From assembly GCF_036345155.1 (NCBI RefSeq), contig NZ_CP107772.1, forward strand, positions 7,626,001 to 7,690,000: a DNA stretch of 64,000 nucleotides. The letters are read 5' to 3'. The position numbers were made by a program, and so were the translations under genes. The notes beneath the pieces are model-generated. The model ran no database searches and was not told the origin of the DNA. It saw only the letters and a program-made list of their open reading frames with translations. Positions within the stretch are counted from its first letter, which is position 1, and every line of letters starts with the position of its first letter. The stretch comes from Streptomyces sp. NBC_00582 (GTDB lineage Bacteria > Actinomycetota > Actinomycetes > Streptomycetales > Streptomycetaceae). Positions 1 to 64,000 of the stretch are shown here, in pieces.

Positions 1-274
1 AGGACTGGAAGATGATGCCGATCTTCTCGGCGCGCAGTCGCGTGAGCTTCGCCTCGCTGATCCGGGAGAGGTCGACGCCGTCGAGTTCGACGCTGCCCTC
101 GGTGGGGCGGTCCAGGCCGCCGATCATCTGCAGGAGGGTGGACTTGCCGCCGCCCGTCGGGCCCTGGATGACGAGCTGGTCGCCGTCCTCGATCGTCAGG
201 TCGATGCCGCGCAGGGCCTCCACCGTCTCCTTGCCGCGCGAGTAGCGCTTGGTGACGCCGGTCAGTCTGTACAT
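1..274 (-). CDS. ABC transporter ATP-binding protein, partial (3' end outside window)
   Basis: This is the N-terminal part of an ABC ATPase that energises the adjacent FtsX-type permease at the membrane. About 91 residues are visible, beginning MYRLTGVTKRYSRG. The Walker A motif GPTGGGKST is clear and is followed by LLQMIGGLDRPTEG, typical of the MacB/LolD-like class. The Walker B and signature motifs lie beyond the window edge. The start ATG is preceded by GGAGCTGGAG, a good ribosome binding site. It follows the permease gene on the same strand after 111 bases, so the two are probably one operon. The substrate cannot be inferred. Confidence 0.9.
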   Translation of the reverse strand, partial: MYRLTGVTKRYSRGKETVEALRGIDLTIEDGDQLVIQGPTGGGKSTLLQMIGGLDRPTEGSVELDGVDLSRISEAKLTRLRAEKIGIIFQS

Positions 275-385
275 GGGGTGCTCCAGCTCCGTAGCCGCGT
301 AGAGAGAAGAAGAGAAGGGGGTGGGGCGCCGGGTGCCGGGGGGAAGGGGTCACGCGGCGCCCCTGCTCAGGGGGGATTCGGCGGG

Positions 386-1852
386 TTACGACACGCTGCG
401 CAGCGCGTCCGCCGGCCGCATCCGGGAGGCGCGCCAGCCGCCCATCGCACCGGCGATCAGACCGCCGGCCACCGCCAGGCCCACCGCGAGGGCGATGGTG
501 GTCGTGGAGACGGGCGCCGACAGGGCGATCTCCATCGTGTTGGAGGCCGACTGCTGGCCGGGGCCGCCCCCGCCGGGGCCGCCGCCCATGCCGCCACCGC
601 CGCCGGTGTTGCCGAGCTCGGCCGTGAGCTTGGGGCTGATCGCGGTCACCGCGTACGCGGCCGCGAGGCCCAGCGCGATACCGAGGGCGCCGCCGAGCAG
701 ACCGTTCACGATGGACTCGCCGACGACCTGGCGGGTCACCCGGCGGCTCGGCCAGCCGAGCGCCTTCAGGGTGCCGAACTCCCGCACGCGGCGGGACACG
801 GCCGAGGAGGTGAGCAGCGCGGCCACCAGGAACGCGGCGGCGAGGACGGCGATCGACAGCCACTTGCCGACGCTGGTCGCCAGGTTGGAGGCGGTGGACA
901 GGGAGCCGGAGACCGTCTCCGCGAGGTCGGCGGAGGTCGTGACCGTCGTACCGGAGATGTTCTTCTGGATCGTCGCCTTGACGGTGTCGATCTGCTGGGA
1001 GTCGGTCGCCTTGACGTAGATCGTGGTGACCTGGTTCTTGGCGTCGGCGAGGGTCTGCGCCTGCTTCAGCGGCAGATAGACGTCGGTGGTGGACTCGCTG
1101 CTGTCGGGCGTCGCGATACCGATGATCGTGTACTTGGTGCCGGAGATCTTCAGGGTCTCGCCGACCTTGTACTTGTTCTCCTTGGCGTACGACTTGCTGA
1201 TGACCACGACCTTCGCGTTGGTCTGCGCGGAGGTGAAGGTCTTGCCCGAGGTGATCTTCGAGCTGGCCAGCGGGCCGAGGTCCTGGTGGGTGACGTCCAC
1301 ACCGGCCACGGAGTAGGAGTTCACGTCGAAGGAGGCGCCCCCGCCCTGGACCTGCGGGGCCGCGGTCGAGCCGCCGCCCTGGCCGCCGCCGGGGCCGCCC
1401 TGGTTGCCGCTGCTGCCGCTGGAACTCTGCGCCTTGCCCTGCGTGAAGGAGCCGTTGACCTTGGTGACGTTCAGGGTGATCGCGCCGACCGCCTCCGCCA
1501 CGCCCTTCTGCTGGGCGACCTTCGTCACCAGCGAGGACTTCAGGGCCTGACCGCCCTGCGTCATCACCCGGTCGGAGCTCTGCTCGGTGTCGTCGTCGTT
1601 CGACTTCGCGTCGAACTCGAATCTCGGCTGACCGGAGCTGTTGCCGGAGGGCGCCGTACGGGCCTTGGTGACCGTCATGTCGGTGCCGAGGCCGTACAGC
1701 GACTGCAGGACCTTGTCCTGTGCCTGCGTCATACCGGCCGACACCGAGTTGACGGTGATGACCAGCGCGATACCGAGCGCCAGACCCAGTGCGATGACCA
1801 GGGCCGCCTTCTTGCGCCGGCCCAGCTCGCGCTTGAGATAGATGCCAAACAT
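386..1852 (-). CDS. FtsX-like/MacB-type ABC transporter permease
   Basis: This 488-residue membrane protein has the FtsX/MacB layout. One N-terminal membrane helix (about residues 17-38) is followed by a large extracytoplasmic domain and three C-terminal helices, with the signature REFGTLKALGW after the second helix. The extracytoplasmic part carries a Gly/Gln/Ser-rich stretch (near GNQGGPGGGQGGG), and a second Gly-rich loop lies between the last helices (GGGGGMGGGPGGGG). I chose the ATG at 1852 because it starts at MFGIYLKRELGRRKK and has AGGA upstream; the open frame extends further but without family-like sequence. It pairs with the ATPase gene downstream. The family exports lipoproteins, peptides or drugs or signals to cell-wall enzymes; which applies here is unknown. 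Confidence 0.9.
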   Translation of the reverse strand: MFGIYLKRELGRRKKAALVIALGLALGIALVITVNSVSAGMTQAQDKVLQSLYGLGTDMTVTKARTAPSGNSSGQPRFEFDAKSNDDDTEQSSDRVMTQGGQALKSSLVTKVAQQKGVAEAVGAITLNVTKVNGSFTQGKAQSSSGSSGNQGGPGGGQGGGSTAAPQVQGGGASFDVNSYSVAGVDVTHQDLGPLASSKITSGKTFTSAQTNAKVVVISKSYAKENKYKVGETLKISGTKYTIIGIATPDSSESTTDVYLPLKQAQTLADAKNQVTTIYVKATDSQQIDTVKATIQKNISGTTVTTSADLAETVSGSLSTASNLATSVGKWLSIAVLAAAFLVAALLTSSAVSRRVREFGTLKALGWPSRRVTRQVVGESIVNGLLGGALGIALGLAAAYAVTAISPKLTAELGNTGGGGGMGGGPGGGGPGQQSASNTMEIALSAPVSTTTIALAVGLAVAGGLIAGAMGGWRASRMRPADALRSVS

Positions 1853-2102
1853 CCCGTTCCTCGAAGGTTCTTGGCGCCCGCTGTGGGCGCGGTGACCAAA
1901 AACTAGGGAGGAACCTTTGAGCCGGACTGAGTAAAAGATGTGTAAGGACTGAGAATGAGGGCCGATTCCGGGCCCCCGGATCAGAATTCCATCAGACAGC
2001 TCATTCCTAAGCTGTGGAGGGGGTTTTCCCAGGTCGAAGGGGTTGGCTGGCCGACGGTCACGGTGTTTTGCCGCCCACAGGATCCCCTTGTACGGTCCCG
2101 CC

Positions 2103-3311
2103 GTGCACGCATTCTCCCGACGCTCGTTGCTGTCCTTCACCGCGCTCGCCGCTCCCGCGGCCGCCGCGACGGGCACGGTGATCGGCGGCGCCCGGCTCGC
2201 CCGCGACGGCGTCCAGGCGGCCGTCCCCACCGGCCTGCCGAAGAAGCTCACGGCCCGCGCCTGGCTGGTCGCCGACCACGACACCGGCGAGGTGCTCGCC
2301 TCCTACCGCGCGCACCGCCGCCTGGCGCCCGCCTCCACGCTGAAGATGCTGTTCGCGGACACCGTGCTGGGCAAGTTCGAACGCACCGAGCGCTACACCG
2401 TCACCGACGCCGACCTGGCCGACATCCCCGCCGGGTCCAGCCTCGTCGGCCTCAGGCCCGGACTCACCTACACCGTCGAGCAGCTCTGGCAGGGCGTGTT
2501 CCTGCGCTCCGGCAACGACGCCGTGCACATCCTCGCCCTCATGAACGGCGGGGTCGCCAGGACCGTCGCCGAGATGCGGGCGCTGGCCGCCGACCTCCAG
2601 GCGCTGGACACGCACGTCGTCTCCTGCGACGGCTACGACCACACCGGCCAGCTCTCCTCGGCCTACGACCTCACCCTCTTCGCCCGCCACGGCCTGCGCG
2701 ACGCCGACTTCCGCGCCTACTGCGCCACGAAGGCCGCCGACTTCCCCGCCGGGGGCCGCAAGACCTTCCGCATCGAGAACACCGACCGCCTCCTGTCCGG
2801 GACGTACGGCGTCACCCCGTACCCGGGCATGATCGGCGTCAAGAACGGCTACACCACCCACGCCGGCAACACCTTCACCGGCGCCGCCACCCGAGACGGC
2901 CGGACCCTCCTGGTCACCGTCCTGCACCCCGAGAGCGGCAACAACGCGGTCTACGAGGAGACGGCCGACCTCCTGGACTGGGGCTTCGGAAGGGGGAGTT
3001 CGGCCGCTCCGGTGGGCAGGTTGGTCGAGCCCCTGAGCGAGGGCGGCACCCCGGCCTCACCTTCCGCCGCCCCCCACGCAGGCTCGGCGGCCACGACCGA
3101 GGCCGCCGACTCGCGCACGGGCTGGGGCGCACTGGGAGCAGCGGGGGCCCTGACCGTCCTGGCGGCAGGCGCCTTCACGGCGCGCAGAAAACTCCGGGCG
3201 GGCCAACACCCTGAAGGGACACGGGGCCCTGTCACATTGCGGCTCCGCCGAGGGGCGCGAGAAACCACAACGAACCCGCAGCCGAGGGACCCGGCACCCC
3301 CCACCCGGTAA
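2103..3311 (+). CDS. D-alanyl-D-alanine carboxypeptidase (S11 family), membrane-anchored
   Basis: This is a penicillin-binding serine peptidase that trims the terminal D-Ala from peptidoglycan stem peptides outside the cell. An N-terminal RRSLLSF signal segment is followed by the S11 motifs in order: STLK (catalytic Ser, Lys), SGN in RSGNDA, and KNG in KNGYTT. A C-terminal membrane helix (GALTVLAAGAFTA) followed by RRK anchors it. The GTG at 2103 is preferred over an upstream ATG because a -10-like TACGGT lies about 10 bases before it, suggesting a leaderless transcript. The last 25-30 residues (from about 3219) are low-complexity and appear to be encoded by an intergenic-type repeat, so the functional protein may effectively end just after the anchor. 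Confidence 0.9.
   Translation: MHAFSRRSLLSFTALAAPAAAATGTVIGGARLARDGVQAAVPTGLPKKLTARAWLVADHDTGEVLASYRAHRRLAPASTLKMLFADTVLGKFERTERYTVTDADLADIPAGSSLVGLRPGLTYTVEQLWQGVFLRSGNDAVHILALMNGGVARTVAEMRALAADLQALDTHVVSCDGYDHTGQLSSAYDLTLFARHGLRDADFRAYCATKAADFPAGGRKTFRIENTDRLLSGTYGVTPYPGMIGVKNGYTTHAGNTFTGAATRDGRTLLVTVLHPESGNNAVYEETADLLDWGFGRGSSAAPVGRLVEPLSEGGTPASPSAAPHAGSAATTEAADSRTGWGALGAAGALTVLAAGAFTARRKLRAGQHPEGTRGPVTLRLRRGARETTTNPQPRDPAPPTR
3219..3300. repeat. Streptomyces-type GC-rich intergenic repeat inside the end of an ORF
   Basis: The segment contains GGCTCCGCCGAGGGGCGCGA, then an ACCACAACGAACCCGCAGCC block. I recall this pattern as one scattered between genes in Streptomyces genomes. A related copy with GGGGCGCGGGGAACTGCGCG lies at about 10462-10516. 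Here it is translated as the C-terminal tail of the carboxypeptidase. The assignment rests on memory of the motif family, not on a search. Confidence 0.45.
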
Positions 3312-3556
3312 AGGTGGCAGCCGCCCCACGGCTCCCGGCGCGCATCTCGCGGTCCCATGCGAGATCCACCCCCCTCCGGTGCCGTGGGACGGCTGCTCCT
3401 CCCCCCCCTCGATGTGGCTCAAGGTACGGAACTTCCGTGTGCGAAGTGTGAAGTTCTCGTGGAGAAGAGTTGAGCATAAGTCCGCTACCGGCCGCAATGG
3501 CCCGGATGGCCAAATTCCGCTTGTAGGAGTTGAGGAGTTGACGACCCGTGGACCCC
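3312..3556. other. Convergent intergenic region with AT-richer core and a 13-bp palindrome
   Basis: No convincing gene is present in these 245 bases between two convergent genes. The core (about 3411-3540) is clearly less GC-rich than its surroundings. It holds the palindrome ACGGAACTTCCGT at 3426-3438, a direct repeat ATGGCC-CGG-ATGGCC near 3497-3511, and GAGTTGAGGAGTTGA near 3527-3541. It looks regulatory or like a small RNA locus rather than a simple terminator, but neither is shown. Confidence 0.4.
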
Positions 3557-4369
3557 TCACCCCCGCCCCACGAACGGCATCGCCGTCGCCAGCACCGTCG
3601 CGAACTGCACGTTCGCCTCCAGCGGCAGTTCCGCCATGTGCCGCACCGTGCGCGCCACGTCCGCCACATCCATCACGGGTTCCGGCGTGATCTCGCCGTT
3701 GGCCTGCAGTGCCCCCGTCTCCATGCGTGCCGTCATCTCCGTCGCCGCGTTGCCGATGTCGATCTGTCCGACGGCGATGCCGTACGCCCGTCCGTCCAGT
3801 GAGAGGGACTTGGTCAGCCCGGTCAGCGCGTGCTTGGTCGCGGTGTACGGCGCCGACAGCGGCCGGGGTGAGTGCGCCGAGATCGAGCCGTTGTTGATGA
3901 TCCGTCCGCCCCCCGGCTCCTGCTCCTTCATCTGGCGGAAGGCCGCCTGGGCGCACAGGAACGCCCCGTTGAGGTTGGTGTCCACCACATGCCGCCACGC
4001 GTCGTAGGGCAGGTCCTCGAACGGCACGCCACCCGGCCCGAACGTCCCCGCGTTGTTGAACAGCAGATCCAGCCGCCGGAACCGCTCCCGCACGGAGGCG
4101 AACAGGGCCCGCACGTCATCGGGGTTTGAGACGTCCGTCCGCACGGCGAGACCCTCGGCCCCGGGCACCAGTGCCGCCGTCGCCTCCAGGGGCTCGACGC
4201 GCCGCCCCGCCAGCCCCACCGACCAGCCCGCACGCAGCAGTTCCACGGCGACCGCCCGCCCGATGCCGGAACCGGCACCGGTGACGATCGCGATCCTGGC
4301 CGTCTCCACACGCTCCTTGGCATCCATGGGGCCGCAGCGTACGGCAGGCCGAAAGACGACGTCCGCCAT
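3557..4369 (-). CDS. SDR family NAD(P)-dependent oxidoreductase
   Basis: This is a classical short-chain dehydrogenase of 270 residues, which would interconvert an alcohol and a carbonyl with NAD(P)(H). The cofactor motif TGAGSGIG sits near residue 31, NNAG follows, and the catalytic set is Ser (NGSIS), Tyr and Lys in YTATK. The start at 4369 has a strong GAGGGAG ribosome site; an internal ATG at 4327 ([11 protein letters not shown]) lacks one but would give a more typical length. It is co-oriented with the Rsm22-like gene 126 bases upstream. The substrate is unknown. Confidence 0.9.
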
Positions 4370-4495
4370 GCGGAACTCCCTCGTCCGCCATCCGACTGCT
4401 GAGTACCCGTCCCTCTCCCGCCACCGCCGGGCCGCCGCCCACCGCGCCTCCCGGGAGAACCAGCCGCTTCGCCGGCCCGCACTCTCACCAGCCCT

Positions 4496-5482
4496 TCAGG
4501 GCCGGGGCGGCCAGGCGTCGCCCCAGTCCGCGTCCCGGGCCGCCTTGTACAGATCGCCGTGCCGCTTCGTCACCGTCGTCCGGTCCAGCCGTTCCTCGGC
4601 CTCGCACAGGTCGAGGAGCACCTGCCCCTTGCGGATCTGCGGCCGGCGCACGACACGGGAGGGAGCGGGAGAGACCGGGAAGCGGGCGGCGGCCACGTAC
4701 GAGAACTTCTCGTCCTCGTACGGCAGGGAGCCGCCCTTGACCTGCCGGTGCAGGGAGGAACGGCTGACCCGCGCCGAGAAGTGGCACCAGTCCGCGCCCG
4801 GCACGATCGGGCAGCCGGCACTGTGCGGGCAGGGCGCGGCGATCCGGAGACCGGCGGCGATCAGCCGGTCGCGGGCCTCGATCACCCGGGCGTAGCCGTC
4901 CGGGGTGCCCGCCTCCACGATCACCACGGCCTGCGCCGCCGACGCGGCGGCGTCGACCAGGGCGGCACGGTCGGGGGCGGCCAGCTCGTTCAGGACGTAG
5001 GAGACCGTGACGAGGTCGGTGGGGTCCAGGGTGAGGGCCGACCCGATACGGGCGCGCTGCCAGCGCACCTCGCCGAGCGCCGGGTTCGCGGCGGCGACCT
5101 CCCTGCCGAGGGCCAGCGCGGGCTCCGCCCAGTCCAGCACGGTCACCGGACGCGTCCCCTCCCACGTCGCGCTCACCGCCCAGGTCGCCGCGCCCGTCCC
5201 GCCGCCCACGTCGGTGTGGCTGCCCGGCGTCCACCGGGGCACCGCGTCCGCGAACGCCTCCAGCGCCGCGCACACCGCCTCGAACGTCGCCGGCATCCGG
5301 TACGCGGCGTAGGCGGCCACATCCGCGCGGTCCCGCAGGATGGGGGCGTCGGTGGGGGTGGCCCCCCGGTAGTTGGCGATGAGCCGCTCGACGGCCTGAG
5401 CGGCCTGCCTCGGCGGCAGACCGTCGAGGAGCTCCCCGAGAGCGGTACGGAGGGCTGCGGCGGTGGAGGGGGAGACGTTCAC
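4496..5482 (-). CDS. Rsm22-like small ribosomal subunit methyltransferase family protein
   Basis: The 328-residue protein resembles the Rsm22 family, SAM-binding proteins linked to assembly of the small ribosomal subunit. The methyltransferase nucleotide-binding loop is DVGGGTGAATWA around residue 90, followed by VSYVLNELA. A cysteine cluster, CPHSAGCP then DWCHF, fits the Fe-S-binding segment reported for the family. The start is GTG, 32 bases after the serine hydrolase gene, so co-transcription is likely. The bacterial function is not well established; the assignment is by family resemblance. Confidence 0.85.
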   Translation of the reverse strand: MNVSPSTAAALRTALGELLDGLPPRQAAQAVERLIANYRGATPTDAPILRDRADVAAYAAYRMPATFEAVCAALEAFADAVPRWTPGSHTDVGGGTGAATWAVSATWEGTRPVTVLDWAEPALALGREVAAANPALGEVRWQRARIGSALTLDPTDLVTVSYVLNELAAPDRAALVDAAASAAQAVVIVEAGTPDGYARVIEARDRLIAAGLRIAAPCPHSAGCPIVPGADWCHFSARVSRSSLHRQVKGGSLPYEDEKFSYVAAARFPVSPAPSRVVRRPQIRKGQVLLDLCEAEERLDRTTVTKRHGDLYKAARDADWGDAWPPRP

Positions 5483-5514
5483 CCGACGATTTTCTCAGGC
5501 CCGGGCAGCGGGTC

Positions 5515-6672
5515 TCACCGCACCGCCATCGCCATCCGGGTCCCCGCCAGCGCCCGAGGCCCGCTGTCCGGCACCCTGCGCACCGGGTGCACGGTGTTCG
5601 CCAGCAGCACCACGAAGGTGTCCGTGGCCGGGTCCAGGACCAGGGACGTTCCCGTGAAACCGGTGTGGCCCGCCGCGCCCTCACCCGCCAGTTCGCCCAT
5701 GAACCACGGCTGGTCCACGGCGAAGCCCAGCCCCGGCGGGGTCAGCAGGAGCTCCACGAAGTCGGGACCCAGGACGCGCGCGGGGCCGTAGGAGCCGCCC
5801 GCGAGCAGGGTGCGGCACAAGACGGCGAGATCACGGCCGGTCGAGAACAGGCCCGCGTGCCCGGCCACCCCGCCCAGCGCCCACGCGTTCTCGTCGTGGA
5901 CCACGCCCCGCAGCATGCCCCGGTCCGCCTTGGCCCACGGCCGCCGCTGGTCCTCGGTGGCCGCCGCGCCGGGGCAGGGACCGAAGCGGGTCGCGGACAT
6001 GCCGAGCGGCCGGGTGATCCCCTCGTGCACCAGGACGTCGAGACCGCGGCCGGTGAGGCGCTCCAGCAGCTGCTGGAGCAGCAGCATGTTCAGGTCGGAG
6101 TAGACGTACGTGCCCGGCGGCCCGGTCGGCGTCTCGGCGCGCAGGACCTCCAGGCGCTCCGCGGCGCCCGCGCAGTCGTACAGCGGCGGCTCGGGGCGCA
6201 GGCCGGAGGTGTGGGTGAGGAGCTGCCGGACCGTGACGTCGTGCGCGGCGGCCCCGCGGAAGTCCGGCAGATACGCGCCCACGCGGGCGTCGATGCCCAG
6301 CGTGCCCCGCTCGATCTGCTGCACGGCCGCGACCGCCGTGAACAGTTTCGTGAGGGACGCCAGGTCGAAGGGGGTGTCCACCGTCATCGGGACGCGCGAC
6401 TCGGCCGGAAGCTCCACACCCGCGTCGGCCTCGGGGTCGTAGGACGCGTGGCGGACCGCCCAGCCCGCCGCCTCCTCGACGGCGATCACCGGGCCGCGGC
6501 CCGCGACGACGACGGCGCCCGCGGCCCAGGGCCGGTCGCCGGTGGTCAGGTCGATGACGTCGAGCACGAGGAGGCGCATCTCCTCCGGGTCGAGCCCGGC
6601 CCGCTCCGGGGTGTCGACGCGCAGTCTCGGTGCGCTCAGCTCTCCTCCACGGTCTGTCTCCAGGGACGGCAC
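5515..6672 (-). CDS. Serine hydrolase, beta-lactamase/class C PBP-like
   Basis: This 385-residue member of the beta-lactamase/transpeptidase-like (AmpC, EstB-type) family has a catalytic SLTK tetrad (ASLTKLF, Ser nucleophile and Lys) and a YSDLN motif equivalent to YxN. HTGFTGTS near the C-terminus is equivalent to the KTG/HxG box. No signal peptide is obvious, suggesting a cytoplasmic esterase or amidase rather than a secreted beta-lactamase. The GTG start lies inside the end of the upstream MFS gene (37-base overlap), which indicates translational coupling. The physiological substrate is unknown. Confidence 0.85.
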   Translation of the reverse strand: MPSLETDRGGELSAPRLRVDTPERAGLDPEEMRLLVLDVIDLTTGDRPWAAGAVVVAGRGPVIAVEEAAGWAVRHASYDPEADAGVELPAESRVPMTVDTPFDLASLTKLFTAVAAVQQIERGTLGIDARVGAYLPDFRGAAAHDVTVRQLLTHTSGLRPEPPLYDCAGAAERLEVLRAETPTGPPGTYVYSDLNMLLLQQLLERLTGRGLDVLVHEGITRPLGMSATRFGPCPGAAATEDQRRPWAKADRGMLRGVVHDENAWALGGVAGHAGLFSTGRDLAVLCRTLLAGGSYGPARVLGPDFVELLLTPPGLGFAVDQPWFMGELAGEGAAGHTGFTGTSLVLDPATDTFVVLLANTVHPVRRVPDSGPRALAGTRMAMAVR

Positions 6673-7910
6673 AGTCCCACGAAGCAGGCCAGCGCCACCA
6701 GCGAGGCCGCCAGTTGGACGACGGCCATCGGGACGGCGGTGCGCTCACCGGCGATCCCGACGAGCGGGGAGGCGATCGCGCCGATGAGGAAGGAGGAGGT
6801 GCCCAGCAGCGCCGAGGCGGAGCCGGCGGAGTGGCGGACCCGCATCAGGGCGAGGGTCTGGGCGTTGGGCAGCGTCACGCCCATCGCCGACATCAGCACG
6901 AACAGGGCCGCCGCCACCGGCGCGAGACCCACCGCGCCGAACGCGCCCGCCGCCATCAGCAACAGCGCGGCCGCGGCCAGCGCCACCACCGTCAGCCCGC
7001 CGGCCAGCACCCGGTCCAGCCGGACCCGGCCCACCAGCACCTTGCCGTTGATCTGCCCGACCAGCACCAGCCCCACCGAGTTCGCCCCGAACAGCAGACC
7101 GAACGTCTGAGGGGAGGCGCCGTAGATCTCCTGCACCACGAACGGCGAGGCGCTGATGTACGCGAACAGCGCGGCGAAGGCGAAGCCACCGGTGAGCATG
7201 TAGCCGGTGAACGACGCGTCGGCCAGCAGCCGGCGCATCGACCGCAGGGCCTCGCCGACCCCGCCCGCGTGCCGCTCGGACGGCTCCAGGGTCTCCGGCA
7301 GCCGGGCCCACACCAGCGCGCCCAGCGCCAGCCCCACCACCGTCAGCAGCGCGAACACACCCCGCCAGTCCGTCCCCCGCAGGATCTGCGCCCCGATCAG
7401 CGGCGCCACCACCGGCGCCACCCCCGAGATCAGCATCAGGGTGGAGAAGAAGCGGGCCATCGCCACACCGTCGTACAGGTCACGCACCACGGCCCGCGCG
7501 ATCACGATCCCGGCCGCGCCCGCGAGGCCCTGCGCCAGCCGGAACGCGATCAGCAGCTCCACGGTCGGCGCGAGCGCGCACAGGACGGTCGCCACGACGT
7601 ACACCGCGAGACCGGCGAGCAGCGGGCGGCGGCGCCCCCACCGGTCGCTCATCGGCCCCACCACGAGCTGCCCCAGCGCCATCCCGGCCAGACAGGCCGT
7701 CAGCGTGAGCTGGACCGTCGCGGCGGGCGCGTGCAGCGAGCGGGTGACCTCCGGCAGGGCCGGGAGGTACATGTCCATCGACAGCGGGGGAGTCGCGGTC
7801 AGACCGCCCAGGACCAGCGTGACGAGCAGACCGGTGCGGCGCCGCGCAGGCGACGGCGGCACGACGGCCGTCGTCTCCGACACCTTCGGTATCGCCCCAC
7901 CCTCCGGCAT
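6636..7910 (-). CDS. Bcr/CflA-type multidrug MFS efflux transporter
   Basis: A 424-residue proton-driven exporter of the DHA1 group with twelve predicted membrane segments. The Bcr/CflA hallmarks LSMDMYLPALPE in the first helix region and the MFS loop motif GPMSDRWGRRRPLL are present. The ATG at 7910 has GGAGGGG upstream. It begins a leftward run with the serine hydrolase and Rsm22-like genes and is divergent from the Gfo/Idh gene, 87 bases away. Family members export bicyclomycin, sulphonamides, chloramphenicol or cysteine; the real substrate is unknown. Confidence 0.9.
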   Translation of the reverse strand: MPEGGAIPKVSETTAVVPPSPARRRTGLLVTLVLGGLTATPPLSMDMYLPALPEVTRSLHAPAATVQLTLTACLAGMALGQLVVGPMSDRWGRRRPLLAGLAVYVVATVLCALAPTVELLIAFRLAQGLAGAAGIVIARAVVRDLYDGVAMARFFSTLMLISGVAPVVAPLIGAQILRGTDWRGVFALLTVVGLALGALVWARLPETLEPSERHAGGVGEALRSMRRLLADASFTGYMLTGGFAFAALFAYISASPFVVQEIYGASPQTFGLLFGANSVGLVLVGQINGKVLVGRVRLDRVLAGGLTVVALAAAALLLMAAGAFGAVGLAPVAAALFVLMSAMGVTLPNAQTLALMRVRHSAGSASALLGTSSFLIGAIASPLVGIAGERTAVPMAVVQLAASLVALACFVGLCRPWRQTVEES

Positions 7911-7997
7911 ACGGCCGCCCCTCCCTCATTCCTGTCCCGGACACCTATGCTCTCAGCTCGGAACGACTGCTGGTACGGCACGAGGACGGGACGGGGT

Positions 7998-8993
7998 ATG
8001 ACGACGGACACGGTGCGATGGGGAATCCTGGCGACCGGCGGCATAGCCGCGGCGTTCACGGCGGACCTGGTCGACCTGCCCGACGCGGAGGTCGTCGCGG
8101 TCGGCTCCCGCACCGAGACCTCCGCCCAGGCCTTCGCCGAACGCTTCGGCATCCCCCGGTCCTACGGAGACTGGGGCGCCCTCGCCGAGGACCCGGACAT
8201 CGATGTCGTCTACGTCGCCACCCCGCACTCCGCCCACCGCACCGCCGCCGGCCTCTGCCTCAAGGCCGGGCGGGCCGTGCTGTGCGAGAAGCCGTTCACG
8301 CTCAACGTGCGCGAGGCCCAGGAGCTCGTCGCGCTCGCCCGCGACAACGGCCGCTTCCTCATGGAAGCCATGTGGATGTACTGCAACCCCCTGATCCGCC
8401 GCCTCAAGGCCCTCGTCGACGACGGCGCGATCGGCGAGGTGCGCACCGTCCAGGCCGACTTCGGCCTCGAAGGCCCCTTCCCGCCCTCGCACCGGCTGCG
8501 CGACCCCGCCCAGGGCGGCGGTGCCCTCCTCGACCTCGGGGTCTACCCGGTCTCCTTCGCCCACCTCCTGCTCGGCGAACCGGCCGGCATCTCCGCCCGG
8601 GCCGTCCTGTCCGCCGAGGGCGTCGACCTGCAGACCGCGCTCGCCCTGTCCTGGGACTCCGGCGCGCTCGCCACCCTGCACTGCTCGCTCACCGGCGGCA
8701 CCGGCACCACCGCCTCCGTCACCGGCTCGCGCGGCCGTATCGACATCCCCTCCGGCTTCTTCCACCCCGACCGGCTGGTCCTGCACCGCGCCGGACGCGA
8801 CCCCGAGGAATTCCTCGCCGATCCCGCCGACGGCCCCCGCACCACCCTCCGTCACGAGGCCCGCGAGGTCATGCGGGCCCTCAGGGCCGGCGAGACCGAG
8901 TCCCCGCTCGCCCCGCTCGAGGGCACCCTCGCCGTGATGCGCACCCTGGACGCCGTACGGGAACGGATCGGTGTGCGCTACCCGCACGAGTAG
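7998..8993 (+). CDS. Gfo/Idh/MocA family NAD(P)-dependent oxidoreductase
   Basis: A 331-residue cytoplasmic dehydrogenase of the glucose-fructose oxidoreductase family, acting on sugars, inositols or trans-dihydrodiols. The N-terminal Rossmann fold begins WGILATGGIA, and the conserved family motif CEKPFTLN carries the catalytic-region Lys. The GGGALLDLGVYPV segment matches the GG-x-DxGxY/H signature. The ATG at 7998 follows GGACGGGACGGGG. The TetR gene starts 16 bases after the stop, so the two are probably one transcript. Confidence 0.88.
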   Translation: MTTDTVRWGILATGGIAAAFTADLVDLPDAEVVAVGSRTETSAQAFAERFGIPRSYGDWGALAEDPDIDVVYVATPHSAHRTAAGLCLKAGRAVLCEKPFTLNVREAQELVALARDNGRFLMEAMWMYCNPLIRRLKALVDDGAIGEVRTVQADFGLEGPFPPSHRLRDPAQGGGALLDLGVYPVSFAHLLLGEPAGISARAVLSAEGVDLQTALALSWDSGALATLHCSLTGGTGTTASVTGSRGRIDIPSGFFHPDRLVLHRAGRDPEEFLADPADGPRTTLRHEAREVMRALRAGETESPLAPLEGTLAVMRTLDAVRERIGVRYPHE

Positions 8994-9009
8994 GCCGTAC
9001 CGTCGACCC

Positions 9010-9642
9010 ATGGTCACCCAGCCCGCCAAACCCGCCCGACCGGCCCCCGACACCAGCCGCCGCAGCGAGAGGTCGCGCCGCGCCATCTACGACGCGGCCC
9101 TCGCGCTCGTCGCGGAGGCGGGCTATCCGAAGACCACGATCGAGGGGATAGCCGCCCGCGCCGGCGTCGGCAAGCAGACCATCTACCGCTGGTGGGGGTC
9201 GAAGGCCGACGTCCTGCTGGAGGCGTTCCTCGACCTCGGTGAACAGGCCGCCGAAGCCGCGGGCCACGCGCCGTACACCCTCCCCGACACCGGGGACCTG
9301 GCCGCCGACCTCAAGGCCGTCCTGCGCGCCACCGTCGACGAACTCCTCGACCCCCGCTTCGAGGCCCCCGCCCGCGCCCTGTCCGCCGAGGGCCTCGTCA
9401 ACGAACCGCTCGGCCGCGAGTTCGTCACCCGGCTCCTGGAACCCCAGCTCCAGCTCTACGCCGACCGCCTGCGCTCCGCCCAGCGCACCGGCCAGATCCG
9501 CCCCGAGGTCGACCCGCGCATCGCCCTCGAACTCTTCGTCTCCCCGCTCGCCCAGCGCTGGCTCCAGCGCACGGGCCCCATCTCCTACGACTACACGGAC
9601 ACCCTCGTCGACTACGCCCTGTACGGACTGGCACCCCACTGA
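9010..9642 (+). CDS. TetR/AcrR family transcriptional regulator
   Basis: A 210-residue repressor-type protein with an N-terminal helix-turn-helix (TTIEGIAARAGVGKQTIYRWW, residues about 39-60) and a C-terminal ligand domain of TetR_C type. It lies 16 bases behind the Gfo/Idh gene in the same direction. No convincing ribosome site precedes the ATG, so translation may be coupled. It probably controls its own transcription unit or the divergent Bcr-type pump; no clear palindromic operator was found in the 87-base divergent gap. Confidence 0.88.
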   Translation: MVTQPAKPARPAPDTSRRSERSRRAIYDAALALVAEAGYPKTTIEGIAARAGVGKQTIYRWWGSKADVLLEAFLDLGEQAAEAAGHAPYTLPDTGDLAADLKAVLRATVDELLDPRFEAPARALSAEGLVNEPLGREFVTRLLEPQLQLYADRLRSAQRTGQIRPEVDPRIALELFVSPLAQRWLQRTGPISYDYTDTLVDYALYGLAPH

Positions 9643-9740
9643 CGGGCTTTTGCCCCGTTTGGGGGTACGGGACCCCCGATGCGCAGGATGATGGGACCAT
9701 AAGGCATGCTGTCCGCATCACCGGCGAGGCGAGGGGATAG

Positions 9741-10448
9741 ATGAGCGCGGAGTTCGGCGGCCCGAGCGGCCTGCGGGGCAGGCTCACCCAGTGGCTGCGC
9801 GGAAGCGGCCCGGCACAGACCGCCGACGACGGCGGCCGTGAGGCCCTGCTGCTCGCCGCCGCCGGGGCCGGACTGCCCCTCGCGCCCGCCGCGCACCCCG
9901 CCGCCGGCTACCTCTGTTCCTGCGACCGCGTCGGCTGTCCCACCCCGGCCCGCCACCCGGTGTCCTTCGCCTGGCAGACCCAGTCCACCACCGACCGCGC
10001 CCAGATCGAACGCTGGGCACGGCACCAGCCGCAGGCCAACTTCATCACCGCGACCGGCATGACCCACGACGTCCTCGACGTCCCCCTGGAAGCCGGCCGC
10101 GAGGCCCTCGCCCGCCTCCTCGACGCCGGCGTCGACGTCGGCCCGGTCGCCGAGTCCGACGACGGCCGCCTCCTCTTCTTCACCCTCACCCGGGGCACCC
10201 CCGAGGACGAGGACGAGTGGTGGCCCTGCGAACTGGACTGCCACCCCGAGACGATGGCCGAACACCCCGGCCTGCGCTGGCACTGCCGGGGTTCGTACGT
10301 CCTGATCCCCCCGGCCCGCCTCCCGGGCGACGACGGCCGGTCCGTCCACTGGCTACGGGGTCCGGAACACCCTCTCCCGGACCCCCTGAGCCTCCTGGAG
10401 ACGCTGACAGAGGCCTGCGCCCGCCACGTGGACGCCTTCGGCCTGTAG
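9741..10448 (+). CDS. Stand-alone bifunctional DNA primase/polymerase (prim-pol) domain protein
   Basis: A 235-residue protein resembling the N-terminal prim-pol (archaeo-eukaryotic primase-like) domain found on plasmid and phage replication proteins. Recognisable features are the cysteine-containing CSCDRVGCPTPARHPV segment and the QPQANFITATG segment characteristic of the fold. There is no helicase domain, and the acidic catalytic residues are not clear: the usual DxD is replaced around TGMTHDVLDVP. A good ribosome site (GAGGGG) precedes the ATG. It is a chromosomal stand-alone version, common in Streptomyces, of unknown role. It is convergent with the lipoprotein gene. Confidence 0.75.
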   Translation: MSAEFGGPSGLRGRLTQWLRGSGPAQTADDGGREALLLAAAGAGLPLAPAAHPAAGYLCSCDRVGCPTPARHPVSFAWQTQSTTDRAQIERWARHQPQANFITATGMTHDVLDVPLEAGREALARLLDAGVDVGPVAESDDGRLLFFTLTRGTPEDEDEWWPCELDCHPETMAEHPGLRWHCRGSYVLIPPARLPGDDGRSVHWLRGPEHPLPDPLSLLETLTEACARHVDAFGL

Positions 10449-10461
10449 GCTTCTGGCTTTT

Positions 10462-10516
10462 GGTTCCGGGGCGCGGGGAACTGCGCGACCGGCCCCACGC
10501 ACCCGCACCCGGCCGC
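10462..10516. repeat. Streptomyces-type GC-rich intergenic repeat
   Basis: The short gap between two convergent genes contains GGGGCGCGGGGAACTGCGCG and then a CACGCACCCGCACCC tail. This is the same pattern family as the block at 3219-3300. The GGGGC and GGCCCC parts can pair and may act as a terminator. Recognition is from memory of Streptomyces intergenic sequences. Confidence 0.45.
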
Positions 10517-10520
10517 CGGC

Positions 10521-11534
10521 CTAGTCCCCCTTCGCGCCGGTCAACCCCTCGAGCCGGCTCAACAGGGCCACCTTCCCGTCCCCGGTCCCCTTCACGGGAT
10601 CCAGGGCGATCTCGTTCGCGACGAACTCCATCGTCAACGACTGCTTGATCTCCCCGGTCGTCAACGCCTTCACACTCACGTTCGGCGCCGGAACGGACGC
10701 CCCCGCCGCGGCCGTCTGCTTGACGTAGTGGTGCGAGGAGAAGAACACCAACGCCCCGCCGTCCGCCGTCCGCAGCGCCAGCGGCGCGAACTCCCCGCCG
10801 GTCAGCGGCTCGTCGATGTACTGCTGCACCAGCCCCGGCTTCTCGGCACTCTTCGCCCGCGTCGTACGCAACGTACTGGTGTACGCCCCGTCCGCGAACG
10901 CGCTCCCGCCGTCCTTCAGATAGGCGGTGTACTCCTTGCTCAAGTCCCCCGGCGCCCGCGTCAGTTCGGCGGAGTCCGCCGGTACCGCCTCGGCCCAGCC
11001 GTCCTTGTCCTTGGTGAACTCCGGCATCGAGCCCGGCGCCACCAGCGTCAGATACGCCGCCTGCCACGGCTCGGAGAGGTCGCCCCGGGTGAACACCAGC
11101 ACCCAGCGGGCGTCGCCCCCCTTGTTGGCCTTGGCGTCCGCGACGAACCAGCGCGGCCAGCCCGCCTTCTTGGGGATCGTGTACGTCACGTCCGACAGCA
11201 CCAACGGCGTGTGCTGGGGGTTCCCGCCCGGGTTGTTGACCTTCCCGGCCTTCAACCGCGCCGCGTCGATGGCCCCGAGGGCGCCGGTGGTGTACTCGGC
11301 GTCCAGGGAACCGTCGTACGCCTTGTCGGCCCTGTTGTACGCGGTCGTGAACTGCTCCAGCGCCTTCGCGGCCTCCGCCCGGGTCGCCGAGGGGAGCACC
11401 TCGCGCTCCCCGTGGACGACCACACAACCGCTCGCCGTCAACGACAAGGCCGTCGCGGAGGCCGCTATCAGCGCGCCCCGCTCAAGCCTGCGGAGCCTTC
11501 GAGTGCCGCGTTCCCCGGTCGTCAGGTGCGTCAT
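10521..11534 (-). CDS. Putative lipoprotein downstream of efeU
   Basis: A 337-residue predicted lipoprotein. The N-terminus is basic (GTRRLRRLERG), followed by a hydrophobic segment and the lipobox LTASGC, giving lipidation near residue 37. The mature part is mixed alpha/beta with no motif I recognise; it has a VSDVTYTIPKKAGWPRWFVAD segment like streptomycete conserved hypothetical lipoproteins. Its start overlaps the end of efeU by 53 bases, so it is probably the last gene of the iron-uptake operon and translationally coupled. A role in iron capture is only inferred from position. Confidence 0.75.
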   Translation of the reverse strand: MTHLTTGERGTRRLRRLERGALIAASATALSLTASGCVVVHGEREVLPSATRAEAAKALEQFTTAYNRADKAYDGSLDAEYTTGALGAIDAARLKAGKVNNPGGNPQHTPLVLSDVTYTIPKKAGWPRWFVADAKANKGGDARWVLVFTRGDLSEPWQAAYLTLVAPGSMPEFTKDKDGWAEAVPADSAELTRAPGDLSKEYTAYLKDGGSAFADGAYTSTLRTTRAKSAEKPGLVQQYIDEPLTGGEFAPLALRTADGGALVFFSSHHYVKQTAAAGASVPAPNVSVKALTTGEIKQSLTMEFVANEIALDPVKGTGDGKVALLSRLEGLTGAKGD

Positions 11535-12366
11535 CAGGTGCCTTCACCTTCCCCTTCCCGGAGGCGAACCCTACCGGGGCGAGGAACAGCGCGAGCGTGG
11601 GGACCAGGTAGAGCAGCCACACCGTGACCTGGAGGACGGTCGGATCGGGCTGGAAGTTGAACACGCCCTTCAGCAGCGTCCCGTACCAGCTGTCCGGCGG
11701 GATCGTGCCGCTGATGTCGAAGGCCAGGCTGTTCAGCCCGGGCAGCCAGTCGGCCTCCTGGAGGTCGTGGAAGCCGTACGCGAGGACGCCCGCCGCCACG
11801 ACGACGAGCATGCCGCCCGTCCAGGTGAAGAACTTCGCGAGGTTGATTTTCAGCGCCCCGCGGTAGAACAGCCAGCCCAGGAACACGGCGGTCGCCAGAC
11901 CCAGGGCCACGCCGATCAGCGGGCGCGGGGTGCCGTCACCGGCCGCGTGCACCGACGCCCACACGAACAGGGCGGTCTCCAGGCCCTCCCGGCCCACCGC
12001 GAGGAACGCGGTCGCCACCAGCGCGCCCGTGCCGATCGCGAGGGCCGCGTCCAGCTTGTCGTGCAACTCGGACTTCAGATGCCGGGCGGTGCGCCGCATC
12101 CAGAAGACCATCCAGGTCACCAGGCCCACCGCGAGGACCGACAGCGAGCCGCCGAGCGCCTCCTGCGCCTCGAACGTCAGCTCCTGGGAGCCGAATTCGA
12201 GGACGCAGCCGAAGCCCATCGCGATGAGCACGGCGATGGCGATACCGGTCCACACCGGCCTCAGCGCGTCCCGGCGGCCGGTCTTCACCAGGTAGGCGAT
12301 GAGGATGCAGACGACGAGCGAGGCCTCCAGGCCCTCCCGAAGTCCGATCAGGTAGTTGGAGAACAC
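11482..12366 (-). CDS. efeU: EfeU, FTR1-family ferrous/ferric iron permease
   Basis: This is the membrane permease of the EfeUOB iron-uptake system. The 294-residue protein has seven predicted membrane helices and the two FTR1 iron-binding signatures: REGLE at residues 10-14 (LREGLEASL) and a second REGLE in VGREGLETALF. Both Glu residues are intact. The gene lies only three bases after efeB and overlaps the lipoprotein gene downstream. Transcription probably comes from the iron-box promoter in front of efeO. Confidence 0.95.
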   Translation of the reverse strand: MFSNYLIGLREGLEASLVVCILIAYLVKTGRRDALRPVWTGIAIAVLIAMGFGCVLEFGSQELTFEAQEALGGSLSVLAVGLVTWMVFWMRRTARHLKSELHDKLDAALAIGTGALVATAFLAVGREGLETALFVWASVHAAGDGTPRPLIGVALGLATAVFLGWLFYRGALKINLAKFFTWTGGMLVVVAAGVLAYGFHDLQEADWLPGLNSLAFDISGTIPPDSWYGTLLKGVFNFQPDPTVLQVTVWLLYLVPTLALFLAPVGFASGKGKVKAPDDAPDDRGTRHSKAPQA

Positions 12367-12369
12367 GGC

Positions 12370-13632
12370 TCAGGCCTCCTCGGAGAACAGCGTCCGGCCC
12401 CACCAGTCGTCCTTGTCCCGGACGCCCGGCGGCACGGCGAAGACGGCCGAACCCACGTGCTGGATGTACTCGTTGAGCGCGTCGGTCGCGAGATTGCGCT
12501 GGATGCGGATGAACCCGTTGCTCACATCGCGCATGTAGGCCAGGAAGAACAGCCCGGCCTCCAGGCGCCCCAGGCCGTCGGTGCCGTCGGTGAAGGAGTA
12601 GCCGCGGCGCAGGATCGTCGACCCGTGGTTGGAGTCGGGGTGCGCGAGCCGGACGTGCGCGTCGGGCTTCATCGCCTTCAGGAACGGCTCGTCACGCTCC
12701 TTCGCCTTGCCCACGGGCGCGCCCTCGCCCTTGTCCCGACCGAACACGTCCTCCTGCTCCTGCAGGGAGGTGCGGTCCCAGGTCTCGATGTGCATCCGGA
12801 TCCGCCGGGCGACGAGGTAGGAGCCGCCCGCCATCCACTGCGGGCCGTCCTTCTCGCCGACCCACACGAACTTCTTCAGCCGGTCGGTCTCGGTGCCCGC
12901 GATGTTGCGGGTGCCGTCCTTGAAGCCCATGAGGTTGCGCGGGGTCTGCGCCTCGGGGGTGGTGGAGGAGGTCTTGCCGAACCCGAGCTGCGACCAGCGG
13001 ATGGAGACCTTGCCCATGCCGATGCGGGCGAGGTTGCGGATGGCGTGCACGGCGACCTGCGGGTCGTCGGCGCAGGCCTGGACGCACAGATCGCCGTTGG
13101 AGCGGCTCGGGTCGAGGGCGTCCCCGGCGAACTTCGGCAGATCGACCAGCGCGTCGGGCCGCTTGTCGTCCAGCCCGAACTTCGCGAACAGGGACGGGCC
13201 GAAGCCGAGGGTGAGCGTGAGGCGCGAGGGCTTCAGGCCCAGGGCCTCACCGGTGTCGTCCGGCGGGGCCTCGGCGAGCCCGCCGTACGCCCCGTCACCG
13301 ACCGCCTTCCCGGCGGTCATCCGGCGTGCGGCGGCCGTCCAGTCCTTGAGCATCTGCACGAACGCGGCGCGGTCGGTGGTGTCCACGTCGAACGCGGCGA
13401 AGTGCAGCCGGTCCTGGACGGGCGTGGCGATGCCGGCCTGGTGCGCGCCGTGGAACGCGACCGCGGCACCGGTCTCGGCGGCCGTGGGCTCGACGTCGTC
13501 GCCGGTGCGGGCCATCGCCACCGCGCCGCCGGCCGCGGCGGCACCGAGCGCGAGCCCGGCACCGCCCCAGCCGATGAGCGACCGCCGGGAGGGGTGGGTG
13601 TCGTCCTTCTTGGTCTCGGTGATCTCGGTCAT
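12370..13632 (-). CDS. efeB: EfeB, Tat-exported Dyp-type haem peroxidase
   Basis: A 420-residue periplasm-equivalent haem peroxidase of the EfeUOB system, proposed to oxidise ferrous iron or take iron from haem. The twin-arginine signal is HPSRRSLIG, followed by an alanine/glycine-rich hydrophobic stretch. The Dyp motif GFKDGT contains the conserved Asp. Further on, LRRGYSFTDG provides the conserved Arg region, and a proximal His is expected around NHGSTILRRG. The ATG at 13632 lies 11 bases after efeO. Confidence 0.95.
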   Translation of the reverse strand: MTEITETKKDDTHPSRRSLIGWGGAGLALGAAAAGGAVAMARTGDDVEPTAAETGAAVAFHGAHQAGIATPVQDRLHFAAFDVDTTDRAAFVQMLKDWTAAARRMTAGKAVGDGAYGGLAEAPPDDTGEALGLKPSRLTLTLGFGPSLFAKFGLDDKRPDALVDLPKFAGDALDPSRSNGDLCVQACADDPQVAVHAIRNLARIGMGKVSIRWSQLGFGKTSSTTPEAQTPRNLMGFKDGTRNIAGTETDRLKKFVWVGEKDGPQWMAGGSYLVARRIRMHIETWDRTSLQEQEDVFGRDKGEGAPVGKAKERDEPFLKAMKPDAHVRLAHPDSNHGSTILRRGYSFTDGTDGLGRLEAGLFFLAYMRDVSNGFIRIQRNLATDALNEYIQHVGSAVFAVPPGVRDKDDWWGRTLFSEEA

Positions 13633-13643
13633 CGCCGTCCCCC

Positions 13644-14783
13644 TTACTTGACCACGGCCGCGGCGAGCTTGGAGAGCGGCTCGGCGAGCGCGTTCACCGC
13701 GTCCGAGAGCTCCTTGCGCTGGGCCTCGGTGACCTTGTCGTAGGAGACGAAGTCGTAGGAGGCCTTGTCGGTGCGGTACTTGTCCAGCAGCGTGTTCAGC
13801 GCGTCGAACTGCTGGTCGAGTTCGGTGGTCAGCGCCGCGTCGTTGGTCTTGGCGACCGGCTCGAGCAGTTCGTACGCCTTCTGCGCGCCCTCGACGTTGG
13901 CCTTGAAGTCGACGAGGTCGGTGTGCGAGTAGCGGTCCTCCTCGCCGGTGACCTTGCCGGTGGCGACCTCGTCGAGCAGTTCCTTGGCGCCGTTGGCCAT
14001 GGAGGTCGGGGTGATCTCGGCCTTGCCGACCCGCTTCTGCCAGTCCTTCAGGTCGGTGAGGAGCTGGTCGGCGAGGGTCTTCTCCTCGTCGCCGATCTTC
14101 TTGTCCTCCCAGAGGGCCTTCTCCAGCCGGTGCCAGCCGGTCCACTTCTGCCCGTCCTCCAGGCCGTCCGCGCGGACGTCGACCTTCGGGTCGATGTCAC
14201 CGAAGGACTCGGCGACGGGCTCGGTGCGCTCCCAGCCGAGGCGGGAGGGCGCGTAGGCCTTCTGGGCGGCGGTGAGGTCGCCGGCCTTGATGGCCTTCAC
14301 GAAGGTCTCGACGAGCGGGATGGTGGCGTCGGACTGCTCCTGCGCGTACTCACGGTAGTCGGCGACGGCCTTGTCCAGGGTGGGGTTCCGCTTGGCGGCG
14401 GTGCCGCCGGTGACCTTGAGGGTCTGACGGATGCCGGTGCCCTTCATGCCGGGCTTGCAGGCGATCTCGTAGTCGCCGGCCTTCACCTCGGCGGTGACGC
14501 GCTGCTTGGTGCCGGGGCCGATGTTCTCGCGCTCGGTGACGATCCGGTCGTCCGGGAAGAGGACGTAGACCTCGGTGACCTTGGAGCCCTTGTTCTGGAT
14601 GGCGAGCTCGACGTGTCCGGCGGAGATCTCCTTCTTGGAGGTCTTGCACGTGGAGTCGGTGGCGGTCACGTCGATGACCCGGTCGCCGCCCTTGGCGTCG
14701 CTCTTCGAGGTGCAGCCCGTGACGGCGGTCAGTGCGGTCACGGCGGCGACGGCGGTGACGACGGACAGTCTGGCGGCTCGCAT
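13644..14783 (-). CDS. efeO: EfeO, iron-uptake lipoprotein (cupredoxin + M75 domains)
   Basis: The extracytoplasmic iron-binding component of EfeUOB, 379 residues. The lipobox TAVTGC gives a lipid-anchored Cys near residue 24. An N-terminal cupredoxin-like domain (to about residue 125) is followed by a peptidase-M75/imelysin-type helical domain carrying the family HxxE metal site in GWHRLEKALWE. It is the first gene of the operon; a tandem iron box lies 50-90 bases upstream. Confidence 0.95.
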   Translation of the reverse strand: MRAARLSVVTAVAAVTALTAVTGCTSKSDAKGGDRVIDVTATDSTCKTSKKEISAGHVELAIQNKGSKVTEVYVLFPDDRIVTERENIGPGTKQRVTAEVKAGDYEIACKPGMKGTGIRQTLKVTGGTAAKRNPTLDKAVADYREYAQEQSDATIPLVETFVKAIKAGDLTAAQKAYAPSRLGWERTEPVAESFGDIDPKVDVRADGLEDGQKWTGWHRLEKALWEDKKIGDEEKTLADQLLTDLKDWQKRVGKAEITPTSMANGAKELLDEVATGKVTGEEDRYSHTDLVDFKANVEGAQKAYELLEPVAKTNDAALTTELDQQFDALNTLLDKYRTDKASYDFVSYDKVTEAQRKELSDAVNALAEPLSKLAAAVVK

Positions 14784-14832
14784 GCGGGCTCCCGGGCGAT
14801 GGCTGAATATTCACGTGACCGGACTCACAGGG

Positions 14833-14870
14833 TTGGTGAGCCTGACCTAACTTATCCAAGGCTTACCTGC
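14833..14870 (-). promoter_or_regulatory. Tandem DmdR/IdeR-type iron boxes upstream of efeO
   Basis: On the minus strand, 14850-14833 reads TTAGGTCAGGCTCACCAA, very close to the actinobacterial iron-box consensus TTAGGTTAGGCTCACCTAA. Immediately adjacent, 14852-14870 contains AAGGCTTACCTGC, the second half of another box. Two neighbouring boxes fit cooperative binding of DtxR-family dimers that repress efeUOB when iron is plentiful. Confidence 0.85.
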
Positions 14871-15024
14871 GTAATACCCGGCTGTGCCGTGATTCAGCTC
14901 TCATAGACGGTGTAAGAGCACGGCCCGGTCACGGTGGCTCAAAACGAACCCCAACAACAGGTCAAAGGAGATTCAAAGATTCCGCTTTCACAACCGGAGG
15001 CCACGGCGATGCTTCAATCTCCGG

Positions 15025-15678
15025 GTGACTGATTACGACGTGCTCCGCGTCTTCTGTGCGCCGAACGGCGGCTACGGCAACGAACTGGGCGTGGTCCGCG
15101 ACGGCTCGGTTCTGCCGCAGCGGGAGGACCGCCAGGCCCTCGCCGCGAAACTCGGCTTCAGCGAGACGGTGTTCGTCGACGATCCCGAGCGCGGGATCAT
15201 CGACATCTACACCCCCACGGTCCGGCTGCCCTTCGCCGGCTACCCCTGCGTCGGCGCGGCCTGGCTGCTCGACGTCCCCGAACTGGTCATCCCCGCCGGG
15301 GTCGTCGGCGCCCGGCTGGACGGGGAGTTCAGCTGGATCGAGGCACGGGCGGAGTGGGCCCCGCCGCGCACGTTCCGCCAGTACGCCACCGCCGCCGAGA
15401 TCGACGACCTCAGCGTGCCGCCGCCCGGCGAGTGGGTCTACGCCTGGGCGTGGGAGGACGAGCCCGCCGGCCGGATCCGCGCCCGCGGCTTCCCCGGCCG
15501 CGGCGACGGCATCGAGGAGGACGAGGCGACCGGAGCGGCCGCGCTCCTGCTCACCGAACAGCTCGGCCGGGCCCTCAACATCACCCAGGGCGCGGGCTCC
15601 CAGATCCTCACCGCCCCGCAGCCGTACGGCTGGGTGGAGATCGGCGGCCGGGTCCGCCTGGAGGGCGCGGAACGCTGA
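15025..15678 (+). CDS. PhzF-family isomerase-like protein (short form)
   Basis: The 217-residue protein matches the PhzF/DapF-like fold. The N-terminal lobe has the equivalent of the catalytic Glu in FSETVFV, followed by the signature LPFAGYPCVGAAW. The C-terminal DEATGAAALLL matches the PhzF xDPATGSA box. It is about 50-60 residues shorter than typical PhzF proteins, lacking material in the middle. The GTG start has no ribosome site, but CAATCT lies about 7 bases upstream, so the mRNA may be leaderless. The substrate is unknown and a phenazine role should not be assumed. It is divergent from efeO. Confidence 0.8.
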   Translation: MTDYDVLRVFCAPNGGYGNELGVVRDGSVLPQREDRQALAAKLGFSETVFVDDPERGIIDIYTPTVRLPFAGYPCVGAAWLLDVPELVIPAGVVGARLDGEFSWIEARAEWAPPRTFRQYATAAEIDDLSVPPPGEWVYAWAWEDEPAGRIRARGFPGRGDGIEEDEATGAAALLLTEQLGRALNITQGAGSQILTAPQPYGWVEIGGRVRLEGAER

Positions 15679-15833
15679 ACTCCCCGCGCCGGGCGGCGGG
15701 AGGCGCCGAACGATACATCCCGCTGCGGGCGTCCGTGGTGTTCCGGGCGGCCGTCCGGGTGGTCCCGCGTGTGCGCCGGGAGGCGAGCGGTTACCTCTGG
15801 GCGTGACCACTCCGCCTCCGCGAGAGGAGCATC

Positions 15834-16148
15834 ATGCGTATCCGATCAGTTCTGGCCGCCGCCGTGCTGGGGGTCGCCCTGACCGCCGCCGGCGCGACGA
15901 GCGCCATCGCCGACGAGGGGCCACGCCACCACGGCGGCGGCCACTACGGCTCGGAAGGTCACTACGGCCAGGAAGGTCACTACGGCCAGGAAGGCCACCA
16001 TCACGGCAAGGAAGGTCACTACGGCCAGAAGGACGAGGGCCGGCACCACGGCGTCGACCGCGGGCCCGTCTGCAGCCCGTACGTCGGCAAGGTCGACACG
16101 GTCTCCAGTGACATCTTCTGGGCCGGCGCGCACTGCGGCTGGTTCTAG
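15834..16148 (+). CDS. Secreted His/Gly-repeat protein
   Basis: A 104-residue secreted protein with an N-terminal signal peptide, probably cleaved after AIA. It continues into a histidine/glycine-rich region built on the hexapeptide EGHYGQ, plus HHGGGH, HHHGKEGHYG and RHHG. The DNA repeat unit is 18 bases (positions 15954-16028). The C-terminus carries two Cys residues 22 apart, which could form a disulphide. The strong ribosome site GAGAGGAG fixes the start. His-rich repeats often bind Ni, Zn, Cu, Fe or haem; with efeUOB on one side and haem oxygenase on the other, a metal or haem role is plausible but unproven. Confidence 0.85.
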   Translation: MRIRSVLAAAVLGVALTAAGATSAIADEGPRHHGGGHYGSEGHYGQEGHYGQEGHHHGKEGHYGQKDEGRHHGVDRGPVCSPYVGKVDTVSSDIFWAGAHCGWF

Positions 16149-16163
16149 AACCCGCCCGCGGCA

Positions 16164-16208
16164 GGCACCGGGCCCCTTCCCCATGAGCGGGGAAAGGGGC
16201 CCGGTGCC
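16164..16208. terminator. Strong bidirectional hairpin terminator
   Basis: A 19-bp inverted repeat (left arm begins GGCACCGGGCCCC, right arm ends GGGGCCCGGTGCC) with one bulged base and a short ATGAGC loop. It lies between the convergent His-repeat and haem oxygenase genes and would serve both. Confidence 0.85.
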
Positions 16209-16240
16209 GTCTGCGGGCCGTGCCGGGGGCGTCGGCGGTC

Positions 16241-16888
16241 TCAGGCCGACAGCGGGAACTCCTCACCCAGCGCCCGGAAGACGGCCGTGTTCAGCGCGAA
16301 GGCCCGCTTGCACTCGGCCACGATCCGCTGCTTCTCCAGATCGTCCGCCCTCACCGCGTCGAGCAGTTCCCGGTAGTCCCGCTTGAAGGCCGCCGGGTTG
16401 CCGATCTCCTCGAAGACGTAGAAGCGGACGCCGTCGCCCTTCTTCTCGAAGCCCCAGGTCCGCTCCGCCCGGTCGCGGATGATCTGACCGCCCGAGAGGT
16501 CGCCGAGATAGCGCGTGTAGTGGTGGGCGATGTACCCGGCCGGCCAGTCCTCGGCGCACTCCCGCACCCGGTCCGCGTAGGCCCGGGTCGCCGGCAGCGC
16601 CGACAGTCCCTCCCGCCAGTGCGCTCCCCGCAGATGCGTCAGGTCCCGCTCCAGCGCCGCCAGCCGGAACAACTCCGGCCTGATGAACGGGCCCGCCACC
16701 GGGTCCGACGCCAGCCGTCCGGCGCCGGCCTCCAGCGCCTCGTAGACGAACCAGAGCTGTTCGGTGTAGCGGGCGTACGCCGCGACCCCGAGCCCGCCGC
16801 CCAGCAGGTCGCTCATGAACGTCGAGGTCTCGGCCTCCGTGTGCTGCTCGTGGGAGGCGGTGCGGATGACGGTCGAGAAGGAGTCCAT
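16241..16888 (-). CDS. hmuO: Haem oxygenase (biliverdin-producing)
   Basis: A 215-residue cytoplasmic enzyme that opens haem to biliverdin, CO and iron. It shows the canonical bacterial HmuO pattern. The proximal His is in the N-terminal helix (TASHEQHTEAE), and the distal-helix glycine motif is YLGDLSGGQ. The FYVFEEIGNPAAFKRDYR segment completes the family pattern, and the length is normal. The gene is monocistronic. The near-perfect iron box lies just upstream of its ATG, so it should be induced when iron is scarce, letting the cell use haem as an iron source. Confidence 0.95.
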   Translation of the reverse strand: MDSFSTVIRTASHEQHTEAETSTFMSDLLGGGLGVAAYARYTEQLWFVYEALEAGAGRLASDPVAGPFIRPELFRLAALERDLTHLRGAHWREGLSALPATRAYADRVRECAEDWPAGYIAHHYTRYLGDLSGGQIIRDRAERTWGFEKKGDGVRFYVFEEIGNPAAFKRDYRELLDAVRADDLEKQRIVAECKRAFALNTAVFRALGEEFPLSA

Positions 16889-16901
16889 ACGACCAATCCT
16901 C

Positions 16902-16920
16902 TAAGGTAAGGCTTACCTAA
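16902..16920 (-). promoter_or_regulatory. Near-perfect DmdR/IdeR iron box at the haem oxygenase promoter
   Basis: The 19-bp sequence TAAGGTAAGGCTTACCTAA differs from the iron-box consensus at two positions and is almost palindromic. It ends 14 bases before the haem oxygenase ATG, so a bound repressor would block transcription start or early elongation directly. Confidence 0.9.
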
Positions 16921-16927
16921 GTCAATG

Positions 16928-16991
16928 CTTTTGCCGACACCCTGTCGGTAAAAGCGTACAAGAAAGGGCCCGCTCCGCACGGGAGCGGGCC
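16928..16991 (-). terminator. Two consecutive hairpins, likely terminator of map
   Basis: The first hairpin after the map stop (16967-16991) pairs GGCCCGCTCC with GGAGCGGGCC around a five-base loop, followed on the minus strand by TTTCTTG. A second, AT-richer hairpin (16928-16954) pairs CTTTTGCCGACA with TGTCGGTAAAAG, with one G-T pair. Together they separate map transcription from the haem oxygenase promoter. Confidence 0.7.
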
Positions 16992-16998
16992 TCGGGCG

Positions 16999-17856
16999 CT
17001 ACGGCAGGGTGAGGATCTCCGCGCCGGTGTCGGTGACGACCAGTGTGTGCTCGAACTGGGCGGTGCGCCTGCGGTCCTTGGTCACCACGGTCCAGCCGTC
17101 GTCCCACATGTCGTAGTCGTGCGTCCCCAGCGTCAGCATCGGCTCGATCGTGAAGGTCATCCCGGGCTGCATCACGGTCGTCGCGTGCGGGCTGTCGTAG
17201 TGCGGGATGATCAGCCCGGAGTGGAACGATGTGTTGATCCCGTGGCCGGTGAAGTCACGGACCACGCCGTACCCGAACCGCTTGGCGTACGACTCGATGA
17301 CCCGTCCGATGATGTTGATCTGACGGCCCGGCCGCACCGCCTTGATGGCGCGGTTCAGGGACTCGCGGGTCCGCTCCACCAGCAGCCGGCTCTCCTCGTC
17401 GACGTCCCCGACCAGGTAGGTGGCGTTGTTGTCACCGTGCACCCCGCCGATGTACGCCGTCACGTCGAGGTTGACGATGTCGCCGTCGCGCAGCACCGTC
17501 GAGTCCGGGATGCCGTGGCAGATGACCTCGTTGACGCTGGTGCACAGCGACTTGGGAAAGCCGCGGTAGCCGAGCGTGGAGGGGTAGGCGCCGTGGTCGC
17601 ACATGTAGGTGTGCGCCACCCTGTCGAGTTCGTCGGTCGTCACCCCCGGCGCGATCAGCTTCGCGGCCTCCTCCATCGCCCGCGCGGCGATCCGCCCGGC
17701 GACCCGCATCGCCTCGACGGTCTCCGGGGTCTGCACCTCAGGGCCGGTGTACGGCTTCGGCGCGGGCTTGCCGACGTACTCCGGACGGCGGATGTTTCCG
17801 GGCACGGAACGGGTGGGGGAGAGGTCCCCGGGCACGAGCAGCGACTGGCCAGACAT
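16999..17856 (-). CDS. map: Methionine aminopeptidase, type I
   Basis: A 285-residue cytoplasmic metallopeptidase that removes the initiator Met from new proteins. The catalytic domain contains the five metal ligands in typical order: Asp in VNLDVTAY, Asp in GVHGDNNAT, His in FTGHGI, Glu in FTIEPML and Glu in TAQFEHTL. The N-terminal extension of about 40 residues, with proline-rich [11 protein letters not shown], is like the MetAP1c isoform of actinobacteria, where it is proposed to contact the ribosome. Confidence 0.95.
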
Positions 17857-17914
17857 GGCGGCGAGTCTATCGAGCGGCTACGGGGGAACATGTGGGTGGC
17901 GAGAGGAGCCGGTC

Positions 17915-18142
17915 ATGCCCCTGTTCAAAAGGCGCGCCACGGGAAAGCCGGGCGAGTGGTACTACTGCCTGGAGCACAAGAAGGTCGAGGAGGGGCCGGA
18001 CTGCCCCGGCAAGGACCGCTTCGGCCCCTACGCCTCCCGTCAGGAGGCCGAACACGCGATGGAGAGCGCCCGCGAGCGCAACGTCCAGTGGGAGAACGAT
18101 CCGCGCTGGCACGACGCGCCGAAGAGCGAGGCCGAGGACTGA
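17915..18142 (+). CDS. Small conserved hypothetical protein
   Basis: A 75-residue cytoplasmic protein, MPLFKRRATGKPGEWYYC at the N-terminus. It has two Cys residues (WYYCLEHKK and PDCPGKD) and a SPOR-like segment, RFGPYASRQEAEHAMESA, followed by an acidic tail. The start has an excellent GAGAGGAG ribosome site. It is divergent from map. Similar small proteins occur across Streptomyces; no function is known. Confidence 0.8.
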   Translation: MPLFKRRATGKPGEWYYCLEHKKVEEGPDCPGKDRFGPYASRQEAEHAMESARERNVQWENDPRWHDAPKSEAED

Positions 18143-18216
18143 CGGGTGGGTGCGGCGCCGGCGCGGCGGGGCGCGCCCACCCGGCGGAGCCGCTGCCGAC
18201 ACGGCCCCGCGCCCCT

Positions 18217-19542
18217 TCAGGGCCCGGACACCGCCCCCGCCGCCCGCCGCTCGCGTTCGCGGGCCGCGTGTTCGTCGGTCCGTACGTCGTAGCGCATCAG
18301 CGCCGGCAGGCACAGGGCCAGCAGCCCCACCGCGCCGGCGCACAGCGCGCCGCCCGACCAGACGGACGTCCGTACCCCCAGCCAGGCCGCGAAACCGCCG
18401 CTGCGGACCTGGCCCACGGTCGGCCCCACCGAGTACGACAGCAGCTCGATCCCGGCGAGGCGCCCCCGTAGCTCGTCCGGGATCGTCTGGTTCCACATCG
18501 CGCCCCGGAAGATCCCGCTGACCATGTCGCAGCCGCCCGCGAGGGTCAGACAGAGCAGTACCAGCCATACGTCGCCGACGAGTCCGGCGCCCGCGATCGC
18601 CACGCCCCACAGCGCGGCCGACACCACGACCGCCCGGCCGTGCCGGTGCACCCGGGAGGTCCATCCGCTCGTCAGGCTCACCAGCATCGACCCGGCCGGC
18701 ACGGCCGCGTACATCAGCCCGAGCGACCACTTTGCGTCCAGCTCGTCGGCGAGGAACGGCAGGACGGCGAGCGGCATGGCCAGGAACATCGCGGCGAGGT
18801 CCACGGCGTACGTCCCGAGCAGGTCCTTCCTCCCCCAGGCGTACCGGGCGCCCTCCGTGATCGCCTGCCACGACGGCTTCGCCGCCATGGGGGTGCCCCC
18901 GCTCGAGCGGAGCCGAGACGGGGGGAGGGCGGCGGGGGACGCGGCGATGCCCACGGTCAGGGCGACGGAGACGGCGAAGGTGAACGCGTCGGCGGCGTAG
19001 GCCCAGCCGAGGCCCGCGTACGCCACGACGATGCCCGCGACCGCCGGTCCGGCCACCCCGCCGACGGTCCAGCGCAGCGAGTTCAGCGCGGCCGCCGCCG
19101 GCAGGTGCTCATGGGCGACGATCCGCGGCCACAGCGAGTCCAGCGCGGGCCGCTGCACCGAGAACAGCACGGCGGAGAGCCCCGCGACGAGGTACAGCGG
19201 CCCTACGGCGGGCTCCGGCAGCAGCGCGTTCACCAGCAGCGCGGCACTGAGCAGGCCCTGACCCACCTCCGTCCACACGATGAGCGTCCGCTTGTCGAGG
19301 GCGTCCGCGAGCGCGCCTCCGTACAGCCCGAACACCACCAGCGGCACCAGCTCCACCGCCCCGATCGCCCCGACGGCCGCCGCCGACCCCGTCAGCTCCT
19401 TCAACTGCACCGGCAGCGCGACGAACGTCAGAAAACTCCCGAAGTTCGTGACCAGCCCCGAGAACCAGAGCCGCCGAAAGTCACGGGAGGCCCGCCAGGG
19501 AGCGAGATCGGGCAGCAGCGCACGCAGCGAGTCGATGACCAC
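18217..19542 (-). CDS. MFS transporter
   Basis: A 441-residue major facilitator with 10-12 predicted membrane helices and an enterobactin-exporter (EntS)/DHA3-like organisation. It begins WRASRDFRRLWFSGLVTNFGSFLTFVALPVQ and has the loop GGALADALDKRT. The start is uncertain: I prefer the GTG at 19542 (VVIDSLRALLPDLAPW), but an ATG at 19584 in the same frame would add 14 residues; neither has a strong ribosome site. It follows the hypothetical gene at 19619-20215 on the same strand, probably in one operon. The substrate is unknown. Confidence 0.85.
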   Translation of the reverse strand: MVIDSLRALLPDLAPWRASRDFRRLWFSGLVTNFGSFLTFVALPVQLKELTGSAAAVGAIGAVELVPLVVFGLYGGALADALDKRTLIVWTEVGQGLLSAALLVNALLPEPAVGPLYLVAGLSAVLFSVQRPALDSLWPRIVAHEHLPAAAALNSLRWTVGGVAGPAVAGIVVAYAGLGWAYAADAFTFAVSVALTVGIAASPAALPPSRLRSSGGTPMAAKPSWQAITEGARYAWGRKDLLGTYAVDLAAMFLAMPLAVLPFLADELDAKWSLGLMYAAVPAGSMLVSLTSGWTSRVHRHGRAVVVSAALWGVAIAGAGLVGDVWLVLLCLTLAGGCDMVSGIFRGAMWNQTIPDELRGRLAGIELLSYSVGPTVGQVRSGGFAAWLGVRTSVWSGGALCAGAVGLLALCLPALMRYDVRTDEHAARERERRAAGAVSGP

Positions 19543-19618
19543 GACGGGCCATGCTGAACCGCCCACCCAGCCGGAGCAACGCATTTTCCCCGCGGACCGC
19601 GCGGGTGGATGGGAAAGG

Positions 19619-20215
19619 TCACCAGGGGGGAGGGGGCGGGGCTGTCAGGGATTCGGCCAGGCGGGAGAGGTGGGCGCGGAGGCCTCGGTGCCGTCTGGGG
19701 GAGCGGCCGTTCTCGCCCGCCGCCGCGCTCACCAGGTGCTGCACGGTGTCCAGGTCCAGCTCGGAGCCGTCCGGCACGGTCAGCGTCTCGTGGGACAGGG
19801 CCGTCAGCTCGCCCTCGCCGGTACCGAGGGACAGCACGGTCAGGCCGCAACGGCGCGCGTCCGACACCCGCTCCAGCAGCGCCGGATCCCCCTGCGGCGA
19901 CGCCACCAGCAGCGTCTCGCCCCGTCGCGCCGCCTCGATCCGCCCGAGGCCCACCGCGAGATGCGCGGGGTCGCTCGGACGCGCGTGATGGCGTACGAGA
20001 GTCGGCGCCAGCTCCGGCGTACCGGACCACGCGGCCTCGTCCACCAGATGCGCCGCCAGATGCCAGGGCTCGTACTCCGCCGTCCCCACCAGCAGCAGCC
20101 CGCCCCCGTGCGAGACCACCGATCCGCGCAGCACCGCGCCGAACCTCCGCGTGGCCCCGAGCCACTCCGTCCCGGCGAGCACCTCGCGCAGCAGCGCGAC
20201 CCGTACGGCGTCCAT
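19619..20215 (-). CDS. Conserved hypothetical protein, Rossmann/SIS-like
   Basis: A 198-residue protein starting MDAVRVALLREVLAGTEWLG. It alternates beta and alpha elements, with a Gly-rich SHGGGLLLVG and ETLLVASPQGDPALLERV. The second is reminiscent of the sugar-isomerase (SIS) fold, where a strand and a Ser-rich loop bind a phosphosugar. That resemblance is weak. It is divergent from the F420 reductase gene (103-base gap) and upstream of the MFS gene. The function is unknown. Confidence 0.6.
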   Translation of the reverse strand: MDAVRVALLREVLAGTEWLGATRRFGAVLRGSVVSHGGGLLLVGTAEYEPWHLAAHLVDEAAWSGTPELAPTLVRHHARPSDPAHLAVGLGRIEAARRGETLLVASPQGDPALLERVSDARRCGLTVLSLGTGEGELTALSHETLTVPDGSELDLDTVQHLVSAAAGENGRSPRRHRGLRAHLSRLAESLTAPPPPPW

Positions 20216-20318
20216 GCGCCCGCATCCTGCCCCAGCCGCCCCGCCCCCGCCCCCGCTTCGCCCCCGATTCACCCGACACGGGGAAGGGCGCCGTCACCGC
20301 CCCACGTAAAGTCGGCCC

Positions 20319-21035
20319 ATGACCTCTACCGACAGTGCACAGAACGCCCCCGCGAAGGCCCCCGCCAAGGACCCGTGGGACCTTCCCGACGTCTCCGGTC
20401 TGGTCGTCGGCGTGCTCGGCGGCACCGGCCCGCAGGGCAAGGGTCTGGCGTACCGCCTCGCCAAGGCCGGCCAGAAGGTGATCATCGGCTCGCGCGCCGC
20501 CGACCGCGCCCAGGCCGCCGCGGAGGAACTCGGCCACGGCGTCGAGGGCGCCGACAACGCCGAGACCGCCCGCCGCAGCGACCTCGTGATCGTCGCCGTG
20601 CCGTGGGACGGCCACGGCAAGACGCTTGAGTCGCTGCGCGAGGAACTGGCGGGCAAGCTCGTCGTCGACTGCGTCAACCCGCTCGGCTTCGACAAGAAGG
20701 GCGCCTACGCGCTCAAGCCCGAGGAGGGCAGCGCCGCCGAACAGGCCGCCGCCCTGCTGCCCGACTCCCGGGTCACCGCCGCCTTCCACCACCTCTCCGC
20801 CGTCCTCCTCCAGGACCCGGAGATCGAGGAGATCGACACCGATGTGATGGTGCTGGGGGAGGAGCGGGCCGACGTCGAGATCGTGCAGGCGCTGGCCGGC
20901 CGCATCCCCGGGATGCGCGGCGTCTTCGCCGGCCGGCTGCGCAACGCCCACCAGGTCGAGTCCCTGGTCGCCAACCTGATCTCCGTCAACCGCCGCTACA
21001 AGGCCCACGCGGGACTGCGGGTCACCGACGTCTGA
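20319..21035 (+). CDS. npdG: NADPH-dependent F420 reductase
   Basis: A 238-residue Rossmann enzyme that transfers hydride between NADPH and coenzyme F420, supplying reduced F420 to F420-dependent enzymes. It has the N-terminal GVLGGTGPQGKGLA dinucleotide loop and an NADPH-specific GSRAADRAQ segment. The central VDCVNPLGFDKKG and the AAFHHLSAVLL box are typical of NpdG/Fno proteins. The N-terminal 25 residues are a low-complexity extension. Confidence 0.93.
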   Translation: MTSTDSAQNAPAKAPAKDPWDLPDVSGLVVGVLGGTGPQGKGLAYRLAKAGQKVIIGSRAADRAQAAAEELGHGVEGADNAETARRSDLVIVAVPWDGHGKTLESLREELAGKLVVDCVNPLGFDKKGAYALKPEEGSAAEQAAALLPDSRVTAAFHHLSAVLLQDPEIEEIDTDVMVLGEERADVEIVQALAGRIPGMRGVFAGRLRNAHQVESLVANLISVNRRYKAHAGLRVTDV

Positions 21036-21115
21036 GCGCATGGGGGACACTGGACGAGGCACGCGCCCGGCCACCCGGCCACCCACCGGTGTCCCCCGAC
21101 AGGAGAGCAGTCCCC

Positions 21116-21295
21116 ATGCCCCGCCTCGCGATCTACACCCTCGTCGTCTGTCTCCTCGCCGTCGCCGCCGCGGTCGTCTCCTTCGCGCAGGGCAGCTTCC
21201 TCGGCGTCGTCTGGGTGCTGCTCGCCGGTCTGTCGTCCAACATGACCTGGTACTACGTCAAGCGCGACAAGGCCCGCAGGTCCGTCACCGGCTGA
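21116..21295 (+). CDS. Small two-helix membrane protein
   Basis: A 59-residue protein with two hydrophobic segments (IYTLVVCLLAVAAAVVSF and FLGVVWVLLAGLSS) and a basic C-terminal tail, YVKRDKARRS. The ribosome site AGGAGA precedes the ATG. It follows npdG by 80 bases on the same strand, and its 3' end overlaps the convergent protease gene by 11 bases. The function is unknown. Confidence 0.75.
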   Translation: MPRLAIYTLVVCLLAVAAAVVSFAQGSFLGVVWVLLAGLSSNMTWYYVKRDKARRSVTG

Positions 21296-22085
21296 CCGCG
21301 CAGAACGCGTCCGTGTCCTGCCAGAAGCGGTAGAGGTTCTGGCCGCAGTACGTGTCGAAGTCACTGATGCCCAGGCCGCGCAGCACCGCGTCGACCGCGT
21401 CGAAGAACACGTTGTTGACCGACGGCACCCACAGCAGGGCGAACACGAACAGCAGCCCGAACGGCGCGAACGGCTCCACCTGCCGCTTGACCTCGTACGA
21501 CAGCCACGGCTCGGCCACGCCGTAGCCGTCCAGTCCGGGCACCGGCAGGAAGTTCAGGATCGCCGCCGTGACCTGGAGCAGCGCGAGGAACGCGAGCGCG
21601 TACCGGAAGGCGGCCGGTACGCCGTCCAGGGCGTCCAGCCAGAACGGCGCGGTGCACACGGCGGCGAACAGCACGTTCGTCAGCGGACCGGCCGCCGAGA
21701 CCAGACTGTGCTGCCAGCGCTTGTGGATCCGCCCCCGCTCGATGAAGACCGCACCGCCCGGCAGACCGATCCCACCCATGATCACGAAGATCACCGGCAG
21801 CACGATGCTGAGCAGGGCGTGGGTGTACTTGAGCGGATTGAGGGTCAGGTACCCCTTCGCACCGACCGTGATGTCACCGCTGTGCAGGGCCGTGCGCGCG
21901 TGCGCGTACTCGTGCAGACACAGGGAGACGATCCAGGCCGCCGTCACGAACAGGAACACGGCCAGACCGGGCTGCTCGGCGAACCCGGTCCAGGTCGCCC
22001 AGCCGGTGACCGCGGTGACGGCCAGGATCCCCACGAAGACCGGGCTGATCCTCCGGTCGCCGTTGCGGGTGGTGGCGGTGGTCAT
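21285..22085 (-). CDS. Site-2 protease-like (M50 family) membrane metalloprotease
   Basis: A 266-residue polytopic membrane protein with the S2P zinc motif HEYAH (HExxH) in LCLHEYAHARTA. The second signature, NFLPVPGLDGYG, supplies the Asp ligand. It lacks PDZ or CBS domains, placing it among the short M50 proteins. The ATG at 22085 is supported by AGGGAG. Such proteases cleave membrane-embedded regulators such as anti-sigma factors; no partner is visible here. It is divergent from the BTAD regulator (188 bases). Confidence 0.9.
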   Translation of the reverse strand: MTTATTRNGDRRISPVFVGILAVTAVTGWATWTGFAEQPGLAVFLFVTAAWIVSLCLHEYAHARTALHSGDITVGAKGYLTLNPLKYTHALLSIVLPVIFVIMGGIGLPGGAVFIERGRIHKRWQHSLVSAAGPLTNVLFAAVCTAPFWLDALDGVPAAFRYALAFLALLQVTAAILNFLPVPGLDGYGVAEPWLSYEVKRQVEPFAPFGLLFVFALLWVPSVNNVFFDAVDAVLRGLGISDFDTYCGQNLYRFWQDTDAFCAVSR

Positions 22086-22273
22086 GGGGCTCCCTGAGCT
22101 CGTCGGCACGCGTGGAACGGCCCGACCGTACCGGGCGCACCGGGAAAACGTCTCGCGGGGGGCCCGGGGTTCCGTGGAAAGCTGGGGACATGGGGGGTGC
22201 GGCGGGTGACTGCGTGCTCCCGCAACGCCGTAGACCTGCATCCCCGTGACCGACCCCGTCCCCGCCGGAGACA

Positions 22274-25200
22274 ATGAACCCCGTGCGCTATCGCATCCTC
22301 GGCACCACCCAGGCACTCCGTCCCGACGGCACCCCCGTCGCCGTCGGCGGCGCGCGGCTGCGTGCCCTGCTGACCGTGCTGGCCCTGCGGGCCGGGCGGA
22401 ACGTGCCCACGGGACTGCTGGTGGAGGAGGTCTGGGCCGGGGACCCGCCCGCCGACGCCCCGGGCGCGCTGCAGGCGCTGGTCGGGCGGCTGCGCAGGGC
22501 TCTGGGCGCGGACGAGATCGCCTCCGCCGAGGGCGGCTACCGGCTCACCGCCGCCCCCGACGCCGTCGACCTGCACCGTTTCGAACGGCTCACCGCCGAC
22601 GGCGTCCGCGCCCTCGCCGACGGCGACCCCGAGAAGGCGGCCGTCCTCCTCGACGACGCCCTCGCGCTGTGGCAGGACCCGCCCCTCGCCGACCTGCCCG
22701 ACCGCACCACGGAGGCGGCCCGCAGGGAGGCCCGCCGACTGGACGCGGTGCGCGCCCGGCACACCGCCGCGCTCGCCCTCGGCCACGCCGAGCACGCGCT
22801 CCCCGAACTCACCGCCCTGTGCGACGCCCACCCGCTGGACGAACCCCTCCAGGCCCTGCGTCTGCGGGCCCTGCGCGACGCCGGCCGACCCGCCCAGGCC
22901 CTGGCCGCCTACGACGACGTACGCCGCCTCCTCACCGACCGCCTGGGCTCCGACCCGGGCCCCGAACTCCGCGCCCTGCACACCGACCTCCTCAACCCGC
23001 CGGTGCCCGCCGACCAGGTGGGAGAAGCGCCTTCGGGCCGGGCGACAGCGGCGATCACCGGCCCGCGTCCCGCGCCTGCCGCGAAGAACGGCGTGAGTCG
23101 GCCCCGGCCGTCCACCGCGCCGGCCCCCGCCCAGGGTTCACCCACCCCGTCGCCCCCCGGCAATCTCCGCGCCCGGCTCACCTCCTTCGTGGGCCGGGAG
23201 GGGGAGATCGACACCATCCGCAGGGATCTCGGCAGGGCGCGGCTCGTGACCCTGCTCGGGCCCGGTGGGGCGGGTAAGACACGGCTGTCGCAGGAGGCCG
23301 CCGAGGGCGTCCGGGACATCGCGCCCGACGGGGTGTGGCTGGCCGAACTCGCCCCCGTCGCCGACCCGGACGCCGTACCGCAGGCCGTGCTGACCGCCGT
23401 GGGCGCGCGGGAGACCGTGATGTACGGCGCCGGGGCCGAGGAGATGCGCGCGGTGACCGAGCGGCACGACGACCCGCTGGAGCGGCTGGTCGAGCACTGT
23501 GCCCGGCGCCGGATGCTGATCGTCCTCGACAACTGCGAGCACGTCGTCGGGGCCGCCGCCCGTCTCGTCGAGGAACTCCTCGTCCGCTGCCCCGGTGTGA
23601 CCGTCCTCGCCACCAGCCGTGAGCCCCTCGGTGTCCCGGGCGAGGCGCTGCGCCCCGTCGAACCGCTGCCGGGGCCCGCCGCGCTGCGGCTGCTCGCCGA
23701 CCGGGGCGCGGCCGCCCGCCCCGGGTTCCGTGTCGAGGACGACCCGCAGGCCTGCGCGGAGATCTGCCGCCGCCTCGACGGTCTGCCCCTCGCGATCGAG
23801 CTCGCCGCCGCCCGGCTGCGCATGCTGACCCCGCGCCGCATAGCCGACCGCCTCGACGACCGCTTCCGGCTGCTGACCTCCGGCAGCCGTACGGTCCTGC
23901 CGCGCCAGCAGACCCTGCGCGCGGTCGTGGACTGGTCCTGGGACCTGCTGGACGAGGACGAGCGCGAGGTCCTCGCCCGGCTGTCGGTGTTCGCCCGCGG
24001 CTGCGACCTCGCCGCCGTCGAGGCGGTGTGCGGCCCCTTCGCCGACACCTCCCGCGGCTGTCTCGACGCGCTCGACGCCCTCGCCTCCCTCGTCGACAAG
24101 TCCCTCGTGGTCGCCGCCCCGGCACCCGACGGCGAGATGCGCTACCGGCTCCTGGAGACCGTCGCCGAGTACGCCTCCGAGCGGCTCGACGAGACCGGCC
24201 GCCGCCGCGACGCCGAGCGCGCGCATCTGACGTACTACCGCGAACTCGCCCGCACCACCGAGCCCTCGCTGCGCGGCTCGCGCCAGCAGGAGGCCGTCGC
24301 ACGCTTCCAGCTCGAGTACGAGAACCTGCGCACCGCGCTGCGCCGCGCCGTCGCCGCCCGCGACGAGCAGGAGGCCCTCAGCCTCGCCCTCTCCCTCGTC
24401 TGGTACTGGCAGATGCGCGATCTGCGGATCGAGGCCCGCACCTGGTGCCGTGCGGTGATGGACCTCGGCCCGGACCCCTTCACCGAACCGGTCCGCACCG
24501 CCGCCCCCGTCCTGCGGCCCGTCACCGAGACACCGCCACCGCTGTCCGGCGAACTCCTCCAGGAGGCCCGGCGCGGCATCCACCTCGCCCATCTCGCCTG
24601 CATGGACACCGAGCTGGACGCCTGGAACACCCCGGAGGCCCAGCGCAAGCTGCGGATCGTCAGCGAGACCTACACACCGGGCCTGCCGCAGACCTGCCGC
24701 CCGCCGGGTCTGCTCTGGTTCTACGCCGTGATGATGACCGGCGACATGGAGCGCATCCGTGTCATCGTCGACGCCAACGTCGAGACGTGCCGCGTCACCC
24801 CGGGCTACGAGTGGGAACTCGGCACCACCCTGCAACTGCGCGCCAACCTCCTCGCCAACCGCGCCGACTGGGCCGGCGCCGCGGGCCGGGACGCCGACGA
24901 GGCGCTGGAGCTCTTCCGCCGGCTGGGCGACGCCTGGGGCGCGGCCGAGGCCCTCTCGGCGCGCGCCGAGGCCCGTGAGCGGATGGGCGACTACCGGGGC
25001 GCCGCGGCCGACTACGAGGAGGCCCGCGTCCTGGCCGACCGGCTCGAGGCCCGCCACCAGTCGGCGATCCTGGGCGCCCGGCTGGGCAGCGCGCTGCTGG
25101 AGGCCGGTGACGCGGAGAGCGGCGAGCGCCTGCTGCGTGAGGTCGTCGACTCCACGGCCGGCGGCCACAACGAGGCGATGCCCGCCGCCCGCCTCTTCCT

Positions 25201-25684
25201 CGCCTCGCACCTCGGGCTGACCGGCCGCCACTCCGAGGCCCGTGAACAGCTCCGGCTGCTGCGCGAGACGTTCGGCCTCGCGCACTTCGTCGTCTTCGAC
25301 GCCTTCATCCTGGGCGCGGAGGCCTGGGTGGACGTGGTCGACGGCCGGTACGAGCAGGCCCTGGTCTCCGTCCGCAAGGCCATGGAGCGCGGGTCCGACC
25401 GGCTGTCCCTGAACATCGCCCCGCACATGCGCGGCTTCTACCTCGCCATCGGGGCCTACGCGCTGGCCGGTGTCGAGGGCGGCGCTCGCGCCGCGGACGC
25501 CGCCCGCTGCCTCGGCGCCGCCGCGTCCCTGCTGCCCCCGGGCCATGTCGCCGTCCGCTTCGAGCGCGAGACCTTCGCCCGGGCCACCGCCGCCGCCCGG
25601 GCCGTACTCGGCGACGAGGCGTTCGAGTCCGCGTACGCCGAGGGCGGCGCCCTCCCCTACGAGGAGGCCGCCGCCCTGGTGTGA
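22274..25684 (+). CDS. Large BTAD/NB-ARC (AfsR/SARP-like) transcriptional regulator
   Basis: An 1136-residue regulator. An N-terminal OmpR-type winged helix and bacterial transcriptional activation domain cover roughly residues 1-250 (YRILGTTQALRPDG, then HRFERLTADG). A proline-rich linker (about 255-300) leads to an NB-ARC/AAA ATPase with P-loop GPGGAGKT and Walker B RRMLIVLDNCEH. A C-terminal helical TPR-like region runs to the end. Such SARP-class proteins activate secondary-metabolite or export genes by binding direct repeats with 11-bp spacing. The DrrAB-type exporter lies directly downstream, and its promoter holds such repeats, making it the best candidate target. Confidence 0.92.
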   Translation: MNPVRYRILGTTQALRPDGTPVAVGGARLRALLTVLALRAGRNVPTGLLVEEVWAGDPPADAPGALQALVGRLRRALGADEIASAEGGYRLTAAPDAVDLHRFERLTADGVRALADGDPEKAAVLLDDALALWQDPPLADLPDRTTEAARREARRLDAVRARHTAALALGHAEHALPELTALCDAHPLDEPLQALRLRALRDAGRPAQALAAYDDVRRLLTDRLGSDPGPELRALHTDLLNPPVPADQVGEAPSGRATAAITGPRPAPAAKNGVSRPRPSTAPAPAQGSPTPSPPGNLRARLTSFVGREGEIDTIRRDLGRARLVTLLGPGGAGKTRLSQEAAEGVRDIAPDGVWLAELAPVADPDAVPQAVLTAVGARETVMYGAGAEEMRAVTERHDDPLERLVEHCARRRMLIVLDNCEHVVGAAARLVEELLVRCPGVTVLATSREPLGVPGEALRPVEPLPGPAALRLLADRGAAARPGFRVEDDPQACAEICRRLDGLPLAIELAAARLRMLTPRRIADRLDDRFRLLTSGSRTVLPRQQTLRAVVDWSWDLLDEDEREVLARLSVFARGCDLAAVEAVCGPFADTSRGCLDALDALASLVDKSLVVAAPAPDGEMRYRLLETVAEYASERLDETGRRRDAERAHLTYYRELARTTEPSLRGSRQQEAVARFQLEYENLRTALRRAVAARDEQEALSLALSLVWYWQMRDLRIEARTWCRAVMDLGPDPFTEPVRTAAPVLRPVTETPPPLSGELLQEARRGIHLAHLACMDTELDAWNTPEAQRKLRIVSETYTPGLPQTCRPPGLLWFYAVMMTGDMERIRVIVDANVETCRVTPGYEWELGTTLQLRANLLANRADWAGAAGRDADEALELFRRLGDAWGAAEALSARAEARERMGDYRGAAADYEEARVLADRLEARHQSAILGARLGSALLEAGDAESGERLLREVVDSTAGGHNEAMPAARLFLASHLGLTGRHSEAREQLRLLRETFGLAHFVVFDAFILGAEAWVDVVDGRYEQALVSVRKAMERGSDRLSLNIAPHMRGFYLAIGAYALAGVEGGARAADAARCLGAAASLLPPGHVAVRFERETFARATAAARAVLGDEAFESAYAEGGALPYEEAAALV

Positions 25685-25724
25685 GAGCCCGGCAGGGCCC
25701 GTCGGCTCGGGGCGGAACCCCGGC

Positions 25725-26534
25725 TCAGCTCTTCGTGCGGAACTTGTGGATGGCGACCGGCGCCATCACCGCGGTGAGCCCCACCGACCAGGCCAGGGTC
25801 ACCCACAGTCCGTGCGCGACCGGACCGCCCACCATCAGGCCGCGGGCCGCGTCCGCGAGCGAGGACAGGGGGTTGTAGTCGGTGAAGTTCTGCAACCAGC
25901 CCGGCATCGAGGCGGTCGGCGCGAAGATCGACGAGCCGAACTGGAGCGGCATCAGCACCAGGAAGCCCATCGCCTGCACCGACTGGGCGCTCTTCATCAC
26001 CACGCCGAGGGTGAGGAACACCCACATCAGCGCCGAGCCGAACACGGTGGCCAGCCCCACGGCCGCGAACAGCCCGGGCCAGTGGGTGATGTCGAAGCCC
26101 ACCAGCACGGCCACCACCATGAGGATCACGCAGGCGACCAGCATGCGCATCAGCTCGACCACGATCTTGGCGAACAGCACCGAGCCCCGGCCGATCGGCA
26201 GCGACCGGAAGCGGTCCATGACCCCGGAGTTGAAGTCCGTGTTGAAGCCGGTGCCCACGCCCTGGGCCATGTTCATCCCCATCATGGCGAGCAGACCGGG
26301 GATGACGTACTGGACGTAGCGCTCCTGTCCGCCGCCCAGCGACTGCCCGATGGACCCGCCGAAGACGTACACGAACAGCAGGGTGAAGATCACCGGGAAC
26401 AGGATGGCGTCGAACATCGACTCCGGGTCCTGCCGGATCCACAGCAGATTGCGGCGGATGAGCGCGCCGGTGTGCCGCAGGTGGCTGCGCAGCGGTATGC
26501 GCGTGTCGGCGGGGCTGAGGGTGGCGGCGCTCAT
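25725..26534 (-). CDS. ABC-2 type (DrrB-like) exporter permease
   Basis: A 269-residue membrane protein with six predicted helices of the ABC-2 family, similar to daunorubicin-resistance DrrB. It includes WIRQDPESMFDAILFPVIF and the characteristic YNPLSSLADAARGLM near the C-terminus. Its start overlaps the ATPase stop by four bases (ATGA), showing coupling. It forms one exporter with the upstream ATPase; the cargo is unknown. Confidence 0.92.
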   Translation of the reverse strand: MSAATLSPADTRIPLRSHLRHTGALIRRNLLWIRQDPESMFDAILFPVIFTLLFVYVFGGSIGQSLGGGQERYVQYVIPGLLAMMGMNMAQGVGTGFNTDFNSGVMDRFRSLPIGRGSVLFAKIVVELMRMLVACVILMVVAVLVGFDITHWPGLFAAVGLATVFGSALMWVFLTLGVVMKSAQSVQAMGFLVLMPLQFGSSIFAPTASMPGWLQNFTDYNPLSSLADAARGLMVGGPVAHGLWVTLAWSVGLTAVMAPVAIHKFRTKS

Positions 26535-27556
26535 ACGGCGACCTCCTCGCGGTCGTCGGTGGGCCGGGCGTCCTGCGGGGCACTGGCGCGGTGGCCGGTG
26601 AGCGACAGGAACACCTCGTCCAGGCTGGGCAGTTCGGTGGTGAGGGAGGAGAGGGTGACGCCGCGCGCGGTGACCGCGCCGACGACGGCGGTGAGCTGCT
26701 CGTCGCTGAGCACCGGCACCAGCAGCGAGCCGCGCTCGGTGTCCACGACGGTGGTGGCGAGGCCGGTGATGCCGAGCTCGTCGATCCAGCCGGCCAGCGG
26801 GAGCAGCTGGAGCGGGTCGGCGGGCCGGATCCGCAGGGTGCGTCCGCCGACCCTCGCCTTCAGCTCCTCGATCTCACCGCCCGCGATGACCCGGCCCCGG
26901 TCGACGACGGTCAGCTCGGAGGCCAGTTGCTCGGCCTCCTCCATGTACTGGGTGGTGAGCACCACGGTCACGCCGTCCCCGACCATCGTCTTGACCTCGT
27001 CCCACACCTCGTTGCGGGTGCGCGGGTCGAGGCCCGTGGTCGGCTCGTCCAGGAACAGCACGGTGGGCCGGCCGATCATGGACGCGGCGAGGTCCAGTCG
27101 CCGCCGCATCCCGCCGGAGTAGGTCGCGGCCGGCCGCCGGGCCGCCTCGGTCAGGGAGAACCGCTCCAGCAGTTCGTCGGCGCGGGCCCGGGAGTCCTTG
27201 CGGGACAGGTCGAGCAGTCGCCCGATCATGTACAGGTTCTCCCAGCCGGGGAGCTTCTCGTCCACGGAGGCGTACTGGCCCGTGAGTCCGATGACCCGGC
27301 GGAGCTGCCGGGGCTGCCGTGCGACGTCGTAGCCGGCGACGGTCGCCTGTCCCGCGTCGGCGGCGAGCAGTGTGCACAGGATCCGCACCAGGGTGGTCTT
27401 GCCGGCGCCGTTCGGCCCCAGCACCCCCATCACGGTGCCCTCCCGGACATCCAGGTCCACCCCGTCCAGTGCCTTGGTCTCGCCGTAGTGCTTGACCAGT
27501 CCCCGGACGGTCACGGCGCTTTCGGCGCCACCGGGGTTCGTGTCGATTCGCTTCAT
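26531..27556 (-). CDS. DrrA-type ABC exporter ATP-binding protein
   Basis: A 341-residue ATPase with Walker A GPNGAGKTT, signature YSGGMRRRLDLA and Walker B LFLDEPTTGLD. It also has the DrrA-specific C-terminal domain (SLDEVFLSLTGH). The start chosen is MKRIDTNPGG at 27556; an upstream in-frame start at 27619 would run into the repeat region. It energises the DrrB-like permease. Promoter DNA upstream contains an unusual series of 11-bp-spaced direct repeats. Confidence 0.93.
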   Translation of the reverse strand: MKRIDTNPGGAESAVTVRGLVKHYGETKALDGVDLDVREGTVMGVLGPNGAGKTTLVRILCTLLAADAGQATVAGYDVARQPRQLRRVIGLTGQYASVDEKLPGWENLYMIGRLLDLSRKDSRARADELLERFSLTEAARRPAATYSGGMRRRLDLAASMIGRPTVLFLDEPTTGLDPRTRNEVWDEVKTMVGDGVTVVLTTQYMEEAEQLASELTVVDRGRVIAGGEIEELKARVGGRTLRIRPADPLQLLPLAGWIDELGITGLATTVVDTERGSLLVPVLSDEQLTAVVGAVTARGVTLSSLTTELPSLDEVFLSLTGHRASAPQDARPTDDREEVAV

Positions 27557-27579
27557 GACAGGAACGGTGCCTGCCCCCA

Positions 27580-27687
27580 CCGACAAACCACCGACAGGCC
27601 GCCGACAAGGCGGTGACACGGGGGCGCGGTCACCGACATCCCACCGACATCCCGCCCGCGTCCCGCCGACGTCCCGCCGAAAACGGC
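27580..27687. repeat. 11-bp-spaced CCGACA direct repeats in the drrA-like promoter
   Basis: CCGACA starts at 27580, 27591 and 27602 (spacing 11), then at 27633 and 27644, followed by degenerate units at 27655, 27666 and 27677 in the same 11-bp phase. On the exporter's sense strand the unit is TGTCGGT plus four bases. Heptamers repeated every 11 bp are the hallmark of SARP/BTAD operators. The nearest repeat is 24 bases from the start codon. Confidence 0.7.
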
Positions 27688-27722
27688 ACCGCCCGCCGAC
27701 GGGGGAAGATCGGCGGGCGGTG
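27687..27722 (-). terminator. Hairpin terminator of panB
   Basis: A perfect 13-bp stem (CACCGCCCGCCGA with TCGGCGGGCGGTG) around a ten-base loop, immediately after the panB stop. It separates panB from the exporter operon on the same strand. Confidence 0.8.
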
Positions 27723-27739
27723 CGTGGTGCGGCACTGGC

Positions 27740-28606
27740 TCAGTGGACGCTGTGCTCCTCCTGCGGGAACGTCCCGCCGACGACGTCCTCGGCGAACGCC
27801 TTGGCGGCGTTCCCCATCACCTCACGCAGGTTCGCGTACTGCTTGACGAACTTCGGCACCCGCCCGCCGGTCAGCCCGAGCATGTCGGTCCACACCAGCA
27901 CCTGCGCGTCGCACTCGGGACCGGCGCCGATGCCCACGGTCGGGATGTGCAGCACGCGGGTCACCTCGGCGGCCAGCTCGGCCGGCACCAGCTCCAGGAC
28001 CACCGCGAACGCGCCCGCGTCCTGGACGGCCTTCGCGTCCCGCAGCAGCTGCTGGGCCGCCTCCTCGCCGCGGCCCTGCACGCGGTAGCCCATCGCGTTC
28101 ACGGACTGCGGGGTCAGGCCGATGTGCGCCATGACGGGGATCCCGGACTCCACCAGCAGCTCGATCTGCCGGTGCGAGCGCTCGCCGCCCTCCAGCTTCA
28201 CGGCCCCGACCCCGGCCTCCTTGACCAGCCGGGTCGCGCTGCGCAGCGCCTGGACGGGGCCCTCCTGGTACGAGCCGAAGGGCAGGTCGCCGACGATCAG
28301 GGCGCGCCGGGTGCCCCGGACGACCGCCGCGGACAGCATGGTCATCTCGTCGAGGGTGACGGGTACGGTCGTGTCGTACCCCAGGTGGCAGTTGCCCGCC
28401 GAGTCGCCGACGAGCATCACGGGGATCCCGGCCTCGTCGAACACCGACGCGGTCATCGCGTCGTAGGCGGTCAGCATGGGCCACTTCTCGCCGCGCTCCT
28501 TGGCGAGCGCGAGGTCGCGGACGGTGATACGGCGTGTGCCCTTGCCCCCGTACAGCGTCTTGCTGCCGTCGGAGGGGTTCGTCTGGGCAGCCGAAAGCTG
28601 CGTCAT
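27740..28606 (-). CDS. panB: 3-methyl-2-oxobutanoate hydroxymethyltransferase
   Basis: A 288-residue enzyme of pantothenate biosynthesis that adds a hydroxymethyl group from 5,10-methylenetetrahydrofolate to ketoisovalerate, giving ketopantoate. PanB motifs are clear: TAYDAMTASVFDEAGIPVMLVGDS with the metal-binding Asp, GVGAVKLEGG, MAHIGLTPQ and GIGAGPECDAQVLVW. The length is normal, with a short N-terminal extension. The ribosome site AAGGAG precedes the ATG. It is apparently monocistronic, with a terminator behind it. Confidence 0.96.
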   Translation of the reverse strand: MTQLSAAQTNPSDGSKTLYGGKGTRRITVRDLALAKERGEKWPMLTAYDAMTASVFDEAGIPVMLVGDSAGNCHLGYDTTVPVTLDEMTMLSAAVVRGTRRALIVGDLPFGSYQEGPVQALRSATRLVKEAGVGAVKLEGGERSHRQIELLVESGIPVMAHIGLTPQSVNAMGYRVQGRGEEAAQQLLRDAKAVQDAGAFAVVLELVPAELAAEVTRVLHIPTVGIGAGPECDAQVLVWTDMLGLTGGRVPKFVKQYANLREVMGNAAKAFAEDVVGGTFPQEEHSVH

Positions 28607-28778
28607 TGCAACGGCTCCTTACGTCATCTCGAGGCGCCCTCACGGCGTCCCCGGACCACCCCCATGGTGGCACCTCGTGCCAGGCGGGGCCAGACCGCCC
28701 CGTGTGGCCAACAACTCGTGGGGGAGGACGCGGGGGCGCGACGGGTAAAAGCTGGGTAAGAGAACCGCGCAACGATCA

Positions 28779-28799
28779 GATACGAGACGGTCTCGTATC
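28779..28799. promoter_or_regulatory. 21-bp palindromic TetR-type operator in front of the DHA2 pump
   Basis: Perfect 10-bp arms GATACGAGAC and GTCTCGTATC flank a single central G. The palindrome sits 24 bases upstream of the pump ATG and just ahead of a -10-like TAGGCT (28810-28815), so it would cover the -35 region. The TetR gene downstream of the pump is the obvious cognate repressor. Confidence 0.88.
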
Positions 28800-28822
28800 G
28801 AAAAGGTTCTAGGCTCGACGGT

Positions 28823-30415
28823 ATGACTACTCCTGCCGTCCCCACCGCGCCCCGGATACCGGAACAGGTGCACCGGCGCCGTTGGGCGATCCTCGGCGTG
28901 CTGATGCTGAGCCTGCTGATCGTGGTGCTGGACAACTCGATCCTGAACGTCGCGATCAAGACCATCTCCACCCCGGCACCGACCGGGCTCGGCGCCACGC
29001 AGAGCGAGCTGGAGTGGGCCATCAACGCCTACACCCTGGTGTTCGCGGGTCTGCTGTTCACCGCGGGTCTCCTCGGCGACCGCGTCGGCCGCAAGAAGGT
29101 CCTGCTCGGCGGTCTCGCCGTGTTCGGCATCGGCTCCGCGCTCGCCGCCGAGTCCGGCTCGCCCGCCCAGCTCATCGCCTTCCGCGCGCTGATGGCCGTC
29201 GGCGCCGCGTTCGTGATGCCGGCCACCCTCGCCGTCCTCATGAACGTCTTCGAGCGGGAGGAACAGCCCAAGGCGATCGGCATCTGGGCCGGCGGCGTGG
29301 GCCTCGCCATCGCGATAGGGCCGATCACCGGAGGCCTGCTCCTCGACCACTTCTGGTGGGGCTCGGTCTTCCTCATCAACGTGCCGATCGTGATCCTCGC
29401 GTTCGCGCTGATGCTCTGGCTGGTGCCCGACTCCCGCGACCCCAACCCCGGCCGGATCGACCCCGTCGGCGTCGTCCTGTCCGTCGTAGGCCTGGTCCTG
29501 CTCGTCTACGGCATCATCAAGGGCGGCGAGCTGGCCGACTTCACCGACGCCACCGTGCTCACGACGATCGGCGCCGGTCTCGCCGTCCTCGCCGCGTTCG
29601 TCGTGTTCGAGGCGCGCAGCGACCACCCGTCGATAGACGTCACCTACTTCAAGAACAAGGTGTTCTCGGCCGCGATGGCCGTCATCACCCTGGTGTTCTT
29701 CGCGCTCATGGGCGTGACCTTCTTCTCCGTCTTCTACACCCAGAGCGTGCGCGGCTACTCGCCGCTCCAGTCGGGTCTGCTCCTGCTCCCGCTGGCCGCC
29801 GCCCAGCTGATCTTCGCGCCGCGCGCCCGGCTGGTCGTCGACCGCTTCGGGGTCCGGGCCACCACCACGGCCGCCATGCTCGTCCTCACCGCGACCCTGG
29901 CCGCGTTCGCCACCCTGGACGCCGACACCCCGATCTGGCTCCTGGAGATCATCTTCTTCTGCATGGGCACCGGCATGGCCCATGTGATGACCCCCACCAG
30001 CGTCGTCATCATGCAGGCGCTGCCCCGGGAGAAGGCCGGCTCCGCCTCCGCGCTCAGCAACACCTTCCGCCAGCTCGGCGGAGCGCTCGGCATCGCCGTC
30101 CTCGGCTCGGTGCTCTCCACGTCGTACCGCACCGGCATCGAGGACAAGCTCGGCACCCTGCCCGCCGGTCTGCGCGAGACCGCGGGCGAGTCCATCGAGG
30201 CCACCCTCGGTGTCGCCGCGAAGCTCGGCGCCCGCGGCAAGGGCCTGGTCGCGCCCGCCGACGACGCCTTCCTGCACGCCATGCACGTCACCGCGCTGTG
30301 CGGTGCCGTGGTGGCGCTGGCCGGCGCGGTCGTGGTGGCGCTGTTCCTGCCCGGCAGGCCAAGGACGCCCCAGCAGGGCGCCCCCGACGAGGAGTTGGTG
30401 CGCACCGAGTCCTAG
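28823..30415 (+). CDS. DHA2 (EmrB/QacA-type) 14-helix multidrug efflux MFS transporter
   Basis: A 530-residue proton-coupled drug exporter with about fourteen membrane helices. Hallmarks are the first-helix motif [12 protein letters not shown], the loop [13 protein letters not shown] and the antiporter motif region [14 protein letters not shown]. The promoter looks leaderless: a -10-like TAGGCT ends 7 bases before the ATG and no ribosome site is seen. The operator palindrome overlaps the promoter. The TetR regulator follows 58 bases downstream, so pump and repressor probably form an autoregulated operon induced by the pump's substrate. Confidence 0.93.
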
Positions 30416-30473
30416 AACCGCCGTGGGGGGAGAGCCCTTGGGCGAGAATTCCCCCAGTACGACGAAAGGAACG

Positions 30474-31100
30474 ATGGACGTGAGCCTCGCCGGCAGTGGC
30501 ACCGCTGCGGACCAGCCCGTCAGGGGCCGGCCCCGCAGCGAGGCCGTGGAACGGGCCATCCTCGAGGGGACGATGAAGCTGCTGGAGGAGGGTGTTCCGC
30601 TCGCGGAGATCTCCATAGAGCGCATCGCCCGCACGGCGGGAGTCGGCAAGGCCACGATCTACCGGCGCTGGAGCGGCAAGGAGGAGCTCTTCGTCGACGT
30701 CCTGCGCACCGCCGAACCGCAGGACCCCGAGGAACTCCCGGGCACCTCCATGCGGGACGACCTGGTCGTCCTGCTGGAGTCCCTGCGGCAACGGGGTCTC
30801 GCCAACCGCTCCTCGGCGATCCTGCACAACGTGCACGCCCAGATGAAGAGCAGCCCCAAGATCTGGGCGGCGTACCACAACTCGGTCATACTTCCCCGGC
30901 GCAGGGCGGGCATCGAGGTCCTGCGCCGCGGCCAGCAGAACGGCGAACTCCGCGCCGACCTGGACGTGGAGCTCGTCAACGACATCATCGTGGGTCCGAT
31001 GCTCGTCCGTGCCGTCCTGCGCCCCGAGGCCGACCTCCCCGAGGACCTCGCGGAACGGATCGTCGACACGCTGCTGGTCGGACTACGCCCCGTCAACTGA
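30474..31100 (+). CDS. TetR family repressor of the adjacent efflux pump
   Basis: A 208-residue regulator. The helix-turn-helix is SIERIARTAGVGKATIYRRW (about residues 47-66), preceded by the basic RGRPRSEAVE arm; the C-terminal domain is of TetR_C type. The ribosome site GAAAGGA supports the ATG at 30474. It is co-directional with the DHA2 pump and most likely binds the GATACGAGAC palindrome upstream of it. Confidence 0.9.
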   Translation: MDVSLAGSGTAADQPVRGRPRSEAVERAILEGTMKLLEEGVPLAEISIERIARTAGVGKATIYRRWSGKEELFVDVLRTAEPQDPEELPGTSMRDDLVVLLESLRQRGLANRSSAILHNVHAQMKSSPKIWAAYHNSVILPRRRAGIEVLRRGQQNGELRADLDVELVNDIIVGPMLVRAVLRPEADLPEDLAERIVDTLLVGLRPVN

Positions 31101-31291
31101 CCCGCCGGCCGTCGAAATATGCGCGTTTCGTCACAGGCCAGGCATCGCGCCCCAGCTCCGGAACCCCTGACGCGGCCCCGTTCGTCCTCGTGCGAGTACG
31201 GCCGTCGAGGGACGGCAGGATCGAAGCCGAACATCCCCTAGGGTCTATGCCCGGGGGAGACGGTGTGCACGGCAGGCAGTGAGGCGACGGT

Positions 31292-32347
31292 ATGGCGCAG
31301 CAGGCGTACATGACGGAGACGGACGACAGCGGCGGCTCGGGGCCCGAGCGCCGGGGAGACCGGCTCCGGCGCCTGATCGGACGTCTGGCCGCCGGCTGGC
31401 GTGGTGACCCGCGTATCTGGCGCCGCGGTCTGGTGGTCGCCGCCCTGGCCCTGCTGCTCTCCCTGGTGATGCTGCTGCACTCGCGCATCCCGAATCGCTT
31501 CGGCAACCTCGGCAGCCTCACGGAGACGTTCCTGCCGTGGTTCGGGCTGCTGATCCCGGTGTTCCTGATCCTCGCCGTGGTCCGCAGGTCGGCGAGCGCG
31601 CTGATCGCGGTGGTCCTCCCGGCCGTCGTCTGGCTGAACCTCTTCGGCGGGCTGCTCAGCGACAAGACCGGCGGCGGGGGCGACCTCACCGTCGCCACCC
31701 ACAACGTCAACGCCGACAACCCCGACCCCTCCGACACCGCCCGCGACGTCGCCGCGTCCGGCGCGGACGTGGTGGCGCTGGAGGAGCTGACCGCCTCGGC
31801 GGTGCCGGTGTACGAGAAGGCGCTGACGGCCACCTACAAGTACCACTCGGTGCAGGGCACGGTCGGTCTGTGGAGCAAGTACCCGCTGAGCGCCGTGAAG
31901 CCCGTCGACATCAAGCTGGGCTGGACGCGCGCGATGCGGGCCACGGTCACGACCCCGCAGGGCGAGGTGGCCTTCTACGTCGCCCACCTCCCGTCGGTCC
32001 GGGTCAAGCTGCAGGCCGGCTTCACCGCCCGCCAGCGCGACAAGAGCGCGGACGCGCTGGGCGAGGCCATCGCCGACGAGCGCCTCAGCCGGGTGATCCT
32101 CCTCGGCGACCTCAACGGCACGATGAACGACCGCTCGCTGAACGCCGTGACCTCCCAGATGCGTTCCACGCAGGGTGCGGCCGGCGACGGCTTCGGCTTC
32201 AGCTGGCCGGCGTCGTTCCCGATGGCGCGCATCGACCAGATCCTCGTCAAGGGCGTGGAGCCGGTGACGTCCTGGACGCTCCCGCAGACGGGCAGCGACC
32301 ATCTGCCGATCGCGGCGCGTGTGAAGCTCACCACGTCGGACGGATGA
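31292..32347 (+). CDS. Membrane-anchored endonuclease/exonuclease/phosphatase-fold protein
   Basis: A 351-residue protein with three N-terminal membrane segments (roughly residues 49-66, 83-98 and 105-120) followed by an extracytoplasmic EEP domain. Catalytic motifs visible are ATHNVNADN (Asn), VVALEELT (metal-binding Glu), ILLGDLNGTMND (Asp, Asn) and GSDHLPIAAR (Asp-His). The family cleaves phosphodiesters or phosphate esters in DNA, lipids or sugar phosphates. Membrane topology suggests a surface substrate, but it is unknown. It is preceded by a 191-base gap with no gene. Confidence 0.9.
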   Translation: MAQQAYMTETDDSGGSGPERRGDRLRRLIGRLAAGWRGDPRIWRRGLVVAALALLLSLVMLLHSRIPNRFGNLGSLTETFLPWFGLLIPVFLILAVVRRSASALIAVVLPAVVWLNLFGGLLSDKTGGGGDLTVATHNVNADNPDPSDTARDVAASGADVVALEELTASAVPVYEKALTATYKYHSVQGTVGLWSKYPLSAVKPVDIKLGWTRAMRATVTTPQGEVAFYVAHLPSVRVKLQAGFTARQRDKSADALGEAIADERLSRVILLGDLNGTMNDRSLNAVTSQMRSTQGAAGDGFGFSWPASFPMARIDQILVKGVEPVTSWTLPQTGSDHLPIAARVKLTTSDG

Positions 32348-32470
32348 AAAGCGCCTGGTAACGCGGCCGTTGAGGGGTCGTAACCTGCCGGAATACCGGA
32401 CCGGGGAGAGTTTGTTCCGTCGTTAAACATACGATGGACGCATCCCCGACCTGAAAGGCAACGGCCCCTC

Positions 32471-33697
32471 ATGCCTCTGGCCCTGCTCGCCCTCGCCGTG
32501 GGTGCCTTCGGCATCGGCACCACCGAGTTCGTGATGATGGGACTGCTGCCCGACGTGGCGGCAGACCTGCACCTCTCCCTGCCCACCGCCGGACACCTCG
32601 TCTCCGCGTACGCCCTCGGTGTCGTCATCGGCGCGCCGCTGCTCGCGGCGGCGACCGCACGGATGCGGCGCCGCACGCTGCTGATGTCCCTGATGGCCCT
32701 CTTCGTGGCGGGCAACGCCCTGTCGGCGCTCGCCCCCGGCTACGACTGGCTGCTCGCGGCCCGCTTCCTCAGCGGACTGCCGCACGGCGCCTTCTTCGGC
32801 GTCGGCGCCGTCGTCGCCACCCACCTGGTCGCGCCGGAACGCAAGGCACGCTCGGTGTCGCTGATGTTCCTCGGCCTGACGGTCGCCAACATCGCGGGCG
32901 TCCCCGCCGCCACCCTCATGGGCCAGCACCTGGGCTGGCGGGCGACCTTCCTCGGTGTGAGCACGATTGGCCTGGCGGCGATGGCGGCTCTCGCGCTGCT
33001 CGTCCCGCGCGAGGTGACGGGCGCCCCCGCCGCGGGCCTGCGCGGCGAACTCGCGGCCCTGAGGTCCCTCCCGGTCTGGCTGGCGCTCGGCACCACGGTC
33101 GCGGGCTTCGGCGCGCTGTTCTCCGCGTACAGCTACATCACCCCGATGCTGACCGACGCGGCAGGCTACGCCGACGGGAGCGTCACGCTGCTCCTCGCCC
33201 TGTTCGGCGTCGGCGCGACGATCGGCAACCTGCTGGGCGGCCGCCTCACCGACCACGCGATGCGGCGCACCCTGTTCGGCGGCCTGGCGTCCCTGGCGGT
33301 CGTCCTCGCCGCCTTCCCCCTGCTGATGCGCACCCAGTGGAGCGGCGCCCTCGCGGTCGTCCTCCTCGGCGTCGCGGCCTTCGTCGCGGGCACCCCCCTC
33401 AACCTGATGGTCATGGAGAAGGCCGTCACCGCGCCCTCCCTGGCCTCCTCCGCCAACCAGGCCGCCTTCAACCTCGCCAACGCCGGAGGCGCCTGGATCG
33501 GCGGCCTGGCCCTGGCGGCGGGCCTCGGCGTCACCTCCCCGGCCCTGGCCGGCGCCGCCCTCGCGGTCCTGGGACTGGCGGTGGCGGGCGTGGCGTACGC
33601 CGTGGACCGCCGCAGGGCGTCCGCCGACGGCACCCGTCACGAGCGGATCGTGGCGACCCACGTCCCGACGCGGACGGAGCCCGCGGTACGCCACTGA
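32471..33697 (+). CDS. DHA1 MFS efflux transporter (AraJ/Cml-like)
   Basis: A 408-residue, twelve-helix exporter starting MPLALLALAVGAFGIGTTEF, typical of the AraJ/chloramphenicol-exporter group. It has the motifs LPHGAFFGVGAVVA and APERKARSVSLMFLGLTVAN. In the 123-base leader there is a possible six-codon ORF (32434-32454, M-D-A-S-P-T), 16 bases before the start, and a weak dyad around CGTCGTTAAACATACGATG. The substrate is unknown; chloramphenicol-like drugs or sugars are possible for the family. Confidence 0.9.
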   Translation: MPLALLALAVGAFGIGTTEFVMMGLLPDVAADLHLSLPTAGHLVSAYALGVVIGAPLLAAATARMRRRTLLMSLMALFVAGNALSALAPGYDWLLAARFLSGLPHGAFFGVGAVVATHLVAPERKARSVSLMFLGLTVANIAGVPAATLMGQHLGWRATFLGVSTIGLAAMAALALLVPREVTGAPAAGLRGELAALRSLPVWLALGTTVAGFGALFSAYSYITPMLTDAAGYADGSVTLLLALFGVGATIGNLLGGRLTDHAMRRTLFGGLASLAVVLAAFPLLMRTQWSGALAVVLLGVAAFVAGTPLNLMVMEKAVTAPSLASSANQAAFNLANAGGAWIGGLALAAGLGVTSPALAGAALAVLGLAVAGVAYAVDRRRASADGTRHERIVATHVPTRTEPAVRH

Positions 33698-33730
33698 CCC
33701 CGACCACGGCTCCGGGGGACGGCTGGGGCC

Positions 33731-33770
33731 CCTCTGACGGATCTCCGCGCGTCGGAGATCCGTCAGGAGG
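33731..33770 (+). terminator. Hairpin terminator after the MFS gene
   Basis: A 17-bp inverted repeat with one bulged base: TGACGGATCTCCG on the left and CGGAGATCCGTCA on the right, around a five-base CGCGT loop. It lies 34 bases after the MFS stop and just before the CTAG-flanked inverted-repeat element. Confidence 0.85.
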
Positions 33771-33773
33771 GCC

Positions 33774-33942
33774 CTAGGGGGTGTTTCGAAAGTCCCGCAC
33801 AGCACCCGCGGCGCCCGGCACGTACTCGCGCCGCACCGGCCGAAACCCCAAGTACGCCCAGTACGAGGGCTTTCCTCCGGCACGCCGAGAGCACGCACCG
33901 GACACCGCGGGCACCGCACAGGACTTTCGAAACACCCCCTAG
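33774..33942. mobile_element. CTAG-flanked 161-bp inverted-repeat (MITE-like) element
   Basis: A non-coding element at 33778-33938 bounded by CTAG on both sides (33774-33777 and 33939-33942), which may be a 4-bp target duplication. The outer 18 bp (GGGGTGTTTCGAAAGTCC) are perfect inverted repeats, and imperfect symmetry extends to at least 68 bp per arm. I count 17 differences in 68 positions. Thirteen are transitions, all C in the left arm against T, or A against G, in the reverse-complemented right arm. No transposase is encoded. The right-hand CTAG supplies the stop codon of the neighbouring acetyltransferase gene. Confidence 0.75.
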
Positions 33943-34478
33943 AGGGCGGTCGGCTTCCACTCCTCGGCGAGGAGGCCGAGCAGCACGTCGTCCAGGAACT
34001 CGCCCATCACCCAGGCCGAGGAGCGCAGCACGCCCTCACGGACGAAGCCGTTGCGCTCGGCGGAGCGGAGCATCGCGTGGTTGTCCGCCAACGTCTCGAT
34101 CCGCAGCCGGTGCAGGCCCCGCACGACGAAGCCGTAGTGGCACAGCACCGCGACCGCGTCGGTGCCGTACCCCTTGCCGCGCGCGGACGGCAGCAGCCCC
34201 AACCCGATGTGCGCGGACCGGTGGTGGGTGTCGATGCCCCACAGTGTCGCGGTGCCGATCAGCGTGCCGCCGTCCAGCTCCACCACGGAGAACGGGACGA
34301 CCGCGTGGTCGGTGTCGTCCACGACGAGCCGCGGGTCCTTCGAGCCGGGCGAGACGGGCCGCCACGGCCGGCCCTCGGCCCGCGAGCCGCCGACCACGTC
34401 GTCGTAGAGCTCGGCCGGCAGGACCGGGATGTCCTCGTCGTGCCGGGCCCGCAGCCCGACCTTGTCACCCTTCAGCAT
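33939..34478 (-). CDS. GNAT family N-acetyltransferase (RimJ/RimL-like)
   Basis: A 179-residue acetyl-CoA-dependent acetyltransferase. The GNAT fold is recognisable from GTLIGTATLWGID, HIGLGLLPSARGKGYGTDA (the acetyl-CoA pyrophosphate loop) and RIETLADNHAMLRSAERNGF, as in RimJ/RimL proteins. The start at 34478 is backed by AGGAAG; a 12-codon upstream extension is unlikely. The TAG stop lies in the terminal CTAG of the inverted-repeat element, so the last codons may have been altered by that insertion. The substrate is unknown. Confidence 0.87.
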   Translation of the reverse strand: MLKGDKVGLRARHDEDIPVLPAELYDDVVGGSRAEGRPWRPVSPGSKDPRLVVDDTDHAVVPFSVVELDGGTLIGTATLWGIDTHHRSAHIGLGLLPSARGKGYGTDAVAVLCHYGFVVRGLHRLRIETLADNHAMLRSAERNGFVREGVLRSSAWVMGEFLDDVLLGLLAEEWKPTAL

Positions 34479-34547
34479 GCAGGCTTCCTGTCCGACCGGG
34501 CCGACGCGCCGCAAACGAACAGCGGGCCGGCCGGTCGGGGCGGGCGG

Positions 34548-34931
34548 TCAGTGCAGGCAGAAGCAGAACGGATGGCCCGCCGGGTCCGCGTAGATCCGCC
34601 AGTTGACCCCCGGACGGAGCTGGTCCGACCGCTCCAGCACGGTCGCGCCGAGGGCGAGCGCCCGCTTCTCCTCCCCGTCGAGGTCGTCCACGTCGAAGTC
34701 CAGGTGGAGCTGCTGCGGGCGCTCCCGGCTGGGCCACTCGGGCGGCAGATAGCCCTCCACCCGCTGGAAGGCCAGCGGTATCCCCTCGAACCCGTGCACC
34801 TCGACCCACTCGGGCTGCTCCGGGTCGGCGACCACCCGGCCGCCGAGCAGCTCGGCGTAGAACTCGGCGAGCCGTAGCGGATCGGCACAGTCCAGCGCGA
34901 CCGCCTGCAGCTTTCGAATCACGTCCGACAC
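34548..34931 (-). CDS. VOC (glyoxalase/dioxygenase-fold) family protein
   Basis: A 127-residue single-module pair with the bab-bb-b glyoxalase fold: VALDCADPLRLAEFYAELLG at the start, QQLHLDFDVDDLDG in the middle and DPAGHPFCFCLH at the end. His and Glu positions typical of metal binding are only partly present. Such proteins act in antibiotic resistance or detoxification or simply bind ligands. It is in the same orientation as the GNAT gene, 69 bases upstream of it. Confidence 0.85.
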   Translation of the reverse strand: MSDVIRKLQAVALDCADPLRLAEFYAELLGGRVVADPEQPEWVEVHGFEGIPLAFQRVEGYLPPEWPSRERPQQLHLDFDVDDLDGEEKRALALGATVLERSDQLRPGVNWRIYADPAGHPFCFCLH

Positions 34932-35027
34932 CCCTCGCTCATGGGCCGCTTCCGCGGCACCCCCGTACGCCAGGCCACGTACCCACCCCCGCGCCCGGCA
35001 TGCGAGGCAGCGCCCCGTACGGCACGC

Positions 35028-37112
35028 TCACCCGTCGGTCTTCGTCTCCGTCTCTGTCTCCGGCTTCGGCTCCGGGACGTCGAAGCGGGCGAGATCGCGC
35101 AGCCAGGCCCGCGCCGAACTGTCCGACGGTGCCCGCCAGTCCCCGCGCGGCGACAGCGAACCCCCCGCCGACACCTTCGGCCCGTTCGGCATCGCCGAGC
35201 GCTTGAACTGCGCGAACGCGAAGAAGCGCCGGCAGAAGACCTCCAGCCACCGCCGGATCTCCGGCAGGTCGTACGCCACCCGCTCGGCTTCGGGGAAGCC
35301 CGGCGGCCAGGCGCCGCCGTCCGCGTCGTGCCAGGCGTGCCAGGTCAGGAAGGCGATCTTCGACGGCCGGAAGCCGTACCGCAGGACGTGGAAGAGCGTG
35401 AAGTCGTGCAGCGCGTACGGGCCGATCTTCGACTCCGTCGACTGCATCTCCTCGCCCGGCACCAGCTCCGGACTGATCTCGGTGTCGAGGATCGCCGCGA
35501 GCGTCCGTCCGGTCTCCTCGTCGAACTGCCCGCTGCTGATGACCCACCGGATCAGATGCTGCATCAGCGTCTTCGGCACACCGGAGTTGACGTTGTAGTG
35601 GCTCATCTGGTCGCCCACGCCGTACGTGGACCAGCCGAGGGCGAGTTCGGAGAGGTCGCCGGTGCCGAGCACGATGCCGCCGCGCTGGTTGGCGAGCCGG
35701 AAGAGGTAGTCGGTGCGCAGGCCCGCCTGGACGTTCTCGAAGGTGACGTCGTAGACCGGCTCGCCGGAGGCGAAGGGGTGGTCCATCTCGCGCAGCATCA
35801 GCCGCGCCGTCGGCGTGATGTCCAGCTCGGCCGCGGTGACGCCGAGCGAGTTCATCAGCTTGTGTGCGTTGGACCTGGTGTGGTCGCTGGTGGCGAAGCC
35901 GGGCAGGGTCCAGGCCAGGATGTCGCTGCGCGGGCGCCCGGCGCGGTCCATCGCGCGGGCGGCGACGATCAGCGCGTGCGTGGAGTCCAGGCCGCCGGAC
36001 ACCCCGATGACCACCTTCGGGCCGCCGATCGAGGCCAGTCGCTGCTGGAGGCCCTCGACCTGGATGTTGTAGGCCTCGAAGCAGTCCAGGGCGAGCCGAT
36101 CGGCGTCGGCCGGCACGAACGGGAAGCGCTCCAGACGGCGCCGCAGCCCGAGATCGGTCATCGGCGGTTCGAGCGGGAAGGCGACGGTCCGGAAGTCACC
36201 GGTCCGCGCGCGGTGCGTCCGCCGGTTGTCGTCGAACGTGCCCATCCGCTGCCGCTCCTGCCGCAGCAGATCGAGGTCGACGTCGGCCACCGCGTACTCG
36301 TCGCCGAGCGGGAAGCGTTCGGTCTCCGCCAGCAGTACGCCGTTCTCGTAGACCATCGCCTGGCCGTCCCAGGACAGGTCGGTGGTCGACTCGCCGAGAC
36401 CGGCCGCCGCGTACACGTAGGCGGCGAGGCAGCGGGAGGACGCCGAGCGGCACAACAGCTTGCGGTCCTCGGCCCGCCCCACCGTGATCGGGCTGCCCGA
36501 GAGGTTCACCAGCACCGTCGCGCCGGCGAGCGCCGCCTCCGCGCTGGGCGGCACCGGCACCCACATGTCCTCGCAGATCTCCGCGTGCAGCACGAGACCG
36601 GGGACGTCGTCCGCCGCGAACAGCAGATCCACGCCGAACGGCACGGTCTCGCCGCCCACGCGGATCGTTCCGCCGCGCTCGTCGGCGCCGTCGCCGATCT
36701 GCCGGCGCTCGTAGAACTCGCGGTAGTTCGGCGGGTACGACTTGGGGACGACCCCGAGGATCCGGCCCCGGTGGACGACGACCGCGCAGTTGTAGATCCG
36801 GTTGCGGTGGCGCAGCGGGGCGCCGACGACCAGCACCGGCAGCAGTCCGGCCGAACCGGCCACCACCTCCCCGAGCGCCCCCTCGACCTCGTCGAGCAGG
36901 GCGTCCTGGAGCAGCAGGTCCTCGATGGAGTAGCCGCACAGCCCCATCTCCGGGAAGACGGCGACGGCGACGCCCTCCTCGGCGCACCGGCGCGCGTGGC
37001 GCAGGACCGCGTCGGCGTTGGCGGGCGGGTCCGCGATCACGGTGTGGCCCGTGCAGGCGGCGACGCGCGCGAAGCCGTGCTGATAGATCGACCAGAAGTT
37101 CAACTCAGGCAC
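35028..37112 (-). CDS. nadE: Glutamine-dependent NAD+ synthase
   Basis: A 694-residue enzyme converting deamido-NAD to NAD+ with ATP and glutamine. The N-terminal nitrilase-type amidotransferase domain (to about residue 300) has catalytic Glu in FPEMGLCGYS, Lys in VVPKSYPPNYREFYE and Cys in HAEICEDMWVP. The C-terminal synthetase has the P-loop GVSGGLDSTHALI. I chose the GTG start at 37112 (VPELNFWSIYQHGF) because it matches the family's N-terminus. TACACT about 8 bases upstream suggests a leaderless transcript. A short acidic/Lys tail ends the protein. Confidence 0.95.
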   Translation of the reverse strand: MPELNFWSIYQHGFARVAACTGHTVIADPPANADAVLRHARRCAEEGVAVAVFPEMGLCGYSIEDLLLQDALLDEVEGALGEVVAGSAGLLPVLVVGAPLRHRNRIYNCAVVVHRGRILGVVPKSYPPNYREFYERRQIGDGADERGGTIRVGGETVPFGVDLLFAADDVPGLVLHAEICEDMWVPVPPSAEAALAGATVLVNLSGSPITVGRAEDRKLLCRSASSRCLAAYVYAAAGLGESTTDLSWDGQAMVYENGVLLAETERFPLGDEYAVADVDLDLLRQERQRMGTFDDNRRTHRARTGDFRTVAFPLEPPMTDLGLRRRLERFPFVPADADRLALDCFEAYNIQVEGLQQRLASIGGPKVVIGVSGGLDSTHALIVAARAMDRAGRPRSDILAWTLPGFATSDHTRSNAHKLMNSLGVTAAELDITPTARLMLREMDHPFASGEPVYDVTFENVQAGLRTDYLFRLANQRGGIVLGTGDLSELALGWSTYGVGDQMSHYNVNSGVPKTLMQHLIRWVISSGQFDEETGRTLAAILDTEISPELVPGEEMQSTESKIGPYALHDFTLFHVLRYGFRPSKIAFLTWHAWHDADGGAWPPGFPEAERVAYDLPEIRRWLEVFCRRFFAFAQFKRSAMPNGPKVSAGGSLSPRGDWRAPSDSSARAWLRDLARFDVPEPKPETETETKTDG

Positions 37113-37150
37113 ACGGGTCAGTGTAATCGCTGTAATCGTCAGAGCGACGC

Positions 37151-37193
37151 GATGGGGTGGCGTGCGAGGTCTCCCCCCGCACGCCACCCCATC
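37151..37193 (-). terminator. Perfect 16-bp hairpin terminator after the sedolisin gene
   Basis: GATGGGGTGGCGTGCG pairs with CGCACGCCACCCCATC across an 11-base loop. It lies between the sedolisin stop and the nadE start on the same strand. Three tandem copies of GGTGACTC (37194-37217) lie between the hairpin and the stop codon. Confidence 0.85.
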
Positions 37194-37215
37194 GGTGACT
37201 CGGTGACTCGGTGAC

Positions 37216-39156
37216 TCAGTGCTTGCGGTACGACTCGACGTAGCCGTTCGCGGGCGTGCCGACGCCGGTGACGTCGTCGTAGCCCTTCACCGCGGACAGC
37301 GAGCTGTCCTTGCCGAGGCTGCGGACGGAGGTCAGCAGGCCGTCGGCGGCGTCGTAGCCGTTGGCGAAGTCGACACGGGCGACCGCGAGGCCGGAGCCCG
37401 TCGGGTCGTCGGTGACGTCGTGGTAGACCCGCGACCCGTACTTGGAGTAGATCGACGGGTTGGCGAAGCCGATCGCCTTGCCGCCGCGCGCCTCCTGGGC
37501 GAGGGCCTGGACCGCCGCGATGACCGGCGCGGCCAGCGAGGTGCCGCCGATGCGGTACTCGCTGTACTGCGCGGACCCGTCCGGGAAGGTCTGCGTCTGG
37601 CCGACCTTGAAACCGGTGTTCGGGTCGGCGATCGCCGAGATGTCGGGGACGACCCGGTTGCCGGCCGCGTTGTTGGCGGTGGCCAGCGCGTTCGGGACGA
37701 CGCCCTTCTGGTAGTACGGCTCGGCGACCGTGGCGCTGGTGCCGCCGCCCGCGCCCGAGGTGAACGCGCCGGGGAAGTTGGTCCAGCTCTTGCCGTCCGC
37801 GGACAGCAGGGCCTTCTCGGTGCCCCAGCCGGTCTCCCACAGGTACTTGTCGCCCTTGCCGACCGCCAGCGAGGTACCGCCGACCGCCGTCACCCAGGCC
37901 GAGTTGGCCGGGGTGTCGACCTGCTTCGTCCCGGTGTTGGCGACCTCGTCGCCGTTGTCGCCGGAGGAGAAGTAGAAGCCGATGCCCTCGACCGCGCCGA
38001 ACTGGAAGACCTGGTCGTAGGCGGCCGCCAGGTCCGGCGTCTGGTTGGCCTCGATGTCGCCCCAGGAGTTGGAGACGATGTCGGCCAGGTGGTTGTCGAC
38101 GATCTTGCTGAGCGAGTCGAGCAGGTCGTCGTCGTAGCAGGACGAGGCGCCCACGTACGTGACGTTCGCGGCCGGCGCGACCGCGTGCACGGCCTCGACG
38201 TCGAGGGTCTCCTCGCCGTACCAGCCGGCCGCCGAGCACTCCTCGGTCTTGGTGTAGTTCTTCGGCAGGACCTGGGTCAGCTGGCCCGTCTTCCAGGCCG
38301 CGTCGCCGTGCTTCCTCGCGTAGGTGGCCGCGTCGAAGGCGATCGTCGGAGAGGCGTACGCGTCGGTGATGGCGATGCGCACCCCCTTGCCGGTGTAGCC
38401 GCCGGCGCCGTAGGCGGAGCGCAGCTGCTTGCCGGTGTAGCCCTCGACCGCGTACGGGATCTTCGTGCCGTACGCGTCCGGGAGGGTGCTCGCGGTGTTC
38501 GAGCCGTAGTACGAGGAGAACGGCCCGGAGTTCTTGAACACCGCGTCCGGCGGCGGGAGCTGGTCCTTGCTGCTCGCCTTGTGCGGCGCGTTGTCCAGGC
38601 CGGTGACGGTCAGGACGGCACCGTCGAGGCTCGCGGGCGCGGAGGCCGACTTCGACGGCGCGCGATAGGTCTTCGAGCCCTTGGTGTAGTTGTGCAGCTG
38701 GGTGCCGAACGCCTTCTCGGCGGCGGCGACGTCACCGCTGACGGAGACGTAGTGCTGTGTGGTGCCGGTGACCTTCAGACCGGCGGCGGCCAGCCACGCC
38801 TTGACCGCGGCCACCTGGGCCTTGGTCGCCCCGTAGCGGGCCTGGGCCTGCCGCGCGGAGAGGTACTTGCCGTAGGCGGGGGAGCTCGGGTCGGACACCG
38901 CCTTCGCGTAGGCCGCGAGGCCGTTCGCGTCGCGGCCCGCGAGATAGACGCGGGCGTTGAGCTGAGCGCTGTTCGAGGTAGAGCCCTTGTCCGCCTTGGC
39001 CGTCGCCCACGCGGGCCTGGTCCCGGCCAGCGTGTCACGGGCCGGACCGTCCGCGGCGTGCGCCGCGGGTATGCCGAGTGCGAGCGCACCGGCGATCATG
39101 GGCAGTGTCGCTGCCATGCTCACCCCGGCGCGCAGCGCGGCACGGTTGGATCTCAT
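37216..39156 (-). CDS. Secreted S53 family serine peptidase (sedolisin/kumamolisin-like)
   Basis: A 646-residue secreted acid-type protease. A signal peptide (cleavage likely after AAHA) leads to a pro-kumamolisin activation domain (about residues 40-190, with TGTTQHYVSVSGD). The catalytic domain carries the Glu and Asp in GEETLDVEAVHAVAP, the oxyanion Asp in SNSWGDIEA and the Ser in GGTSLAAP. A C-terminal calcium-site segment (YHDVTDDPTGSG) follows. Streptomyces sedolisins act as tripeptidyl- or endopeptidases feeding extracellular protein degradation. It is monocistronic with a strong terminator. Confidence 0.94.
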   Translation of the reverse strand: MRSNRAALRAGVSMAATLPMIAGALALGIPAAHAADGPARDTLAGTRPAWATAKADKGSTSNSAQLNARVYLAGRDANGLAAYAKAVSDPSSPAYGKYLSARQAQARYGATKAQVAAVKAWLAAAGLKVTGTTQHYVSVSGDVAAAEKAFGTQLHNYTKGSKTYRAPSKSASAPASLDGAVLTVTGLDNAPHKASSKDQLPPPDAVFKNSGPFSSYYGSNTASTLPDAYGTKIPYAVEGYTGKQLRSAYGAGGYTGKGVRIAITDAYASPTIAFDAATYARKHGDAAWKTGQLTQVLPKNYTKTEECSAAGWYGEETLDVEAVHAVAPAANVTYVGASSCYDDDLLDSLSKIVDNHLADIVSNSWGDIEANQTPDLAAAYDQVFQFGAVEGIGFYFSSGDNGDEVANTGTKQVDTPANSAWVTAVGGTSLAVGKGDKYLWETGWGTEKALLSADGKSWTNFPGAFTSGAGGGTSATVAEPYYQKGVVPNALATANNAAGNRVVPDISAIADPNTGFKVGQTQTFPDGSAQYSEYRIGGTSLAAPVIAAVQALAQEARGGKAIGFANPSIYSKYGSRVYHDVTDDPTGSGLAVARVDFANGYDAADGLLTSVRSLGKDSSLSAVKGYDDVTGVGTPANGYVESYRKH

Positions 39157-39328
39157 AGGACCCCCTGTATGTGGTTCGACGCGAGTGGATCACTCGACGT
39201 GACGGCCACTCTTGCGACGAACCCTTCATGCAAGGGGAATGCGAACACCAAGAAGCGGCCAAGTGACCGCTTGCTGGGGTGATTTGACGGACAAGTCCGC
39301 GAAGTCGAGGGAAAACCCTACGGGTGGC

Positions 39329-39949
39329 CTACGCCTTCGCCCCGCGCGCCTTCAACAGGTCCGCCATCAGGGCGATTTCGGACTCCTGGGCGTCGACCAT
39401 GCCCTGCGCGAGCCGCTTCTCCACTCCGACCGTGCACTTGGCCACGCAGCCCTCGGCCATGTGGATGCCGCCCTTGTGGTGAGCGGTCATCAGCTGGAGG
39501 TAGAACACCTCGGCCTGCTTGCCGTTGAGCGTGCCCAGCTTCTTCAGCTCGGTGTCGGTGGCCATGCCGGGCATGAGCGCGCCGTCCTCGCCGTCGGCCA
39601 TGTCGCCCATCCCCATCCAGGTCATGGGCGCGTCGGACGACACCTTCGGCAGTCCCCACAGATCGAGCCAGCCGAGCAGCATCCCGCGCTGGTTGGCCTG
39701 CGTCTGGGCGATGTCGTAGGCGAGCCGCCGCACCTCCTCGTCGGTCGTCCGGTCGCGCACGATGTACGACATCTCGACGGCCTGCTGGTGATGGACGGCC
39801 ATGTCCCGGGCGAACCCCGCGTCGGCGGAGTCGGCGGCGGGGACGGCGGAGCCCGTCCCGCCGTCGTCCGCGGCGACGGCGTAGGTGATGGCGCCGGCCG
39901 CGACGAGCACCGCCGCCGCGGCCGAGGCGGTCCAGCCGGCCTTCCTCAC
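39329..39949 (-). CDS. DUF305 family secreted/membrane-anchored protein
   Basis: A 206-residue protein with one N-terminal hydrophobic helix (signal or anchor) and the DUF305 signature repeated twice. The first is ARDMAVHHQQAVEMS; the second is LMTAHHKGGIHMAEG. Between them lie many Met residues (TWMGMGDMADG). The paired His and Met-rich loop suggest copper or other soft-metal binding, as proposed for some DUF305 proteins. Its start overlaps the DUF3105 stop by four bases, so they are one transcription unit. Confidence 0.9.
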   Translation of the reverse strand: MRKAGWTASAAAAVLVAAGAITYAVAADDGGTGSAVPAADSADAGFARDMAVHHQQAVEMSYIVRDRTTDEEVRRLAYDIAQTQANQRGMLLGWLDLWGLPKVSSDAPMTWMGMGDMADGEDGALMPGMATDTELKKLGTLNGKQAEVFYLQLMTAHHKGGIHMAEGCVAKCTVGVEKRLAQGMVDAQESEIALMADLLKARGAKA

Positions 39950-40614
39950 TTCATCGTCCCGCCGGTGCAGGAGGCACCCGGCTCGGGCGTCTGCTCACCC
40001 TGCACGAACTTCTCGAAGAACGCGTCGACGGCCGGGTCGTCCGCGCCGGTCACGGTGCGCTGCTTGCCCCACGCGCTGAGCATGATCGGGTCGGCCTGCT
40101 TGTCGTCCGGACTCATGAACGTGTACGGCGTCTTCTTCACCTTCGCCGCGAGCGCGTCGACGTCGGCCTTCTCCGCCTTGCTGGTGTACGTCACCCAGAC
40201 CGCGCCGTGCTCCAGCGCGTGCACGGCGTTCATGTTGTTCACGGCCTCGGTGTAGACGTCGCCGTTGCAGTTGAGCCAGACCGGGTCGTGGTCGCCGCCG
40301 ACCGGGGGCTCCATCGGGTACTTCACCGTCTTGGCGACATGGGTGCGCCCCAGCGTGCCCTTCCAGGTCTTCACCCCGTCCGAGCCGGTGACCCAGTGCC
40401 CGGAGGCCTTGGAGTCGGAGGCGGTGGAGGAGGAGTCGTCGCCGGACTGCGACTTCACGACGAACACGCCGCCGGCGACGAGCGCGGCCACGGCGACGGC
40501 ACTGCCCGCGATCACGAGGATCCGGTTGCGTCGCTCACGGGCCTGCTGGGCCCGCCGCATCTCTTCTATGCGCGCCTTGCGCGCGGTGCTGCCGGTCTGG
40601 TCGGCGGAGCCCAT
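39946..40614 (-). CDS. DUF3105 family membrane-anchored protein
   Basis: A 222-residue protein. A charged cytoplasmic N-terminus (ARKARIEEMRRAQQARERRN) is followed by one membrane helix and an extracytoplasmic DUF3105 domain. That domain contains PPVGGDHDPVWLNCNGDVY, ALEHGAVWVTY and a C-terminal Cys. The conserved His, Asn and Cys set hints at a metal or thiol function, but none is demonstrated. The start at 40614 was chosen at MGSADQTG because the longer frame runs into the nsrR promoter. It is paired with DUF305, a recurrent actinobacterial pairing. Confidence 0.88.
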   Translation of the reverse strand: MGSADQTGSTARKARIEEMRRAQQARERRNRILVIAGSAVAVAALVAGGVFVVKSQSGDDSSSTASDSKASGHWVTGSDGVKTWKGTLGRTHVAKTVKYPMEPPVGGDHDPVWLNCNGDVYTEAVNNMNAVHALEHGAVWVTYTSKAEKADVDALAAKVKKTPYTFMSPDDKQADPIMLSAWGKQRTVTGADDPAVDAFFEKFVQGEQTPEPGASCTGGTMK

Positions 40615-40748
40615 GAGACCTGTCCTTCTGGGGGAAAGGGGCGGGACGGTGAGGGTGGTGCGGCCGGTGGTGCGGCTAGGGTCCGGCGGGTCCACCGATC
40701 GTAAGGGGAGGACGCGGAATGGCGTAGGCACCCCGGCGGCCCCTCGAT

Positions 40749-40771
40749 AATTTGAAGCCGAGATGCGCATT
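40749..40771. promoter_or_regulatory. Putative NsrR operator at its own promoter
   Basis: A 23-bp site, inside a 29-bp region bounded by GATAAT and ATTATC, ends 15 bases before the nsrR ATG. On the minus strand it contains GCATCT and TTCAAATT in the same spacing as the hmp site at 43049-43071. This suggests autoregulation, and possibly control of the divergent DUF3105-DUF305 genes. Confidence 0.75.
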
Positions 40772-40786
40772 ATCTACGCTTCTCCC

Positions 40787-41221
40787 ATGCGGCTGCTGAG
40801 ATCCACCGACCTGGCCCTGCGCGTGCTGATGCGCCTGGCGGTCGCGGGCGGGACCACCCCGACGACCCGCGAGGTGGCCGCCGCGATGCAGGTCCCCTAC
40901 ACGCACGCGGCCAAGGTCGTGGCCGAACTCCAGCACCAGGGCCTCCTGGAGGCGCGCCGGGGCAGGGGCGGCGGCCTCGCCCTGACCGAGAAGGGCCGTA
41001 CGGCGTCCGTGGGCGGCGTGGTCCGCGCCTTCGAGGGCGACGGCGACGTCGTCGACTGCGAGGGCTCCACCCCCTGCCCCCTGAACTCGGCCTGCCGCCT
41101 GCGGGGCGCCCTCCGCCGCGCCCAGGAGGCCTTCTTCGCCTCCCTCGACCCGCTCACGGTCACCGACATCGTGACGGCACCGACGGGGCCACTGCTGCTG
41201 GGGATCTCGGGGCCGGACTGA
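40787..41221 (+). CDS. nsrR: NsrR, nitric-oxide-sensing Rrf2-family repressor
   Basis: A 144-residue Rrf2 protein. The winged helix is at the N-terminus (RSTDLALRVLMRLAV, then TREVAAAMQVPYTHAAKVV). Three Cys residues with the NsrR spacing C-x5-C-x5-C (DCEGSTPCPLNSACR) would hold a [4Fe-4S] cluster that reacts with NO and releases the protein from DNA. The start MRLLRSTDL at 40787 is preferred to the ATG eight codons earlier, which lies in the operator. The flavohaemoglobin gene with a matching operator is 0.6 kb downstream. Confidence 0.92.
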   Translation: MRLLRSTDLALRVLMRLAVAGGTTPTTREVAAAMQVPYTHAAKVVAELQHQGLLEARRGRGGGLALTEKGRTASVGGVVRAFEGDGDVVDCEGSTPCPLNSACRLRGALRRAQEAFFASLDPLTVTDIVTAPTGPLLLGISGPD

Positions 41222-41243
41222 GGGGCCCCGGCTCGGCGCGGCA

Positions 41244-41774
41244 GTGCCGCGCATGCGTTCACCGACGGCCGCCCTGCGCGCACACGACCACGCGGCCCGG
41301 CATCCCGCCGGGCCGTGCGACGTCGAGCCGGACCGCGGTGACGAGCCCGGGCGACTCCGTCTCACCTCGGGTGCCGCGCCGGAACGGCCGGCGGGCAACG
41401 CCGCGGGGGACACCTACTGCTTCTGCGGCGACGGCGGCGAGGAACGCCCGATCCTCTGCGCGGACCTGGACGGCCGTGCCGCGCTCGTGCCGATCGGCCG
41501 GCCGGAGCCTCTGCGGCCCCTTCTGCGTGGCACCCACTGCACCGCGCCCACCGTCGACCGGAGCCGGGCACGGGCCGCCGAGTACCTGGAGGACCTGCCC
41601 GGCCTCCCGGCCGACCGCGACCGCGCCGCCGCGGCCCTCGGCCCGGACCTGCCGGACGAGGCGACCGTGCTGAGCCGGCTGCGCGAGGTGGCGCTCGGCG
41701 TCGGCAAGGACCACGTCCTCGTCCGGGGACCGGAGGGCGATCCGTACGAGCCGCTGTTCGAGGCTCGACCGTAG
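41244..41774 (+). CDS. Hypothetical protein between nsrR and hmp
   Basis: A 176-residue frame with strong third-position G+C, supporting a real gene. The GTG start is tentative, 22 bases after nsrR. Residues about 1-55 are low-complexity and Arg/Pro-rich. The rest is more protein-like: GDTYCFCGDGGEERP with a CxC pair, a third Cys in ILCADLDG, a fourth in GTHC, then a helical C-terminus (SRARAAEYLEDLPGLP). I recognise no family. It may be part of the NO-stress unit by position, or a remnant with an altered N-terminus. Confidence 0.5.
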   Translation: MPRMRSPTAALRAHDHAARHPAGPCDVEPDRGDEPGRLRLTSGAAPERPAGNAAGDTYCFCGDGGEERPILCADLDGRAALVPIGRPEPLRPLLRGTHCTAPTVDRSRARAAEYLEDLPGLPADRDRAAAALGPDLPDEATVLSRLREVALGVGKDHVLVRGPEGDPYEPLFEARP

Positions 41775-41811
41775 GACTCGCCGTCCTCCCGGGGATGTCG
41801 CCCGAGTGCGG

Positions 41812-42999
41812 TCAGGCGGCCGCCAGCCAGAGGTCCGGGCCGAAGACCTCGTAGTGGATGTCGGCGGGGGCGACGCCCTTTTCGAGCAGTTGGGTGCGGA
41901 CCGCCCGCATGAAGGGGAGCGGGCCGCACAGGTAGGCGCGGGTGCCCGCCGGGACGGTGACGTCCGTGAGGTCGACCAGGCCCTGGGCGGCTCCCTCGGG
42001 GGCCTCCCGCTCGTACCAGAGGTGCACGGACGCCTCCGGGAGCTTCGCCGTGTACGTCTCGTGGTCGGCGCGCAGGGCGTGGGTCGCGGGGGAGCGGTCG
42101 GCGTGGACGACGGTGACCGGGGCGCGGTGACCGCCCGCCGCCAGGTCCGCCAGCATCGCGACCATCGGGGTCACCCCGATTCCGGCCGAGGCCAGCAGCA
42201 GGGGGGTGCCGGAGACCTCCTCCAGGACCAGGTCGCCGTACGGCTCGGACAGGTCGAGTACGTCACCCTCCCGCACGCACGCGTGCAGGTGGTTCGAGAC
42301 CTCGCCGTCGGGTGTCGTGCCGTCGCCGCGCACCTGCTTGACGCTGAACTGGCGGACCGACTCGCTCGGCGCCCCGGACAGACTGTACTGGCGGATCTGG
42401 CGGGCGCCGTCGGGAAGCGTCACGCCCACGGAGACGTACTGTCCGGCGCGGAAGCCGCGCACCGCACCGCCGTCGGCCGGCCGTACCCGGAAGGTCACGA
42501 CGTCGTCGGTCTCCACGATCCGCTCGACGACCTCCCAGGGCCGCAGCCCCGGCGCGCCGCTCTCCTCGTACAGCCGCTTCTCGACGGCGATGAGCGCGTT
42601 CGCCATCAGCCAGTAGACCTCGTCCCAGGCCGCCGCGACCTCGGGCGTGACGGCGTCGCCGAGCACCTCGACGATGGCGGCGAAGAGGTGCTCGTGGACC
42701 ACCGCGTACTGCTGCGGCGTCACGCCGAGCGAGGCGTGCTTGTGGGCGATGCGGCGCAGCATCGCGTCGGGGCGGCTGTCCGGGTGGTCCAGCAGATGCG
42801 TGGCGAACGCGGCGATGGAGCCGGCGAGGGCCTGCCGCTGGGTTCCGGCGGCCTGGTTGCCGCGGTTGAAGAGGTTCCGCAGCAGCTCGGGGCGGGCGGC
42901 GAAGAGACGGGCGTAGAAACGCTCGGTGATCTCGCCGATGGCCGCGCCGACGGCGGGGAGGCTGGCGCGGACGGTGGCTGCGGACGGCTCGGACAGCAT
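41812..42999 (-). CDS. hmp: Flavohaemoglobin / nitric oxide dioxygenase
   Basis: A 395-residue enzyme that oxidises NO to nitrate using O2 and NAD(P)H. The N-terminal globin (to about residue 140) has the proximal His in HKHASLGV. The FAD domain has RQYSLSGAP, and the NAD domain has LLASAGIGVTPM and YLCGPLPFMRAV. The length is normal. The NsrR-like operator upstream (43049-43071) indicates induction by nitric oxide. Confidence 0.95.
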   Translation of the reverse strand: MLSEPSAATVRASLPAVGAAIGEITERFYARLFAARPELLRNLFNRGNQAAGTQRQALAGSIAAFATHLLDHPDSRPDAMLRRIAHKHASLGVTPQQYAVVHEHLFAAIVEVLGDAVTPEVAAAWDEVYWLMANALIAVEKRLYEESGAPGLRPWEVVERIVETDDVVTFRVRPADGGAVRGFRAGQYVSVGVTLPDGARQIRQYSLSGAPSESVRQFSVKQVRGDGTTPDGEVSNHLHACVREGDVLDLSEPYGDLVLEEVSGTPLLLASAGIGVTPMVAMLADLAAGGHRAPVTVVHADRSPATHALRADHETYTAKLPEASVHLWYEREAPEGAAQGLVDLTDVTVPAGTRAYLCGPLPFMRAVRTQLLEKGVAPADIHYEVFGPDLWLAAA

Positions 43000-43048
43000 C
43001 GGGGCTCCTTGGGCTCGGCCGAACGGCTCGGTGCCTCGACGCTATTAA

Positions 43049-43071
43049 AACTTGCATCTGAGATTCAAATT
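43049..43071. promoter_or_regulatory. Putative NsrR operator at the hmp promoter
   Basis: A 23-bp imperfect dyad, beginning AACTTGCATCTGAGAT and ending CAAATT, lies 50 bases upstream of hmp within a TAAA...TTTA frame. Its core GCATCTGAGAT matches what I recall of the S. coelicolor nsrR-promoter site. It also shares GCATCT and TTCAAATT with the site in front of nsrR in this window. Confidence 0.82.
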
Positions 43072-43327
43072 TAAAGTCCGTGGCCTCCGTCACTCGGGGC
43101 GCGGCCCGCGAGCCGAACCGGCCATTACGGATGTCGGTGCGAACAGGCAAGATGGGCGGCAGAGCAGTACATCTGGCGTACGAGAGTCGTTCAGGCCGAG
43201 GACGCTGGGGCGATCAAGGTCCGCAACGCGCATGAAATGCTGTTGTGGTGTGATGCGCAGGTGCCCGACCGCCTCCCGTGGGACGGGGAAGCAGGCGGCC
43301 TGACCAGCAAGGATGGGGAAGCGGAAG
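43072..43327. other. hmp-glnA2 divergent intergenic region
   Basis: Together with the NsrR site this forms a 328-base gap. The part nearest glnA2 contains TTGTGGTGTGATGCGCAGG (near 43243), which may be promoter sequence, and GGGGAAGCGGAAG just before the glnA2 ATG. I see no clear GlnR box, hairpin or small gene in the remainder. Confidence 0.4.
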
Positions 43328-44689
43328 ATGGACAAGCAGCAGGAGTTCGTGCTCCGGACGCTCGAGGAGCGCGACATCCGGTTCGTACGCCTGTGGTTCA
43401 CGGACGTGCTGGGCTTCCTCAAGTCCGTCGCCGTGGCCCCGGCCGAGCTCGAGCAGGCGTTCGACGAGGGGATCGGCTTCGACGGCTCCGCGATCGAGGG
43501 CTTCGCCCGGGTCTACGAGTCCGACATGATCGCCAAGCCGGACCCGTCCACCTTCCAGGTCCTGCCCTGGCGCGCCGAGGCCCCCGGCACCGCCCGGATG
43601 TTCTGCGACATCCTCATGCCGGACGGCTCCCCGTCCTTCGCCGACCCGCGCTACGTCCTCAAGCGCGCCCTCGCCCGCGCCTCCGACCTGGGCTTCACCT
43701 TCTACACCCACCCGGAGATCGAGTTCTTCCTGCTGAAGGACCGCCCCCTCGACGGCTCGCGCCCGACGCCCGCCGACAACTCCGGCTACTTCGACCACAC
43801 CCCGCAGAACATCGGCATGGACTTCCGCCGCCAGGCGATCACCATGCTGGAGTCGATGGGCATCTCGGTCGAGTTCTCCCACCACGAGGGCGCCCCCGGC
43901 CAGCAGGAGATCGACCTGCGCTACGCCGACGCGCTCTCCACGGCCGACAACATCATGACGTTCCGCCTGGTCATGAAGCAGGTCGCGCTGGAGCAGGGCG
44001 TCCAGGCGACCTTCATGCCGAAGCCGTTCTCCGAGCACCCCGGCAGCGGGATGCACACCCATCTCTCCCTCTTCGAGGGCGACCGCAACGCGTTCTACGA
44101 GTCCGGCGCCGAGTACCAGCTCTCCAAGGTCGGCCGCTCCTTCATCGCGGGCCTGCTGAAGCACGCCGCCGAGATCGCCGCCGTCACCAACCAGTGGGTC
44201 AACTCCTACAAGCGCATCTGGGGCGGCTCCGAGCGCACGGCGGGCGCCGGCGGCGAGGCCCCCTCCTACATCTGCTGGGGCCACAACAACCGCTCGGCCC
44301 TGGTCCGCGTCCCGATGTACAAGCCCGGCAAGACCGGCTCCGCCCGCATCGAGGTCCGCTCCCTCGACTCCGGCGCCAACCCCTACCTGGCGTACGCCAT
44401 GCTCCTCGCCGCCGGCCTCAAGGGCGTCGAGGAGGGCTACGAGCTTCCCCCGGGCGCCGAGGACGACGTCTGGGCCCTCTCCGACGCCGAGCGCCGCGCC
44501 ATGGGCATCGAGCCCCTCCCGCAGAACCTCGGCGAGGCCCTCGCCCTGATGGAACGCAGCGACCTCGTCGCCGACACCCTCGGCGAGCACGTCTTCGACT
44601 TCTTCCTGCGCAACAAGAAGCAGGAATGGTACGAGTACCGCTCCGAGGTCACCGCCTTCGAGCTGCGGAAGAACCTGCCGGTGCTGTAG
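43328..44689 (+). CDS. glnA2: Glutamine synthetase-like enzyme GlnA2
   Basis: A 453-residue GSI-family ligase. Motifs include GFDGSAIEGFARVYESDM, the metal-site ligands HPEIEFFLL and GQQEIDLRY, and the ATP-side PKPFSEHPGSGMHTHLSL and NRSALVRVP. In S. coelicolor the close relative GlnA2 is reported as a gamma-glutamylpolyamine synthetase rather than a classical glutamine synthetase; sequence and glnE proximity point to the same here. A Tyr in EEGYELPP aligns with the adenylylation Tyr of true GSI. The start MDKQQEFVL is preferred over an ATG five codons earlier on ribosome-site grounds. Confidence 0.93.
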   Translation: MDKQQEFVLRTLEERDIRFVRLWFTDVLGFLKSVAVAPAELEQAFDEGIGFDGSAIEGFARVYESDMIAKPDPSTFQVLPWRAEAPGTARMFCDILMPDGSPSFADPRYVLKRALARASDLGFTFYTHPEIEFFLLKDRPLDGSRPTPADNSGYFDHTPQNIGMDFRRQAITMLESMGISVEFSHHEGAPGQQEIDLRYADALSTADNIMTFRLVMKQVALEQGVQATFMPKPFSEHPGSGMHTHLSLFEGDRNAFYESGAEYQLSKVGRSFIAGLLKHAAEIAAVTNQWVNSYKRIWGGSERTAGAGGEAPSYICWGHNNRSALVRVPMYKPGKTGSARIEVRSLDSGANPYLAYAMLLAAGLKGVEEGYELPPGAEDDVWALSDAERRAMGIEPLPQNLGEALALMERSDLVADTLGEHVFDFFLRNKKQEWYEYRSEVTAFELRKNLPVL

Positions 44690-44784
44690 GCGCGAAGGAG
44701 ACCCGCCCGCTTGGCCGGAACCGCTCGCCCCCTGTGCTCGTCTTGTGCGCTGACTGTGTACGAAACGGGCACGTGGGGGACGTA

Positions 44785-45852
44785 GTGACGCGGAACGTGA
44801 CGAAGGCCGGGCTGCTGGCGGTGGCCATGGTGACGGTGCTGGGGGCCTCGGCCTGCGGCGGGAAGGCCGGGGCGGCGCCCTCCGGGGGCGGTGCGGCGGA
44901 GTCCGGCTCGGCGGCGGCGTCCGACGGTGCCGTGGAGAAGTTGTCCGCGCCGGCCGCGGCGGCGCCCGTCACCCGGCACGTGCCGTGGAACCTGGACATC
45001 CTCGACCAGCGGTCGCGGCCGCTGAACGGCAAGCTCACCACCACCGCCCAGGGCAAGGGCGTGCACGTCTATGTGATCGACACCGGGATGGACGTCGGCC
45101 ACCAGGAGTTCGGCGGCCGCGCCCACCTCGGCGCCGACTTCGTGGGCCCCAAGGACTCCGGTGACTGCTTCGGCGAGGACGGGGTCGGCCACGGCACGTT
45201 CGTCTCGGGCGTCATCGCCGGGGCGAAGTACGGGGTGGCGCCCAAGGCGCAGCTCGTGCGCGTCCAGGGCGTCCTGTGCGAGAGCGGGGGCGGCGGCTCC
45301 GCGGCGGCGGCCGAGGCGGCTCTCGTGAAATCGGTCAAGTGGGTCACCGCGCACGCGCAGAAGCCCGCCGTGGTGAACATGTCGCTCAACCTCGACCACC
45401 GGTCGGCGGCCCTGGAGTCCGCCGTGAAGAAGATGGTCGACGCGGGGATCCCCACGGTGGTGTCGGCCGGCAACTACCACGACGACGCCTGCAAGCACTC
45501 CCCGGCCGGCGTCCCCGGCACGATCGTCGTGGCGGCCTCCACCTCCAACGACCGCGCCTGGAGCGACGGCGGCTCCTACGGCTCGGGCTACGGCCGGTGC
45601 GTGGACCTCTACGCCCCCGGCCAGAAGGTCACCGCCGCCCTCGCCGGCGGCGGTACGGCCACGGAGACCGGCGGCGCGACGTCCTGGGCCGCGCCGCACG
45701 CCACCGGCGTGATCGCCCTCTACCTGTCGGCGCACCCCCACGCCACGGCGGACCAGGTCCACGTCTGGCTCGACCACACGGCCACCCGTGGGGTCGTGCG
45801 CGGCGTCCGCTCCGACACCCCCAACCGGCTGCTCAACACCGGCGGCCTCTGA
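44785..45852 (+). CDS. Secreted S8 family serine protease (subtilase), possible lipoprotein
   Basis: A 355-residue subtilisin-like protease. The signal segment ends GASACGG, a weak lipobox (Ala at -3). A Ser/Ala-rich spacer is followed by the catalytic Asp (YVIDTGMD), His (GVGHGTFVSG) and Ser (GGATSWAAPHATG), with VNMSLNL and VVSAGNYH forming the substrate and oxyanion sites. Start choices are GTG at 44773, 44785 or 44797; I prefer 44785 because GGGGGAC precedes it. It is co-directional with glnA2 after 95 bases, but functionally unrelated. Confidence 0.9.
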   Translation: MTRNVTKAGLLAVAMVTVLGASACGGKAGAAPSGGGAAESGSAAASDGAVEKLSAPAAAAPVTRHVPWNLDILDQRSRPLNGKLTTTAQGKGVHVYVIDTGMDVGHQEFGGRAHLGADFVGPKDSGDCFGEDGVGHGTFVSGVIAGAKYGVAPKAQLVRVQGVLCESGGGGSAAAAEAALVKSVKWVTAHAQKPAVVNMSLNLDHRSAALESAVKKMVDAGIPTVVSAGNYHDDACKHSPAGVPGTIVVAASTSNDRAWSDGGSYGSGYGRCVDLYAPGQKVTAALAGGGTATETGGATSWAAPHATGVIALYLSAHPHATADQVHVWLDHTATRGVVRGVRSDTPNRLLNTGGL

Positions 45853-45870
45853 CCCGCGGCGCCGGCCCGG

Positions 45871-46317
45871 TCACGGGGTCCGCCCGGCCAGGTCCCCCAG
45901 GACCCGGTGCAGGGGTTCCGTGGCCCGGCGGCGGTACTCCTGGACGGACCAGCCGTTGCCGTCGGGGTCGGTGAAGTACATGAAGGTGGCGCCGTCGTCG
46001 GGGGTGTAGCGGACCGGCTCGGAGACCTCCAGGCCCCGCTCCACGAGTTCCACGCGGGCGGCGTCGATGTCGGCCACGCAGAGCTGGAGGCCCTGGTAGG
46101 AGCCGGGCTCGGGGCGCGGGCCCCGCACCGCCTCCCAGATGCTGTCGCCGAGCGCGATCGAGCAGCCCGAGCCCGGCGGTGTGAGCTGGACGATCCGCAT
46201 CCCGGGCATGACCTCCTGGTCGATGTCCACGTGGAAACCGACCCGGTCGCGGTAGAAGTCACGGGCCCGGTCGATGTCGCTCACGGGCAGCGGGATCACT
46301 TCGAGCGTGTACTGCAT
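45871..46317 (-). CDS. VOC (glyoxalase-fold) family protein
   Basis: A 148-residue protein with a single VOC module: LEVIPLPVSDIDRARDFYRDRVGFHVDID, then GLQLCVADIDAARVELVERG and FTDPDGNGWSVQEYRR. The terminal DPDGN-x-W-x-x-QE motif is common to glyoxalase/bleomycin-resistance and extradiol-dioxygenase relatives, and its Glu is a likely metal ligand. The start at 46317 follows GGAGGACC. It is convergent with the subtilase gene, 18 bases apart. The substrate is unknown. Confidence 0.87.
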   Translation of the reverse strand: MQYTLEVIPLPVSDIDRARDFYRDRVGFHVDIDQEVMPGMRIVQLTPPGSGCSIALGDSIWEAVRGPRPEPGSYQGLQLCVADIDAARVELVERGLEVSEPVRYTPDDGATFMYFTDPDGNGWSVQEYRRRATEPLHRVLGDLAGRTP

Positions 46318-46567
46318 CCTGGTCCTCCGAAGCCTCGGTCGAACCGCCACCGTGTCCGGCTGAACGGCTCCCCTTCACCGAAGCCGAAAACCGTCTCCGG
46401 CGCCACCGCGAGGACCCGGCTCTCCGGGCCCCGCCCTGCGATGCCCGGAACGCGTCGCCCCGTCCCGGCGACCCCCGGAACCCGCCACCCTCGCCCCGGC
46501 GCTTCCCCCGGTCTCTCCGGTTACGCTCAAGTGCGTACGACCTTGATCGGAGTCGAGGAGGCCGGGG

Positions 46568-49500
46568 ATGACGGCGGCGCCGGGGCGCAGGAGCAGTACC
46601 TTCACACGGCTGCTGCGGCACGGTTTCACGGATGCCTCCGCCGCCGAGCGGCTGCTGGAGGGACCCGAGCTGTCGCCGGTGCGCAGTGATCCCATCCTGC
46701 TGGAGGCGCTGGGCGCGACCGCCGACCCGGATCTCGCGCTGCGCGGTCTCGTACGGCTGCTGGAGGCCCAGTCCGACCGCACGGCCCGGCGCGGACTGCT
46801 CGACACGCTGATAGCGGCCAAGCCCCTGCGGGACCGGCTGCTCGGGGTGCTGGGCGCGTCCGCGGCTCTCGGCGAGCATCTGGCCCGGCATCCACGGGAC
46901 TGGGAGGCGCTCGTCACCTACGAGCCCCGCGACCTGCACCCGGGGGTGGAGGAGTTCGAGCGCGGACTCGCGGAGGCCGGCGATCCGGTGGCGCTGCGGG
47001 TCGCCTACCGGCGCTGCCTGCTGTCGATCGCCGCCCGCGACGTCTGCGGCACCACGGATGTCGCCGAGACCGCCGCCGAGCTCGCCGACCTCGCCACCGC
47101 CACCCTGCGCGCGGCCCTGCGGATCGCGATGACGGCCGCGCCGCAGGACGCCGCGCTGTGCCGGCTCGCCGTCATCGCCATGGGGAAGTGCGGTGGGCAC
47201 GAGCTGAACTACGTCTCCGACGTCGACGTCATCTTCGTCGGGGAGGCCACGGACGGGGCCGACGAGGGCAAGGCCCTGCGGGCCGCCACCAAGCTGGCCT
47301 CCCACATGATGCGGATCTGCTCCGAGACCACCGTGGAGGGGTCCATCTGGCCCGTCGACGCCAACCTGCGGCCCGAGGGCCGCAACGGACCGCTCGTGCG
47401 CACGCTCAGCAGCCATCTGGCCTACTACCAGCGGTGGGCGAAGACCTGGGAGTTCCAGGCGCTGCTCAAGGCCCGGCCCGTGGCGGGCGATCTGGCCCTC
47501 GGCACCGAGTACATCGCCGCCGTCGAGCCGCTGGTGTGGAAGGCCGCCGAACGGGAGAACTTCGTCGCCGACGTGCAGAAGATGCGGCGCAGGGTGGTCG
47601 AGAACATCCCGGCCGCCGAGGTCGAGCGGGAACTGAAGCTCGGGCCCGGGGGGCTCAGGGACGTCGAGTTCGCCGTACAACTGCTGCAGTTGGTGCACGG
47701 CCGGTCCGACGCGTCGCTGCGCAGCGGGACCACCCTGGACGCCCTGCAGGCGCTGGCCGCGGGCGGGTACGTCGGGCGCGACGACGCCGTACAGCTCGAC
47801 GACGCCTACCGGTTCCTGCGGTCCATGGAGCACCGGATCCAGCTCTACCGGCTGCGGCGCACCCACCTCGTGCCCGAGGACGAGGACGACCAGCGGCGGA
47901 TCGGACGGTCCCTGGGGCTGCGCACCGATCCCGTCGTGGAACTGAACCGGGAGTGGAAGCGGCACGCGTCCGTGGTCCGGCGCCTCCACGAGAAGATCTT
48001 CTACCGGCCGCTGCTCGACGCCGTCGCCCAACTCGCCACCGGCGAGGCGCGGTTGAGCCTGGCGGCGGCACGTGAACGGCTGATCGCCCTCGGCTACGCG
48101 GACCCCGCCGCCGCGCTGCGGCACCTGGAGGCGCTCGCCTCGGGCGTCACCCGCAAGGCCGCCATCCAGCGCACGCTGCTGCCCGTGCTGCTGGCCTGGT
48201 TCGCCGACTCCGCCGACCCGGACGCCGGGCTGCTCAACTTCCGCAAGGTGTCGGACGCGTTGGGCAAGACCCCCTGGTACCTGCGGCTGTTGAGGGACGA
48301 GGGGGCCGCCGCCGAGAACCTCGCCCGGGTGCTGTCGGCCGGACGCCTCGCCCCCGATCTGCTGCTGCGCGCCCCCGAGGCCGTCGCCCTGCTCGGTGAC
48401 GGCGACGGGGACGGCGGGGGGCTCCAGCCGCGCGGGCGGGCCCAGTTGGAGCAGGAGATCCTGGCCACGGTGGGGCGCGCGGAGAACGCCGAGCAGGCGG
48501 TCACCGCGGCCCGCGGGGTGCGCAGGCGGGAGCTGTTCCGTACGGCCGCCGGGGACATCGTCAGCTCGTACGGCACCGAGACCCAGCCCGCCGAGCCCGA
48601 TCAGGGGGCGCTGGTGGACCGGGTCGGCGGCGCCGTGTCCGATCTGACGGCGGCCACCCTCGCGGGGACGCTGCGGGCCGTGGTGCGGGAGGGGTGGGGG
48701 GACACCCTGCCCACCCGGTTCGCGGTGATCGGCATGGGCCGGTTCGGGGGCCATGAACTCGGCTACGGATCGGACGCGGACGTGCTGTTCGTGCACGAGC
48801 CGCGCGAAGGGGTCGACGACCGGGAGGCCGCCGAGGCCGCCAACCGGGTCGTCGCCGAGATGCGCCGGCTGCTGCAGATCCCGAGCGCGGATCCGCCGCT
48901 GCTCGTCGACGCCGGTCTGCGGCCCGAGGGGAAGTCCGGGCCGCTGGTGCGGACACTGAAGTCGTACGAGGCCTACTACCGGCGCTGGTCGCTGGTGTGG
49001 GAGGCGCAGGCGCTGCTGCGGGCCGAACCCGTCGCGGGCGACGAGGAGTTGGGCCGGCGGTTCATCGAGCTGGTCGATCCGCTGCGGTACCCGGCGCAGG
49101 GGCTCGGGGAGGAGGCCGTACGGGACATCCGGCGGCTGAAGGCCCGGATGGAGTCGGAGCGGCTGCCGCGCGGCGCCGATCCCAAGCTGCACACCAAGCT
49201 CGGGCCGGGCGGGCTGTCCGACGTGGAGTGGACCGTGCAGTTGCTGCAGATGCAGCACGGGTCGGCCGAGCCCGGGCTGCGGACCACGCGGACCCGGGAG
49301 GCGCTCGACGCCGCCCGCACGGCCGGGCTCCTGTCGGGGGAGGACGCGGAGACCCTCGACGAGGCCTGGGTGCTGGCCACCCGGGTGCGCAACGCCGTGA
49401 TGCTGGTCCGGGGGCGGGCCGGGGACACCTTCCCCTCGGAGAGCCGAGAACTCACCGCCGTGGGACGGTACCTGGGGTACGGGCCGGGACGGGTGGGGGA

Positions 49501-49573
49501 GTTGCTGGACGGCTACCGGCGGACGGCCCGGCGGGCCCGGGGAGTGGTGGAGCAGCTGTTCTACGGGGGCTGA
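46568..49573 (+). CDS. glnE: Bifunctional glutamine synthetase adenylyltransferase/deadenylylase
   Basis: A 1001-residue enzyme that attaches AMP to, and removes it from, glutamine synthetase according to nitrogen status. Two nucleotidyltransferase domains are present. The N-terminal deadenylylase has GGHELNYVSDVDVIFV near residue 220; the C-terminal adenylylase has GGHELGYGSDADVLFV near residue 735. Both keep the Asp pair, and each is followed by LRPEG and a GPGGLxDVE segment. The ribosome site GAGGAGG precedes the ATG. It lies 1.9 kb from glnA2. Its 3' end overlaps the convergent DMT gene by 122 bases. Confidence 0.96.
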   Translation: MTAAPGRRSSTFTRLLRHGFTDASAAERLLEGPELSPVRSDPILLEALGATADPDLALRGLVRLLEAQSDRTARRGLLDTLIAAKPLRDRLLGVLGASAALGEHLARHPRDWEALVTYEPRDLHPGVEEFERGLAEAGDPVALRVAYRRCLLSIAARDVCGTTDVAETAAELADLATATLRAALRIAMTAAPQDAALCRLAVIAMGKCGGHELNYVSDVDVIFVGEATDGADEGKALRAATKLASHMMRICSETTVEGSIWPVDANLRPEGRNGPLVRTLSSHLAYYQRWAKTWEFQALLKARPVAGDLALGTEYIAAVEPLVWKAAERENFVADVQKMRRRVVENIPAAEVERELKLGPGGLRDVEFAVQLLQLVHGRSDASLRSGTTLDALQALAAGGYVGRDDAVQLDDAYRFLRSMEHRIQLYRLRRTHLVPEDEDDQRRIGRSLGLRTDPVVELNREWKRHASVVRRLHEKIFYRPLLDAVAQLATGEARLSLAAARERLIALGYADPAAALRHLEALASGVTRKAAIQRTLLPVLLAWFADSADPDAGLLNFRKVSDALGKTPWYLRLLRDEGAAAENLARVLSAGRLAPDLLLRAPEAVALLGDGDGDGGGLQPRGRAQLEQEILATVGRAENAEQAVTAARGVRRRELFRTAAGDIVSSYGTETQPAEPDQGALVDRVGGAVSDLTAATLAGTLRAVVREGWGDTLPTRFAVIGMGRFGGHELGYGSDADVLFVHEPREGVDDREAAEAANRVVAEMRRLLQIPSADPPLLVDAGLRPEGKSGPLVRTLKSYEAYYRRWSLVWEAQALLRAEPVAGDEELGRRFIELVDPLRYPAQGLGEEAVRDIRRLKARMESERLPRGADPKLHTKLGPGGLSDVEWTVQLLQMQHGSAEPGLRTTRTREALDAARTAGLLSGEDAETLDEAWVLATRVRNAVMLVRGRAGDTFPSESRELTAVGRYLGYGPGRVGELLDGYRRTARRARGVVEQLFYGG

Positions 49574-50435
49574 CGGGTGCCGCTCCCCGGGTGAGGGCGA
49601 CCCCCGCGAGCACCACCGTCATACCGGCCAGGGTGCGGGCGCCGAGGTGCTCGTCCAGGACCAGGGCGCCCAGGGCCACGGAGACCACCGGCAGCAGATA
49701 GCCGACCGTGGCCGCCGCCGTCGCTCCCTCGTCCGCGATCAGGCGGTAGTTGAGGTAGAAGGTCAGACCCGTGCCCAGGGTGCCCAGAGCGATCACCGCC
49801 AGCAGGGCGACCAGGTCGGGGCGGAGCGGGCCGGCCACCGGGAGGGCGAGGCCGGTCCAGGCCGTGGCGGTGAGGAGCTGGGCCGCCGACATGGCCAGCG
49901 GCCCCTCCCGTACGGCGAGACGGCGGGCCATGTAGGCGAAGGCCACGGCATAGCTGGCCGCCGCCGCCAGCAGGGCCAGGGCGGGCCAGGTGAGCAGGCC
50001 CTCGCGCCGCCACGGGGCGAAGATCAGGACCGTACCGGCGAAACCGAGGACCAGGCCGGTCAGCCGGACCGGGTGCGCGCCCCGGTCGGTGCCCAGGGCC
50101 AGGCCGATGAGCAGGGACCACAGGGGCGTCGTGGCGTTGAGGACCCCGGCCAGTCCCGAGTCGACCCGCTGCTCCCCGAGCGCGAACAGCGCGAACGGCA
50201 GGGCGTTGCAGAACAGGGCGGCCACGGTCAGCCGGAGCCAGGTGGCGCGGTCACGGGGCAGGCGCTGACCCGCTCGGCGGGCCAGCAGGAGGAGTACCAC
50301 CGTGCCCAGCGCGCAGCGGGCGATCGTGATCTGGGCGGGGGTCAGGCCATGGGTGAGGGCCAGCTTGATCCAGAGGAAGCCGGAGCCCCAGAACAGGGCC
50401 AGGGCCGCCATACGGAGGGTGGAGGCGAGGGGCAT
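49452..50435 (-). CDS. EamA/DMT family transporter
   Basis: A 327-residue, ten-helix drug/metabolite exporter of the EamA type with two repeated halves (ALALFWGSGFLWIKLAL; LALLAAAASYAVAFAYMARR). The hydrophobic core ends at about residue 285. The remaining 45 residues are Pro/Ala/Arg-rich and are read from the antisense strand of the end of glnE. The start at 50435 was chosen at MPLASTLRM. It is divergent from the LysR gene, which probably regulates it. The substrate may be an amino acid or another metabolite. Confidence 0.9.
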   Translation of the reverse strand: MPLASTLRMAALALFWGSGFLWIKLALTHGLTPAQITIARCALGTVVLLLLARRAGQRLPRDRATWLRLTVAALFCNALPFALFALGEQRVDSGLAGVLNATTPLWSLLIGLALGTDRGAHPVRLTGLVLGFAGTVLIFAPWRREGLLTWPALALLAAAASYAVAFAYMARRLAVREGPLAMSAAQLLTATAWTGLALPVAGPLRPDLVALLAVIALGTLGTGLTFYLNYRLIADEGATAAATVGYLLPVVSVALGALVLDEHLGARTLAGMTVVLAGVALTRGAAPVSPRRTAAPPLPGPAGPSAGSRPATPPPVPARTPGTVPRR

Positions 50436-50480
50436 GACACCACCGTGGCCCGCATCTCCTGTGAGGACAAGTGAAAGGTT

Positions 50481-50508
50481 GTGCATGGTTCATTAAGCTG
50501 AACTGCAC
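50481..50508. promoter_or_regulatory. LysR-type operator between the DMT and LysR genes
   Basis: A nested dyad: inner arms GTTCA and TGAAC separated by TTAAGC (50488-50503, a T-N11-A motif), outer arms GTGCA (50481-50485) and TGCAC (50504-50508). It lies in the 85-base divergent gap and ends 12 bases before the LysR start, beside a -10-like TAGCCT (50509-50514). It fits autoregulation and control of the exporter. Confidence 0.78.
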
Positions 50509-50520
50509 TAGCCTGACCGC

Positions 50521-51423
50521 ATGCTGGATGTGCGGCGGATGCAGGTGTTGCGGGCGGTCGTGGGATGCGGGTCCGTGACGGGCGCCGCCGGCGCGCTCGG
50601 GTACACGCCGTCCGCGGTGAGCCAGCAGATCGCCGCCTTGGAGAAGGAGGCCGGGGTCGACCTGCTGGAGCGGGTCGGACGGGGAGTGCGGCCCACGGCC
50701 GCAGGGCTGCTGCTCACCGAGTACGCCGACGCCATCGGGCGGCAGGTCGCCGAGGCCGAGACCGCGCTCGCCGATCTGGTGGCGGGGCGGATCGGGCGGC
50801 TGTCCGTACGGTACTTCGCGACCGCCGGGGCCGGGCTCGTGGCGCCGGCGGTGGCCCGCCTGCGGGAGCGGCACCCGGGGATCCGGATCGATCTCGCGCT
50901 GACCACCGGCACCGGGGACGCCCTGGCCGACGTGCGGGAGGGCCGGGCCGATCTCGCCCTGGTGGTGCGCGGTGCGGACGAGCCCCCGGGGAACGGCGTC
51001 CGGCTCGCGCCCCTGCTCGACGACCCGTACCTCGCCGTACTCCCGCGCGGGCACCGGCTCGCCGGGCGGCGCCGGCTGCGGCTCGCGGAACTCGCCGAGG
51101 AGGCGTTCGTCGGGAGCGAGTGGCCGGGGCCCTGTCTCGACGCGCAGCTCGACGCGTGTGCGGCGGTCGGGTTCAGGCCGCGGTTCGCCGTGCGGAGCGA
51201 GGACTACGTGACCGCGCAGGGGTTCGTCGCGGCCGGGCTGGGGGTGGCTCTGGTGCCCCGGCTGGGGCTGGGGAGCCGGCATCCGGGGGTGGTGGTCAAG
51301 GAGGTGCGCGACCCCGTGCCGGTCCGCACCCTCCACACGGCCGTCCGCGACTCCGCACCCCCGCAGGCCGCCCTGGACGCGTTCATCGACGCACTGAAGG
51401 AGGCCGCCGAGCCGTCTCACTGA
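50521..51423 (+). CDS. LysR family transcriptional regulator
   Basis: A 300-residue regulator with an N-terminal winged helix (MQVLRAVVGCGSVTGAAGALGYTPSAVSQQIAALEKE) and a periplasmic-binding-protein-like effector domain. TAGCCT lies only 7 bases before the ATG and no ribosome site is seen, suggesting a leaderless mRNA. It is divergent from the DMT exporter, the classical arrangement for LysR control of an exporter whose substrate is the co-inducer. Confidence 0.92.
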   Translation: MLDVRRMQVLRAVVGCGSVTGAAGALGYTPSAVSQQIAALEKEAGVDLLERVGRGVRPTAAGLLLTEYADAIGRQVAEAETALADLVAGRIGRLSVRYFATAGAGLVAPAVARLRERHPGIRIDLALTTGTGDALADVREGRADLALVVRGADEPPGNGVRLAPLLDDPYLAVLPRGHRLAGRRRLRLAELAEEAFVGSEWPGPCLDAQLDACAAVGFRPRFAVRSEDYVTAQGFVAAGLGVALVPRLGLGSRHPGVVVKEVRDPVPVRTLHTAVRDSAPPQAALDAFIDALKEAAEPSH

Positions 51424-51591
51424 GCCGGCCGCGGGCGTGGTCCATGAGGGCCTCCGGACCCGCCCGCATCGTGCGCCGCGGCTGGCCCGACACCGGCCGG
51501 TCCGTCGCCGCCGACCACCACCGCCCTGGCGGGCCACCGCTGCGGCGGAACCAGAAGCCCGGCTTCGTGGGCAGCCCGCCGGCCCGCAGGG

Positions 51592-52452
51592 CTACGCCTT
51601 CGTGGGGACGAGGGCTCCGCCCCGGCCGCGGGGCGGTACCAGTCTCGGCAAGGAGTACGGCAGGCTGCCGTACCACAGGGCCGCCACCGTGAAGCCGAAG
51701 GCGAGGCAGACGATGCCGCCGACCGCGTCGAGCCAGAAGTGGTTGGCGGTGGCGACGATGACGAGCAGGGTCACCGCCGGGTAGAGGAGGCCGAGGATCC
51801 GCACCCAGGGCAGCTTGGCCAGCGCGAAGATCGTCAGGCCGCACCACAGGGACCACCCGATGTGCATGGACGGCATCGCGGCGTACTGGTTCGACATGTG
51901 CTTGAGGTCGCCGGAGGCCATCGAGCCCCAGGTCTGGTGGACCATGACCGTGTCGACGAAGTGACCGCCGGTCATCAGCCGCGGAGGTGCCAGCGGATAG
52001 AAGTAGTAGCCGACCAGGGCGACCGCGGTGGTGGCGAACAGGACGAGGCGCGTCGCGGCGTAACGGCCGGGGTGGCTGCGGTACAGCCAGACCAGGACCG
52101 TCAGCGTGATGACGAAGTGCAGCGTCGCGTAGTAGTAGTTCATCCCCACGATCAGCCACGTCACCGAGTTCACGCCGTGGTTGACCGACTCCTCGAACGC
52201 GAGCCCCAGATGGTGCTCCACGCGCCAGATCCAGTCCGCGTTGCGCAGGGCCTCGGCGCGCTGCTCGGGCACGGCGTTGCGGATCAGTGAGTACGTCCAG
52301 TAGCTCACCGCGATGAGGAGGATCTCGAACCAGAGGCGCGGGCGGCGCGGAGTACGCAGCCGGGCGAGCCGGCGCTGTCGGGTCCCGGCCGTGACGGGCT
52401 GCGGAACGGCCTGGTCACGGCCTTCCAACGGCGTCACGGTCGATTCACCCAT
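51592..52452 (-). CDS. Membrane phosphatase PAP2 superfamily protein
   Basis: A 286-residue polytopic membrane protein of the PAP2/inositolphosphotransferase group with about six helices. The conserved phosphatase motifs are PSMHIGWSLW and NHFWLDAVGG (catalytic His residues), with YPLAPPRLM before them. It may act on phosphatidate, polyprenyl pyrophosphate or a phospholipid headgroup. The ATG at 52452 is chosen, with a GTG two codons earlier as an alternative. The 51424-51591 gap behind it shows nothing clear. Confidence 0.88.
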   Translation of the reverse strand: MGESTVTPLEGRDQAVPQPVTAGTRQRRLARLRTPRRPRLWFEILLIAVSYWTYSLIRNAVPEQRAEALRNADWIWRVEHHLGLAFEESVNHGVNSVTWLIVGMNYYYATLHFVITLTVLVWLYRSHPGRYAATRLVLFATTAVALVGYYFYPLAPPRLMTGGHFVDTVMVHQTWGSMASGDLKHMSNQYAAMPSMHIGWSLWCGLTIFALAKLPWVRILGLLYPAVTLLVIVATANHFWLDAVGGIVCLAFGFTVAALWYGSLPYSLPRLVPPRGRGGALVPTKA

Positions 52453-52583
52453 GGACACAAAGTCTGCCAGAAAAGCCCTCTTGGCCCGATCATCCTCCGG
52501 TCGGGTTGCCCCCGCATGTTCTACGGCGGACGTACTCCATCGTCTCCTACCGGCGCAGGCCGGGAAACCCCCCTTCCTGCGCC

Positions 52584-53618
52584 CTAGGGACGATTCCGGT
52601 CCCCGGGGGCCGAAGCGGTCGAACCGCGCACCACCAGCTCCGGCATGAACACGAACTCACTGTGCGGCGCCGGCGTCCCGCCGATCTCCTCGAGGAGCGT
52701 GCGCACCGCGGCCTGCCCCATCGCGGGGACCGGCTTGCGGATCGTGGTCAGCGGCGGGTCGGTGAACGCGATCAGCGGGGAGTCGTCGAAGCCGACCACC
52801 GAGATGTCCCGGGGGACCGCGAGGCCCCGCTGCCGGGCCGCCCTTATCGCGCCGAGCGCCATCATGTCGCTGGCGCAGACGATCGCCGTACAGCCCCGGT
52901 CGATCAGCGCCGTCGTCGCGGCCTGACCGCCCTCCAGGGTGTAGAGGGAGTGCTGGACCAGCTCCGACTCGATCGCCTCGGCGCTCAGCCCGAGCTGCTC
53001 CTGCATCGTGCGGACGAAGCCCTCGATCTTGCGCTGCACGGGCACGAACCGCTTCGGCCCGAGGGCGAGCCCGATACGGGTGTGGCCGAGCGAGGCGAGG
53101 TGGGTGACCGCGAGGGTCATCGCCGCCCGGTCGTCGGGGGAGATGAACGGGGCCTGGACCTTCGGGGAGAAGCCGTCCACCAGGACGAAGGGGACGCCCT
53201 GGGCGCGCAGCTGCTCGTAGCGCTGCATGTCGGCCGTGGTGTCCGCGTGCAGCCCCGAGACGTAGATGATGCCGGCGACCCCGCGGTCCACCAGCATCTC
53301 GGTCAGCTCGTCCTCCGTGGAGCCGCCCGGTGTCTGGGTGGCCAGCACCGGTGTGTAGCCCTGGCGGGTCAGCGCCTGGCCGATGACCTGGGCCAGGGCC
53401 GGGAATATCGGGTTCTCCAGCTCCGGGGTGATGAGGCCGACGAGACCCGCGCTGCGCTGACGCAGCCGGACCGGGCGTTCGTAGCCCAGGACGTCCAGTG
53501 CGGCGAGCACGGACTGGCGGGTGGTGGCGGCGACACCGGGCTTGCCGTTCAAAACGCGGCTGACGGTCGCTTCGCTCACCCCCGCCTGCGCAGCGATGTC
53601 GGCAAGCCGTGTGGTCAC
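52584..53618 (-). CDS. malR: MalR, LacI-family repressor of maltose/starch genes
   Basis: A 344-residue LacI/GalR repressor with an N-terminal helix-turn-helix (TTRLADIAAQAGVSEATVSR, then VLNGKPGV) and a sugar-binding core. I give the GTG start at 53618, matching what I recall of the S. coelicolor MalR and S. lividans Reg1 N-terminus, and TACAGT 9 bases upstream would give a leaderless mRNA. An ATG at 53711, with a strong GAGGGAG site, would add 31 residues. It is divergent from malE; CTTGCA/TGCAAG operators lie between them. Maltose or maltopentaose probably releases it. Confidence 0.92.
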   Translation of the reverse strand: MTTRLADIAAQAGVSEATVSRVLNGKPGVAATTRQSVLAALDVLGYERPVRLRQRSAGLVGLITPELENPIFPALAQVIGQALTRQGYTPVLATQTPGGSTEDELTEMLVDRGVAGIIYVSGLHADTTADMQRYEQLRAQGVPFVLVDGFSPKVQAPFISPDDRAAMTLAVTHLASLGHTRIGLALGPKRFVPVQRKIEGFVRTMQEQLGLSAEAIESELVQHSLYTLEGGQAATTALIDRGCTAIVCASDMMALGAIRAARQRGLAVPRDISVVGFDDSPLIAFTDPPLTTIRKPVPAMGQAAVRTLLEEIGGTPAPHSEFVFMPELVVRGSTASAPGDRNRP

Positions 53619-53745
53619 AGACGTGGACTGTACCGGCCAGGTGTCGCCTTGCACACCAATCGGACGCCGCGGCCGGCCCAGGGGCCTGCCTCGTCCGGGC
53701 TGCTGCGTCATCGCGCTCCCTCGTGTGTCCTTCTGAAAGTTGATG

Positions 53746-53875
53746 GCAAGAGCTTGCAGAGTCTTGCACAGACCGCCCCACGGTGCGCGACGGGCCCAAA
53801 CAAGCGTCTCACGGCGGTCGCCGTCCGGTCACGCCCGGATAACTTCCCGGTCTTCTTGCATATTTTTTCTGCAAG
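53746..53875. promoter_or_regulatory. malR-malE intergenic operators (MalR/LacI-type)
   Basis: Two clusters are visible. At 53746-53768, GCAAGAGCTTGC is followed by a second CTTGCA at 53763. At 53855-53875, CTTGCA and TGCAAG form an inverted repeat around nine T/A-rich bases. The rest of the roughly 395-base gap has no gene. These sites would let MalR repress malE and possibly its own longer transcript. Confidence 0.85.
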
Positions 53876-54013
53876 GACTTTCGCCGCGCTTACAACGCTG
53901 TTACGTTCGGCCACGCCCGGCGGCGGCAACGGCGCTAGTCGGCCAAGTCGACAGGGACGGTGGACGGGACCGCCCCCTGGAGCTACACGGGCTTTCACCC
54001 TCAAGGAGAACTC

Positions 54014-55288
54014 ATGCGGCGTGGCATAGCGGCCACCGCGCTGGTGGCGTCCCTCGCCCTCGCGGCGACGGCCTGCGGCGGAGACGACAGCGGCAGCGAC
54101 AACTCGAGCGGGCCGGTCACCATCACCTGGTGGGACACCTCCAACGCCACCAATGAGGCGCCGACGTACCAGGCCTTGGTCAAGGAGTTCGAGGCCGCCA
54201 ACAAGAACATCAAGGTCAAGTACGTCAACGTGCCCTTCGACCAGGCGCAGAACAAGTTCGACACCGCCGCCGGTGCCTCCGGCGCCCCGGACATCCTGCG
54301 CTCCGAGGTCGGCTGGACCCCCGCCTTCGCCAAGAAGGGCTACTTCCTGCCGCTGGACGGCACCGAGGCCCTCGCCGACCAGGCCAAGTTCAAGTCGAAC
54401 CTGATCGAGCAGGCCAAGTACGACGGCAAGACCTACGGCGTGCCGTTCGTCACCGACACCCTCGCGCTCGTCTACAACAAGGCGCTGTTCGAGAAGGCCG
54501 GCATCACCGAGGCCCCCACGACCTGGGACGACCTCAAGAAGGACGCCGCCACCGTCAAGGCCAGGACCGGCGTCGACGGCTACTGGGGCTCCACCCAGGC
54601 CTACTACGCCCAGACCTTCCTCTACGGCGAGGGCACCGACACGGTCGACGCCGCCGCCAAGAAGATCACGGTGAACTCCGCCGCCGCGCAGAAGGCGTAC
54701 GGCACCTGGCTGAGCCTGTTCGACGGCAAGGGCCTGCACAAGGCCGACACCACCGCCGACGCCTACGCCCACATCCAGGACGCGTTCGTCAACGGCAAGG
54801 TCGCCGCGATCATCCAGGGCCCCTGGGAGATCACCAACTTCTACAAGGGCAGCGCCTTCAAGGACAAGGCCAACCTGGGCATCGCCACCGTCCCGGCCGG
54901 CTCCACCGGCAAGGCGGGCGCCCCGACCGGCGGCCACAACCTCTCGGTCTACGCCGGCTCGGACAAGGCCCACCAGGCCGCCGCGCTGAAGTTCGTCAAC
55001 TTCATGACGTCCGCGAAGTCCCAGTCGACCATCGCGCTGAAGAACTCCACCCTGCCGACGCGCGACGACGCCTACACCGCCGAGGTCAAGGCCGACCCGG
55101 GCATCGCCGGCTACGGCACGGTCCTGGCCGCCGCCCAGCCGCGCCCGGCGCTGCCGGAGTACAGCTCCCTGTGGGGCCCGCTCGACACCGAACTGCCCAA
55201 GATCGCGGGCGGCAAGGAGACCCTCGACAAGGGCCTGAGCACCGCCGAGACCGCCATCGCCAAGCTGGTCCCGGACTTCAGCAAGTGA
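54014..55288 (+). CDS. malE: MalE, maltose/maltodextrin-binding lipoprotein
   Basis: The 424-residue extracytoplasmic solute-binding component of the maltodextrin ABC importer. The signal peptide ends in a lipobox-like AATACGG, giving a lipid-anchored Cys near residue 21, followed by a Gly/Ser/Asp linker. The family-1 binding fold has ITWWDTSN, the SEVGWTPAFA segment and GPWEITNFY. AAGGAGA precedes the ATG. It is the first gene of malEFG; a strong hairpin follows its stop and probably makes malE mRNA more abundant than malFG. Confidence 0.95.
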   Translation: MRRGIAATALVASLALAATACGGDDSGSDNSSGPVTITWWDTSNATNEAPTYQALVKEFEAANKNIKVKYVNVPFDQAQNKFDTAAGASGAPDILRSEVGWTPAFAKKGYFLPLDGTEALADQAKFKSNLIEQAKYDGKTYGVPFVTDTLALVYNKALFEKAGITEAPTTWDDLKKDAATVKARTGVDGYWGSTQAYYAQTFLYGEGTDTVDAAAKKITVNSAAAQKAYGTWLSLFDGKGLHKADTTADAYAHIQDAFVNGKVAAIIQGPWEITNFYKGSAFKDKANLGIATVPAGSTGKAGAPTGGHNLSVYAGSDKAHQAAALKFVNFMTSAKSQSTIALKNSTLPTRDDAYTAEVKADPGIAGYGTVLAAAQPRPALPEYSSLWGPLDTELPKIAGGKETLDKGLSTAETAIAKLVPDFSK

Positions 55289-55296
55289 GCCCCGCG

Positions 55297-55341
55297 TGGC
55301 CGCCGGATCCCTACCGCACGGGGGAGGGATCCGGCGGCCAC
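55297..55341 (+). terminator. Perfect 17-bp hairpin between malE and malF
   Basis: Left arm GTGGCCGCCGGATCCCT and right arm AGGGATCCGGCGGCCAC pair perfectly around an 11-base loop, 8 bases after the malE stop. With no T-run behind it, it is best read as a partial terminator or 3'-end stabiliser that lowers malFG relative to malE. Confidence 0.85.
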
Positions 55342-55397
55342 CGGCCTGTGCCCCGTACCCGCCCCTGATCTGCAAGCTTCGAGAAGGTTGTCGAACC

Positions 55398-56402
55398 ATG
55401 ACCGTCGCCATCGACCGCGCGACCGGCAAGCGCCGCGGTGACCGTGAGGAAGGACCCGGCCTGGGCGGGCGCCTGAAGCGGGGCTACCACAAGCACTGGT
55501 ACGCCTACGCCATGATCGCCCCGGTGGCGGTCGTCCTCGGCGTCCTCGTGCTCTACCCGCTGGTGTACGGCCTCTACCTCACCCTCACCGACGCCAACAG
55601 CCTCAACACCGCGCGCACGATCGGCGTCAACCACATCGACGCCACCTACAGGTTCATCGGCCTCGACAACTACGCCGACATCCTCTGGGGCCCCACGGCG
55701 TACGACCGCTTCTGGTCGCACTTCATCTGGACGATCGTGTGGACGGCGCTCTGCGTCACCCTGCACTACACCCTCGGCCTCGGCCTCGCGCTGCTGCTCA
55801 ACCAGAAGCTGCGCGGCCGGACCCTGTACCGGCTGATCCTCGTCCTGCCCTGGGCGGTGCCCACCTTCGTCACCGTGTTCGGCTGGCGGTTCATGCTCGC
55901 CGACGGCGGCATCATCAACTCCGCCCTCGACGCCCTGCACCTGCCGTCGCCCTCCTGGCTGGAGGACACCTTCTGGCAGCGGTTCGCCGCGATCATGGTC
56001 AACACCTGGTGCGGTGTGCCGTTCATGATGGTCTCCCTGCTCGGCGGACTGCAGTCCATCGACTCCTCCCTCTACGAGGCGGCCGAGATGGACGGCGCGA
56101 GCGCCTGGCAGCGGTTCCGCTACGTCACCCTCCCGGGCCTGAGGACCGTCAGCTCCACCGTCGTCCTGCTCGGCATCATCTGGACCTTCAACCAGTTCGC
56201 CGTGATCTTCCTGCTGTTCGGCAACACCGCCCCCGACGCGCAGATCCTCGTCACCTGGGCCTACTACCTCGGCTTCGGACAGCAACCGCGTGACTTCGCC
56301 CAGTCCGCCGCCTACGGCATCCTGCTGCTGGCGATCCTGATCGTCTTCACCTCCTTCTACCGCCGCTGGCTCAACCGCAACGAGCAGCAGCTCGCGATCT
56401 GA
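55398..56402 (+). CDS. malF: MalF, maltodextrin ABC importer permease
   Basis: A 334-residue membrane protein with six predicted helices and the EAA loop EAAEMDGASAWQRFRYVTLP, which docks to the ATPase. GAGAAGG precedes the ATG. No ATPase gene is present in the operon, as is usual in Streptomyces, where a shared MsiK protein energises several sugar importers. It is followed by malG after 13 bases. Confidence 0.94.
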   Translation: MTVAIDRATGKRRGDREEGPGLGGRLKRGYHKHWYAYAMIAPVAVVLGVLVLYPLVYGLYLTLTDANSLNTARTIGVNHIDATYRFIGLDNYADILWGPTAYDRFWSHFIWTIVWTALCVTLHYTLGLGLALLLNQKLRGRTLYRLILVLPWAVPTFVTVFGWRFMLADGGIINSALDALHLPSPSWLEDTFWQRFAAIMVNTWCGVPFMMVSLLGGLQSIDSSLYEAAEMDGASAWQRFRYVTLPGLRTVSSTVVLLGIIWTFNQFAVIFLLFGNTAPDAQILVTWAYYLGFGQQPRDFAQSAAYGILLLAILIVFTSFYRRWLNRNEQQLAI

Positions 56403-56415
56403 GGCAGGAGTTCTC

Positions 56416-57333
56416 ATGAGTACGACCACCGCGAAGACCTCCGCCCCGGCGAGCGAGGAGAACCCCGTGAAGGCACCGACGGCACCGCGCCGGATCCGCC
56501 GCCGCGGCGAGACCGGCCCCGTGGCCTCCCTCGCCTCCCACGGCCTCCTCACGATCGCGAGCCTGATCGCCCTGTTCCCGATCGTCTGGCTGGTCTATCT
56601 GTCCCTCGGCCCGGACAAGGACGACTACCTGCACCCGGGCGGCATCTGGGACAAGATGACGTTCGACAACTACACGTTCGTCATCGAGCACACCAAGTTC
56701 TTCGACTGGCTGAAGAGCTCGCTCATCGTCACCCTCGGCACCACGGCCATCGGCGTGCTCATCGCCGCCACCACCGGCTACGCCGTCTCCCGCATGCGCT
56801 TCCCCGGCTACAAGAAGTTCATGTGGGTCCTGCTGGTCACCCAGATGTTCCCGGTCGCCGTCCTGATGGTGCCGATGTACCAGATCCTCTCGGACCTGAA
56901 GCTCATCGACAACTACTTCGGCCTGATCCTCGTCTACTGCACGACGGTCATCCCGTACAGCGCCTGGCTGCTCAAGGGGTACTTCGACACCATCCCCTTC
57001 GAGATCGACGAGGCGGGTCGCGTCGACGGGCTCACCCCGTTCGGCACCTTCTTCCGGCTGATCCTGCCGCTCGCCAAGCCCGGCCTCGCCGTGGCCGCGT
57101 TCTACAACTTCCTCACCGCCTTCAGCGAGGTCGCCTTCGCCTCCACGTTCATGCTCAGCGACGACAAGTACACCCTGGCCGTCGGCCTGCAGTCCTTCGT
57201 CAGCGAGCACGACGCCCAGCGCAACCTCATGGCCGCGACCGCGGTGCTGATCGCGATACCCGCCGCCGCGTTCTTCTACCTCGTGCAGAAGAACCTGGTC
57301 ACCGGCCTCACCGCCGGCGGCACCAAGGGCTGA
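56416..57333 (+). CDS. malG: MalG, maltodextrin ABC importer permease
   Basis: A 305-residue membrane protein with six helices and the EAA-type loop EIDEAGRVDGLTPFGTFFRL. It partners MalF. CAGGAG precedes the ATG. Its N-terminal 40 residues are a cytoplasmic Pro/Ala/Arg-rich stretch. A complex hairpin follows before aglA. Confidence 0.94.
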   Translation: MSTTTAKTSAPASEENPVKAPTAPRRIRRRGETGPVASLASHGLLTIASLIALFPIVWLVYLSLGPDKDDYLHPGGIWDKMTFDNYTFVIEHTKFFDWLKSSLIVTLGTTAIGVLIAATTGYAVSRMRFPGYKKFMWVLLVTQMFPVAVLMVPMYQILSDLKLIDNYFGLILVYCTTVIPYSAWLLKGYFDTIPFEIDEAGRVDGLTPFGTFFRLILPLAKPGLAVAAFYNFLTAFSEVAFASTFMLSDDKYTLAVGLQSFVSEHDAQRNLMAATAVLIAIPAAAFFYLVQKNLVTGLTAGGTKG

Positions 57334-57347
57334 CCCCCCGAACCCGG

Positions 57348-57409
57348 GGCGGCCGCGGTGTCCTCCCCCAGAGGGGGGAACCCCAGACCCCGCCGGCACC
57401 GCGGCCGCC
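57348..57409 (+). terminator. Nested hairpin between malG and aglA
   Basis: An outer 13-bp stem (GGCGGCCGCGGTG with CACCGCGGCCGCC) encloses a smaller hairpin, CCCCCAGAGGGGG. It lies 72 bases before the aglA ATG and probably acts as a terminator or attenuator separating malEFG from aglA expression. Confidence 0.75.
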
Positions 57410-57480
57410 TCGTCATCCGACCGCTCTCTGCATCATCCTGACCCGATGACTTCGTTACGTACCTACGTACCAAGGACGCC

Positions 57481-59229
57481 ATGAGCCAGCAGCACTCCGC
57501 AGCCCCGGCCCCGACCCCCACCTCCGCAGCGGCCGTCGCCACCGTCGGCAAGCGCCGTGACTGGTGGCGGGACGCGGTGATCTACCAGGTGTACCCGCGC
57601 AGCTTCGCCGACAGCAACGGCGACGGCATGGGCGACCTGGAAGGCGTACGCTCCCGCCTGACGTACCTGCGCGACCTCGGCGTGGACGCCGTGTGGCTCA
57701 GCCCCTTCTACGCCTCCCCGCAGGCCGACGCCGGCTACGACGTCGCCGACTACCGCGCCGTCGACCCGATGTTCGGCAACCTGCTCGACGCCGACGCGCT
57801 CATCCGCGACGCCCGGGAGCTGGGCCTGCGCATCATCGTCGACCTGGTCCCCAACCACTCCTCCGACCAGCACGAGTGGTTCAAGCGGGCGGTCGCGGAG
57901 GGGCCGGGTTCCCCCCTCCGCGACCGCTACCACTTCCGCCCCGGCAAGGGCAGCGGCGGCGAACTCCCGCCCAACGACTGGGAGTCCATCTTCGGAGGCC
58001 CCGCCTGGACCCGGGTCACCGAACCGGACGGCTCGCCGGGCGAGTGGTACCTGCACCTCTTCGCCCCCGAGCAGCCCGACTTCAACTGGGACCACCCGGC
58101 CGTCGGCGACGAGTTCCGCTCGATCCTGCGCTTCTGGCTGGACATGGGCGTCGACGGCTTCCGCATCGACGTCGCCCACGGCCTGGTCAAGGCCGCGGGC
58201 CTGCCCGACCTCGGCACCCACGACCAGCTCAAACTGCTGGGCAACGATGTCATGCCGTTCTTCGACCAGGACGGCGTCCACGCCATCTACCGCCAGTGGC
58301 GGACGATCCTCGACGAGTACTCCGGAGATAAAAAGGGGCCCGAAGGGCCTTCCGCAGAAGGGCGGTGGCGGGAGACGGGCGGGCGCATCTTCGTCGCCGA
58401 GGCCTGGACCCCGACCGTGGAGCGCACCGCGAACTACGTCCGCCCCGACGAGCTCCACCAGGCCTTCAACTTCCAGTACCTGTCGACGGAATGGGACGCG
58501 AAGGAACTCCGCACGGTCGTCGACCGCACCCTGGAGGCGATGCGCCCGGTCGGCGCCCCGGCGACCTGGGTCCTGTCCAACCACGACGTGACCCGCCACG
58601 CCACCCGCTTCGCCAACCCGCCCGGCCTCGGCACCCAGATCCGCACCGCGGGCGACCGCGAGCTGGGCCTGCGCCGCGCCCGCGCCGCGACGCTGCTGAT
58701 GCTGGCCCTGCCCGGCTCGGCCTACGTCTACCAGGGCGAGGAACTCGGCCTGCCCGACGTCGTCGACCTCCCCGACGAGGTCCGCCAGGACCCGGCCTAC
58801 TTCCGCGGCGCCGGCCAGGACGGCTTCCGCGACGGCTGCCGGGTGCCCATCCCATGGACGCGCGCGGGGTCCTCGTACGGCTTCGGCACGGGCGGGAGCT
58901 GGCTGCCCCAGCCGGCCGAGTGGGCCGAGCTGAGCGTGGAGGCCCAGCAGGGCGTCCAGGGCTCCACCCTGGAGCTCTACCGCTCCGCCCTCCACCTGCG
59001 CCGCACCCACCCCGACCTGGGCGCGGGCGACGCGGTGGAATGGCTGAAGGCCCCCGAGGGCGTCCTCGCCCTGCGCCGCGGCGACTTCGTCTGCGTCGCC
59101 AACACCTCCACCGAATCGGTGCGCGTCCCGTCGTACGGCCGCATCCTCCTCACCAGCGGCGAGGTGGCCGAGACGGACGGCGAGACGAAGATCCCCGCCG
59201 ACACGACGGTGTGGTGGACCACGGACTGA
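57481..59229 (+). CDS. aglA: Intracellular GH13 alpha-glucosidase with an unusual insertion
   Basis: A 582-residue cytoplasmic GH13 enzyme that would hydrolyse imported maltodextrins. The conserved GH13 regions are all present: DLVPNHSS, GFRIDVAHG (nucleophile Asp), FVAEAW (acid/base Glu) and LSNHDVTRH (Asp). The N-terminus is WWRDAVIYQVYPRSFADSNGDGMGDL, and there is no signal peptide. Residues about 280-300 (SGDKKGPEGPSAEG and following), just ahead of the acid/base strand, look inserted relative to relatives; the DNA there contains AAAAAGGGGCCCGAAGGGCC. The reading frame is kept. Confidence 0.93.
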   Translation: MSQQHSAAPAPTPTSAAAVATVGKRRDWWRDAVIYQVYPRSFADSNGDGMGDLEGVRSRLTYLRDLGVDAVWLSPFYASPQADAGYDVADYRAVDPMFGNLLDADALIRDARELGLRIIVDLVPNHSSDQHEWFKRAVAEGPGSPLRDRYHFRPGKGSGGELPPNDWESIFGGPAWTRVTEPDGSPGEWYLHLFAPEQPDFNWDHPAVGDEFRSILRFWLDMGVDGFRIDVAHGLVKAAGLPDLGTHDQLKLLGNDVMPFFDQDGVHAIYRQWRTILDEYSGDKKGPEGPSAEGRWRETGGRIFVAEAWTPTVERTANYVRPDELHQAFNFQYLSTEWDAKELRTVVDRTLEAMRPVGAPATWVLSNHDVTRHATRFANPPGLGTQIRTAGDRELGLRRARAATLLMLALPGSAYVYQGEELGLPDVVDLPDEVRQDPAYFRGAGQDGFRDGCRVPIPWTRAGSSYGFGTGGSWLPQPAEWAELSVEAQQGVQGSTLELYRSALHLRRTHPDLGAGDAVEWLKAPEGVLALRRGDFVCVANTSTESVRVPSYGRILLTSGEVAETDGETKIPADTTVWWTTD

Positions 59230-59273
59230 CCCCTCGCGTCATCACGGACGGCGCTCCGCGCCCCCGTACGAAG

Positions 59274-59321
59274 ACAGGCGTGCGCCCCCGGACCTTCCGC
59301 GGTCCGGGGGCGCACGCCTGT
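59274..59321. terminator. Perfect 21-bp bidirectional hairpin terminator
   Basis: Arms beginning ACAGGCGTGCGCCCCC (59274) and ending GGGGGCGCACGCCTGT (59321) pair perfectly over 21 bp around a six-base TTCCGC loop. It lies between the convergent aglA and Ala-rich protein genes. Confidence 0.9.
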
Positions 59322-59331
59322 GCCGGCCCGA

Positions 59332-59865
59332 TCAGTTGATGCGGGTCACGCGGGTGCTGTTGTCGGTGACTACCCGGTGGCTGTTGTCGATGTGCGCGCT
59401 GTTGTCGACGTGCGTGCTGGCGTCGGTGTCCGAGCTCGTGCCGCAGCGGTTCTGGCCGGCCGACTGCCAGGTGCCGATCGAGCCGCTGCCGCCGTCACCA
59501 CCGTTGCCGCCCTGCGCGCTCTGCTGCTGCTGGGACTGGACGGTCGCCGAGCCCGATCCCCCGGGGGCCGCGGCCGTGGCGCTGGAGGCCGCGGCGGCGC
59601 TGCTGTTGTCGGAGGCGGCGGCCGCGGCGGCGGCGGCAGCGGCGGCGGCACCGTCACCGCCCACACCGAGCCCCAGGGTCTCGGCGACCTGCCTGACCAG
59701 CGAGGCGCCTCCGGACGCGTCGACGAGGGAGAGGCTCACCGGGTTGTTGCACTGGATGACACCGGGGACTTCGGCCAGCGGCGCGGCGGAGGCGGCACCG
59801 GTACCGAGTCCGACGGTGGTGAGGGCGAGCATGGTGACCGTTGCGGCGCAACCCATGAACTTCAC
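59332..59865 (-). CDS. Secreted Ala-rich low-complexity protein
   Basis: A 177-residue secreted protein. The GTG start has a good AAAGGAAG ribosome site and leads a signal peptide ending GAASA. The mature part opens with PLAEVPGVIQCNNPVSLSL, continues through a run of twelve Ala residues and Ser/Ala/Gly- and Gln-rich segments, and ends with a repeated D-N-S pattern (HVDNSAHIDNSHRVVTDNSTRV). Two Cys residues, near each end, could pair. It resembles surface or structural proteins but matches no family I know. It is monocistronic. Confidence 0.75.
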   Translation of the reverse strand: MKFMGCAATVTMLALTTVGLGTGAASAAPLAEVPGVIQCNNPVSLSLVDASGGASLVRQVAETLGLGVGGDGAAAAAAAAAAAASDNSSAAAASSATAAAPGGSGSATVQSQQQQSAQGGNGGDGGSGSIGTWQSAGQNRCGTSSDTDASTHVDNSAHIDNSHRVVTDNSTRVTRIN

Positions 59866-60124
59866 AGGTCTTCCTTTCCGGGGGGAAGGCGAGGCAGGAG
59901 AGGTGGGGGTTCCGGGCGCCGCAGGGGCGCCACACCCCGAAGAACGCCGTCGCCTTCAGGTGGTTTCGCGCCATACGCGCGGTTCACCCGAGTGCCGTGT
60001 GTGCCAGGTCGGCGGCACCCGACGCCGGTGCTGCGTCGCGGCCCGCCACGCGTCACCATGAAGTGAGGAGGTCTGCGGCCTGCTCGCCGTACGAAAGGCC
60101 CTGGTACGAGGGAGGGCGCACGCC

Positions 60125-60901
60125 ATGCCCGAGCTCCCGGACGTCGAGGGATTCCACGAGGTGCTGGAGTCCTGCGCGAAGGGCAGGGTCGTACGGCATG
60201 TCGAGGTGCGGGATCCCGGGGTGCTGCACGGGGTGAGCGCGCGGCGGCTGCGCGAGGCGCTGGTGGGCCGCCGCTTCACCGGGGCGGAGCGGCGCGGCAA
60301 ATGGCTGCTCGCCCGCACCGGCGGCCCCACGCTCCTGCTGCACTTCGGGATGACCGGCCGACTGCTCTGCGCCCGTCCCGACGACCCGGTCGAGGCGCAC
60401 GACAGGGTCCTGTTCACCCTGTCCCGCGACCGCCGGCTCCGCTACCGCGACCAGCGCAAGCTCAAGGGCCTCTGGCTGGCCGAGGACGAGGCCGACGTCG
60501 GGCGGCTGCTGGGGGACCTCGGCCCCGACGCGCTCACGGTGGACCGCGGTGACTTCGAGGCCGTCCTCCACGCCCGCCGGGCCGGCGTCAAGACCGTCCT
60601 GACCGACCAGACCGCCCTCGCGGGACTCGGCAATCTGCTGGCCGACGAGATCCTGTGGCGCGCGCGGCTGCATCCGACGGCACGGGCGAGCGAGCTCGAC
60701 GACCCCGAACTCAGGCGCCTCTACACCCAGATGCGCCGCACCCTGCGCTCGGCGGTCCCCACCGGCCGCGTCCCGCCCCGGGACTCCTGGCTCACCGGGC
60801 ACCGGGACGACCCGGACCCCGTCTGCCCCCGCTGCGGCACCCCGCTGCGCCGTACACGGGTGGGCGGCCGCGGGACGGTGTGGTGCCCCCGCTGCCAGTA
60901 G
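60125..60901 (+). CDS. Fpg/Nei family DNA glycosylase/AP lyase
   Basis: A 258-residue base-excision repair enzyme. After removal of Met, the N-terminus PELPDVEG supplies the catalytic Pro and, at the next position, the general-acid Glu. The helix-two-turn-helix includes GLGNLLADEILWRARLHP, and a C-terminal zinc finger has the four Cys in CPRCGTPLRR and CPRC. The length is slightly below typical Fpg, as in actinobacterial Nei2/Fpg2 variants; substrate preference (oxidised purine or pyrimidine) is not clear. The ribosome site GAGGGAGGG is strong. Confidence 0.92.
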   Translation: MPELPDVEGFHEVLESCAKGRVVRHVEVRDPGVLHGVSARRLREALVGRRFTGAERRGKWLLARTGGPTLLLHFGMTGRLLCARPDDPVEAHDRVLFTLSRDRRLRYRDQRKLKGLWLAEDEADVGRLLGDLGPDALTVDRGDFEAVLHARRAGVKTVLTDQTALAGLGNLLADEILWRARLHPTARASELDDPELRRLYTQMRRTLRSAVPTGRVPPRDSWLTGHRDDPDPVCPRCGTPLRRTRVGGRGTVWCPRCQ

Positions 60902-61007
60902 ACCTCCCGCCGCGCTGTCCTGACGGGGCGTCAATCCATAACGGCTTGCGTTTCTTTCGCGCCACCCCCTGCCCTTCCCGGCCACCGCACCCTTAACATC
61001 GCGCCAC

Positions 61008-61036
61008 TGCAAGGTTTCTGAAAGATTTCCGCAAGA
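61008..61036 (+). promoter_or_regulatory. MalR-like repeat cluster at the alpha-amylase promoter
   Basis: TGCAAGG (61008), CTGAAAG (61018) and CGCAAGA (61030) are near-helical-turn direct repeats, 27-55 bases before the amylase ATG. Similar repeats in Streptomyces aml promoters bind MalR/Reg1. This places the amylase in the same control as malE. Confidence 0.75.
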
Positions 61037-61062
61037 GCCTTCAACGGAGAAGGAACCCCCAC

Positions 61063-62436
61063 ATGGCACGCAGCAGAACCCTTTCGGGCGCCATGGCCCT
61101 GGCCGCCGGTCTGACCCTCCTCGGCCCCATGGCCCACGCCACCCCGCCCGGCACCAAGGACGTCACCGCCGTCCTCTTCGAGTGGAACTTCGCCTCCGTG
61201 GCGAAGGAGTGCACCACCACCCTCGGCCCGGCCGGCTACGGATACGTCCAGGTCTCCCCGCCGGCCGAGCACATCCAGGGCGCCCAGTGGTGGACGTCGT
61301 ACCAGCCGGTCAGCTACAAGATCGCCGGTCGGTTGGGGGACCGCGCGGCGTTCCGGGCCATGGTCGACACCTGTCACGCGGCGGGCGTGAAGGTCGTCGT
61401 CGACACCGTCGTCAACCACATGGCGGCGGGCAGCGGCACCGGCACCGGCGGATCGTCGTACACGAAGTACGACTACCCCGGCCTGTACTCCTCCTACGAC
61501 TTCGACGACTGCACGTCCTACGTCACCAACTACGCCGACCGCTGGAACGTCCAGCACTGCGAACTCGTCGGCCTGGCCGATCTCGACACCGGTGAGGAGT
61601 ACGTCCGCAAGACCGTCGCCGGCTACATGAACGACCTCCTCACCCTCGGAGTCGACGGCTTCCGCATCGACGCGGCCAAGCACATCGACACCGCCGACCT
61701 GGCGAACATCAAGTCCCGGCTGACCAACCCGAACGCGTACTGGAAGCAGGAGGTGATCTACGGCTCGGGCGAGGCCGTGCAGCCCACCGAGTACACCGGC
61801 AACGGCGATGTGCAGGAGTTCCGTTACGCCTACGACCTCAAGCGGGTCTTCACCAACGAGAACCTCGCCTATCTGAGGAACTATGGCGAGGGCTGGGGCT
61901 ATCTGAGCAGCTCCGTCGCCGGAGTCTTCGTCGACAACCACGACACCGAGCGCAACGGCTCCACCCTCAACTACAAGGACGGCGCGAACTACACCCTCGC
62001 CAACGTCTTCATGCTCGCCCATCCGTACGGCGCCCCGGACGTCGACTCGGGCTACGAGTGGTCCGACACGGACGCCGGTCCGCCCAACGGCGGTACGGTC
62101 AACGCCTGTTGGCAGGACGGCTGGAAGTGTCAGCACGCCTGGCCGGAGATCCTCCGCATGGTCGCCTTCCGCAACGCCACGCGGGGTGAGGCCGTCACCG
62201 ACTGGTGGGACAACGGGGGTGACGCGATCGCCTTCGGCCGGGGAAGCAAGGGGTACGTGGCCATCAACCACGAGAGCGGCTCCCTGACCCGGACCTACCA
62301 GACGTCCCTCGCCGCCGGGACGTACTGCAACGTCCAGAACAACACGACGGTGACGGTGAACTCGAGCGGCCAGTTCACCGCCACCCTCGGCGCCAACACC
62401 GCCCTGGCGGTCTACACCGGCAAGACGAGCTGCTGA
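61063..62436 (+). CDS. amy: Secreted GH13 alpha-amylase without starch-binding domain
   Basis: A 457-residue extracellular endo-alpha-1,4-glucanase. The signal peptide ends PMAHA. GH13 regions are [18 protein letters not shown] (nucleophile Asp), [10 protein letters not shown] (acid Glu is in this strand) and FVDNHDTER. Several Cys pairs and the C-domain ending [12 protein letters not shown] are typical of actinobacterial amylases. Unlike many Streptomyces amylases there is no C-terminal CBM20: the stop follows directly, with a terminator 15 bases later. GGAGAAGGA precedes the ATG. Confidence 0.95.
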
Positions 62437-62450
62437 GCCGTCCCCGCCCT

Positions 62451-62487
62451 CCCCGCGCGCACCGTGAACCCCGCGGTGCGCGCGGGG
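62451..62487 (+). terminator. 14-bp hairpin terminator of the amylase gene
   Basis: CCCCGCGCGCACCG pairs with CGGTGCGCGCGGGG around a nine-base loop, 14 bases after the amylase stop codon. Confidence 0.85.
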
Positions 62488-62544
62488 CCGACGGTCCCGT
62501 GGCGGCTGGGCCTGCTCACCCGGACGAACTCGACATGCCGAGCG

Positions 62545-62808
62545 CTACTTCCAGGTGTCGCTCGTGGTGTATCCGGACGAACCGCCCGTCGTGTACGAGC
62601 GGTTCGTCCCGGACTCCCAGGTGACGTTCCCCGAGCCGTCCTTCTTGACGAACTTGTACGCGAAGGCCGTGGTCTCCGGGACGATCACCGTCCTGCTCCA
62701 CGTCGGGTACGACGCCGAGGACAGCGGGATCGCGTCGGCCGTGTTCCAGGAGCCGAGCGAGGCGATCGAGCCGACGACGTAGACGTTCGTGCCGCTCGTG
62801 GTCGGGGC
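62545..62808 (-). pseudogene. Orphan CBM20 starch-binding-domain fragment
   Basis: Read on the minus strand, with no start codon, this translates to a clear C-terminal CBM20: TTSGTNVYVVGSIASLGSW, then SSASYPTWSRTVIVPE, FAYKFVKKDGSGNVTWESG and NRSYTTGGSSGYTTSDTWK, ended by TAG at 62545-62547. The conserved Trp and Tyr starch-binding residues are intact. The first beta strand of the domain and everything upstream are missing: homology stops near 62808, where the frame continues as unrelated sequence. It is the 3' remnant of an amylase-type gene, inverted relative to the flanking genes. It accounts for a large part of the 606-base gap between the amylase and the next gene. Confidence 0.85.
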
Positions 62809-62900
62809 GTACTTATGTGGCTCCGGAAAGGGGTTTCTGGTTTCAACAACTCGTGAGCGTGAGGCAGTTGAGAAGGCCCGTCAAGGCTCCGGTGAAAGTT

Positions 62901-62928
62901 CTTGCTGTTGATTGCAAGACTCTTGCTG
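62901..62928 (+). promoter_or_regulatory. MalR-like repeat cluster at the last gene's promoter
   Basis: CTTGCTG (62901), TTGCAAGA (62912) and CTTGCTG (62922) lie at 10-11 base spacing, about 115-140 bases before the GTG start at 63043, beside a possible -10 TACGGT (62947-62952). The motifs match those at malE and the amylase. Confidence 0.75.
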
Positions 62929-63042
62929 TAAACCTTTCGGCGGCGATACGGTCGCGCGGGGTCGGACCCGAGAGAGCCGCCATCGCCAGGGGTGCCTTGT
63001 GGCCGGCCTGATCCGCAAGACACCCCCTAGGAGTTCACACCG

Positions 63043-64000
63043 GTGATACAAGTCAGACGGGTCGCGGCCCTCGCCGTCGCCGCCCTCGCCGCCGCGCTCG
63101 TGCAGCCGCCGGCCGCCCACGCGGACAGCCCGCCCCCGCCGCCCTCCGACGCGAAGCTCGCCGCCGAGCCCGCCCGGCACGACGACACCCGCGAGCAGTT
63201 CTACTTCGTCATGCCGGACCGTTTCGCCAACGGGGACACCGCCAACGACAAGGGCGGCCTGACCGGTTCACGTCTGACCACCGGCTACGACCCCACCGAC
63301 AAGGGCTTCTACCAGGGCGGCGACCTCGAGGGTCTGACCAAGCGCCTCGACTACATCAAGGGCCTCGGCACCACGGCCATCTGGATGGCCCCGATCTTCA
63401 AGAACCGTCCCGTGCAGGGCACCGGCGGCAACGCCTCCGCCGGCTACCACGGCTACTGGATCACCGACTTCACCCGGGTCGACCCGCACTTCGGCACCAA
63501 CGAGGACCTCGAGACCCTCATCGCCAAGGCGCACGCCAAGGGCATGAAGGTGTTCTTCGACGTCATCACCAACCACACCGCCGACGTCGTCGACTACGAG
63601 GAGAAGTCCTACGACTACCTCTCCAAGGGCGCCTTCCCCTATCTGACCAAGGACGGCGAGCCCTTCGACGACGCCGACTACGCGGCCGCCGGAAAGACGT
63701 TCCCGGCCGTCGACGCCGACTCCTTCCCGCGCACCCCGACGGTCACGTCCACGTCCAAGGTGCCCTCCTGGCTCAACGACCCGACGATGTACCACAACCG
63801 GGGCGACTCCACCTACGCCGGCGAGTCCACGACCTACGGCGACTTCTCCGGCCTCGACGACCTGTGGACCGAGCGCCCCGAGGTCGTCAGCGGCATGGAG
63901 AAGATCTACCGGCGCTGGGTCGGGGACTTCGACATCGACGGCTTCCGGATCGACACCGTGAAGCACGTGAACATGGAGTTCTGGACCCAGTGGGCGACGG
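63043..64000 (+). CDS. Secreted GH13 enzyme, pullulanase/dextrinase-like, partial
   Basis: About 319 residues are visible before the window ends. The GTG start has AGGAG upstream; the signal peptide ends PPAAHA. The catalytic domain opens REQFYFVMPDRFANGD, with FDVITNHTAD (region I) and FDIDGFRIDTVKHVN (region II, nucleophile Asp). In Streptomyces the large pullulanase-type enzyme next to malEFG-aglA begins this way with an alpha-amylase module before a pullulanase module; the second module would be beyond the edge. MalR-like repeats in the promoter put it in the starch regulon. Confidence 0.88.
   Translation, partial: MIQVRRVAALAVAALAAALVQPPAAHADSPPPPPSDAKLAAEPARHDDTREQFYFVMPDRFANGDTANDKGGLTGSRLTTGYDPTDKGFYQGGDLEGLTKRLDYIKGLGTTAIWMAPIFKNRPVQGTGGNASAGYHGYWITDFTRVDPHFGTNEDLETLIAKAHAKGMKVFFDVITNHTADVVDYEEKSYDYLSKGAFPYLTKDGEPFDDADYAAAGKTFPAVDADSFPRTPTVTSTSKVPSWLNDPTMYHNRGDSTYAGESTTYGDFSGLDDLWTERPEVVSGMEKIYRRWVGDFDIDGFRIDTVKHVNMEFWTQWAT

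What the first reader, a model, noticed from the sequence alone, without database searches (positions are those of the whole stretch)
33774..33942. CTAG-flanked inverted-repeat element with one-sided divergence between its arms
The sequence shows a 161-bp non-coding element with 18-bp perfect terminal repeats, symmetry extending to about 68 bp per arm, and CTAG on both sides. Of 17 arm differences I count, 13 are transitions, and all have the same polarity: C in the left arm against T, or A against G, in the reverse-complemented right arm. Every one keeps G-U pairing in a minus-strand RNA hairpin and breaks pairing in a plus-strand RNA. Equivalently, all 13 are G-to-A changes on the plus strand. 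The other four, near the loop, are transversions. Either the minus-strand RNA fold is selected (the element is the 3' end of the acetyltransferase mRNA), or cytosines were deaminated on one strand only, for instance while single-stranded. CTAG as a target duplication would fit an IS5-type helper; that is inference.
Basis: partly seen in the sequence, partly recalled or inferred. Interest (0 to 1): 0.8.

Follow-up and report, generated by a model that had tools for sequence, protein, structure and literature searches.

The report
Streptomyces MITEs with one-strand hairpin core
The element is one copy of a large family of tiny non-coding jumping elements found in Streptomyces; nearly all examined keep a hairpin that folds best on one DNA strand and tend to sit in one orientation relative to the chromosome's arms, which suggests that the fold helps the element spread rather than serving the gene next to it.

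Summary
In detail: 161 bp between two CTAGs (33774-33942), 18-bp perfect ends, 17 arm differences in 68 bp, 13 of them transitions of one polarity. It is a mobile MITE: 18 near-full copies in the same genome; related sequence in 101 of 150 sampled genus genomes, own included. CTAG fits a target duplication; Streptomyces IS5-family elements share it, and one matches one end of two sister elements over 17 bp. End sequences vary between families, while a ~100-bp core is conserved and covaries (0/500 shuffles): G-U pairs total 1546 on one strand, 39 on the other, in 175 distinct elements. A chromosome-arm bias appears (90 of 131, p=2e-5) that IS5 copies lack (26 against 29), with the origin assumed at mid-contig. 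Best reading: the one-strand hairpin is maintained in the propagating lineage, perhaps as single-stranded DNA at forks; RNA and survivor bias remain open.

The parts
33774..33777 (.). left CTAG target copy, shared with the neighbouring mini-element
33778..33795 (+). left 18-bp terminal inverted repeat
33778..33938 (-). MITE, 161 bp; folding (G-U) strand is the minus strand
33805..33910 (-). conserved hairpin core (model R1 match, C1:7659805-7659910)
33921..33938 (-). right 18-bp terminal inverted repeat
33939..33942 (.). right CTAG target copy; read on the minus strand it supplies the TAG stop codon of the acetyltransferase
33727..33773 (.). adjacent core-less mini-element of another end family

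Best explanation
A non-autonomous mini-transposon (MITE), most likely of the IS5 kind. Shown: 18-bp terminal repeats, CTAG on both sides, many copies, no gene inside. Inferred: it is moved in trans by a CTAG-specific IS5-family transposase (the exact helper for these ends was not found). The inner ~100 bp is a core shared by MITE families with different ends. It is kept, by compensatory change, as a hairpin of one strand only: the window's minus strand, with G-U/G-T wobbles, a G-G mismatch (26 of 29 cores) and an apical GG followed by A or G. Because resident copies decay without regard to the fold, while the lineages that multiply keep it, the fold is needed for propagation or survival of the element and not for the neighbouring gene. 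The arm-orientation bias without transcript bias makes a single-stranded DNA hairpin at replication forks the likeliest form in which it acts (inferred).
For: Copies. CTAG on both sides in 93 of 170 scored elements, and within one base of CTAG on both sides in 128 of 170. Empty-target analogue: 47 of 80 acetyltransferase homologues end in a CTAG stop. IS5 elements with CTAG on both sides: 6 of 45 loci and 18 of 30 loci (one IS in both sets); IS5 family by NCBIfam NF033580 above cut-off. One end of MITEs L417 and L357 matches the IS L318 end over 17 of 17 bases. Covariation. Polarity: 174 of 175 distinct elements fold better on this strand. No selection at resident copies. Arm bias 90 of 131 (p=2.2e-5), also at convergent sites (40 of 53); IS5 control 26 against 29, the two differing at Fisher p 0.008.
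Against: No IS with exactly GGGGTGTTTCGAAAGTCC ends was found in 75 partly overlapping IS loci, nor beside the sites of that end outside the own genome. Only 84 of 170 elements have ends of the IS-like form GNNNTGT; 31 have TGCCGCG ends, for which I found no IS. The origin was taken as the contig midpoint, not located. Genome G007 shows the opposite orientation for all 6 copies. The IS control is small and comes from other genomes than the MITEs. RNA and DNA folds cannot be told apart by sequence. Some loci were found with a model that already knows this fold.
Confidence: 0.65

Rival explanations
1. Survivor bias: the better-folding strand on the lagging-strand template is deleted by hairpin slippage, so copies with the weaker strand there remain. 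The fold itself is only a relic of a palindromic ancestor.
For: The folding strand points toward the chromosome middle in 90 of 131 copies, so the weaker strand is mostly the lagging template; as DNA the two strands differ by 22 kcal/mol. Core-less deletion forms exist in the same genome, five with one shared junction.
Against: The bias is similar in near-identical (young) copies, 60 of 89, and diverged ones, 30 of 42. Nine deletion forms that I could orient by eye are 6 toward, 3 away, not the reverse (small number). Compensatory changes across families need selection for pairing.
Confidence: 0.4
2. The minus-strand RNA of the element has a trans function for the element (regulatory RNA, protection of a transcript, or guide-like partner), so RNA pairing is selected in master copies.
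For: G-U pairs are better tolerated in RNA (recalled); the apical GG is invariant in 29 cores while its closing stem covaries; fold z -17.5 as RNA.
Against: No Rfam family reaches its gathering score (best MIR918, 57.2 against 268). No sense bias to genes. Does not explain the arm bias at divergent sites (11 against 3), which should lie outside both neighbouring mRNAs.
Confidence: 0.3
3. A transcription terminator or mRNA 3' stabiliser selected at each insertion site.
For: Excess of convergent sites: 53 convergent, 50 tandem, 14 divergent, 14 unclear of 131; the stop codon of the acetyltransferase is the TAG of CTAG.
Against: 21 sense against 29 antisense in tandem contexts; changes in resident copies not constrained. 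CTAG stop codons could explain the 3'-end preference by target choice.
Confidence: 0.08
4. One-strand cytosine deamination of a perfect palindrome.
For: All 13 transitions fit G-to-A on the plus strand.
Against: Same polarity across end families, with compensatory pairs and invariant wobble positions; 0 of 30 stem changes in the 18 copies are C-to-T on that strand.
Confidence: 0.02

Closest known systems
IS5 family insertion sequences of the PF13340+PF01609 type (NCBIfam NF033580); the IS427-group name is recalled
   Same: CTAG on both sides; ends often of the form GNNNTGT; one IS end identical over 17 bp to one end of two sister MITEs
   Different: no transposase; long structured core; exact helper of the window's ends not found
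Correia, ERIC, QMITE2 and other bacterial MITEs (review PMC10969869, passages seen)
   Same: terminal repeats, target duplication, stable stem-loop transcripts, intergenic
   Different: here the core, not the ends, is conserved across families, with strict strand polarity; the listing counts no 'Streptomyces' in that review
REP sequences with GTAG or CGTC tags (PMC3733652, search listing and start of abstract only)
   Same: palindromic extragenic repeats; strand-specific fold (recalled)
   Different: 161 bp with 18-bp terminal repeats and CTAG on both sides; no Y1/RAYT-type link tested
Integron attC sites and IS200/IS605 hairpins (recalled)
   Same: work as one-strand folded DNA, linked to replication (what this may work like)
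   Different: those use tyrosine recombinases or Y1 transposases and lack terminal repeats with CTAG duplication; not filed as a member

Membership tests
MITE | short, non-coding, multi-copy, terminal inverted repeats | tested here: met
   161 bp, 18-bp repeats, 18 near-full copies in own genome
MITE | direct target duplication of a pre-existing single site | tested here: inconclusive
   CTAG on both sides in 93 of 170; a CTAG stop at 47 of 80 homologous gene ends; tandem elements share one CTAG (L030; window 33774). No same-locus empty site was available.
MITE of IS5 family | ends and target shared with an autonomous IS5 element | tested here: inconclusive
   Class yes: CTAG plus matching end design, one IS end identical over 17 bp to sister MITEs. 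Exact ends of the window's family: none found
MITE of IS5 family | mobilised by the transposase in trans | not testable with these tools
   needs an assay
Rfam RNA family | score at or above gathering threshold | tested here: not met
Intrinsic terminator | orientation tied to the upstream gene | tested here: not met
   21 sense, 29 antisense
attC or IS200/IS605 hairpin | tyrosine recombinase or Y1 transposase partner, no target duplication | not tested
   only argued against by the terminal repeats and CTAG

The most novel reading that the evidence does not exclude
A cut-and-paste (DDE) mini-transposon lineage whose spread depends on a strand-specific single-stranded DNA hairpin made at replication forks. 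The hairpin core is passed between or retained by families with different ends, G-T wobbles being tolerated on the folding strand while keeping the double-stranded DNA from being a perfect, unstable palindrome.
Probability: 0.25. Interest if true: 0.85.

Novelty: new variant of a known kind. Interest (0 to 1): 0.6.

Why it matters
MITEs are usually seen as an IS with its middle lost: ends conserved, interior passive (recalled). Here the interior is the conserved part, across families whose ends have changed, and its strand polarity and arm bias point to a step in MITE spread or survival that reads single strands. It would also give Streptomyces, heavily used for drug discovery, a genus-wide mobile hairpin family that I did not find described (searches; open-licence papers only).

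Tried and rejected
Helper search in the own genome by PF01609 and PF13359 first gave no IS with these ends; CTAG-flanked IS5 copies L079/L080 were recognised later. Plasmid and viral searches for the end sequence gave nothing useful; no phage match. An empty site through gene synteny failed: only 1 of 80 homologue loci carries the neighbouring transporter gene, so stop-codon contexts were used instead (one search had read the wrong stop in most loci). Considered and disfavoured: terminator at the site, deamination, known Rfam RNA (see rivals). The end decay of CTAG (CCAG before or CTGG after the element 25 times, the reverse 10 times) leans toward very-short-patch-type repair, which is recalled and untested. 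The arm count was repeated without the central 16% of each contig (83 against 39).

Full report
What is there. The element sits between the 3' ends of a major-facilitator transporter gene (32471-33697, +) and a GNAT acetyltransferase gene (33939-34514, -), whose stop codon TAG is part of the right CTAG. The minus strand folds at -140.1 kcal/mol as RNA (z -17.5) and -72.6 as DNA; the plus strand at -92.4 and -50.1.

It is mobile. Eighteen near-full copies (95-100%) and partial ones lie in the same genome, as do short forms: about 40-60 bp deletion forms and one that is only the two ends. A DNA search met related sequence in 101 of 150 genomes of the genus, own included. A covariance model of the core matched 70 times in the own genome, which I merged to 41 places where both strands matched. 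It matched 21 of 296 genomes of the class, 18 of them of the genus (own included) and the other three weak (stricter filters), and 11 of 12 chosen genomes of the genus, none in G323 at the cut-off used. Plasmid records add Kitasatospora and Embleya.

Ends differ, the core does not. The elements have at least a dozen kinds of end (for example GGGGTGTTTCGAAAGTCC, TGCCGCGGCAGGCAACGTTT, GCCGTGTCTGACAATTCCCG, GGCCTGTCGTCAAACTCCCG, GGGGTGTCTGGTGGATCTCC) around one core. Of 175 distinct elements 170 could be scored for ends: 93 have CTAG on both sides, 128 have it on at least one side, and 128 are within one base of CTAG on both sides. The scoring gave a bonus to CTAG, so these counts are somewhat favoured. 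Ends of the form GNNNTGT: 84; TGCCGCG-type: 31; TTCTG-type: 13; other: 42.

Target and helper. Homologues of the acetyltransferase end in a CTAG stop in 47 of 80 loci; two of these (L186, L201) carry other, core-less palindromic elements at that CTAG. These are homologues in other places, not the same locus. Two elements side by side share one CTAG, as at window 33774 and in L030. Streptomyces IS5-family elements of the PF13340/PF01609 type (NCBIfam NF033580 above cut-off) show CTAG on both sides: 6 of 45 loci, including two copies of one 1106-bp IS in the own genome, and 18 of 30 loci of a second search (L323 is L318 again, and CTAG was favoured in scoring). The IS end of L318, GCCGTGTCCGCAAAGTC, is identical over 17 bases to one end of each of the core-bearing elements L417 and L357. 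No IS with exactly the window's ends was found. The 22-base pattern CTAG plus those ends occurs 32 times in 3 of 150 genomes, 25 of them in the own genome; the 7 sites in the other two genomes belong to MITEs or remnants. For the TGCCGCG ends I found no IS with like ends.

The fold is kept on one strand. On 29 diverse cores (of 47 distinct ones then in hand; 13 own-genome near-duplicates and 5 odd or interrupted cores left out), 98.1% of cells pair, 9 pairs show change on both sides, and 0 of 500 shuffles reach the observed values. Folded on the other strand the same alignment gives -27.9 instead of -79.6 kcal/mol. Over 175 distinct elements this strand folds better in 174, with 1546 G-U pairs against 39. 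The exceptions are L021, a truncated copy that folds slightly better on the other strand, and the distant L156, with 3 G-U pairs on each strand. Two adjacent wobbles are invariant in all 29 (columns 14-93, 15-92), a G-G mismatch is kept in 26 of 29, and the apical GG, followed by A or G, is kept while its closing stem covaries.

But resident copies do not keep it. Among the 18 near-full own copies, 30 stem changes against their consensus (some shared by several copies; gaps and loop changes set aside) turn Watson-Crick into mismatch 22 times and into G-U twice; on the other strand the numbers are 19 and 5. None is C-to-T on the minus strand, 4 are G-to-A. So the polarity is neither renewed by deamination nor guarded at each site; it belongs to the lineages that multiply.

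Which single strand? If host mRNA were the level of action, the folding strand should lie in sense of genes. In 50 tandem contexts it is sense 21, antisense 29 (p 0.32); of 131 copies 53 lie between convergent genes, 50 tandem, 14 divergent, 14 unclear (a first count on a partly overlapping set gave 14 against 21 among 77). Gene directions were called from third-position G+C, not from annotation. Relative to chromosome arms there is a bias: the folding strand reads toward the contig middle in 90 of 131 (p 2.2e-5), in 40 of 53 at convergent, 11 of 14 at divergent and 32 of 50 at tandem sites. The 131 are the copies I held as loci from 17 genomes, about half from the own genome and G402; a count by all listed positions of 14 genomes gave 98 of 145, and 69 of 104 without the own genome. 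G007 is against it with 0 of 6, and G040 and G049 are even. IS5-type copies in 15 other genomes (55 rows of a capped list) show none, 26 against 29 (Fisher p 0.008 against the MITEs). Young copies (60 of 89) and old ones (30 of 42) show it alike. With forks moving outward, the folding strand is then mostly the leading-strand template. The origin was assumed at the contig midpoint.

Conclusion. A MITE, most likely of the IS5 kind (anatomy shown; movement by an IS5 transposase inferred), with a conserved one-strand hairpin core. I think the fold acts in propagation or early survival, most likely as single-stranded DNA at replication forks; an RNA acting in trans and a deletion-survivor effect remain open. 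Literature: searches gave no description of this family; one MITE review was read in passages (PMC10969869), the others only as listings.

Noticed in passing
window 33723-33777: A 47-bp core-less palindromic element (33727-33773, arms match 19 of 21), like the GGCCCTTCTGACGGATCTCC end family and preceded by CTGG, abuts the finding and shares its left CTAG.
   Followed up: partly
L063, L067, L068, L070, L072: Five short forms in the own genome share one deletion junction, at what reads as a GCGG microhomology: either a mobile mini-element of ~53 bp or repeated hairpin slippage.
   Followed up: partly
ends of many copies (for example L010, L068, L069, L071): The flanking CTAG decays more often to CCAG before and CTGG after the element (25) than the reverse (10), the direction expected from very-short-patch-type repair of CTWGG (recalled, untested).
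   Followed up: partly
L019, L024, L041, L257: Cores are joined to or interrupted by another Streptomyces repeat, CCCCCACTCTCGGCTTCGCTCGAGCGGGGG.
   Followed up: no
L089, L090, L091: A ~982-bp IS with ends CTAGACGAGTAGTTCCGA has three copies in the own genome, two of them within 40 kb of the two chromosome ends.
   Followed up: no
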